Shown: piece by piece, positions 1 to 37,866 of the stretch | Layout: each line of letters begins with the position of its first letter | Position numbering within the stretch: position 1 is the first letter of the stretch | Assembly: GCA_027016315.1 (NCBI GenBank) | Contig: JALWAP010000076.1 | Span: forward strand, 1 to 37,866 | DNA from: Anaerolineae bacterium | GTDB taxonomy: Bacteria; Chloroflexota; Anaerolineae; S016-19 | Direction of reading: 5' to 3' | Length of the DNA stretch: 37,866 nt | Program-made: the position numbers and the translations under genes | The notes under the pieces: model-generated | Told to the model about the DNA's origin: nothing | The model's database searches: none | The model's input: the letters and a program-made list of their open reading frames with translations, nothing else

Positions 1-51
1 AGGTAAGACCGTCCCGTCCGCCAGGGCGGTCAGACGTGAGGAGGGCAAAAG

Positions 52-1422
52 ATGACCTGTGCGTATGCCGTACTCAAGGGGCTGAGCCTCGGCCTGGCGG
101 TGGGTCTGGCTATGTTTGCCTTCATCGCGGGGTTTGGCTCTCAACGTCCGGCAAAGATTGCAGGGTTTCACAACCGGCGGATGAGGAACGTGGGTTTGGG
201 TGTAGCATGGGCGGCCTTTTGGATAGGCGTTTTCGGGGTAATTTTAGGTCCGGGCCCCTGCGTGACGTTTACGGAGCCAGTGCCCACGACTGTTATTGTG
301 GCGTGGATAATCGTGCCCACTATACTCATAGGGGTCTGGGCGCTTTATTGGAACATCCCCTTCTTCCGGCGGAAGACGGGGATCAAAGTGGTGGATGAGA
401 CGGTGGAGCGATACCGCAAGCCCGGAGAGAAGGCATATGTGGGCCACCCCCGAGTGGTGGACTTGGACGGAACGCGATATGTGCCCGTGATGTATCGCTA
501 TGGCCCGGAAGGGGAGGTGGCTGCCATCCTGGCCGTGCGGGAGAACACCGGGGAAGTGGTGAAAGACCCGGCGTTGATGGAGCGGCTGGGGCGTTGCATC
601 CGGGTGGGCGACGAGATGGCGGGATGGCCGGCGCTGTATCAGCGGTTGCAGTCCTACAAAAGCGCCCAAAAGGCCCTGCAGGGATGGCCCCAGGCGTTGA
701 AGCAGGTGCGCGAGGTGGCCAAGCGGCTGGAGGGCACGCCCTACGAAGAGGACATGAAAGCCTTGGTGGAGGTGTGGGAATTCAGCGAGGAATACACCCG
801 TCGTCTGAAAGCGATGATGGAAGTGGCAAGTGAGTGGGCCGCGGCGCATGGGTGGGAGCACATGAAGGAAGTACGCTGCGAGGATTTGGAGCCACTGGAT
901 GAGCGGCTGCGAGGGCCGTTCTTGTATGCCCGAGACCACCTGCCGTTGTTGAAACGGGGGTGGGCGGCCCGGGAGCGGCTGCTGAAGGCCTGGACCTCCC
1001 AGGCCCTGCCCCTGAAGGAGGGGAAGGAGAAGAAAGCGTTTTGGGAGGCCTTGCAATATATGGACATGGCCAAGAGCACAACCATGGATCTGTTTGAGAA
1101 GAAGTGGCCGAAGGGCCAGCCCCTACGGCGGTTCGTCTGGACGGAGGAGCAGCGGCGGCAATGGGAGGAGCGGCTGGCGTGGGGGGCGCGGCGGCGGCCA
1201 GAAGAGGTGCGGGCGCAGGTGCGTCGGCGAAGACCGGTGCGTTTTCTGGCGTGGACGGCAGCAGTGGTCGGCGGGGGCGTAGCGCTACTGAGTTTGCTGG
1301 CCGGCCCGTGGTGGGGCGGCGTATTGGCGGGCGGGGCGTTGGCGTTGCTGGGATGGCATTTCCACGAGTGGGAACCCAAGGAGCGGTCAGAAAACGCAAG
1401 ACACGCAGATAAAGGTGAATGA
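52..1422 (+). CDS. Multi-pass membrane protein of unknown function
   Basis: I do not recognise this 456-residue protein. It has three hydrophobic segments near the N-terminus (about residues 9-29, 47-66 and 79-100), a charged Glu/Arg-rich region of about 290 residues (about 105-395) likely to be helical and cytoplasmic, then an Arg-rich stretch and two closely spaced hydrophobic segments (about 399-418 and 420-437). The ATG at 52 has a purine-rich GAGGAGGG ribosome site 7 to 14 bases upstream. Very high GC leaves long alternative frames open on both strands over 740-1420, but only this frame has membrane segments and a good ribosome site. The layout resembles a membrane-anchored scaffold or sensor, but no catalytic motif is visible. 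Confidence 0.7.
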   Translation: MTCAYAVLKGLSLGLAVGLAMFAFIAGFGSQRPAKIAGFHNRRMRNVGLGVAWAAFWIGVFGVILGPGPCVTFTEPVPTTVIVAWIIVPTILIGVWALYWNIPFFRRKTGIKVVDETVERYRKPGEKAYVGHPRVVDLDGTRYVPVMYRYGPEGEVAAILAVRENTGEVVKDPALMERLGRCIRVGDEMAGWPALYQRLQSYKSAQKALQGWPQALKQVREVAKRLEGTPYEEDMKALVEVWEFSEEYTRRLKAMMEVASEWAAAHGWEHMKEVRCEDLEPLDERLRGPFLYARDHLPLLKRGWAARERLLKAWTSQALPLKEGKEKKAFWEALQYMDMAKSTTMDLFEKKWPKGQPLRRFVWTEEQRRQWEERLAWGARRRPEEVRAQVRRRRPVRFLAWTAAVVGGGVALLSLLAGPWWGGVLAGGALALLGWHFHEWEPKERSENARHADKGE

Positions 1423-1429
1423 ACATCGT

Positions 1430-1492
1430 TTCACCCGCATCAATCGGCCATCGCCGCTTCCTCTGCGGCCTGCGGAAGAAGAGATGGGTGAA
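1430..1492 (+). other. Nested stem-loop region between two genes
   Basis: An outer stem pairs TTCACCC (1430-1436) plus ATC (1439-1441) with GAT (1483-1485) plus GGGTGAA (1486-1492). Inside it GCCGC (1453-1457) pairs with GCGGC (1465-1469). No T-run follows, so it is not a standard intrinsic terminator. It may be leader structure for the downstream gene, or chance pairing in GC-rich DNA. Confidence 0.3.
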
Positions 1493-1646
1493 GGCAAAAG
1501 CCGTGATCTTTTACTGAGGTAAGGAAAAACGCACCGAAAGCCTCCAACAATGAACTGGCCTTTCCGGAAATTCCTGTTGGCAGTTTTATCTCTCCAAGCG
1601 GTGTTCACGTTTTTCGTGTGGCTCTAAAAACAGAAAGGACGGAGCG

Positions 1647-2159
1647 ATGAACGCGAAGTGGCTCAAGACGGTATTCTGGCTTGTCCTGTGGGTTGTAGGG
1701 CTTTCTGGTATCAGCAAAGGTGACTTTCAAGGCATTGATGATGTCACTCAAGGCTTACCCCCTGATGCATCGGCCGCTCTGGAAGGAGTACTCCAAAGGC
1801 TGTCCAGGCGCGCCGGGTATCCCATGAGCCTTCAGCAGTTGTTGCAGCAATGGCGGAACTTTGTGGTTCGGGTTGAGCAAGGTTATGCGGACTCCATTTA
1901 CGAATACATGAACGAGTTGTCCGTCAGAGACCTTTTGGAGGAGATTTTGCGGAGCGTTCCTCATGGACTACAGAAGGCGCTGGCGCAATGGATAACGCCG
2001 TGGGACAAGCGCTTCGCCGAGGCCACGCGGGAGATCGGGCGAGCCATGCTCCCCGCTGTTGAGCAGGAAGCGCCCCTCTGGTGGTGGTTCCGCATACCGA
2101 AAAACCCCGGTGAGGAACTGGAAGAGGATCTGCGCTCTGAGGGACTTCTGGAAGGATAG
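1647..2159 (+). CDS. Exported or membrane-anchored protein of unknown function
   Basis: I do not recognise this 170-residue protein. One N-terminal hydrophobic segment (about residues 6-24) preceded by Lys could be a signal peptide or a membrane anchor. The rest is mostly helical in appearance, rich in Leu/Gln/Arg and acidic residues, with a short Trp-rich stretch (WWWF, about residue 147) and an acidic C-terminus. The ATG at 1647 is preceded by AAAGGACGGAG, a reasonable ribosome site. It lies about 220 bp after the preceding membrane protein on the same strand, so the two may be co-transcribed. No enzyme motif or domain is visible. Confidence 0.6.
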   Translation: MNAKWLKTVFWLVLWVVGLSGISKGDFQGIDDVTQGLPPDASAALEGVLQRLSRRAGYPMSLQQLLQQWRNFVVRVEQGYADSIYEYMNELSVRDLLEEILRSVPHGLQKALAQWITPWDKRFAEATREIGRAMLPAVEQEAPLWWWFRIPKNPGEELEEDLRSEGLLEG

Positions 2160-2469
2160 CCTGTGCTTGTCCCCCCACAGCGAAAAACCGCCGCACGGGT
2201 TATCCGAAGAGGCCTTTTCGTGCCACAATGCGCTCCCATTTCCCTGACATTAAAACAACACCGATATTGCCAATTCTCCTATGCCGGAAAGTGAAAGCGA
2301 GGCCGATCGCTCCCGCTATGGTTGAGCCGACAGAAGCAGGTTATGTCGGCTATTTCATACAGAGCCCGCTAAACCAAAACCCGATAACCACACCTTACAT
2401 CGGACAAGGATCAATTCCACCCCACCGGACTCTGCTCATGCCTCCCTTCTTCCGTACCGACCTCCATTC
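2160..2469. other. Convergent intergenic region with a possible terminator stem
   Basis: This 310-base gap separates convergent genes. The only structure I see is AGCCGACA (2325-2332) pairing with TGTCGGCT (2344-2351), an 8-bp perfect stem with an 11-base loop. Only a weak T-rich stretch (ATTTCAT) follows on the plus strand and none on the minus strand. The arm sequences match those of the clear terminator at 31984-32020. I see no gene here. Confidence 0.4.
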
Positions 2470-3705
2470 TCACGCCGGGTTGCGCAAAATCTGCACGACC
2501 TCTCGCCAGGAGGGCTTCTTGCCGGTCATCAAGACTCCCACTCTGAACAGGCGCACGCCTACCCAGATGCTCGTTGCAGCTCCCAGCGCCATCATCAGCA
2601 CCACTATGCCCATGTCCCACCACGGTACCGGGGCAAATGCAAGGCGCAGCAGCACCGCGGAAGGAGCCGTAATCGGGAAATAGCTCAGCGCCCGAGGGAT
2701 CAAGCCGTTTGGGTTAAGGGTGAAGAGGAAGTTCACCATGAAAGGGAACGCCGCCAACAACGAAACGGCGGCCGTGAATTGTTGGCTTTCCCGGGAATTG
2801 CTTCCCATAGAACCAAGGCCTGCCATGAGCACACCGTAAGTCAGATAGCTCAACGGAAGCACCGACGCTATAGCAACGATCCACTGAGAATCCAGGTGTG
2901 TAAGCGCAGCGGAGACAGCCCTGGCGACGCTGAAAAGACGTCCTGCCCTGTCGCTCAGTAGCCACAGGCTCGCTACCCACACCGCTGCCTGGGTGACTCC
3001 TAAAGCCCCCAGACCAAGCACTTTTCCCCAAAGAAGCTCAAGCGATGTCAGTGATGAAAGCAGCAGCTCCATAACGTGGCTTTCCTTCTCTTTCGCGACG
3101 CTCTGGAGCAGGTACCCCGAGGAAGTGAACAGCACGATGAAGAACAAGATGCTCAGCCCGTAGCCTACGATCACGCGGCTCGAACCTTCCCATTTGTAAC
3201 CGTGGCCTCCCATCACGACGATGTCGATGTCCGGGCCTTTGGACAGGCGGCGTGCTTCTTCCGGGGATAGTTTCTTGCTCAGAGCAGCGTATAGCAGGAA
3301 TTCGTGTAACTCTCTTCTTGCCGCGTCGCTCGCGGCTATGCCGCTGGATGCATAAACCGTGACCCTGTAGGTGTCTTCGTAATCCGAAGGGATCACCACT
3401 ACTCCGAGCAGCTTGCCCGCGCGCAGGTCTGACTTCGCCGCTTCAAGGTTTACGGCACGGATGAACGGCTTAGGAAGCCTGGTGCCATGCGGCAGAAGAC
3501 CTGCTCCGTCGTACACCGCTATCGGCTTGTTCAGGTTGCCCATCACCAGTTTGCCGATATCTGCATGGTGCATCAAAGCCTGTGCTGCCACCAACAGGAT
3601 CGCTCCTAACAGCGGAAGGCCAAATGTGGCGATCCGATACCCCCATCTCCTGAAGTTGGTTCGAAATTCGTACACGGCTACTCGAAGGATCTTGCGAAAG
3701 TTCAT
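2470..3705 (-). CDS. ABC-2 type export permease (NatB-like)
   Basis: This is the 411-residue membrane subunit of an ABC exporter. It has a first TM near residues 21-42, a large extracytoplasmic loop of about 130 residues, then about five more TM segments in the C-terminal half, which is the NatB/ABC-2 topology. The start is the ATG at 3705, which overlaps the TGA of the ATPase gene as ATGA (3702-3705); the frame is open further upstream, but that extension would lie entirely inside the ATPase gene. NatAB-type pumps export sodium or toxic amphiphiles in known cases; the substrate here cannot be told. It is the last gene of a four-gene operon and surely pairs with the ATPase encoded just before it. 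Confidence 0.9.
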   Translation of the reverse strand: MNFRKILRVAVYEFRTNFRRWGYRIATFGLPLLGAILLVAAQALMHHADIGKLVMGNLNKPIAVYDGAGLLPHGTRLPKPFIRAVNLEAAKSDLRAGKLLGVVVIPSDYEDTYRVTVYASSGIAASDAARRELHEFLLYAALSKKLSPEEARRLSKGPDIDIVVMGGHGYKWEGSSRVIVGYGLSILFFIVLFTSSGYLLQSVAKEKESHVMELLLSSLTSLELLWGKVLGLGALGVTQAAVWVASLWLLSDRAGRLFSVARAVSAALTHLDSQWIVAIASVLPLSYLTYGVLMAGLGSMGSNSRESQQFTAAVSLLAAFPFMVNFLFTLNPNGLIPRALSYFPITAPSAVLLRLAFAPVPWWDMGIVVLMMALGAATSIWVGVRLFRVGVLMTGKKPSWREVVQILRNPA

Positions 3706-4631
3706 CTTCCCTCCCCGGCAGAGGCAGTCTGAGCCTCTGAACTTTCCACGGCTCGCAGGAAGATTTCCTCCAGCGATGGATAAACGATCTCGAATTTCTC
3801 CAGCGGGATGTTTCCATCTACCAGCCTGCGGAGCACATCCCCTGGGGCAGTCCCTGGATCCGGGAGCAAGTACCACGTTCCGTTGCGATTTTGCGCAGAT
3901 CGAACCGGTAGCCCTTCCGGCAGAGATGCTCCTTCGCTCAAACGTACGGCGATTTCGCCCCGAGCGTACCGACGTCTCAGTTCGTCCATGGTACCACGGG
4001 CTACGATCTGCCCTCCCGCTATGAGCGCAACCCTATCGGCCAGGGCTTCAACGTGCACCAACTGATGCGAGCTGAGGAGAATCGTCTTGCCCTGGGAACG
4101 CAGATCTGCCACCAGCTCTTTGACGAGCTGGATGTTCACCGGGTCGAGTCCCTGGAATGGTTCGTCCAGCACGAGAACCGGAGGATCGTGCATGAAAGCC
4201 GCCACCAGTTGGGCTTTTTGCTGCATACCGTGGGAAAGCTCGTGGACCTTCTTCCCTGCCCACTTTCCCAGACCAAATCGCTCCAGCCACGCCATAGCGC
4301 TATCCCGCGCATCGGAAGGGCGCATCCCCTTGAGGATACCGAAGTACTCCAGCTGCTCCAGTAGGTAAGCATCCCTGTACAGACCTCGCTCCTCTGGAAG
4401 GTAACCCATTTTCTCCCGAATCTGCTGCGGTTCTCCTCCGAAAACCCTCACCTCTCCCTCGTCCGGGAAAAGGATTCCCATCAGGACTCTGATGGTGGAG
4501 GTCTTCCCTGCGCCGTTTGGGCCGAGTAGAGCGAAAACTTCCCCCTCGTAGGCATCGAACGAGACCCTATTCACGGCGGTGAGTTTCCCGTAGCGCTTTA
4601 CCAGATTGCGAACTTCTACCACAGCGTTCAT
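3702..4631 (-). CDS. ABC exporter ATP-binding subunit (NatA-like)
   Basis: This 309-residue ATPase energises the permease encoded next. Visible motifs are Walker A GPNGAGKT (residues 37-44), signature LSHGMQQK (132-139), Walker B VLVLDEP (152-158) and a switch His at about 189. The Q-loop position reads YLPEERGLY, with Glu where the usual Gln would be; this form is common in NatA-type subunits. The C-terminal 90 residues look like the DUF4162 extension of drug and sodium exporters. The ATG at 4631 overlaps the stop of the upstream regulator gene as ATGA (4628-4631), and its own stop overlaps the permease start in the same way, so translation of all three is probably coupled. Confidence 0.93.
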   Translation of the reverse strand: MNAVVEVRNLVKRYGKLTAVNRVSFDAYEGEVFALLGPNGAGKTSTIRVLMGILFPDEGEVRVFGGEPQQIREKMGYLPEERGLYRDAYLLEQLEYFGILKGMRPSDARDSAMAWLERFGLGKWAGKKVHELSHGMQQKAQLVAAFMHDPPVLVLDEPFQGLDPVNIQLVKELVADLRSQGKTILLSSHQLVHVEALADRVALIAGGQIVARGTMDELRRRYARGEIAVRLSEGASLPEGLPVRSAQNRNGTWYLLPDPGTAPGDVLRRLVDGNIPLEKFEIVYPSLEEIFLRAVESSEAQTASAGEGR

Positions 4632-4981
4632 GTGGCCCCTCCAGCCTCTGCAGCCGTCATACCGTGAGATGCTTCCTCACCGATGTCGAGCAGTTGACGC
4701 ATGGTGTGCCGATATCGATCCAACGCCTGCCGCCCGCTCGGGGTCAGCCTGCACACTGTCATCGGGATCTTACCGTGAAAACTCTTCTCCACCGTCAGAT
4801 AGCCTGCTGCCTCCAGTTTGCTCATATGGGCAGAAAGATTCCCTTTCGTGAGCCCGGTGGCGTACAGAAGATACCGGAAATCAGCCTCTTCCACCATTGA
4901 AAGCACCGTCAGAATGGCAAGGCGCGAGGGTGCGTGAACGATTGGGTCCAACGTAGCCCACGGCCGATTTGGTTCATTCAT
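4628..4981 (-). CDS. Small winged-helix transcriptional regulator
   Basis: This 117-residue protein is a one-domain winged helix resembling the PF13601/MarR-like group. 'Pro-Ile-Val-His-Ala-Pro-Ser-Arg-Leu-Ala-Ile-Leu' opens the first helix, followed by the recognition region GLTKGNLSAHMSKLEAAGYL and a wing with KIPMTVCRLTPSGR. Such proteins commonly regulate linked ABC exporters, and here the gene is embedded between the membrane-protein and ATPase genes. The start at 4981 is set by the ATGA overlap (4978-4981) with the preceding gene; a frame extending upstream to 5518 is only the shadow of that gene. It probably controls its own operon from the promoter near 5692-5720. The effector is unknown. 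Confidence 0.88.
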   Translation of the reverse strand: MNEPNRPWATLDPIVHAPSRLAILTVLSMVEEADFRYLLYATGLTKGNLSAHMSKLEAAGYLTVEKSFHGKIPMTVCRLTPSGRQALDRYRHTMRQLLDIGEEASHGMTAAEAGGAT

Positions 4982-5631
4982 AATGTTTCCTCCCCTGCGG
5001 GGATGGGTACGGGATATTTCCTCAGGTAGCGTCGAAGTGCCAACGACCCTCCCATGATCTGCGCCATCCCAACCAATGCGAAATGCACACCTCCTTCCGT
5101 GACGAAATCGCCCCATGGAGGGATCGTGCCCAGGTGCACGGCTATCGGCGCAGCCAGTAGAGCTACCGCTGCGTATGCGAATCCCCGTCTCCAACCCTGA
5201 TGTATTGAAACCAATAGGAATGTGGCTCCCATTCCAGCGCTCAGGCCTACGACATAAGTCCAGCCGGGAGAGCGTTCGACAGCGGTAACGAGAACAAGAA
5301 GCGAACCCCCTGCCACCGCCGCCGCGCCGACGACCCACAGCGTGGATTTTCTTCCGCTCACGCGGGTGTAGGAAGCGTAACCCGTTCTGGGGTAAGTCAT
5401 CTTCCATTTCAGAGATTGCACCACGCTCCTCGTGAGGAAGACGAATGCCAGGATTGCCACCACCTGAACGTACTTGAGGAGGACTTCCGTCGATCCTGTT
5501 GCGCTGTCCTTTGCCCACGAGAGCACAGCCAGACCAAGGAACCCGACACCTGTCCCGATGTCAGGCAGACCGTCTTCGACCCAGTACGAGCGCACTTTCC
5601 TCCTGATCTGCAGCACCGCAAAGCTTTCCAT
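4978..5631 (-). CDS. Six-TM membrane protein heading an ABC exporter operon
   Basis: This 217-residue protein has about six hydrophobic segments (roughly 23-40, 52-70, 97-117, 124-143, 150-168 and 180-199) and a basic N-terminal region. The start at 5631 is preferred because GAGGAG lies 6 bases upstream; an in-frame ATG at 5676 would add 15 residues and lacks a good ribosome site. It is the first gene of the operon, ends in an ATGA overlap with the regulator gene, and follows a strong promoter by about 55 bases. I do not recognise a family; its position suggests an accessory, immunity or sensing partner of the NatAB-like pump. Confidence 0.8.
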   Translation of the reverse strand: MESFAVLQIRRKVRSYWVEDGLPDIGTGVGFLGLAVLSWAKDSATGSTEVLLKYVQVVAILAFVFLTRSVVQSLKWKMTYPRTGYASYTRVSGRKSTLWVVGAAAVAGGSLLVLVTAVERSPGWTYVVGLSAGMGATFLLVSIHQGWRRGFAYAAVALLAAPIAVHLGTIPPWGDFVTEGGVHFALVGMAQIMGGSLALRRYLRKYPVPIPAGEETL

Positions 5632-5691
5632 CGATTTCTCCTCGCGCCACTTACTGTGAACCAGTTTAATCCACAAACCGGTCTACGCTCA

Positions 5692-5720
5692 ACCATACCA
5701 CCTCCCGAACGGATTGTCAA
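5692..5720 (-). promoter_or_regulatory. Sigma70-type promoter of the exporter operon
   Basis: Read on the minus strand, TTGACA (5720-5715) and TATGGT (5697-5692) are separated by exactly 17 bases. Transcription would start near 5685 and give a leader of about 55 bases before the ATG at 5631. The -35 is a perfect match and the -10 matches 4 of 6. Confidence 0.7.
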
Positions 5721-5877
5721 AAACCAGCAAACAAGATTCCGGGTATTAGGGACGTAACCGCGCCTTCCACCCGTTTGAAGAAGCGCCCCCAGTATCACCG
5801 ATAGCATATTCCCGGAACGCGGCCGCGCCTGTTAAACGTCACCGAAAAAATACTCCATTTTTCATACTCCAAGACCG

Positions 5878-5906
5878 ATGTCACTCACCCCTGAAACTTG
5901 TATACT
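5878..5906 (+). promoter_or_regulatory. Probable promoter of the DUF2202 lipoprotein gene
   Basis: ATGTCA (5878-5883, 4 of 6) and TATACT (5901-5906, 5 of 6) are 17 bases apart. The start point would be near 5913, about 54 bases before the ATG. The rest of the roughly 335-base divergent gap (5632-5966) holds only this promoter and the opposing one at 5692-5720. Confidence 0.5.
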
Positions 5907-5966
5907 TACATCGAGCATAGGGAACGACCCCTTGCAGAATCCAAAGACAACTAAGGAGGTTCGAAA

Positions 5967-6812
5967 ATGTTGAAAAAGATAGCAGCAGTCTTGCTAATTG
6001 GAATCGTAATGGTGGGCGTAACGGCCTGCGCCGCGCCGGCAACACAGACTTCCGCCGCACAGACGACGGGAAACTCCCCTGTGGCAGTCGAAACCACAGT
6101 CGCCACGGCATCGCCGACGACCTCTGCAGCCACCGAGAGCGGCGCTCTGACTTCAGAGGAGGCAGCGGACTTACTGCACATGCGGGAAGAGGAAAAGCTG
6201 GCGAGAGACGTGTACCTGGCGCTCTACGACAAATGGGGTCAGAGGGTATTCAAGAACATCGCCTCGGCAGAGCAGAGGCACATGGATGCCGTTGGTACCT
6301 TGATCAAGGAATATGGTCTACAAGACCCGGTCAAGGAGACCAAGGATCAACCAGGAGTGTTCACCGACCCGAAACTCCAAGAACTTTATGAAAAACTCGT
6401 GAAGGAAGGTAGCGAGTCCCTGAAATCGGCACTGATTGTGGGGGCCACCATCGAGGACTTAGACATTAAAGATCTCAACGATGCCCTCGCACGCACGAAC
6501 AAAGCTGACATCGAGGCTGTGTACGAGAACCTGAAGAGCGGTTCGGAGAATCACATGCGGGCATTCGTCAGGAATCTGAAGCAAATGGGTGCAGACTACA
6601 CGCCTAAATACATCACGCCAGAGGAGTACAACGAAATTCTCAATGGGGCTACTGGCAGAAGAAGTGGAACAGCAGGTATGGCACGAGGTCGCGGACACGG
6701 CAGGCAGCTTGGTAAAGCGTCGCCAGGAAAGGGGTACGGAAGGTTCAGTATGGCGTCTCGCGGCCGGGGACGTGGTGAGTCTGGCATGGCCCCACGTGGT
6801 CAGAACCGCTGA
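5967..6812 (+). CDS. DUF2202 ferritin-like lipoprotein with Arg/Gly-rich tail
   Basis: This 281-residue protein begins with a lipoprotein signal ending in VTAC (Cys21), so it should be anchored on the outer face of the membrane. A Thr/Ala/Ser linker (22-60) leads into a ferritin-like helical domain of the DUF2202 type (about 62-215). Candidate metal ligands are Glu75/Glu76, Glu102 and His105 (AEQRH), Glu163, and Glu194 with His196 (ENHMRAF). The last 50 residues are an unusual Gly/Arg/Ser tail with repeated RGRG motifs. AAGGAGG lies 7 bases before the ATG. DUF2202 proteins are thought to bind a di-metal centre, but no reaction is established to my knowledge. It is followed by a strong hairpin and then a DUF4405 gene. 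Confidence 0.88.
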   Translation: MLKKIAAVLLIGIVMVGVTACAAPATQTSAAQTTGNSPVAVETTVATASPTTSAATESGALTSEEAADLLHMREEEKLARDVYLALYDKWGQRVFKNIASAEQRHMDAVGTLIKEYGLQDPVKETKDQPGVFTDPKLQELYEKLVKEGSESLKSALIVGATIEDLDIKDLNDALARTNKADIEAVYENLKSGSENHMRAFVRNLKQMGADYTPKYITPEEYNEILNGATGRRSGTAGMARGRGHGRQLGKASPGKGYGRFSMASRGRGRGESGMAPRGQNR

Positions 6813-6856
6813 CAGCCCAGCAAACGATGCTGCAGTTGGAGAAATGTGAGTAGGGG

Positions 6857-6893
6857 AAGGACGAAGGCTCAGGAAGGTAAGCCTTCGTCCTTT
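6857..6893 (+). terminator. Intrinsic terminator or attenuator after the DUF2202 gene
   Basis: AAGGACGAAGGCT (6857-6869) pairs perfectly with AGCCTTCGTCCTT (6880-6892) around a 10-base loop. Only a short T-run follows, so some readthrough into the DUF4405 gene 30 bases downstream is likely. Confidence 0.75.
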
Positions 6894-6922
6894 GAATTAC
6901 GTTGAGTCATTGGAGGAACAAG

Positions 6923-7456
6923 ATGGTAAAAACGAGGCGGAGAAGCAGATTCTACACCCGGAGCTTTGCAGTGTTCTTTATGCTGCTGAATATACTCATC
7001 CTGGGGATATCCGGCGTCATCCTTTACGTGGCGCCACCAGGAAGATACGCAAATTTTGTAGGATGGCAAGTGCTCGGGGTGGACAAAAGCGGTTGGGAAT
7101 CCATCCACACAAATTTCTCATGGGTTTTCTTACTCCTGGTGAGCCTGCACCTTTACTTCAACTGGCGGGTCATCAGGGGCTACCTTAAAAGAGGACTAGC
7201 ATGGACTATACGTTATCGACGGGAATTGGGTACGGCTACAGCCGCAACGATACTTGTGCTTGCAGGTAGCCTGATGAATTGGCCACCGTTTAGCACGATT
7301 ATGGACTTCGGGGAAGAAGTGAAGAGACACTGGGAAACACACAGGATTACGAAGATAGGAAGCCCATGGATAGTACTCTTCTTGTTGACTGCCTTCCTGG
7401 CAACTTGGGGGCTTCTGGTGGTGCTCAAGCGCCCAACCGTCAGAGAGCAAAACTAA
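6923..7456 (+). CDS. DUF4405 four-TM membrane protein, cytochrome b-like
   Basis: This 177-residue protein has four hydrophobic segments (about 15-36, 63-82, 103-118 and 147-167) and a basic N-terminus. It resembles DUF4405 proteins, which have a haem b-binding, cytochrome b561-like fold; His62 and His76 on either side of the second segment are candidate axial ligands. The ATG at 6923 is chosen because GGAGG (6912-6916) lies 6 bases upstream; a TTG at 6902 would precede that site. It follows the ferritin-like lipoprotein gene on the same strand, which suggests a membrane electron-transfer partner for that protein, though this is inference. No promoter of its own is evident. Confidence 0.8.
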   Translation: MVKTRRRSRFYTRSFAVFFMLLNILILGISGVILYVAPPGRYANFVGWQVLGVDKSGWESIHTNFSWVFLLLVSLHLYFNWRVIRGYLKRGLAWTIRYRRELGTATAATILVLAGSLMNWPPFSTIMDFGEEVKRHWETHRITKIGSPWIVLFLLTAFLATWGLLVVLKRPTVREQN

Positions 7457-7464
7457 CCAGAATG

Positions 7465-7507
7465 AAAAACGCTCCCCGCGTCGATGCGTCGGCCGGGGAG
7501 CATTTTT
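7465..7507. terminator. Bidirectional terminator between convergent genes
   Basis: GCTCCCCG (7471-7478) pairs with CGGGGAGC (7494-7501). A T-run follows on the plus strand (7503-7507), and an A-run precedes it (7465-7469), giving a T-run on the minus strand. It can therefore end both the DUF4405 transcript and the response-regulator transcript. Confidence 0.85.
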
Positions 7508-7508
7508 G

Positions 7509-8138
7509 CTACCCTAACCCCTGTTCTTTGGCGTACCTGGCTGCCTCCGCTCTGCTGGAAACACCGAGCTTGGACAAGATGTTGCTTACGTGAGTTTTAA
7601 CCGTCTTCTCGCTGATCCCCAATTCTTTAGCGATCTCCTTGTTGGTCATGTGATGGGCGATAAGGCTGAGCACCTCAAGCTCCCGCTGGGTAAAAGACTC
7701 CCCACCGATAAAACCTGGCCCCTCCCTGACTTCCCTCATAAGCATCCTCGTTATCTCCGGATGCAACACTGGCTTCCCTTCGGCTACGTTCCGTACCGCC
7801 TCTATGAGCTCGGATGACGAAACCGTCTTGAGCACGTACCCCGCAGCTCCGGCGCGAACCGCCGGGATCACCATGCGGTCGTCCAGCGCACTGGTGAGAA
7901 CCAGTACAGCCACGTCGGGCATCTCCTTGTTGACGATACGCAGAACCTCCAATCCGTCCATCTCCGACATTATCAAATCCAGGAGCAGCACATCCGGTTT
8001 CTTTTCCCGGACGAGCGTCACGGCTTCTTTCCCGTTCGTAGCTTCGCCTACGACTTCGATATCTGGCTGGATGTCCAGAAACATCTTCAGACCCTCTCTC
8101 ACCACTTGGTGGTCTTCAGCAATGACGATGCGTATCAT
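7509..8138 (-). CDS. NarL/LuxR-family response regulator
   Basis: This 209-residue protein has a receiver domain (1-120) with acidic pocket Glu8/Asp9, phosphoacceptor Asp54 (VLLLDLIM), Thr82 and Lys104, joined to a C-terminal LuxR-type helix-turn-helix (about 146-205) with the conserved run TNKEIAKELGISEKTVKTHV. On phosphorylation it should bind DNA as a dimer. Its ATG at 8138 overlaps the TGA of the histidine kinase gene as ATGA (8135-8138), so the two are co-translated. Targets are not evident; the convergent DUF2202/DUF4405 genes are the nearest candidates. The gene ends 2 bases beyond the shared bidirectional terminator's T-run. Confidence 0.95.
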   Translation of the reverse strand: MIRIVIAEDHQVVREGLKMFLDIQPDIEVVGEATNGKEAVTLVREKKPDVLLLDLIMSEMDGLEVLRIVNKEMPDVAVLVLTSALDDRMVIPAVRAGAAGYVLKTVSSSELIEAVRNVAEGKPVLHPEITRMLMREVREGPGFIGGESFTQRELEVLSLIAHHMTNKEIAKELGISEKTVKTHVSNILSKLGVSSRAEAARYAKEQGLG

Positions 8139-9493
8139 GAGCGCCTCCTAACGATGATTCTCGTCCCTTCTCCCATGCGTGATTCTATCTTCAGTTCAGC
8201 ACCCAGTTTTTCCGCCCTTTCCCTCATCCCGATTAGGCCCCATGCTCCTTCTCTTCGCATAGCAGGATCAAACCCCACTCCGTCGTCCGAAACGGTCAAT
8301 TCGAACGATGAACCGTCCACCAGGACGCGCACGGACACGGTGGAGGCTTGGGAGTGTTTAATGGCGTTGTTGATGGCCTCGTAGGCAATCCTGTACAGCT
8401 CGGCTTCCTCGGACTCCGGCAGCGGACGTCCGGTTTCTCCTTCGACCTGTATGGTGATTCCATCGCTTTCCAGCGAAGACGCCAGGTCTTGCAATGCGCT
8501 CAAGATGGACTTACCCGCCAGCGCCGGAGGCCGCAGGTCCGCTATCAGGGCACGCAGGTCTTTCAGGGCCTCATGAGCGGTGCGCCGGGATTTCTCCACA
8601 AGTCTGAGCACCTGATCAGGGTCATCTTCCAGCAGCATTTCGGCGGTGCTCAGGTTCAATTCCAGGCTGAACAGAGCTTGGCTCACCGAATCGTGCAGTT
8701 CCCTGGCAAGTCGTTGACGTTCTTCCAGCAACGCCTTCGCCGCAGCGACTTCGTCGAGCCTGGCCCTTAGATCTGCCACTGCGGCCCGGGCATCGGCGAA
8801 ATAGCGCTGTGCGAAGGTCTGTCTCGCCGGGTCGGATATAGTGCTGGCGCCAACGAGAATCAACTGTGCCAGCATATCCCCTCCTCGGATGAAACGCCCC
8901 CAGTTCCGTATAAGCGGCGACCCGACCAGCCCCAACCACAACCGAATACCTGACGCAAGCGTCCAGACGGCAAAGGCGATCGCTGTGAACAAAAGCGACC
9001 TGGACTTCCCTTTCTGGTAGACGTAAAGCGTCGTCACAAGTATAAGGAGCAGGAGGGAAATCTGATACACGCCGAAAGCCAAACTGCCCCAATGGGTCAG
9101 GAACTGTGTCCTGGGACGCCACTGAGTAGAATAATCGTACCCGACCACGAAAGAGAGGAACAAAAGAAACACCAGATTATTACCTAAAATCCATCTTATG
9201 GGCTGCCGATATGACGGGAAAAGAGGATATAAGAGTGCATACGAGATCAAAATCAAAGCAAGAGTCAGCAGGGCTTGGTCGAGCACCGGCACCCAAAACC
9301 CGTGGAGCAGCCTGTACATTCCTTCCGGTGGGGTAACGAGATGGAGCAGTGCTCGCAGCGTTAGCACCAGGAAACCAAGGACAAAGATCTTGAGCTCGCT
9401 ACCATGTTTCCAGGAGTAAAATACAAGATAAGCCGTGGCTCCGGTCACCACGACCGCTTCAACAGCCGATAAAGCTACCCATGTCTCCCTCAT
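8135..9493 (-). CDS. Membrane-bound sensor histidine kinase (NarX/DegS type)
   Basis: This protein of about 452 residues has six to seven hydrophobic segments (between residues 5 and 215), a short helical linker, then a HisKA_3 dimerisation region with RQRLARELHDSVSQ containing the phosphoacceptor His267. A HATPase_c domain follows (N-box around Asn376, SDDGVGFDP at 402-410, GLIGMRERAEKLGA at 419-432). The membrane part has no large outside loop, so it probably senses a membrane or redox signal. Start choice is uncertain: ATGs at 9505 and 9493 both lack a strong ribosome site, and I prefer 9493 because a GGGGATC stretch precedes it. It is coupled to the response regulator by a 4-bp overlap. 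Confidence 0.9.
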   Translation of the reverse strand: MRETWVALSAVEAVVVTGATAYLVFYSWKHGSELKIFVLGFLVLTLRALLHLVTPPEGMYRLLHGFWVPVLDQALLTLALILISYALLYPLFPSYRQPIRWILGNNLVFLLFLSFVVGYDYSTQWRPRTQFLTHWGSLAFGVYQISLLLLILVTTLYVYQKGKSRSLLFTAIAFAVWTLASGIRLWLGLVGSPLIRNWGRFIRGGDMLAQLILVGASTISDPARQTFAQRYFADARAAVADLRARLDEVAAAKALLEERQRLARELHDSVSQALFSLELNLSTAEMLLEDDPDQVLRLVEKSRRTAHEALKDLRALIADLRPPALAGKSILSALQDLASSLESDGITIQVEGETGRPLPESEEAELYRIAYEAINNAIKHSQASTVSVRVLVDGSSFELTVSDDGVGFDPAMRREGAWGLIGMRERAEKLGAELKIESRMGEGTRIIVRRRS

Positions 9494-9505
9494 CCCGATC
9501 CCCAT

Positions 9506-9938
9506 GCATACAACCACTCTCGCCGAGCAAGTACTGATGCCACCCAACCGACAAGCCCGACAAACACCAATCTCCAAGAAGCTGTTTTTCAAGTGAGCCC
9601 GCTCCACTATACCATATGTGAAAAGTATCGAGCAAAGTAACAATGTAAAGGGTCAGCCGAATCACTCCGGAGAAACTGCATGCACAGCCCTACTTGCCTT
9701 TTCAGAGCATTGCATCTTGATATGAACGACAGATGATGTATCTGGAAGCCACTGACGAGAATCGCCACAACCAACAACGCCGATAGCACAGGATAAAGAA
9801 AAATCCCCCATCCAAGAATAAGCCTGTCAGTGCTGTTTCACCGGTTGTGCCCCCACATATGACTTTCGGCACTACAAAACGTGACCTGGCGCGATGTATC
9901 CTTTCTCCCGGAAGGTTGAAAAGCGAGGAGGTAAGCGC
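9506..9938. other. Divergent intergenic region, 430 bases
   Basis: This region separates the kinase gene (minus) from the ABC exporter operon (plus). A possible minus-strand -10 TATAGT lies at 9611-9606, with only a poor -35. On the plus strand the one clear element is GAGGAGGT (9925-9932) before the exporter ATPase. I see no gene, stable hairpin or repeat; the open frames here have no coding character. Confidence 0.4.
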
Positions 9939-10880
9939 ATGAACGAGGTAGTCCTGGAAGCAGTGGGGCTGACCAAGGCCTACGGAGACGTGCAGGCCGT
10001 GAAGGGTATCTCCTTCCGAGTGAAGCGCTGCGAGATATTCGGTCTTCTGGGCCCGAACGGCGCTGGCAAGACCACCACCATCTCCATGCTCACCGGCCTG
10101 ATCGAGCCGGACAGCGGAGAGATCCACCTGCTCGGCTCACGTTTCACCACGCACAGCCGCAGGCTGAAAGCCAGAATCGGGTTTGTGCCCCAGGAACTGG
10201 CCTTGTATCCCACGCTGTCGGGGTGGGAGAACCTGAGCTTCTTCGGTCGAATCTACGGGCTGAAGGGATCGCTACTCCGGGAGAGAATCGAGGCTGTGCT
10301 GAAGATGGTCGGGCTGAGTGAGCGTGCCGGGGACGCTGTGGAGACGTACTCCGGCGGCATGAAGCGTCGGCTCAACATCGCAGCCGGGCTCATCCATGAG
10401 CCGGAATTGCTCTTCCTGGACGAGCCAACCGTGGGTGTGGATCCCCAAAGCCGGAATGCCATCCTGGAGAGCGTGAAGGAGTTGAAAGAGCACGGGGTCA
10501 CCATCATCTACACCACCCATTACATGGAAGAAGCCCAGCGTCTCTGCGACCGGGTGGCCATCGTGGACGAAGGCAGGATCATCGCCCTGGATACGCCCGC
10601 GGCGCTTATCGAGCGGGAAGGTATCGGCATGATCCGGGTGAGAATTGGGGAAGGAGACTTTGCTCCCTTCGCTGAAAGAATTGCTGCACTGCCTGGGGTA
10701 AAACGGGTCTATCGCCAGGACGGGTGGAACATCGTGGAGGCCGCCAATGCCAGGGAGACGTTCGTCGGCATAGTGGAGACCGCCGTCCGGTTGAACGTTC
10801 CGGTAGAGGCGGTGGAGATCCTGGAGCCGAATCTGGAGACTGTCTTCCTGAAACTGACTGGCAAGGCACTACGGGACTGA
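9939..10880 (+). CDS. ABC-2 exporter ATP-binding subunit (LnrL/CcmA-like)
   Basis: This 313-residue ATPase has Walker A GPNGAGKT (38-45), Q-loop Gln85 (VPQELALYP), signature YSGGMKRR (137-144), Walker B LLFLDEP (157-163) and switch His194 (TTHYMEEA). The C-terminal 80 residues form the usual exporter extension. The ATG at 9939 is preferred because GAGGAGGT lies 6 bases upstream; the frame is open upstream to 9894. It starts an operon with a permease gene (30 bases later) and a histidine kinase/response regulator pair. This gene order resembles lipopeptide and antibiotic resistance modules such as LnrJK-LnrLMN, so export of an amphiphilic compound is the likely role. Confidence 0.94.
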   Translation: MNEVVLEAVGLTKAYGDVQAVKGISFRVKRCEIFGLLGPNGAGKTTTISMLTGLIEPDSGEIHLLGSRFTTHSRRLKARIGFVPQELALYPTLSGWENLSFFGRIYGLKGSLLRERIEAVLKMVGLSERAGDAVETYSGGMKRRLNIAAGLIHEPELLFLDEPTVGVDPQSRNAILESVKELKEHGVTIIYTTHYMEEAQRLCDRVAIVDEGRIIALDTPAALIEREGIGMIRVRIGEGDFAPFAERIAALPGVKRVYRQDGWNIVEAANARETFVGIVETAVRLNVPVEAVEILEPNLETVFLKLTGKALRD

Positions 10881-10910
10881 ACAGGTGAGCTTGCCGAAAG
10901 GGAGGTGGGA

Positions 10911-12182
10911 ATGCTGTATCATATCTACGCCATGACGATCAAAGACCTGAAGATACTCCTGAAGGACAGGGCAGGAATGGCGATACTTTTCCTCATGCCA
11001 GCCATGTTTATCCTGGTCATGAGTGTGGCCCTCAAAGGGGTTTTCGAACCGGGAGGCAACGACACCCCGGTGCGCTTGCTGGTGGTGAACCAGGACAGGG
11101 GCAACCTGGCTGCTCAGGCCATTTCTGACCTGGAGGCACTGAAAGGATTGGAGATCGTGCGGGAGGTGGACGGCCGGACGTTGAACCGGGAGGAGGCCGA
11201 GCGGCTGATAGTGGATGGCGACTATCGGGTGGCACTGGTGTTTCCCCCCGATTTCACGGATCGGGTGGAACGATCGGCCACGGACGAAGACGCTGGGCCA
11301 GCGGAGGTTTTCCTCATTGCCGACCCGGCCAGCAGCACGAGCTTCCTCGCCCCGATCCGTGGCACAATCGTGGGGATCGTGGAACGCCGCGCTGAAATCG
11401 CCAGGGCTGGCATTCGCATAGAAGCATCTATCTCCGATGCCGCGTCGAAGCTTCCACCGGAGCAGGCGACAGCGCTAAAAGAGATCGGCAGGCGGATCTC
11501 CAAAGCCATGGCAGAAGACTCCTCAATTCAAAGCTCCTGGCTGAAGGTCGAGGTGGTCGCTCCGGCGGAATTCAGGGTGAAGCGCTTCCCCAACTCCGTT
11601 GAGCAAAACGTCCCTGGCTACACCATCTTCGGTGTCTTTTTCATCGTCCAGACCCTGGCTACGTCGCTGCTTCGAGAGAAGCAGGAAGGGACGTTCCGCC
11701 GCCTTCTGACCGCGCCGATCTCCAAAAGCGCCATACTCCTGGGCAAGCTTCTACCATGCTACCTCGTCACCTTGATCCAGGTGACCTTGATGTTCGGCAT
11801 AGGTGTGGTAGCGTTCCACATGGGTCTCGGCCACGCTCCCGGGGCGCTGGTGGCGGTGACGCTGGCAACCGGGCTTGCCGCTACGGGGCTTGGCCTGATG
11901 GTGGCCGCGCTTGGCAAGACCCCGGAACAGGTCGGCGGGCTCAGCTCCCTGTTGGTGCTCACCATGGCTGCCTTAGGGGGCTCCATGGTGCCGACTTTCG
12001 TCATGCCACGCTTCATGCAGGTACTATCGCGCCTGACCCCGCACGCCTGGGCACTGGAGGGATACCAGAACGTCATCGTCCGGGGGTTGGGGTTCTCCTC
12101 CGTCGTCCCGGACGTGGCAGCGCTGCTGGGATTCGCTGCGGTTTTCTTCGGCGTCGCCTTGTGGCGTTTCCGGTTCGATTGA
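10911..12182 (+). CDS. ABC-2 type export permease
   Basis: This protein of about 423 residues has the ABC2_membrane_3 layout. One TM lies near residues 20-40, a long extracytoplasmic segment follows (to about 220), and then five TM segments in the C-terminal half include the conserved REKQEGTFRRLLTAPIS cytoplasmic motif and a final TM. The ATG at 10911 follows GGAGGT closely; a GTG at 10905 would overlap that site. It is the membrane partner of the ATPase encoded 30 bases upstream and is followed after 19 bases by the kinase gene. The conserved TPHAWALEGYQ motif near the last TM supports the drug/lipid exporter branch of the family. Confidence 0.92.
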   Translation: MLYHIYAMTIKDLKILLKDRAGMAILFLMPAMFILVMSVALKGVFEPGGNDTPVRLLVVNQDRGNLAAQAISDLEALKGLEIVREVDGRTLNREEAERLIVDGDYRVALVFPPDFTDRVERSATDEDAGPAEVFLIADPASSTSFLAPIRGTIVGIVERRAEIARAGIRIEASISDAASKLPPEQATALKEIGRRISKAMAEDSSIQSSWLKVEVVAPAEFRVKRFPNSVEQNVPGYTIFGVFFIVQTLATSLLREKQEGTFRRLLTAPISKSAILLGKLLPCYLVTLIQVTLMFGIGVVAFHMGLGHAPGALVAVTLATGLAATGLGLMVAALGKTPEQVGGLSSLLVLTMAALGGSMVPTFVMPRFMQVLSRLTPHAWALEGYQNVIVRGLGFSSVVPDVAALLGFAAVFFGVALWRFRFD

Positions 12183-12201
12183 AAGGTGGTACAATTGAGC
12201 C

Positions 12202-13404
12202 ATGAAGCTTAACGTGTGGCGCGGTAGGGCAAAAGACCCACTCCTCACTCTGACGGCGCTCGTGACGGCAGTTGGGGTTGCGATTCTGACGTTCGTCCTG
12301 ACCCCGCAGGGGAACAGGCGGTGGATCGTGGCAGGGCTTTCCCTCCCGTTCATCCTGCTGTTGGTTCCCCTGGCCCAGGAGGCGCAATGGGGCATTGGGA
12401 CAAAACGGCTTCTTCTCGCTGTGCAGGCGGCCATCGTCGCCTTGCTGATGGCCGCCGTGCCGGAGGCAACATCGCTCCTGCCGATACTGTATTTCTTGCT
12501 CAGCGCCATCGCCATGATGTTCCTCCACCGGAGGGAGGGTTTGAAATGGGTCGCAGGCTTCGCAGCGGTCTCGGCCATTTTCTTCGTGCGCCGCTGGGGG
12601 GTGCTGGACGGGCTTATCTCACTGCTCCCGTATACCGGAGGGTTCCTCTTTTTCGGGGCCTTTGGGTACGCCCTGGTGGAGGCAGAGGCAGCCCGGGAGG
12701 AAAGCCAGCGCCTGCTGGACGATCTGCAGGAGGCGCACCGCAAGCTTCAGGAGTACACGAAGCAGGCGGAGGAGCTGGCAGCCGCTAAGGAGCGCAACCA
12801 ACTGGCGCGGGAGCTCCACGACACGCTGGGACACAGGCTCACCGTCGTGGCAGTTCACCTGGACGCTGCCCGTCGGCTCGTCCACAGGGAGCCTGACAGA
12901 GCAGCAGAGGTGATCGGAGCCGCCAGGGAGCAGGTGAGGGAAGCGCTCAGCGAGCTCCGGAGCACTGTGGCGACCCTGCGTCATCCATTGTCGGAAGAGT
13001 CGCTCCCCCGCGCTCTGACGAGCCTGGCTGAACGTTTCTCGGACGCCACGGGGATCGAGGTATCGCTGGATGTCCCCCGTGACTGGCCTGCCCTACCCCA
13101 GGAGATCCGCCTTGCCCTGTACCGCGTGGGACAGGAAGCATTGACCAACGTCCAGAGGCACGCGAGAGCTTCCAGGGTATGGCTGCGTCTGCGACGGGAT
13201 GGCCAGTACGTGAGGCTGGTCGTGGAGGACGACGGCGCAGGCATCCCGTCAGGGGCGGCGGAGCGCGGGTTTGGCCTGCGGGGAATGCAGGAGCGGATGG
13301 AAAGGCTGGACGGGGAGCTTTCGGTGGGCAATCGCCCCGGAGGTGGGACGAGGCTTGAAGCCCGCCTGCCCTGGAACCACGCTATCGGAGGGAAAGATGG
13401 GTGA
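12202..13404 (+). CDS. Membrane sensor histidine kinase (DesK/LnrJ type)
   Basis: This 400-residue kinase has four to five hydrophobic segments (about 14-33, 41-58, 69-107 and 117-158) with almost no outside loops. A coiled coil (about 163-197) follows, then the HisKA_3 box ERNQLARELHDTLGHRL with phosphoacceptor His206, and a HATPase_c domain (Asn316, EDDGAGIP 342-349, GFGLRGMQERM 356-366). Intramembrane-sensing kinases of this kind usually detect membrane-active compounds and are linked to exporters, as here. The ribosome site AAAGGTGG is rather far (about 12 bases) from the ATG. The gene overlaps the response regulator by 8 bases (13397-13404). Confidence 0.93.
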   Translation: MKLNVWRGRAKDPLLTLTALVTAVGVAILTFVLTPQGNRRWIVAGLSLPFILLLVPLAQEAQWGIGTKRLLLAVQAAIVALLMAAVPEATSLLPILYFLLSAIAMMFLHRREGLKWVAGFAAVSAIFFVRRWGVLDGLISLLPYTGGFLFFGAFGYALVEAEAAREESQRLLDDLQEAHRKLQEYTKQAEELAAAKERNQLARELHDTLGHRLTVVAVHLDAARRLVHREPDRAAEVIGAAREQVREALSELRSTVATLRHPLSEESLPRALTSLAERFSDATGIEVSLDVPRDWPALPQEIRLALYRVGQEALTNVQRHARASRVWLRLRRDGQYVRLVVEDDGAGIPSGAAERGFGLRGMQERMERLDGELSVGNRPGGGTRLEARLPWNHAIGGKDG

Positions 13405-14053
13405 TCCGATACGCGTCCTGATAGTGGACGACCAGCGGCTCATGCGCGAGGGGTTGCGCATCCTACTGGAACTGGAGCCGGACATAGAGGTGGTAGGAGA
13501 GGCGTCCAACGGTGTAGAGGCCGTCTCCCGGTACGGCGAGTTGAGGCCGGATGTGGTGCTCATGGACGTGAGGATGCCCGTGATGGACGGGGTGGAGGCG
13601 ACCAGGAGGCTGACGGACGAGGACCCTTCGGCCAGGGTGATCATCCTCACAACTTTCGACGACGATGCCTACGTGTTCGATGGACTCCGGGCAGGCGCGC
13701 TCGGATACCTGCTGAAAGATGTCTCCGGATCCGAGCTGGCGGATGCGATCCGCACAGTGGTGGAGGGAGGGGCGCTCATAGAGCCCTCTGTGGCCAGGAA
13801 AGTGGTAAAAGCGTTCGCCAGCCTCTCTCCACGCCAGCGCGCCACGGAACCAGTGCTGGCGGAGCCACTTTCGGAGCGGGAGAAAGAGGTGCTGCGGCTT
13901 CTGGCACGGGGGTTGAGCAACCGTGAGATTGCAGAGCGTCTCTTCCTGGCCGAGGGGACGGTCAAAAACTATGTAACATCCATCCTCCAGAAGACCGGAG
14001 CCAGGGACAGGACGCAGGCTGCAATCCTGGCAAGGGAGTGGGGGTTGATCTGA
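13397..14053 (+). CDS. NarL/LuxR-family response regulator
   Basis: This 218-residue regulator has a receiver domain with Asp11/Asp12, phosphoacceptor Asp57 (VVLMDVRMP), Thr85 and Lys107, and a LuxR-type helix-turn-helix (about 152-212) with SNREIAERLFLAEGTVKNYV. The ATG at 13397 is supported by GGAGGGAAAG just upstream, and the gene start lies inside the end of the kinase gene. It is the last gene of the exporter operon and is expected to activate transcription from the operon's own promoter. The upstream gap 9506-9938 is where its sites should lie, but I could not identify a convincing inverted repeat there. Confidence 0.95.
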   Translation: MGDPIRVLIVDDQRLMREGLRILLELEPDIEVVGEASNGVEAVSRYGELRPDVVLMDVRMPVMDGVEATRRLTDEDPSARVIILTTFDDDAYVFDGLRAGALGYLLKDVSGSELADAIRTVVEGGALIEPSVARKVVKAFASLSPRQRATEPVLAEPLSEREKEVLRLLARGLSNREIAERLFLAEGTVKNYVTSILQKTGARDRTQAAILAREWGLI

Positions 14054-14385
14054 GTGCACGTGCCAGCAGGCTTTACCCGTTACACTGCCAGAGTAAGCTA
14101 CCCTCCTTGTGACCGCCCGGTGGATCACTACCAGCGCGGCTACCGATGACCCGCAGTTGTCAAATCTGGAGATCGAGGTTTGAAGGGAGAGCCTCGAGAA
14201 CGTCTCTTTTGCTCTCCTGAAGCGTTTCTGTACTGCCAAATCGTACGTGTAGTGCGGTATCAGGAACTTCGCGAGGCGTAACGAACCCAGTGGTGGCAAA
14301 TGATGGGCGCGTTCCAGCGTCCCGTCCAAATCCCACGGGATCGGGCGGCATGTATACTGGATAGGTTTCGCACCTTACCAACGCG
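14054..14385. other. Gap between response regulator and IS110 transposase
   Basis: These 330 bases hold the downstream side of the insertion sequence. I see no T-run terminator after the response regulator and no terminal inverted repeat, which IS110-type elements usually lack. A minus-strand open frame of 73 codons (14381-14160) has no recognisable motif and no ribosome site. The true element end probably lies within the last 100 bases next to the transposase stop, but cannot be fixed without an empty site. Confidence 0.35.
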
Positions 14386-15621
14386 CTATGCGGTTGATTC
14401 TCTCCTCAGCCAACGTTCCACCTCTTCCGGAGGTGCGATGTTGCGGGGGTATTTTGGATTGAGTTCGATCCGCTTCAACTCCTGTCCAATACCCATCCGC
14501 ATCAGGTAGTATCGGACGAACTGAGGGCGGGTCATACCGCCGCGCTGGCTCTTGCTCAATCGCCAGGCCCAGGAAAGGAACTTGTAGGCGATCCGTTCTT
14601 CGCTGTATTGGCGATACGGTTGTTGCTTGGTCAGCACGTGCCAGAGGATGACCAACAGCTTTCGGGCAATGACTACAATGGCATCGTTCGGGTGTTTGCG
14701 CCGGGTCAGGCGCTGAAACACTTGCTTCCAGAAGGGATCGGAGCGCACTGCGCTCCAGGCTGCTTCCACCAGGGCGTGGCGTAGCTCCTTCCGCCCTTCC
14801 TTGGTGATGGGCTTGGCCCGGTGTTTTGTGCCGCTCTGCTCTACGCCTGGTGCCAAGCCTGCATAGCTGATCAGATGTTTTGGAGAAGGAAAGCGATGGA
14901 TGTCTCCGATGGCAGCTAAGGTTGTCATCGTGGTAATCAAGCCAAAGCCTGGAAGCTGCATCAAGTACATGGCTTGAGAAGCCCAGGGTTCCTGGTGGCT
15001 GAGTTCGGCAATCTTGTCAGTGATGTGCGCGATCTGCTGCTCCAGGTAGTGGAGGGTTTCCAGGTCCAATTCCACCTGGAATCGCTCCATGTCGGTAAGA
15101 GCATCCTTCCAGGAAGTGGTTTCAGGAGTGAAGCGTTTACCCTTGGGGTGTCCCAAATGGTGGCTGTGGGAGACGCTATGAAGGCGGTTGGCGACTTTGG
15201 TGTGCATTCCCACTAGGCGACGACGTTGGGTCATCAGTTGGCGGAGTTCTCGCACGTGGTGAGGAGGCACCCATACTTCTGGGATCAAGTTTGCCGCCAG
15301 GAGACGGGCAAGGATCAGGACATCACTTTTGTCCGTTTTGCGGCGGCTCTCGGCGATCTGGCGGACTTTGCGTGCGTGAGCCACCTTGACTTCTGCGACT
15401 AAAGGGGATAGCATGTCGTAGACGTGGTAGGCGTTGGTGGTGGCCTCAATGACCACCACGTCGGTGGGGAAGAGGTGCTTCTGAGCCCAGTTGGGAAGGC
15501 GATCGTTGTCTATCCGTCGTGGGGGAAGGAGCACCTCTCCATCCCGGTTCACGGCAGCGGCCACTGCATAGTGCTTGTGTAGGTCCAGAGCAACATATCG
15601 AGGTTGGCTGGAAGCGTTCAT
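14386..15621 (-). CDS. IS110-family DEDD transposase/recombinase
   Basis: This intact 411-residue protein has an N-terminal RuvC-like DEDD domain with Asp13 (ALDLHK), Glu60 (VVIEAT) and Asp98/Asp101 (KTDKSD). A C-terminal Transposase_20 domain follows, starting around MQLPGFGLIT and continuing through YAGLAPG and the region HRAKPITKEGRKELRHAL, which holds the family's conserved features. In characterised members this enzyme works with a bridge RNA that pairs with both target and donor DNA. The ATG at 15621 follows GGAGGTAAGCC, a good ribosome site. No frameshift or stop interrupts the gene, so the element may be active. Confidence 0.93.
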   Translation of the reverse strand: MNASSQPRYVALDLHKHYAVAAAVNRDGEVLLPPRRIDNDRLPNWAQKHLFPTDVVVIEATTNAYHVYDMLSPLVAEVKVAHARKVRQIAESRRKTDKSDVLILARLLAANLIPEVWVPPHHVRELRQLMTQRRRLVGMHTKVANRLHSVSHSHHLGHPKGKRFTPETTSWKDALTDMERFQVELDLETLHYLEQQIAHITDKIAELSHQEPWASQAMYLMQLPGFGLITTMTTLAAIGDIHRFPSPKHLISYAGLAPGVEQSGTKHRAKPITKEGRKELRHALVEAAWSAVRSDPFWKQVFQRLTRRKHPNDAIVVIARKLLVILWHVLTKQQPYRQYSEERIAYKFLSWAWRLSKSQRGGMTRPQFVRYYLMRMGIGQELKRIELNPKYPRNIAPPEEVERWLRRESTA

Positions 15622-15639
15622 GGCTTACCTCCGATGGTG

Positions 15640-15801
15640 TGTAGGATGCGGGGCGTGCTTTTGGGGCAAAGGGAATATCTACCGATTCGGGCTCGAAGCC
15701 CAGACGAAAGTCCATCGGGCGGCCAAGTAACACCTTCGGGCTTGGTGTCCCATAGCCTAGGACGGCCTGCCCCATACCTCCGCCCCTTGGGTATCCCGAT
15801 G
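15640..15801 (-). ncRNA. Candidate bridge RNA region of the IS110 element
   Basis: The 160 bases upstream of the transposase are rich in short stems: GGGCT/AGCCC (15689-15701), a longer GCCC...GGGC stem with an inner GAC/GTC pair (15698-15720), and AACACC/GGTGTC (15729-15749). The octamer AGCCCGAA (minus strand) occurs in two of these. In IS110-group elements the bridge RNA is encoded just upstream of the transposase. The strand, exact ends and guide loops are not determined; the GAAA loop at 15706-15709 reads as a GNRA tetraloop on the plus strand, which leaves direction open. Confidence 0.35.
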
Positions 15802-15986
15802 GCGAGTCTTACTCTCCATAAGGATACCACACGCTCCGCATCCGGGTACATGATAGTAACCCTCAAGTACAGATCGGGAATACCATAGTCCGCAATTTCT
15901 TTACATGGGATTACCGAAGCCCGGGAATCACCAACACTTGCAGCGAGTCCGTGGAGAAGTCTTCCCAAACGGCAGGACCCAATCGC

Positions 15987-16015
15987 TTGCCCAATGGCGC
16001 AAAAAACCGTAGAAT
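15987..16015 (+). promoter_or_regulatory. Promoter of the BTAD-type activator gene
   Basis: TTGCCC (15987-15992, 4 of 6) and TAGAAT (16010-16015, 5 of 6) are exactly 17 bases apart. The transcript would start near 16022 and have a leader of about 150 bases. Apart from this promoter and the IS-proximal RNA candidate I see nothing definite in the gap 15802-16171. Confidence 0.5.
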
Positions 16016-16171
16016 AGACAGTGGCAGGACGAAAGAGGGAACAGCCGGAAAGGCCTTCTTGGCAGCCGAAGCGGCATTTTCCGCCATCATTCGCTCCGCC
16101 GGAAGCAGAGGAAAGGGCACCTCATAGCTTCGTTGTTTCCCGTCGTTGGAGGTCATCAGGAGCAAGAAGCG

Positions 16172-19100
16172 ATGCGAGAACTACGGGTATTTTTTCTCGG
16201 CAGGTTCGAACTTCATTACAGACAAAGCAGCGAAGCGGAATGGAAGAAACTTACCCTCCCCCCAACTGCCAAATCCAGATCTTTGCTGGCCTACCTGATA
16301 ATCCACCGTGACATCGCACACTCCAGGGATAAATTGTCGGAACTCTTTTGGGGCGATGCCCCCCAGAAAAAGGCCAAGCGCTCTTTATCCACCTCACTGT
16401 GGCACATCCGTCGTTGTTTTCCCGAAGACGCCGATCCGGTGAAGTCCGATACGAAATGGGTGCAGTTTGACTTTCCGGGAGCGCTCACGGTGGATGCAGA
16501 GCAAATCGAGATGCTGTGTAAGGGGAACTCCACGGATTCTCTTCAGTTATGTGTGAACCTGTACAAAGGGGATTTCCTCACAGGGTTTTACGACGATTGG
16601 GCAGTCAATCTGCAGTACCGACTGCAATCGATCTTCATGGGTTCCTTGGAACGGCTGATGAAAGGCCATGAGGCTTCTGGGAACGATGCTGAGGCTTTGG
16701 AAGCCGCACTCCGTCTGCTGGAGCTCGATCCCCTTTCAGAGTTGGCCTATCAAACCTCGATGCGGGCATATCTGCGCCTGGGACAGCGGGAAAGGGCTCT
16801 GAAGATGTACGAGCGACTTGTGACGAATCTCCGGCAGGAGCTGGGTGCCGAGCCATCGCCTGAAACAAAGGCTCTCCATCAAAGGATTCTGGATGGAACT
16901 TGGGCAGAAGATGCTCCACAGGCGTCTATCGAGCTGAAAAGAAACGCATCCTTTCCGAGAAAAGGACTCCATTTAGAGAGTTCCCCTCCGCTCGTTGGGA
17001 GAACCGCCGAGATGAGCTCCCTTCGAGAACTGTGGAGGAAAGCCGTGCAGGGTGAGCGACAAATCGTATTCCTTCACGGAGAATCCGGCATAGGGAAAAC
17101 GAGGCTGACCCTGGAGATGGGGCGGTACGTGCGCCAGCGTGGCGGTGTGGAGCTGCGAGGGGATTGTTCCAGGTACGAGCAGAGCGAGCCTTACGGTCCC
17201 ATGGTGGAAGTCCTCAGGGAAGCTGTCGGGACCAGCGGCGACGCTTTGCTCACCTCCATGCCGGAATGGCAGATCTCCGTGCTGGCGCGCCTGGCACCGG
17301 AGATATCGCGGAGATCTCCCGGAAGAGGCGTTTTCGGGCCTGGAGCCGAAACGGAACAAAAGCACCTTTTCATCGCTCTGACGAACCTGCTGGCCTCAAT
17401 TGCCCGTAGAGCGCCTCTGCTTTTGACCATCGAAGACCTGCACTGGGCTCACAAATCTACCCTGGCCTGGTTGGACATTCTGGCGCACCGTACTTCCACG
17501 GCACCGATGATGTTGCTCCTTACCTTTCGAGACGAAGAAATGCATCGGGGGCAACTGCTGCCGCACTTCGTGATCGAATTGCAAAAAGAGGGGTTGGCGT
17601 CGAGCCTGACGGTCGATCGTCTCTCCAGGGAAGCGCTGAGAACCTGGCTGAAGGGATTGGACGATGGACTCATACTACAGATCCACAATCACACGGAAGG
17701 CAACCCCTTCTTCGTTCTCGAAACCCTGAGAGCACTGCAAGATCAGCGGAAAATCGCGGCCGAAGGTACATCCTGGAGAGTGCTGACCCCCGTAGAACAC
17801 CTCCCGGTGCCGGATACCGTGCGCAAGGTGGTAGAAATGCGCCTGCAACAACTGCCGATCGGAACAAGGAGGTTCCTCGAGATAGCGGCGACAATCGGCA
17901 GATCGTTCGACTGGGACGTCCTGGTGCTTGCCTCCGGGTACAGCGAGGAATCTTCGCTTGAGCACCTTTCCGCCCTGTTGGAGCGGCAGATAGTGCGCGA
18001 AGCCCAGGGAGCGTTCTCGCATGACTACGAATTCGAGCATCACCTCGTCCACGAGACCGTATACAGCTCCATCTCGGAAAGTCGCCGAAAGAAGTACCAC
18101 GAATCCATCGCTAAAGCCCTGGTGGAGCTACGGAAAGGTTCCCCAGGGGAAGCATCTGAGATAGCGTTCCACCTTTCGGAAGCTGGCAATAGGGATGCTG
18201 CCAGACCATTTTTCCTGGAAGCGGGGGATTACGCTGCCACCGTTGCAGCGGTGGACGAGGCAGTAGAACACTATCGGCAGGCGCTGGAGTCTATTCAAAG
18301 CCCCGGAGAGGGACTACAAAAGGCGATCCTGAACAGGAAGATTGGGGAAGTGTATTTTCACAAAGGAGAGCTTCCTCAATCTGAAGAACGGCTCAAGGCG
18401 GCTTTACGTTTGCTCGATAGGCCGTTCCCCGAGGGTACATGGTCCATAAGGATCGCGATATTGAAGGCCTTGAGCAAATACGCTACCTCATGGCTCTTCC
18501 CCTTGGGCGTGCAAAAGCGGGAGAAAGGCATCTCTACGAGTATCGAAGAGGAAGTGGACGTATACACCACTCTGGGTTGGATCTACAGCGTGCAGTCCCG
18601 CTACGAAGAGTACCTGGTGGTCTCCATGCGCGCTCTCAACGTCTCCAAGAGAAGCGGCCTTCAGCGGGGAGTGGCTATGGCTGCAACTGCGTTGGGCCTT
18701 GCCGCGGATTTCATACCCATGTTCTCTTTGGCGGAGCATTTCTACAAGATGGCGAACAAGGCGTCTGCTCAGGTGACCCGACCCGCCGAAAAGGGGTTTG
18801 TCCATTTTGGCCAGTCGTATCACAGCTATTTGAGGGGAAGGGGAGCAGAGGCCTTCAAGCACGCCAGGCTCTCTTCCGAGGGCTATCTCCAGGCAGGCGA
18901 TGTGCACAGGTGGGCTCTGAGCATGCAGATACAGGCATATGTGCATGAACATCGGGGTGATCTGAAGTCGATGGAAGCAATCTCGTCGGAAGTCCACCGC
19001 ATCGGGACGGAAATGGAAGCGCCGCGTGCTGTTTGTGCAGGAGAAGCTCTGATGGGAGCGCTGTCGAGGCACAAAGGGGAATTGGAGGAAGCGATTTGTC

Positions 19101-19687
19101 ACGCCCGGCGAGCTGTCAGCCTCGCCGAGCAATTGCCCGATTACCTTGCGCTCGCCGAAAACCTTGGCGATCTCGGGAGATGCTATCTTATGGCGGGTGA
19201 TTGGCCGTCGGCGTGGTCGGCGCTGAAAAAGGGCGAAGAGATCGTCTCTCGGCACGATGTGCAAGGCGATTCTCTTGGACGGTTCCTCAACAGCATGGCC
19301 GAGGCGTACCTGGCGGCAGCCGAAGATTTCTTCCCTCGTCAGCGTTCCCAGTGGCTGCGTGAGGCAAAGGAAGCTGTCAAGAAGGCCTTGAAGCAGGGAC
19401 GCGCCTTCGTCCCTGGACTTCCGGAGGCTTACCGCCTTAAAGGACGTTACGAATGGCTTTCGGAGCATCCAAAATCGGCGATCAAGTGGTGGAATCGATC
19501 CATCGAGCTCGCTTCCCAGCTCGGAAACGCCATGGATGTCGGCATCACGAGCCTGGAAATGGGATTGCGCACGAGTGATAGAGAACTCTATAGGAAAGGG
19601 GAAAACGAGTTGCTTGCTCTCGGGGCGCTCTGCGAGATCGAGCACGTGAAAAACTCCTTCCTGAAGGGCAGTACCGCCCTGCAGTAA
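16172..19687 (+). CDS. BTAD/SARP-type activator with AAA ATPase and TPR domains
   Basis: This 1171-residue regulator starts with an OmpR-like winged helix (about 1-100) in which KSRSLLAYLIIH and LSELFWGD are typical. A bacterial transcriptional activator domain follows (about 105-245, ending ELGAEPSPETKALHQRIL). Next is an AAA_16 ATPase (from about 274; Walker A GESGIGKT 303-310, Walker B-like LLLTIEDLHWAH), then a long helical TPR region to the end. Large regulators of this plan (AfsR/GutR/MalT-like) integrate ATP and ligand or protein binding. The ATG at 16172 follows AGGAG by 8 bases; an ATG at 16133 lacks a ribosome site. A direct repeat of the type such proteins bind lies just downstream at 19828-19848. 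Confidence 0.93.
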   Translation: MRELRVFFLGRFELHYRQSSEAEWKKLTLPPTAKSRSLLAYLIIHRDIAHSRDKLSELFWGDAPQKKAKRSLSTSLWHIRRCFPEDADPVKSDTKWVQFDFPGALTVDAEQIEMLCKGNSTDSLQLCVNLYKGDFLTGFYDDWAVNLQYRLQSIFMGSLERLMKGHEASGNDAEALEAALRLLELDPLSELAYQTSMRAYLRLGQRERALKMYERLVTNLRQELGAEPSPETKALHQRILDGTWAEDAPQASIELKRNASFPRKGLHLESSPPLVGRTAEMSSLRELWRKAVQGERQIVFLHGESGIGKTRLTLEMGRYVRQRGGVELRGDCSRYEQSEPYGPMVEVLREAVGTSGDALLTSMPEWQISVLARLAPEISRRSPGRGVFGPGAETEQKHLFIALTNLLASIARRAPLLLTIEDLHWAHKSTLAWLDILAHRTSTAPMMLLLTFRDEEMHRGQLLPHFVIELQKEGLASSLTVDRLSREALRTWLKGLDDGLILQIHNHTEGNPFFVLETLRALQDQRKIAAEGTSWRVLTPVEHLPVPDTVRKVVEMRLQQLPIGTRRFLEIAATIGRSFDWDVLVLASGYSEESSLEHLSALLERQIVREAQGAFSHDYEFEHHLVHETVYSSISESRRKKYHESIAKALVELRKGSPGEASEIAFHLSEAGNRDAARPFFLEAGDYAATVAAVDEAVEHYRQALESIQSPGEGLQKAILNRKIGEVYFHKGELPQSEERLKAALRLLDRPFPEGTWSIRIAILKALSKYATSWLFPLGVQKREKGISTSIEEEVDVYTTLGWIYSVQSRYEEYLVVSMRALNVSKRSGLQRGVAMAATALGLAADFIPMFSLAEHFYKMANKASAQVTRPAEKGFVHFGQSYHSYLRGRGAEAFKHARLSSEGYLQAGDVHRWALSMQIQAYVHEHRGDLKSMEAISSEVHRIGTEMEAPRAVCAGEALMGALSRHKGELEEAICHARRAVSLAEQLPDYLALAENLGDLGRCYLMAGDWPSAWSALKKGEEIVSRHDVQGDSLGRFLNSMAEAYLAAAEDFFPRQRSQWLREAKEAVKKALKQGRAFVPGLPEAYRLKGRYEWLSEHPKSAIKWWNRSIELASQLGNAMDVGITSLEMGLRTSDRELYRKGENELLALGALCEIEHVKNSFLKGSTALQ

Positions 19688-19807
19688 GGGAAGCAGCCCA
19701 AGTTTTCGCCTTTGCCGGTTCTCCTACCTGGAATACCTCCAAATCCCAAACATGGGAGAGATTCCCAATCGTTTACGTCCACCGCAGATGATCACGTCCG
19801 ATCCGCG

Positions 19808-19819
19808 AACAACGTTGTT
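19808..19819. repeat. 12-bp perfect palindrome AACAACGTTGTT
   Basis: This perfect inverted repeat lies in the gap between the activator gene and the next gene, 9 bases upstream of the direct repeat. It could be an operator half of the downstream promoter or the weak end of the activator transcript. Confidence 0.4.
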
Positions 19820-19827
19820 TCCCCGTC

Positions 19828-19848
19828 TTTTTGAGACTTTTTTGACAC
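19828..19848 (+). promoter_or_regulatory. Direct repeat overlapping a -35 element, candidate SARP site
   Basis: TTTTTGAGAC (19828-19837) and TTTTTGACAC (19839-19848) match in 9 of 10 positions at an 11-bp period. The second copy contains a perfect -35 TTGACA (19842-19847), but no good -10 follows at 17 bases (AACTGT). Direct repeats with 11-bp period over a -35 and a weak core promoter are the hallmark of SARP-activated promoters. The neighbouring BTAD protein is the obvious candidate activator; this link is inferred. Confidence 0.5.
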
Positions 19849-19905
19849 CTCACTCTTAAGATCAAACTGTATGAAAAAGTAGCAACCGTTTTCGGAGAGA
19901 CGAAC

Positions 19906-20124
19906 ATGGGAGAACTTACGCTTCCGCAGAATACTTTTGTCCTCAGATTCTGGTGGTCTATCGAGTGGGACGCGGAGCCAATGCGCGGGAGGCGCTGGCG
20001 CGGCAGGGTGGAACACCTTCAAAGCGGGGAAACCCTGAATTTCACGGATATGGAAGAGATGATCGCTTTCGTGAAGCGGTTTATGCCCTTTACCGATGAA
20101 AGGGCCGAAGATAGCAACGACTAA
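19906..20124 (+). CDS. Small Trp/Arg-rich protein of unknown function
   Basis: This 72-residue protein starts with a hydrophobic/aromatic strand (FVLRFWWSIEWD), a basic middle (RGRRWRGRVEHLQSG) and a C-terminal helix (DMEEMIAFVKRFM). I recall short proteins of this pattern, with the core RWRGRxEHxQSGE, from Chloroflexota genomes but know of no function. The ATG at 19906 follows GGAGAG by 6 bases. The gene lies 21 bases upstream of the CARDB lipoprotein gene and is probably co-transcribed with it from the direct-repeat promoter region. It has no signal peptide, so it should be cytoplasmic. Confidence 0.75.
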   Translation: MGELTLPQNTFVLRFWWSIEWDAEPMRGRRWRGRVEHLQSGETLNFTDMEEMIAFVKRFMPFTDERAEDSND

Positions 20125-20145
20125 TTCGAAAGGGAAGGAGGAAAG

Positions 20146-21585
20146 ATGAGTAAAAAATTGTTCTTGCTTCTACTGCTCTTGGTGATCGCAGGGATGCTGA
20201 TGACCGCGTGTATGGCCCGGAAAGCTCCAACGAAGCAGCCTCCGCCAGCCAAGAGTCCCGTCGCCACCCAGCCTGCGCAGCAGCCATCCACGGGGAACCC
20301 CGGAGGCGTTCCTCAACCTCAAGAAAGTGGTGCTGGAACGCTTCAGGTATCTTTCTCGGCAGAGCCTCCCAAAATCGAGCCGGGAGAATGCACCAAGCTC
20401 CGGTGGAACGTCCAGGGGGATCACTTCGGCGTGGTTCTGGATGGCGAGCCGGTGGCCGACCAGGGAGAGAAAGAGGTGTGCCCACCGGAAAGCACCGTGT
20501 TCACCCTTGGAGTCGACACCGGAGAGATAGTCGAGCGCCAGGTCACGGTGCTGGTAGGGGATCAACCAGCACCGGCGGCTCCAGGCGGGCCAGCTGAACC
20601 GCCGCCTGCGCCTGGAGCACCGCCAGCCCCAGGAGGGCCAGCTGCACCACCTGCAGCGCCCGGCGGGGCACCGTCGACACCCCCTTCCGGTGGAGGACCA
20701 GTTACTCCCAAGCCAGCTACCCCTGCTCCAGCGGGGAAAGGCGGGGTGACCGCTGACATTGCTCCAACAGACCTGTTCGTCGACCATCAGCCCCATGGCA
20801 CCCTTTGGGTAAGAGTGACCAACAACGGGCATGATACACTGATCAACAAGCACATAACCATCGAGTTCACGGGCAACCGCACCCCGCGTGCCACAGGAAT
20901 GGGTACAGGAGGCCCCGTGGCCTTCTCACCCAAGGAGTTCACTATTGGTAAACTGGCACCGGGGCAGACCCAGACCATAAACCTGGGGTGGAAGACGGAT
21001 ACTTCGCTGTACAAGTACAGTATAACTGTCGTCGCGAAGCCTAAGGATTTCCAAGATCCGAACAGCGGTAACAATAGCTATCACGAGGATCTCATTCCAA
21101 AAACGCCGCTGGCCACGGCAACCCCCATCGGCCTGACCGTGCCCACGCCGGGACCTGCTGGACCTGGAGGCGGTATGCCTGCGACTCCTGCGGGGGCTTC
21201 GACCCCATCTTTGGTCCTTACCCCTGTTCAGATAGCCACGCCTGACCTGGCGCTGACGGATCTGAAAATCAGCGGAACGCACCTGATCGCCACGATCACA
21301 AACAAAGGTCCTGGCGATCTCTCGAATGCCACTATATCCGTGGCGTGCAGCTGGCAGGCTACGAATAACACCACTGGAGCGGTGACGATGAGCCCGGGCG
21401 AGACGAAGACGGTCTATCACTTCAACCTAGGGTGGAATTCCTCGTCAGATGTCGACACAGGAATAGAGGCGAACACTGCAGAAGCTTCGTACGAATTCGA
21501 CTGCACCTTGAACTGGAATGACGACCCAGACACTTCCGACAACAGTCGATCACTTTCTACCTCGGCTGCTCCGCCTTCTCCGTGA
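20146..21585 (+). CDS. CARDB-domain surface lipoprotein with Ala/Pro/Gly-rich stalk
   Basis: This 479-residue lipoprotein has a signal peptide ending MTAC (Cys22). A Pro-rich linker leads to a small beta domain (about 66-140) with the pattern PGECTKLRW...LDGEPVADQG...VCPPESTVFTL. An Ala/Pro/Gly-rich stalk follows (about 143-198), then a first CARDB-like domain (about 200-290; WVRVTNNGHDTL, LAPGQTQTINLGW), a Thr/Pro linker, and a second CARDB-like domain (about 370-470). It should be displayed outside the membrane and act in adhesion or protein binding. AAGGAGG lies 7 bases before the ATG. Two Cys in the first beta domain could form a disulfide. It ends just before a large hairpin. Confidence 0.85.
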   Translation: MSKKLFLLLLLLVIAGMLMTACMARKAPTKQPPPAKSPVATQPAQQPSTGNPGGVPQPQESGAGTLQVSFSAEPPKIEPGECTKLRWNVQGDHFGVVLDGEPVADQGEKEVCPPESTVFTLGVDTGEIVERQVTVLVGDQPAPAAPGGPAEPPPAPGAPPAPGGPAAPPAAPGGAPSTPPSGGGPVTPKPATPAPAGKGGVTADIAPTDLFVDHQPHGTLWVRVTNNGHDTLINKHITIEFTGNRTPRATGMGTGGPVAFSPKEFTIGKLAPGQTQTINLGWKTDTSLYKYSITVVAKPKDFQDPNSGNNSYHEDLIPKTPLATATPIGLTVPTPGPAGPGGGMPATPAGASTPSLVLTPVQIATPDLALTDLKISGTHLIATITNKGPGDLSNATISVACSWQATNNTTGAVTMSPGETKTVYHFNLGWNSSSDVDTGIEANTAEASYEFDCTLNWNDDPDTSDNSRSLSTSAAPPSP

Positions 21586-21600
21586 GACGGACGGCGTGGC

Positions 21601-21638
21601 GCTTGTACCTCCTCGTTACTCCTCGAGGAGGTACAAGC
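21601..21638. terminator. Perfect 15-bp hairpin between convergent genes
   Basis: GCTTGTACCTCCTCG (21601-21615) pairs perfectly with CGAGGAGGTACAAGC (21624-21638) around an 8-base loop. It lies between the CARDB gene and uxaC, which converge. No T-run follows on either strand, so it may protect 3' ends or act as a U-tract-independent terminator. GCTTGTAC recurs at 21661 in the last codons of uxaC. Confidence 0.6.
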
Positions 21639-21652
21639 CTCAGATGGCTGGA

Positions 21653-23074
<1,422 letters not shown>

Positions 23075-23085
23075 CTATGCCCTCC

Positions 23086-23925
23086 TCATTCCTTGACCGC
23101 TCCTGCAAGCCCCCTGACGAAGTATCCCTGGAACATCAAGAAAACGAGCAACACCGGGATGATGGAGATCACGGTTCCGGCGGCAAAGCCTGTCCAATCA
23201 AAGGAATGCTCGCCTTGGAACGCGTACATCCCCACCGCCAAGTTCCGAAGGCTCGGCTTGCCGAGGGTGAAGATCAACGGGATGTTGAATTCGTTCCACG
23301 TGTGCATGAACTGAAAGATTATCACTGTAGCAATGACCGGGCGGGTCAAAGGTAGCACGAGCTTGAACGTCTGCCAGAAATTGGCTCCATCCATCTTGGC
23401 AGAATCGAACAAGTCGGAAGGTATCGTTTCAAAGAATCCAGTGAAAAGCAGGATGTAGAGCGCTCCGGAGCCTCCCGAAAGGACCAGCATGACCCCCAAT
23501 CTCGTATCGAGCAGTCCGAGTTTTTGAATCAGTACGAACTGAGGGATGATGATGGAGGCTATCGGTATGAAGAGCGTGGCGAGGATCAGCTTGTAGAGAA
23601 AGTCCCGCCCGAAGAACCGGTACCTGGCAAGCGCGTATCCTGCCATCGAGGACTTCAAAAGCTCCATCACGGTCGCCGTTACCGCGTAGAGCACCGTGTT
23701 GAAGAAGTACTGGTTGAACTTGGCTTTCGTCCAGGCTCTGACGTAGTTGTCCAGCACGATCTTATGCGGAATGAAATCTGCCCCGCTCAAGAACATCTCT
23801 CTCTGGGTTTTCAGCGACGCTCCCAGGATCCAGAAAAACGGGTACAGCCACAGAAAGCCCAGGACCAGCAGGATGGGTATGACTACCAAGTTGTATCTTG
23901 TGAACCGGCTCTTCTTGAGATGCAT
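23086..23925 (-). CDS. Sugar ABC transporter permease (MalG/CUT1 type)
   Basis: This 279-residue inner-membrane permease has six TM segments and the cytoplasmic coupling (EAA) motif KMDGANFWQTFKLVLPLTRP in the second half. The N-terminus (RYNLVVIPILLVLGFLWLYPFFW) and the C-terminal FVRGLAGAVKE are typical of MalG/UgpE-type carriers of oligosaccharides. GGAGGGGTG precedes the ATG at 23925. It lies 16 bases after the MalF-type permease gene and 11 bases before uxaC. The pair forms the channel for the solute bound by the lipoprotein encoded upstream; no ATPase gene accompanies them. Confidence 0.94.
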   Translation of the reverse strand: MHLKKSRFTRYNLVVIPILLVLGFLWLYPFFWILGASLKTQREMFLSGADFIPHKIVLDNYVRAWTKAKFNQYFFNTVLYAVTATVMELLKSSMAGYALARYRFFGRDFLYKLILATLFIPIASIIIPQFVLIQKLGLLDTRLGVMLVLSGGSGALYILLFTGFFETIPSDLFDSAKMDGANFWQTFKLVLPLTRPVIATVIIFQFMHTWNEFNIPLIFTLGKPSLRNLAVGMYAFQGEHSFDWTGFAAGTVISIIPVLLVFLMFQGYFVRGLAGAVKE

Positions 23926-23941
23926 GTTTCACCCCTCCGGG

Positions 23942-24883
23942 TCAGATTCCGTACGTTTTCTTCAGCTCTTGCGCTTTGCTCACGAAATATCCCTGAACGC
24001 TAACTATGCCGAGAGCCGTGAAGCCAAAGAGAAGCGCTGCGGCGGATGCATACCCGTATCGGAACGGAATCTCGCTGAACGCCTGATTGTAGATGAAGTA
24101 GGAAACGACGTAGGTCTCCTGCCCCGGGCCTCCGCTGGTCATCGTCACCACCAGTCCGAACACTTTCAGCGCGTTTACGAACGCCAGGAACAAAATGATG
24201 ATGGCAATCGGTTTGATGATAGGGAGAGTGATCTTCACCAACTGAGTCCACGGCCCCGCACCGTCCACTTCGGCGGCTTCGTAAAGCTCTTCCGGCACGT
24301 TCTGGAGAGCGGCCATCCAATAAACCATGTACTGGCCGAAAATCTGCCAGACGGAAACGACGACCAGCGTCAGCAAGGCGGTCTTCCCGTTGCCAAGAAA
24401 ATCGATCGGGCGATGGATGAGGCCTATTTTGAGCAGAGCGTCGTTTACAGCACCGTTGGCCGGATTGAGCAACAGCACGAAAACCATGCCGGCCATCGCC
24501 ACAGGCAACACCAGCGGAGTGAAGTAAACGGTTCTGAAAAACTTCTTGAACCTCAGCCATTTTCTGGTGAGGAGTATGGCCATGAACAGGGAAAGGGGCA
24601 GCTTGATAATGGTGTTCAATATGGCAAACAGTAGCGTGTTCTTGAACGAAAGCCAGAAAATAGGGTCTCTCAGAATATCGATGTAGTTCTTCAATCCCAC
24701 GAAATTGGTCAGTGGGTGCACCCCGTCCCAGTCGAATAGGGAATAATATCCCGTAGCTACGATGGGCCAGAGAGTGAAAGCTCCGTAGAACAGGATGAAG
24801 GGGAGCAAAAACATCCAGATCCACGGCAGATCTTCTTTTCTCGCCCTTTCCGCTATCTTGATTTTTGCGCTGTTTTCCGCCAT
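23942..24883 (-). CDS. Sugar ABC transporter permease (MalF/UgpA, CUT1 type)
   Basis: This 313-residue permease has six TM segments and a typical EAA motif, EAAEVDGAGPWTQLVKITLP, that contacts the transporter ATPase. The charged N-terminal 22 residues precede the first TM (WMFLLPFILFYGAFTLWPI). The ATG at 24883 has AGAGG about 8 bases upstream. It is separated from the solute-binding protein gene by 90 bases containing a strong hairpin, and from the second permease gene by 16 bases. With that partner it forms the membrane pore for oligosaccharide uptake. Confidence 0.94.
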   Translation of the reverse strand: MAENSAKIKIAERARKEDLPWIWMFLLPFILFYGAFTLWPIVATGYYSLFDWDGVHPLTNFVGLKNYIDILRDPIFWLSFKNTLLFAILNTIIKLPLSLFMAILLTRKWLRFKKFFRTVYFTPLVLPVAMAGMVFVLLLNPANGAVNDALLKIGLIHRPIDFLGNGKTALLTLVVVSVWQIFGQYMVYWMAALQNVPEELYEAAEVDGAGPWTQLVKITLPIIKPIAIIILFLAFVNALKVFGLVVTMTSGGPGQETYVVSYFIYNQAFSEIPFRYGYASAAALLFGFTALGIVSVQGYFVSKAQELKKTYGI

Positions 24884-24911
24884 TTCCCGTACCTCTGCTT
24901 TGCCATCGGGA

Positions 24912-24962
24912 GATCGATCTGGGACGACCTCCTGCTCAGGCGGGAGTCGTCCCAGATCGATC
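24912..24962 (-). other. Strong hairpin between binding-protein and permease genes
   Basis: GATCGATCTGGGACGA (24912-24927) pairs perfectly with TCGTCCCAGATCGATC (24947-24962), and CTCC/GGAG can pair inside the 19-base loop. No T-run follows on the minus strand. Its position, just after the binding-protein gene inside the operon, matches the stabilising or processing hairpins after malE-type genes, which keep binding protein in excess over permease. Confidence 0.7.
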
Positions 24963-24973
24963 GTTAGCTTACA

Positions 24974-26551
24974 CTATGGTCGGTGCTTTGCGTAGTTTGC
25001 AGGGTCGAAGTCTTCGTTGTAGTTCCATTCCGGATACGCATAGCACTTCAACGATACCTTCAAGCCCTCAGTCTGTTCCTTCTTGAGCGTCTCCAGGAAC
25101 ACCTTGTTCTCTGCCGCGGCGATCTCCTTGGCCTTGGGAGCAAAGTCAGAGCCGGACGTGAGGGCTTCCACCATGGCCTCCCACTCCCAGTTTCGATGGA
25201 GGTTCACAGCGTTCTCCCACGCCTTGGACTTGGCGACGTCCGGGCACGCCACCACAGGTTCAGGATAGAGAACACGGAGGTGCTGCGCGATCTGTACCAT
25301 CTGCTTCATAATCGGGTCTTTGATGTACTTCTGGTTGTCCGCGTAAGCCAGCGTGCCGAATCCGCGGGAGAGGTACTCCCTGGCGAAGTATCCATCGGGA
25401 CGCGTCATCCACTCGATGAAGAGCCAGGCTTCCTTCGGATGCTTGGTCTGGCTGCTAACGTAGTACTTGTTCTCCGTCAGGCTGCGGGAAAGGGCTCCGC
25501 GAGGGCCGTTGTCGGGATAAGGCGGAGGAGCAATTCCGAGATCCAGGTCCTCGAAGCCCATCTTCTTGAAGACGCTGGGCATCCAGGCACCGCCGAAGTA
25601 AATGGCGGCTTTGCCGGTAGCCATTGCCTGCCTGGCGAAAGTCTTGTCGTTGACGCCGGGCACCACCAAGCCTTCCTTGTAGAGCTGCTGGATGAAGTTG
25701 AACGCCCTGAGCAACTTGGGATCGTCTATGCAGAACCTGCCGTTCTTGTAATCGAAGAACCTGTCGGTCATGATGGAACCGGCGATCGGGTACCACGTCC
25801 TTTGGAAGTCCTTCCCCTTGAGCGGCACCGCGAGGCAGTAAGCGCCGGTCTTCTCCTTTATCGTCTTGCAGACTTCATGCAGCTCGTTCCAGGTCTTGGG
25901 CGGTTTGTCCGGATCGAGACCGGCTTTCCGGAAGACCGCCTTGTTGATGTACATGTAGCCGGGGCCCCACACTTTGTTGTCGTTGAACGGGAACGAATAG
26001 ACCTTCCCATCCTTCATGTTGACCCCTTCCTGGAAAGAGCCTTTCGGCCAGCGGGCCATCCATTCCTCTGAGACTTTTCCTGTTGGGCTGAGCGGCCTGA
26101 TCCATCCCTGGTCGAGGAGTTCCATGGCGGTCATCACCCTGTTCCTGCCGATCCAGAAGAAGATGTCCGGCGATTTACCGCTCTTGAACATCAAAGGCAA
26201 CGCCTGCCGGTACTGCTTCTGTGCCATGGTCTCCCAGTCGATGGTGATCCAGGGATATTCCTTCTTGAATTCCTTGGCCACGTCCTTGTAGAAATCCGCC
26301 TGCTCCTGCGACCAGTTCATGATCTTGAGGGTTACCGGCTCGTGCTTCTCCTTGGTAGGAGCAGGAGCTTTGGTGGGAGCGGGAGCCTTTGCAGGCTGAG
26401 CCGGGGCGGATGTAGCCGCAGGTGCCTTCGTCGGCTCTGGCGCCTTAGTGGGAGCAGGCGCGGGTGTTGGTGTGGGCTTTGCCTTGGCGCAGGCGGAAAG
26501 CACCATGGAAACCACCAGCAAGACTGCCAATACCTTCCAGTACTTCTTCAT
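24974..26551 (-). CDS. Extracellular solute-binding lipoprotein (family 1)
   Basis: This 525-residue binding protein has a lipoprotein signal ending LSAC (Cys21). A Lys/Pro/Thr/Ala-rich stalk follows (about 22-72) and then a two-lobed family 1 binding fold opening with VTLKIMNWSQEQADFYKDV. Aromatic residues along the sequence (many Trp and Tyr) suit oligosaccharide binding. The start at 26551 is chosen because AGGAGGTG lies 6 bases upstream and the signal peptide begins there; the frame is open far upstream with no support. It delivers substrate to the two permeases encoded downstream. The candidate repressor site at 26661-26675 lies in its roughly 180-base upstream region. Confidence 0.94.
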   Translation of the reverse strand: MKKYWKVLAVLLVVSMVLSACAKAKPTPTPAPAPTKAPEPTKAPAATSAPAQPAKAPAPTKAPAPTKEKHEPVTLKIMNWSQEQADFYKDVAKEFKKEYPWITIDWETMAQKQYRQALPLMFKSGKSPDIFFWIGRNRVMTAMELLDQGWIRPLSPTGKVSEEWMARWPKGSFQEGVNMKDGKVYSFPFNDNKVWGPGYMYINKAVFRKAGLDPDKPPKTWNELHEVCKTIKEKTGAYCLAVPLKGKDFQRTWYPIAGSIMTDRFFDYKNGRFCIDDPKLLRAFNFIQQLYKEGLVVPGVNDKTFARQAMATGKAAIYFGGAWMPSVFKKMGFEDLDLGIAPPPYPDNGPRGALSRSLTENKYYVSSQTKHPKEAWLFIEWMTRPDGYFAREYLSRGFGTLAYADNQKYIKDPIMKQMVQIAQHLRVLYPEPVVACPDVAKSKAWENAVNLHRNWEWEAMVEALTSGSDFAPKAKEIAAAENKVFLETLKKEQTEGLKVSLKCYAYPEWNYNEDFDPANYAKHRP

Positions 26552-26660
26552 GAGTTTCACCTCCTGTTGAAAATTAGTCTTAAAAACAAAGGTCCAAACT
26601 ACGTTGGTCGATTCCCTGCGTTTTCTTTTCCGGTTCTCACCCCCTTCCTCGTTTATTTGC

Positions 26661-26675
26661 TGGTCTATATTGGTA
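26661..26675 (-). promoter_or_regulatory. Candidate operator for the GntR-LacI regulator, transporter arm
   Basis: The minus strand reads TACCAATATAGACCA, matching 13 of 15 bases of the site before the GH3 gene. It sits inside a larger imperfect palindrome, CTGGTCT (26660-26666) with AGACCAG (26677-26683). A possible -10 TAAAAT lies 12 bases upstream (26693-26688), so the bound repressor would block initiation or early elongation. The two ACCA blocks are 10 bp apart, on the same face of the helix. Confidence 0.6.
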
Positions 26676-26729
26676 CAGACCAGATAAATTTTAAAACGAT
26701 CCCCCTGCCTGGGATTTGGAACTAGCGTA

Positions 26730-27875
26730 TCATTGCAGACGAGCCGTGGATGCCCTCTCGATGAACTTTGCCTGAATGAGGAGCGTGTGCGGCTCGGAGC
26801 GATCTCCGGCAATTCGCTTAAGAAGGGTCTCCGCTCCAACCCTCCCAATCTCGTTGCCAGGCAGCGCCGATGTGGTCAGCGGAACGTCCATGTGGCGCAC
26901 TGTAGGCAGATTGTCTACCCCCACGACGGACACGTCCTCAGGTATCTTCAAGCCGATTTCCCTTAGAGCTTTGTACACGCCCATGGCCATGATGTCGTTG
27001 AAGCAAAAGACGGCGGTAGGCTTGTCGGAGCCTCCCCCATTCCATATCTCCATGGCTTTCTCGTACGCTGGGGCAGCAAGGTGCTCGTCGGGTATTCCGT
27101 CGGAGGTGGCGGGGATGCTCAAGGGGGGCAGGGGGACTATGTGAGGAGGAAGTCCCGCTTCTTCCATCGCTTTCCTGTATCCCTCAGCCCTATCACGCCC
27201 CGTGCTGTAGTCCAGCAACCCCATGTGAACGATGTTTTCGTGCCCCAGGTCGATCAGGTGTCTGGTAGAAACATAGCCGATCATCTCATTGTCCGGAGCA
27301 ACTGAGTCTCCTCCGATCCATGGCTCTCGCCGGCCGAGGGAGACCACGGGAATGTCCATTCGCACCAATTCCCTGACAACTTCCTCCTTGCGCCCAAACC
27401 TCGGAGGGGTAAGCGCGAGCCCTACCAGATCCTGCTTCTTCAAGTCCTCGATGATGTTGAGGAGCTCCTCAGCCTGGTCGTTGTGCATGTGCATTGCCAT
27501 GGAATACCCGGCCTGCCGGATCACGTGGTTGAACGAAGCGGCAAGCTGGGGATAGAAAAAATGGAAGTTCGTGCTCGATACCACAAGCCCGATTGTTCCT
27601 GCCCGGTGGTTGTCCTTCGAAGTTTCCAGAACGAAGGTGCCCGCTCCGGGGAAGCTCTTGGTCAACCCGGCCTGGTTGAGCGCGGTGAGAGCCTGACGAA
27701 TGGTACCCCGGCTCAGCCCAAGCCTCTCCTGCAGCTCCCGCTCGGAAGGGAGTTTCTCCCCTACTTTCAGAGTGCCGTCGAGTATCTGTGAATATATGGC
27801 CTGCCGCAGTCGAATGTGGATCGGAGCGGAAGCCTGCCCTTCGATAGCCTGTCTCACCCTTTCGATATCGAGCAT
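26730..27875 (-). CDS. GntR-LacI hybrid transcriptional repressor (AraR-like)
   Basis: This 381-residue regulator has an N-terminal GntR winged helix (about 18-83; LPSERELQERLGLSRGTIRQ is the recognition part) fused to a LacI-type periplasmic-binding-like ligand domain (about 94-381; TIGLVVSS, HLIDLGHENIVHMG, FCFNDIMAMGVYKAL, PLTTSALPGNEIGRVGAETL). This is the AraR architecture, in which a sugar releases the repressor from DNA. The ATG at 27875 is chosen because the winged helix begins there; its ribosome site is weak. It lies between the transporter operon and the divergent glycosidase genes, and matching 15-bp motifs occur before both. The inducer is probably a uronic-acid-containing sugar or its degradation product, by inference. 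Confidence 0.93.
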   Translation of the reverse strand: MLDIERVRQAIEGQASAPIHIRLRQAIYSQILDGTLKVGEKLPSERELQERLGLSRGTIRQALTALNQAGLTKSFPGAGTFVLETSKDNHRAGTIGLVVSSTNFHFFYPQLAASFNHVIRQAGYSMAMHMHNDQAEELLNIIEDLKKQDLVGLALTPPRFGRKEEVVRELVRMDIPVVSLGRREPWIGGDSVAPDNEMIGYVSTRHLIDLGHENIVHMGLLDYSTGRDRAEGYRKAMEEAGLPPHIVPLPPLSIPATSDGIPDEHLAAPAYEKAMEIWNGGGSDKPTAVFCFNDIMAMGVYKALREIGLKIPEDVSVVGVDNLPTVRHMDVPLTTSALPGNEIGRVGAETLLKRIAGDRSEPHTLLIQAKFIERASTARLQ

Positions 27876-27939
27876 TTGTACCCCATCTTCTTTGGTGTGT
27901 CCGGAGGAACCGGGCGATAAATCGTGTACGACGGCTTGC

Positions 27940-27967
27940 ATTATACCGAGATCGGATGCTTTGTGAA
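27940..27967 (-). promoter_or_regulatory. Promoter of the GntR-LacI regulator gene
   Basis: On the minus strand TTCACA (27967-27962, 5 of 6) and a perfect TATAAT (27945-27940) are 16 bases apart. Transcription would start near 27933, giving a leader of about 58 bases. Confidence 0.7.
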
Positions 27968-28049
27968 AAATCTGCCACTACAGATATACCTGAGCTATCC
28001 AGTTCGCCCTCCACAGAAATTCCCAGGCACCATAACGCTTTCTTCGTTT

Positions 28050-28078
28050 TTGACAGCCTACCGATCTCCTGCTATACT
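28050..28078 (+). promoter_or_regulatory. Strong promoter of the GH3-DUF2264 operon
   Basis: TTGACA (28050-28055) and TATACT (28073-28078) are exactly 17 bases apart. The transcript would start near 28085, immediately before the candidate repressor site at 28092-28106. Confidence 0.8.
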
Positions 28079-28091
28079 TGTTGCTGTCGTA

Positions 28092-28106
28092 TACCAGTAT
28101 ATACCA
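28092..28106 (+). promoter_or_regulatory. Candidate operator for the GntR-LacI regulator, glycosidase arm
   Basis: TACCAGTATATACCA lies at about +7 to +21 of the predicted transcript, the classic position for a blocking repressor. It matches the transporter-arm site in 13 of 15 bases and has the same orientation relative to the controlled gene. The flanking GTATACCA (28089-28096) and GTATATACCA (28097-28106) form a tandem repeat. Confidence 0.65.
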
Positions 28107-28152
28107 ATTTCAGGTAAGTGTCAAATCACGAACCACGAAAGGAGAGAATGCC

Positions 28153-29895
28153 ATGGAGAAATCCGACTTCATCGAATCGATCCTTAGCAAGATGTCTCTG
28201 GAACAGAAAATCGGTCAGTGCGTCGTCGTGGGGATGTCTGGGACAGTCATTACGAACGACCTCAGGGAAGCGATAACCCGGTATCACGCAAGCGGGTTGA
28301 GGGTGTCCCCGTTCGCCAGGATCTTCAGGTATTTCAGTGACGACAGGGCAAAGAAACAGGAACTGGGTGAGGACTTTGTGCCATCGATGCAGAAAATCGC
28401 CAAACAAGGCGCTCCCCCATACGCCACGCCAGAGCAGTTCGCCGCTACCTTGAACGAGCTGAAGGAGCTCGCCAGTCGCCGATCCCCGGCCATTCCGCTC
28501 CATATCGTGATAGACCAGGAAGGCGACACCAGCAAGGATTACTCCCGCGGTGGCGTCGTCCAGTTCCCGTCGAACATGGGGATCGCAGCAAGCAAGGATC
28601 CGGACGTGGCGTACCGGGTGGCAAAAGCGATCGCCAGGCAGATGAAAGCCGCGGGGCTGGACGTGATCCATTCGCCGGTGGTGGACGTGAACATCAACCC
28701 GAACAACCCGGAAATCGGCAGACGCGCGTTCGGCGACGATCCGGAACTGGTCTCGGAGTTCGCAATTGCGATGGTGAAAGGCTTCAAAGAGGAAGGGGTG
28801 ATCGCAGTGGCAAAGCATTTTCCCGGGCGTGGAGATTCCGCCACGGACGCCCACTTCGCCTGCCCAGTCCTGAACGTGGACGACAAACGATTCCATGAGG
28901 TGGAACTGTACCCGTACAAGCGGCTCATAGAGGCAGGCATCGATTCGATCATGGTTGGGCACTGTCTGTACCCACACATCGACCCGGACAACATCTCCAG
29001 CGTCTCTCGCAAGATCATCACTGGCCTCCTGAGAGAAGAGCTCGGCTTCCAGGGGGTCATCACCACCGACAGCATGACGATGGGCGCGCTCATCGACAAA
29101 TACGGCGTGGGAGAGGCGTGCGCCAGAGCGCTGGCCGCCGGAGCTGACATCGTCCTGATGAAAGCGGAGAACCAGTGGCGCGGCGAGATGTTCTACACAA
29201 TCAGGAAATGGGTGGAAGAAGGTCGCATCCCAGAGGATGAGCTGGACGACAAGGTGCGCAGGATACTCGGCATGAAATACGATTACGGCTTGTTCGAGAC
29301 CATGGGGATCGTGGACGCATCGAAAGCTTCCGAACCGTTCTCCGATCCGATCATTGTCCAGACCTCGAAACAGGCAGCCAGGAAAGCAATCATGGTGCTG
29401 AAAGACGATCTCGGCGCGCTGCCCCTGGACAAGAGCAAGAAAGTGCTTCTGATCAACCAGTTGAACACAATCAAGACCCCCAACGACCTGTACGACCATC
29501 CGGGGCTCTTCTCCCAGCTATTGGAGGAAGAGTGGCCTGAGCTACAGACTTACGAAACCGACTTTGGGTACAACGAAGAGGACGAAGAAAAGGTCGTCAA
29601 GTTTGTAGAGGAGCACGATTACGATCTGATAATCTGCACCAATTTCTACGACCGAGCAGCCAAGCCACACACCTACGTCAAGACTCTCATCGACAAAGGG
29701 TATCCGGTGGTGCTGATAACCAACACACCGTACCGGATCAAAGGAACAGGCGGGCTTCTGACGGAAGCACCGACGATCATCCTCAACATGAATCTCACGC
29801 CCGAAGGCTACAGGACTACAAGAGAAGTGCTGTTCGGCAGGCTCACTCCGGAAGGGTCGTGGCCGTTGAAACTGTACAACCCGTTCAACCTGTAG
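28153..29895 (+). CDS. GH3 glycoside hydrolase, NagZ-like beta-N-acetylhexosaminidase
   Basis: This 580-residue protein has no signal peptide and is probably cytoplasmic. Its N-terminal barrel carries the NagZ-branch hallmark KHFPGRGDSATDAH (221-234), with Asp232/His234 as the likely acid-base dyad, and TTDSM with nucleophile Asp306. A GH3 C-terminal domain (about 410-580) follows. The Asp-His dyad is known from beta-N-acetylglucosaminidases and related phosphorylases, so removal of a HexNAc or a closely related beta-linked sugar from imported oligosaccharides is likely. The ATG at 28153 follows AAAGGAGAG. The gene lies under a strong promoter with a candidate operator and 11 bases upstream of the DUF2264 gene. 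Confidence 0.9.
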   Translation: MEKSDFIESILSKMSLEQKIGQCVVVGMSGTVITNDLREAITRYHASGLRVSPFARIFRYFSDDRAKKQELGEDFVPSMQKIAKQGAPPYATPEQFAATLNELKELASRRSPAIPLHIVIDQEGDTSKDYSRGGVVQFPSNMGIAASKDPDVAYRVAKAIARQMKAAGLDVIHSPVVDVNINPNNPEIGRRAFGDDPELVSEFAIAMVKGFKEEGVIAVAKHFPGRGDSATDAHFACPVLNVDDKRFHEVELYPYKRLIEAGIDSIMVGHCLYPHIDPDNISSVSRKIITGLLREELGFQGVITTDSMTMGALIDKYGVGEACARALAAGADIVLMKAENQWRGEMFYTIRKWVEEGRIPEDELDDKVRRILGMKYDYGLFETMGIVDASKASEPFSDPIIVQTSKQAARKAIMVLKDDLGALPLDKSKKVLLINQLNTIKTPNDLYDHPGLFSQLLEEEWPELQTYETDFGYNEEDEEKVVKFVEEHDYDLIICTNFYDRAAKPHTYVKTLIDKGYPVVLITNTPYRIKGTGGLLTEAPTIILNMNLTPEGYRTTREVLFGRLTPEGSWPLKLYNPFNL

Positions 29896-29906
29896 GAGGC
29901 GAGAAG

Positions 29907-31955
29907 ATGAAGAGAATCCAATTTACTCAACCTTTCGACTACGAAAAATCGCCTTTCAGCGGGTGGACGAGAAAGCACTGGGAAGAAGCGTTCTTCGTGC
30001 TGATGAAAGGGATCGTGGACAACGCGTCCGAAGGCGGTGCTCGACAGAGGATACCAGGCCAGCGGAGCCATCACGGCCGCCTGGCAGACGAACTCGAGGG
30101 ATTCACCAGGTCGGGCTTCATGGCAGGCCCGTGGCTCTACAGAAGCAACACAGGGAAATACACCATAGGCGACGAGGAAGTGGATGTGGCGGGGTTCTAT
30201 CGGAAAGGAATACTGGCCGGGACGAACCCCAATCATCCCGAATACTGGGGTGACGTGGTAGACTACGCTCAGCACCTGGTGGAGTGCGCCGCGCTTTCCT
30301 GGTTCCTATACCTTTCCAGGAAACATGTTTGGGATCAATTCTCCGACAGCGAGAAGAAACAAGTCGCCGAGTACCTCTACCAATGCACCCAGGTGAAATA
30401 CCACCACAACAACTGGCTGCTTTTCAACGTGATCACCAACACCGTACTGAAAAAGCTCGGTATGCCGTATTCACAGGAGCAGATAGACGAAAACCTCTCC
30501 GCGTGCGACCACATGTACATCGGCGAAGGATGGTATCGCGACGGGAACATCAACCGCATCGATTACTACAACGCCTGGGGATTCCACTTCTATTACTTGC
30601 TTTGGGTGCTTCTGGACGGAGAATCGAAGCCGGAAATCGCCGAGATGCACAAACAGCGGGTGCGAGAGTTCGTCAGGAATTTCAGGTACTTCTTCGGCGC
30701 AGACGGGGGCACTCCATGCTTCGGCAGGTCCATGATCTACCGGTTCGGGTACCTATCGCCGATCGCCCTGGGGCAATACCTTGGAGCTCTGGACGTCCCG
30801 CCGGGTGAGGTGAAGACCATGGTCAACCTGGGAGCCAAGTTCTTCCTGGAGAAGGAGATCATCACGGATAACGGGTTCCTGGGGATGGGGTATATGAGAC
30901 CTTGCGAGGCCATGCTCGAGCACTACTCTTGCGGCGGTTCGCCTTACTGGGCGGCAAAAGCGTTTTCCATTCTGCTGATTCCGGAAGACGATCCATTCTG
31001 GAGTGTCCCGGAGGAGCCGCTGCCGATCCATCGAAAGAGCTATTCCATTCCGATACGAAGTGCTGGTCTGCTTCTGATCGGCGACCACAAGACCGGGCAT
31101 GTGCAACTGATCAACCACAAGTCGTATCACGATCACGAGGAATACAACGCCAAGTACACCAATTTCGCCTATTCGTCCATTTTCAGCTACGAAGCCCGTG
31201 CCGTGTATGGCTCTTTCAATTGCGACAACAGCCTGCAGTTCTCCGAAGATGGCATTTTCTTCAAACAAAGGTGGAACATGGACACCCTTTTCGTCGAGAA
31301 GGACTTCATCGCGTCCACCTACCCGCTCCACGGGGTAGACGAAGAGGGACGAGCCACCACCTACACCCTCGTGAAAGACGACTTCATGGTGAACTTCCAC
31401 CAGGTCGCGACGAAAAAATCGCTGATCTTCAGGGAAGGCGGGTATCCGTTGGGCTTCGATGAAGGAGAGCCGACGGTAACGTCGGTTCCGGGCGGAGAAC
31501 TCGCTTACAAGGACGGAAAACTCACTTTCCTTCGCAACCTGTATGGCTATCAGCGCCAGGTGCAGGCGACTCCGTACTACGAAGTCCTTGGCGGCACTAA
31601 CGTGCGGTATCGACATAGCGTCGTGCCGAGGCTGGAGTACGAGAACAAAGGAAAGCATCTCTTCTATCTGGCCTCCATGGTGTACGGCAAGGTAGGGTCG
31701 GATTCAATCCAGCAGCTCATGTCGCTGGTCACAGAATTCAAAGTAGAAGGCAACATCGCCACGGTCCGATTCTACGATGGGGAAGCGGCCTTGATGCAGA
31801 TAGGAGAGGTAAATGGAATCCAGGTTAGGCTGAATGGGGTGTCGTTCTCCGGGCCGATAGTGCTTGCAAGGGTCGATGCCAGCGGGAAAGACCGCTTTGT
31901 GCTTTATCGGAATGGCAAGGTAGAGACGAACTGGGAGAAGTATATGCGTAGTTGA
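29907..31955 (+). CDS. DUF2264 family protein, probable uronidase-type glycosidase
   Basis: This 682-residue protein has no signal peptide. The N-terminal 400 residues look like an (alpha/alpha)6-type helical barrel rich in Trp/Tyr/His (FSGWTRKHWEEAFF, HHNNWLLFNVITNTVL, EGWYRDGNINRIDYYNAWGFHFYYLLW). The C-terminal part is mainly beta. This matches DUF2264, which I recall being placed in CAZy family GH154 with beta-glucuronidase activity; I am fairly but not fully sure of that assignment. TAGGAGG lies 8 bases before the ATG at 29907, and the gene follows the GH3 gene by 11 bases. With uxaC across the locus, release of glucuronate from oligosaccharides is the likely role. Confidence 0.87.
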   Translation: MKRIQFTQPFDYEKSPFSGWTRKHWEEAFFVLMKGIVDNASEGGARQRIPGQRSHHGRLADELEGFTRSGFMAGPWLYRSNTGKYTIGDEEVDVAGFYRKGILAGTNPNHPEYWGDVVDYAQHLVECAALSWFLYLSRKHVWDQFSDSEKKQVAEYLYQCTQVKYHHNNWLLFNVITNTVLKKLGMPYSQEQIDENLSACDHMYIGEGWYRDGNINRIDYYNAWGFHFYYLLWVLLDGESKPEIAEMHKQRVREFVRNFRYFFGADGGTPCFGRSMIYRFGYLSPIALGQYLGALDVPPGEVKTMVNLGAKFFLEKEIITDNGFLGMGYMRPCEAMLEHYSCGGSPYWAAKAFSILLIPEDDPFWSVPEEPLPIHRKSYSIPIRSAGLLLIGDHKTGHVQLINHKSYHDHEEYNAKYTNFAYSSIFSYEARAVYGSFNCDNSLQFSEDGIFFKQRWNMDTLFVEKDFIASTYPLHGVDEEGRATTYTLVKDDFMVNFHQVATKKSLIFREGGYPLGFDEGEPTVTSVPGGELAYKDGKLTFLRNLYGYQRQVQATPYYEVLGGTNVRYRHSVVPRLEYENKGKHLFYLASMVYGKVGSDSIQQLMSLVTEFKVEGNIATVRFYDGEAALMQIGEVNGIQVRLNGVSFSGPIVLARVDASGKDRFVLYRNGKVETNWEKYMRS

Positions 31956-31983
31956 ACTCCTTTCCCAATCGTTCCGCGTTTTG

Positions 31984-32020
31984 AGCCGACAGAAACCGTT
32001 TCTGTCGGCTTTCTCTTTTA
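31984..32020 (+). terminator. Intrinsic terminator of the GH3-DUF2264 operon
   Basis: AGCCGACAGAAA (31984-31995) pairs perfectly with TTTCTGTCGGCT (31999-32010) around a very small loop. The T-rich tract TTCTCTTTTA follows. This is the clearest terminator in the window. Confidence 0.92.
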
Positions 32021-32324
32021 TTGGACTGGGGTTCAGGATGATATAGAACTTGGCTTCTAATGTCAAGAGAGCTTGAGAGCTTTGCTACCCTTCACAGCGC
32101 TTCTTGTCCTTTTTTGGAGCGCCCGCGACGAAGAATCTTGAACATCCATTTCCAAACAGCTTCACACTATCCATTCCGAGTTTTCCCTGGTATAGGGTTT
32201 GGCACGCTCCCCTTCATCCCCCTGACATGTCCCAACCCATGCTCAAAGGCCCACATTGCTTCTTGACAGGACGATGTTACGTGCATTATCATGGCTTCGA
32301 CCAACATCGAGAGAGGCAGGATCT
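32021..32324. other. Intergenic region with promoter at its right end
   Basis: Apart from the promoter at 32263-32292 I see no gene, stable hairpin or repeat in these 300 bases, which are locally richer in A and T than the neighbouring genes. Confidence 0.4.
32263..32292 (+). promoter_or_regulatory. Promoter of the small membrane protein gene
   Basis: A perfect TTGACA (32263-32268) and TATCAT (32287-32292, 5 of 6) are separated by 18 bases. The start point would be near 32299, about 26 bases before the ATG. Confidence 0.6.
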
Positions 32325-32717
32325 ATGGACGATAACGTGAGTGGCCTGATAATATTTTCGCTAATTGCGGGAGCGTTGTTCCCACCGATCATGCTTGTCG
32401 CATCCCTGGTACCGATACGGCACGCCGGTACATGGACGATGGGCACTTACGTGCTCCTGGTGCTGGCGTTGGCGCAGGGTTTCATAGAGACGCCAAACAC
32501 ATCTTTCTGGGAGTACGCCTGGTACATGGCGTCCTCTGGTATCTTGATGGGAATATCCGCTATTATGATCGCGATTTTGACGTGCACCGTCGTGGGCAGG
32601 CTCAGCACTTCTGTAGCCGACCGGATCTGTTTTGCATCGGGATATCTCTCCTTGAGGCGATACCTCGTCTTCTCTGCCGCATACATCCTTTTGTCGATCT
32701 CAGCTTCAGAAATATGA
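32325..32717 (+). CDS. Four-TM membrane protein of unknown function
   Basis: This 130-residue protein has about four hydrophobic segments separated by short loops (about 9-29, 40-57, 69-92 and 110-127). A cluster of polar and acidic residues lies in the loop after the second segment (ETPNTSFWEYAWY). I do not recognise the family. The ATG at 32325 has a modest purine-rich ribosome site (GAGAGGCAGGA), and a well-formed promoter lies 26 bases upstream of it. It is followed by a 215-base gap before the MFS transporter gene, so it is probably a single-gene transcript. Confidence 0.7.
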   Translation: MDDNVSGLIIFSLIAGALFPPIMLVASLVPIRHAGTWTMGTYVLLVLALAQGFIETPNTSFWEYAWYMASSGILMGISAIMIAILTCTVVGRLSTSVADRICFASGYLSLRRYLVFSAAYILLSISASEI

Positions 32718-32932
32718 ATTGCAGAAAATGAATGCAGAAGATCACCGACCTACCCAGACGTAGCTGTGCTTCGTTCGCCGTAGAAAACATGCTACAATAC
32801 TCCCGATAGTCCTATACAGGCACGGAGTGGACTCGGGAGGTATGCCTCCATGCAGAACATAAATCGATTGGGGCAAAACAATCCCTCTCCCCTGGCACTC
32901 TCTGACATCTTCAGCAGAGAAAGGAGCCATTG

Positions 32933-34159
32933 ATGTTCCGCAAAGACCGAATGTTTCCGCGATTCGCCCTGTACGGGTTCTTGAAGAACCTGCGTTTCTT
33001 CGAGCCTTTCCTGATCCTCATCTTCCGCGAAGTAGGCCTGAGCTTCACGCTTATCGGCACGCTGTACGCCATCCGAGACACGACGACTTACCTGCTCGAA
33101 GTACCCACCGGCGTCTTGGCCGACGCTTTCGGCCGCAGGAAAGCAATGCTCATGGCTTTCGGCGCTTACCTGGTCTCGTTTGCAGTGTTCTACTGGGGGC
33201 GCGGCTTTGGGTGGTTCGCTCTGGCTATGGTGCTGTTCGCAATCGGGGAGGCTTTCCGATCCGGAACCCACAAAGCGCTGATCCTAGAGTACCTGAAGCT
33301 GAACAAAATGGAACACCTCAAAGTCTCCTACTATGGACGCACACGTTCGGCGTCCCAGTTCGGTTCCGCCATCAATGCACTCATTGCCGCTGCACTGGCT
33401 TTCTACACGGGCAGCTACCGCATCATGTTTTTGGCCGCGGCAGTGCCCTACGTCCTCGACTTCATAAACCTGGCGACTTACCCACCTGAACTGGACGGCG
33501 AGCTCACCCAGGTGCACTGGCATACCATCGGCGCTCAAGCGCGCCGGACGCTGAGAGACTTTCGTGCCATGTTCTCCGACAGGCTCGTGCTGCGCGCGAT
33601 CCTCAACAGTGCCAGCTTCATGGCATTGTTCAAAGCAACCAAAGACTACCTGCAGCCGATCCTGAAGCAGTTCGCACTGGCGCTGCCCATCTTTCTGGCC
33701 TATTCAGGGAAACAGCGCAGCGCCGTCGTGGTGGGCGTCGTGTACTTCCTCATTTACCTCAGCACCAGCTACGCTTCCAGAAACGCCGACCGATTCAGCC
33801 GACGGTTTCCCAACCTGGCACACGCCATCAACCGCTCCTACCTGTTGGGTGTGGCGCTCCTCGCCCTGGCGGGAGCAGCCACCTGGATCGGGTGGACAGG
33901 CTTTGCCATCGCCGCTTACCTGGGATTTTACGTACTCCACAACCTGCGCCGCCCAATGAACGTGGCTTACATCAGCGACCAGATCGAGAGCCGAGTCATG
34001 GCGTCCGGCCTGTCAGTGGAGTCGGTGGTGCGCACCATCATGGCAAGCGGCCTCGCTCTGGTGCTCGGCTTCATGGCAGATCGCCTGGGGGTTGGGCCTG
34101 CCCTTGCGTTGATGGCGGTACTAATCGCTTTGATGTTCCCTCTTCTGGAAGTCGAATGA
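32933..34159 (+). CDS. Major facilitator superfamily transporter
   Basis: This 408-residue protein has 11-12 hydrophobic segments. The cytoplasmic loop after the second segment carries the MFS motif A, seen as GVLADAFGRRKAM. The N-terminus (RFALYGFLKNLRFFEPFLILIFREVGLSF) fits the first helices of a small-molecule efflux or uptake carrier. AAGGAG (32921-32926) lies 6 bases before the ATG at 32933. A possible -10 TACAAT is at 32793-32798, without a good -35. The substrate cannot be deduced. A short membrane protein gene follows after 42 bases and may be co-transcribed. Confidence 0.9.
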   Translation: MFRKDRMFPRFALYGFLKNLRFFEPFLILIFREVGLSFTLIGTLYAIRDTTTYLLEVPTGVLADAFGRRKAMLMAFGAYLVSFAVFYWGRGFGWFALAMVLFAIGEAFRSGTHKALILEYLKLNKMEHLKVSYYGRTRSASQFGSAINALIAAALAFYTGSYRIMFLAAAVPYVLDFINLATYPPELDGELTQVHWHTIGAQARRTLRDFRAMFSDRLVLRAILNSASFMALFKATKDYLQPILKQFALALPIFLAYSGKQRSAVVVGVVYFLIYLSTSYASRNADRFSRRFPNLAHAINRSYLLGVALLALAGAATWIGWTGFAIAAYLGFYVLHNLRRPMNVAYISDQIESRVMASGLSVESVVRTIMASGLALVLGFMADRLGVGPALALMAVLIALMFPLLEVE

Positions 34160-34201
34160 TCCCGGCAATCGCCCGATTTAAGGAATCGAAAGGAGGCATA
34201 A

Positions 34202-34729
34202 ATGGGGCCACTTCTGATCGGTAATTACAGCGGTGTGGCATTGAGCCTGGGCATGGGAGCGGCGTTGCTGCTGCTCGTCGATCTCTGGACGAAACAGACA
34301 CACAAAGCCGTCGTTGGGTTCCAAATACTTCTGATAACGAGCATTTTGCCATGGCTACAGAATTACCAGTGGATAGTCCAAACGCGCGGAGGATGGGGTC
34401 CACCGAAAACGCCGCATAAAGACGTGGGCTTGATGCTGTTCGAATGGGTAAGCCCCATCGCCGTTTACTTCTTGCTGGCGACAGCACTCTGGCTGGCGAC
34501 GCGATCGGTAAAGGACATGTACATCGCCGCCGGGCTGCCCGCCGCCATATTTTTGATGACCTGGTACATCGCACTCCCATTGCTCCAAAAGGACGCACCC
34601 GGCCAGCCGTATCTCGCTGACAACATACCGCAATTCTGGTTGTTCGTGGAAAGCGCGATCGCTACGCTGATACTCGTGGCTTATGTCGCCTGGGCACGTC
34701 TGCTCAAACACCCTACACAGGCTCAGTGA
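34202..34729 (+). CDS. Multi-TM membrane protein of unknown function
   Basis: This 175-residue protein has about five hydrophobic segments (roughly 9-27, 38-52, 81-97, 107-126 and 143-165). A polar Trp/Gly/Pro loop (TRGGWGPPKTPHKD) after the second segment probably faces outward. I do not recognise a family. AAAGGAGG precedes the ATG at 34202 by 5 bases, so it should be well translated. It follows the MFS gene closely on the same strand, which suggests joint expression, but no function can be assigned. Confidence 0.72.
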   Translation: MGPLLIGNYSGVALSLGMGAALLLLVDLWTKQTHKAVVGFQILLITSILPWLQNYQWIVQTRGGWGPPKTPHKDVGLMLFEWVSPIAVYFLLATALWLATRSVKDMYIAAGLPAAIFLMTWYIALPLLQKDAPGQPYLADNIPQFWLFVESAIATLILVAYVAWARLLKHPTQAQ

Positions 34730-34840
34730 GTGCACCCGTATCCTGACAGTGGAGCCATTTCACAAGCTTAGCTTCCGGAACAATCGACGGCTACTTCTAC
34801 GTTATCTACAATACCTCTTTACGTCCGCAAAGACCTGGAT

Positions 34841-34869
34841 TGGGCAAAATCATCCAAGGACTGTATAAT
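34841..34869 (+). promoter_or_regulatory. Promoter of the site-2 protease gene
   Basis: A perfect -10 TATAAT (34864-34869) has TGGGCA (34841-34846, 4 of 6) 17 bases upstream. The transcript would start near 34876, only about 17 bases before the ATG. The gap 34730-34840 shows nothing else. Confidence 0.5.
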
Positions 34870-34892
34870 TCCCCTTGCTAAACGGAGGAAAA

Positions 34893-35966
34893 ATGCTTCT
34901 TACGATCGTAACTTTTGTTGTAGCTTTGAGCATACTCGTCATCGGCCATGAACTCGGCCATTTCCTGATGGCTCGGCATGAAGGCGTGATAGTAGAGGAA
35001 TTCGGACTTGGGTACCCACCTCGCATTGCAACGATAGCGGTAAAAGGCGGAGTTCAATACACCCTCAACGCCATTCCACTCGGTGGATTCGTCAGACTCA
35101 AAGGAGAGGAGGAAGATGCAGGAGAAGGGAGCTTCCTCAGAGCTTCCCCGAAATCCCGCTTGCTGATTTTGCTGGCGGGCCCCGTTGCGAGCGCTCTGGT
35201 CGCCGTCTTCTTCATGACCATTGCATTCGTGCTTCCGCACCCGATCCCCGTCAACCAAGGAGCAAGGATCGTCGACGTAGCACCCGGGTCTCCGGCGGCC
35301 AAGGCAGGTCTGAAGCCAGAAGACGTGATCGTCGCCCTGAACGGTAAGCCAATCGACTCCGTCGAACAGTTAATTTCCACAACGAAAGAGTACCTCGGTC
35401 AGGAAGTTACCCTGACCGTTCGGCGGGACGGGAAGGAATTACAGGTAAAAGTGCTCGCCCGGAAGAACCCGCCGCAGGGACAGGGCTCGATGGGGATCGA
35501 GATCGCCCCGGTCATGGCGCTGAAGCCGGAGCCGCTTTGGGACGCCCTCAAAGATAGCATCCTGTGGACACTGAAGTTGTTCTGGATAACGCTGGTGATC
35601 CCCATTTGGCTGATCAGAGGAATGATCCCGTGGAGCGCAGCCCGCCCGGTTGGTCCCGTAAGCATCGCAAGGATCACGGGGAACGCCATGTCTACATCCC
35701 TCGCGACCGGCCAGTTCTACCATATTTTCTTCACCGTGGGATTCATCAGCGCGGCGCTTGCCATCACAAACCTACTGCCGCTACCCGCCCTCGACGGTGG
35801 ACGAGCGCTGTTCGTGATCGTGGAAATGATCCGAGGAAAGAAAATCGAGCCAAAGAAGGAAGCGTGGGTTCATGCCATCGGAATGGCCATATTGCTCTTC
35901 CTGATGGTCGTGATAACATACATCGACATCGTACATCCGATAAATCTTTCCAACACGGGGTTCTAA
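34893..35966 (+). CDS. rseP: Site-2 protease (RseP-family intramembrane metalloprotease)
   Basis: This 357-residue protease has the zinc motif HELGH (His19, Glu20, His23) in its first TM segment. A PDZ domain follows (about 112-190; ARIVDVAPGSPAAKAGLKPEDVI), and the second active-site motif NLLPLPALDGGRALF lies near the C-terminus, where the Asp is the third zinc ligand. Such enzymes cut membrane-anchored regulators inside the bilayer, for example anti-sigma factors, or clear signal-peptide remnants. GGAGG lies 5 bases before the ATG at 34893. Its stop codon is 1 base from the start of the zinc-ribbon protein gene, so both are translated together. Confidence 0.93.
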   Translation: MLLTIVTFVVALSILVIGHELGHFLMARHEGVIVEEFGLGYPPRIATIAVKGGVQYTLNAIPLGGFVRLKGEEEDAGEGSFLRASPKSRLLILLAGPVASALVAVFFMTIAFVLPHPIPVNQGARIVDVAPGSPAAKAGLKPEDVIVALNGKPIDSVEQLISTTKEYLGQEVTLTVRRDGKELQVKVLARKNPPQGQGSMGIEIAPVMALKPEPLWDALKDSILWTLKLFWITLVIPIWLIRGMIPWSAARPVGPVSIARITGNAMSTSLATGQFYHIFFTVGFISAALAITNLLPLPALDGGRALFVIVEMIRGKKIEPKKEAWVHAIGMAILLFLMVVITYIDIVHPINLSNTGF

Positions 35967-35967
35967 G

Positions 35968-36963
35968 GTGAAAGAAAAGATCTGTCCGTTCTGCGGTGCT
36001 TCAATTCCAAAGGACGTGCGTGTGTGCCCGGTCTGCGGAAGGGCATTGCCAGATTCCAAACGGCTGGTGAAGTGCAGAGTATGTGGGGCAAAAGTCGATG
36101 GAGAGCTGGAAATCTGCCCCGTTTGTGGATCGAAGCTGAAGGACAACAGCCTCTGGTGGCTCACGAAGCTCGGCTACGCCGCCATTGTAGTCGTGCTTGG
36201 GGCGCTGGTTTTGCTCTACGGGAGAGGCGTCCTAAACGCCGCAAGCTCGTTGCGGGGCAAGGCAAGGTCGGTCCTGAGCCGCGGGATAATCTACATCCCG
36301 ACCCCTTCCGGATTTGTAGCGTCGGCACAACTTACCCCCACAACCACGAAGAAGATCGGGGCGCCAACATCACCGGCGATGAGGACATCCACTCCCAGGC
36401 CAACCCCGACTCAAACGGCATCGTTGCTGCCACCTACGCCAACCTTCTCCCCGACGCCGACCGCCACGCCTACACTTGCGCCAACAGCCACGCCATCCCC
36501 AACCCCGACCAGCACACCTACGCCTGCGCCGACGGCCACGCCGAAGCCCAAACCTACCTCCACGCCAAAACGAAAGAAGAAACCGACTCCAACCCCGACC
36601 CCGGTCCCTACTCCCACGACCGTAGCGTACAAATATGGTGCTCCGACACCTTTCGAACCGGAAAACGGGGCCAAATTCAGCGGGCAAAGCACCACCATAA
36701 CCTTACGATGGAAGTTCGATCGAAGGCTCGCTTCGGACGAGCGGTTCCAGATACCGGTTACGTTCACCAAAAGCGGCCAGAAACAAACGTGGAAGCTCGA
36801 AAGCGGGGCAAACTATCTGGTCGTACCACGAGAACTCTACGGGCAGGCTGACGATCCACAAAGTCTGTACACCTGGAGCGTGCTGGTGGTTAGGGTAGAA
36901 GGGAACAAGAGAATCCCGATCAGCCCTGTGAGCGAGGCATGGACTTTCCATTGGTACAAATGA
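35968..36963 (+). CDS. Single-pass double zinc-ribbon protein with Thr/Pro stalk
   Basis: This 331-residue protein starts at GTG 35968, 1 base after the rseP stop. It has two zinc ribbons, each CxxC-x10-CxxC (Cys6/9/20/23 and Cys36/39/50/53), then one TM (about 65-85). A Thr/Pro-rich stalk follows (about 125-220) and then a C-terminal beta-sandwich-like domain (about 226-331; PFEPENGAKFSGQSTTITLRW). By the positive-inside rule the zinc ribbons face the cytoplasm and the stalk and beta domain lie outside. The architecture recalls membrane-spanning anti-sigma-like regulators, and coupling to a site-2 protease makes it a candidate substrate or partner. No DNA-binding domain beyond the ribbons is visible. 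Confidence 0.88.
   Translation: MKEKICPFCGASIPKDVRVCPVCGRALPDSKRLVKCRVCGAKVDGELEICPVCGSKLKDNSLWWLTKLGYAAIVVVLGALVLLYGRGVLNAASSLRGKARSVLSRGIIYIPTPSGFVASAQLTPTTTKKIGAPTSPAMRTSTPRPTPTQTASLLPPTPTFSPTPTATPTLAPTATPSPTPTSTPTPAPTATPKPKPTSTPKRKKKPTPTPTPVPTPTTVAYKYGAPTPFEPENGAKFSGQSTTITLRWKFDRRLASDERFQIPVTFTKSGQKQTWKLESGANYLVVPRELYGQADDPQSLYTWSVLVVRVEGNKRIPISPVSEAWTFHWYK
36390..36625 (+). repeat. Thr-Pro repeat coding stretch
   Basis: This low-complexity stretch, made of repeated ACN-CCN codon pairs within the zinc-ribbon protein gene, encodes an extended Thr/Pro stalk with a Lys/Arg patch near its end. It is internally repetitive enough to allow slippage or assembly errors. Confidence 0.7.
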
Positions 36964-37018
36964 ATCTCGCCACACCTCCAGCAGTCAGCAGGATTGACAC
37001 TGCAAGCGGAGACCGAGG

Positions 37019-37866
37019 ATGATAGAGTCTATCGACGAGAGTTCGACCGTTTCAGTCCCGTTCGGACGGGGAAGCGTATCCTTTCACCTACCGAAAGGGG
37101 CCAAAGGACACATCCTGCATTCGAAAGGGGCTCCGGCTCTGGGCGACCCACTGAGCGCGATCGAACAAAGCCTGGATCATCCCCTCCAGAGCCCTCCGCT
37201 GCAGGAGCTGGCACGCCCTGGTTCGAAGGTGTGCGTCGTGTTCACGGACGTCACGAGGGCTTCTCCGGACAGACTGTTGATACCTCCGATGCTGCAGAGG
37301 CTCGAATCGGCTGGGGTGAGGCGGGAGGACATCACACTTTTGTGCGCGGTGGGGCTGCATCGCTCGAGCACAAAGGAAGAAAAAGTGGAGAAGCTCGGCG
37401 AAGGGGTGGTGAACGCCTACCGGGTAGTCGACCACGACGCCCTTGACGCTGCAAACCTGGTGCACGTAGGAGATACCTCGGAAGGTGTCCCGATAGTCGT
37501 GAACCGGTGTGTAGCGGAATCCGATCTCGTCATCGCATCCGGGCTGGTGGAACCACACCAGTACGCGGGGTATTCTGGCGGGGCGAAGACGACGATAATC
37601 GGAGCGGGCGGCGAGCCAACGATCGCCGCCACCCACGGGGTACAGATGATCGACCGGCCTGGGGTCAGGCTCGGCAGGATCGACGGGAATCCGTTCCAGG
37701 AAGCTGTGCGCGAAGGAGCAAGATTCGTCCCCCTCAAGCTCATCCTGAACGTGGTGAAGGACGAAAACGGACGCATCGCAGCGGTGGCGGCTGGCGATCC
37801 AATCGCCGTGCATGATTACCTGGTCTCAAAGGCAAGCCAGATCTACACCGTGCCAGTGCCCCAGAA
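37019..37866 (+). CDS. larA: LarA-family nickel-dependent racemase (partial, runs off the end)
   Basis: The first 282 residues are present; the gene is cut by the window end. LarA enzymes racemise or epimerise 2-hydroxy acids such as lactate with a nickel pincer cofactor bound to a lysine. His114 (GLHRSS), His180 (VEPHQYAGYSGGAK), Lys190 (same motif) and His206 (ATHG) correspond to His108, His174, Lys184 and His200 of Lactobacillus plantarum LarA with a constant offset of six, so the catalytic and cofactor residues are all there. The ATG at 37019 follows a GGAGACCGAGG stretch. The true substrate may be another hydroxy acid, since the family is broad. The cofactor genes larB, larC and larE are not in this window. 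Confidence 0.88.
   Translation, partial: MIESIDESSTVSVPFGRGSVSFHLPKGAKGHILHSKGAPALGDPLSAIEQSLDHPLQSPPLQELARPGSKVCVVFTDVTRASPDRLLIPPMLQRLESAGVRREDITLLCAVGLHRSSTKEEKVEKLGEGVVNAYRVVDHDALDAANLVHVGDTSEGVPIVVNRCVAESDLVIASGLVEPHQYAGYSGGAKTTIIGAGGEPTIAATHGVQMIDRPGVRLGRIDGNPFQEAVREGARFVPLKLILNVVKDENGRIAAVAAGDPIAVHDYLVSKASQIYTVPVPQ

Follow-up and report, generated by a model that had tools for sequence, protein, structure and literature searches.

The question raised by this locus is whether two similar short sequences on either side of a regulator gene are the operators through which that regulator controls its neighbours. The window (the whole stretch of DNA that was analysed, 37,866 nucleotides) carries a uronate locus in which the genes for glucuronate isomerase UxaC (21653..23074; Pfam UxaC, NCBIfam glucuronate isomerase above cut-off), two ABC permeases (23086..23925 and 23942..24883; both Pfam BPD_transp_1), an ABC solute-binding protein (SBP; 24974..26551; Pfam SBP_bac_1), and a GntR-LacI regulator (26730..27941; Pfam GntR 45-104, Peripla_BP_3 227-399) lie on the minus strand, followed on the plus strand by those for a GH3 enzyme (28153..29895; Pfam Glyco_hydro_3) and a DUF2264 protein (29907..31955; Pfam). 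The regulator, SBP, and GH3 identities given by an earlier reading of the sequence alone (the sequence-only reading) were borne out by these Pfam matches. Upstream of the locus, an IS110-family transposase (14386-15621) and a large BTAD-AAA-TPR (SARP/LAL-like) regulator (16133-19687) are encoded.

A 15-mer was located upstream of the SBP gene (TACCAATATAGACCA, 26675-26661, minus strand; site 1) and another upstream of the GH3 gene (TACCAGTATATACCA, 28092-28106, plus strand; site 2). The sequence-only reading had taken them for matching operators of a self-contained regulon with the consensus TACCARTATAKACCA; the 13/15 identity, coordinates, and strands it gave are exact, and each 15-mer reads toward the gene downstream of it. 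The pairwise match by itself is marginal evidence, because 119 of 3000 shuffled pairs of both intergenic regions (~4%) contain a 15-mer pair of at least 13/15. Pattern searches were performed genome-wide, and matrix scans (see below) covered the window and selected loci of the same genome. Allowing up to three mismatches, the consensus was found twice in the window (0.70 expected; no enrichment) and 38 times in the draft genome (41 for a reversed-pattern control), i.e., at background level and with no added regulon members. Exact matches in the 2.45 Mb draft genome are confined to the two sites, which fits a small local regulon. One more match had two mismatches (C140:10404) and was dropped, as that locus has no matrix score above 5. 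The frequency among shuffled pairs and the background level of looser matches would both suit a chance likeness of two AT-rich promoter segments; conservation in the genus and in distant loci, together with the matrix p values at two different promoters (0.001 and 0.004), makes this highly improbable. It is conservation that gives both 15-mers their significance.

A same-genus genome (G032, Anaerolineae MAG S016_19; loci L031/L045) contains the complete locus with a regulator of 95% identity. Both 15-mers are unchanged there although the intergenic DNA is only 79-81% identical, site 1 lying inside an identical run of 27 nt (26660-26686) and site 2 inside one of 19 nt (28090-28108). Regulator orthologs of 46-54% identity were found in seven distant loci (L034, L035, L039, L043, L044, L046, and L047) from four further genomes of the class and two other MAG contigs; a phylum-wide search for more regulator orthologs returned none beyond those of the class, and the family is rare. 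A related site adjoins the regulator in all seven distant loci. In five of them, the regulator gene is divergent from an SBP gene and the shared intergenic region has the site, as in TACCGGTAATTACCA, TACTGGTAATTACCAGTA, TACCGGTACGTACTGGTA, and TACCAGTCCGTACCA; in L034, the site is at the start of the regulator and opposite an oxidoreductase gene; in L039, it is flanked by the regulator and a GH2 gene. In the four contigs of sufficient length, the distant SBP genes are followed by two permease genes and then GH2. In six of the seven loci (all except L039), GH88 is preceded by a second site, AACTGGTAnnTACCAGTT or a close variant, with KduI-family and KduD genes beside GH88 in several of these. 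One operator by the regulator plus another before an enzyme operon is thus a family trait, as the sequence-only reading had proposed for the window. The orthologous regulator is common to the window and the six GH88-KduI-KduD loci, and so is the transporter except in L034, whereas the enzymes differ: GH2 and GH88-KduI-KduD are encoded there, and UxaC, GH3, and DUF2264 in the window. The GH3-DUF2264 operon was found together with this regulator in just two genomes, which belong to a single genus. Directly visible in the sequence are the sites and their conservation, the fact that they co-occur with the regulator, and the promoter-like hexamers described below.

Across the family, the operator is a palindrome (AACTGGTAnnTACCAGTT/TACYRGTAnnTACCAGTA), and the operator unit is best described as an inverted repeat with the core TGGTAnnTACCA and its flanks rather than as the 15-mer. 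Hence, while both sites behave as expected of operators of the regulator (conserved, and present with every ortholog found), the consensus TACCARTATAKACCA does not represent the recognition unit. The 15-mer consists of two half-sites in the same direction, TACCA and KACCA, 10 bp (one helical turn) apart. The best palindrome centres are 26676.5 (site 1) and 28100.5 (site 2); the right half of the palindrome is formed by the first half-site of the 15-mer in site 1, where the second is the extra half-site, and by the last one in site 2, where the first is extra. As the right half is a different one in each site, the shared 15-mer aligns the palindromes 10 bp out of register. The operator of site 1, ATCTGGTCTGTACCAATA (26668..26685, minus strand, upstream of SBP), has the core TGGTCTGTACCA (26671-26682) and departs from the family consensus at several positions. 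Its extra half-site GACCAG (26660..26665, minus strand), found by a half-site scan one helical turn downstream, together with the palindrome contains the 15-mer (26661-26675). The operator of site 2, TACCAGTATATACCAATT (28092..28109, plus strand, between regulator and GH3), comprises the palindrome CCAGTATATACCAA and an extra TACC half-site, and includes the 15-mer (28092-28106); its palindrome is imperfect, one half being good and the other weaker (CAGTATATACCA). GntR-type operators are defined as palindromes of the form NyGTNxACNy (PMC4494728). Site 1 has this form as an exact TGGTnnnnACCA (26671-26682), and site 2 retains GT and AC with one half weaker. GntR-family sites are known to have extra half-sites at 7-12 nt from the centre (PMC4494728), and in a crystal of the NagR DNA-binding domain additional domains are located toward the DNA ends (PMC4333415).

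Two other readings, in which a head-to-tail dimer or oligomer binds the direct repeat TACCA-N5-KACCA as the functional unit, or in which the regulator is an activator, were weighed against a palindrome-binding repressor. The 15-mer with its direct half-sites 10 bp apart is common to both sites and unchanged in the same-genus genome, and some GntR-family proteins (NanR, NagQ, GabR) read direct repeats (PMC4494728); most distant sites, especially those before GH88, are nevertheless near-perfect palindromes without the extra half-site, and the position of the operators at or after the predicted transcription starts suits a repressor rather than an activator. Both readings together are considered improbable.

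For recognition of the palindrome, a symmetric 18-position matrix was built from 13 distant sites with the window sequence excluded; since the distant regulator-side sites had first been spotted using the window 15-mer, the test is not fully blind. Among 37,849 window positions, the highest scores were obtained at 7889 (15.0), 26668-26685 (12.7), and 28092-28109 (12.1), followed by 8.2 for the next position. The top match (7889-7906) lies inside a response-regulator gene and was rejected as a chance match, while the second and third are sites 1 and 2, whose scores shuffles of the same promoters reach at p = 0.001 and p = 0.004, respectively. Shuffled windows yielded 0.08 matches of at least 12 compared to three observed, and zero such matches were found in 78.6 kb of other loci of the same genome. 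The window sites score 12-13, below the training sites (13.7-29). The palindrome CTGGTAnnTACCAG with up to three mismatches occurs at 686 places per strand (control: 460) and was discarded as too loose for a search pattern. Repeated AACTGGTAATTACCA in the genome of one relative (G243; C23, C102, C110, C148) belongs to repeat-rich intergenic stretches and was not counted as operators; these short palindromic repeats (L078 2765, L079 3856, L080 3916, L081 852) are similar to the operator and would raise the number of motif matches in that genome.

The position of the sites relative to predicted promoters bears on how the regulator would act. Site 2 sits between two near-perfect face-to-face promoters that were absent from the sequence-only reading. 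The one directed toward GH3 (28050..28078, plus strand) has TTGACA, a 17-bp spacer, and TATACT (28073-28078), with a predicted start at ~28085; the one directed toward the regulator (28096..28124, minus strand) has TTGACA (28124-28119), a 17-bp spacer, and TATACT (28101-28096), with a predicted start at ~28089. Both match the consensus at 11 of 12 positions, a quality reached by only five promoter-like sites in the window, and the same-genus genome retains the four hexamers and the two spacings, although the spacers themselves have diverged. Two diverging sites of 11/12 quality were also observed just downstream of DUF2264 (32031-32299; minus strand 32066-32038, plus strand 32263-32292). The predicted GH3 and regulator starts are only 4 bp apart and face each other, so that each transcript would cross the promoter of the other; the polymerases would exclude one another. 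Site 2 covers the -10 of the regulator-directed promoter. Because it lies between face-to-face promoters, one of which reads back to the regulator, autoregulation through this site is likely. A second candidate promoter for the regulator (TTCACA-16-TATAAT, 27940..27967, minus strand) has its -10 kept and its -35 changed in the same-genus genome. Before SBP, a -10-like TAAAAT (26688..26693, minus strand; 5/6 match) is replaced by TCTAAT at equal distance in that genome; no -35 was recognisable upstream of TAAAAT, and judged by the consensus the SBP promoter is weak. The similar spacing from the -10 reported by the sequence-only reading holds for the 15-mers, which begin 12 (SBP) and 13 (GH3) bases after the hexamer, and is lost for the palindromic 18-mers, which begin 2 and 13 bases after it. 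In distant loci with a recognised promoter, the operator centre is within ~12 bp of the predicted start, as expected of a repressor.

The regulator itself has the architecture by which the AraR subfamily of GntR regulators is defined (PMC4494728), i.e., an N-terminal GntR winged helix and a C-terminal LacI/GalR-type effector domain; alignment of the orthologs suggests a start codon at 27875 (residue 23). Residues E67, R78, and R82 are invariant in nine orthologs, and were set by eye against E30, R41, and R45 of AraR, the helix residues discussed in PMC4218819 (match to AraR domain 4egy, E = 1.1e-8). The two-domain layout is that of Bacillus subtilis AraR, which represses its own gene along with operons for the uptake and breakdown of sugar (PMC4218819), as is proposed here, and a palindrome with the core GTAnnTAC at several sites is a further shared feature (PMC4218819). 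Of the AraR consensus At(T/A)tGTaCGTAcaa(A/T)T, however, only this inner part is found, with TGG/CCA as flanks; the genes under AraR are those for arabinose, whereas UxaC, GH3, DUF2264, and an ABC transporter are the neighbours in the window. The effector domain matches PurR- and RbsR-like LacI proteins better than AraR (3tb6, only at 2.5e-21). By operator flanks and genes, the regulator is thus not AraR itself. The closest solved DNA-binding domain is that of NagR/YvoA; in the NagR/YvoA and HutC dre sites, as here, GT and AC are 4 nt apart, and in native NagR/HutC sites one half is often strong and the other weak (PMC4333415), as in site 2. NagR/YvoA and HutC have a UTRA effector domain, in contrast to the LacI-type domain of the regulator, in which no Pfam match to UTRA was found; by its effector domain, the regulator is not HutC. 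The closeness to the NagR/YvoA DNA-binding domain, and the presence of two UTRA-domain (HutC-type) regulators in the genome, would suit an assignment of the sites to another GntR-family regulator of the HutC/NagR type, reading TGGTnnnnACCA as dre-like, with the GntR-LacI protein acting elsewhere or sharing them. This is held to be quite improbable: in each of the ortholog loci, across at least six genera, the sites are found together with the GntR-LacI gene, and both UTRA genes are on other contigs with no matrix match above 3 in their flanks. The two sites very probably serve as operators for the GntR-LacI repressor whose gene lies between them. Counting against this are the imperfect palindrome of site 2, the departures of site 1 from the consensus, the window scores below those of the training sites, the weak SBP promoter, and the confinement of the GH3-DUF2264 operon with this regulator to one genus among the genomes in which it was found.

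Regarding the sugar, the nearest solved relative of the GH3 enzyme is a beta-N-acetylglucosaminidase (PDB 6k5j), and the DUF2264 protein has relatives among the beta-glucuronic acid dehydratases of the former GH154 family (PDB 8oi4, 9o4u, 9nwf, the last two being solved dehydratases; PMC12269599). These two kinships suggest oligosaccharides of the GlcA-GlcNAc type. This pathway reading is tempered by GH88: in the published system, such dehydratases work with this unsaturated uronyl hydrolase, which was not found in the draft genome of the window or the same-genus genome (both incomplete drafts). A KduI-family gene in the genome of the window (C150) was set aside, as its product is IolB-like and an operator is lacking in the vicinity. 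With UxaC here and GH88, KduI-family, and KduD proteins elsewhere, the orthologous loci suggest that the inducer is a uronate-containing oligosaccharide, often an unsaturated one, or its breakdown product.

It is considered likely that an AraR-like repressor controls its own gene, the operon for a uronate-oligosaccharide transporter and UxaC, and GH3-DUF2264. When the inducer is absent, a repressor dimer would occupy the TGGTAnnTACCA palindrome, positioned at the transcription starts or immediately downstream of them, and block RNA polymerase, with the extra half-sites one helical turn away probably strengthening binding. We infer repression from the operator position and the AraR precedent. 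Site 1 would govern the SBP-permease-permease-UxaC operon and site 2 the GH3-DUF2264 operon, and as site 2 lies on the -10 of its face-to-face promoter, the repressor would limit its own synthesis. The transporter would import a uronate-containing oligosaccharide, and this sugar or a product of it may bind the LacI-like domain and release repression. A more far-reaching version, in which one repressor and its operators stayed with the transporter while the enzymes were swapped (GH88-KduI-KduD vs UxaC-GH3-DUF2264), DUF2264 makes the same unsaturated uronyl sugar as a common inducer, and a single operator between face-to-face promoters switches between enzyme and regulator transcription, is speculative and rather unlikely.

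A search of open-access papers found no description of a GntR-LacI uronate regulon in Chloroflexota/Chloroflexi. Established knowledge is not overturned, and the locus can soundly be regarded as a real, conserved, local regulon, an ordinary local control circuit apart from its compact overlapping promoter pair. For a rare lineage of GntR-LacI regulators, a predicted binding motif and regulon are provided, the motif to be used in experiments is corrected from the 15-mer to the palindrome, and autoregulation is added as a likely feature. Relatives of the DUF2264/‘GH154’ glucuronate dehydratases would thereby be tied to a uronate-sensing circuit.
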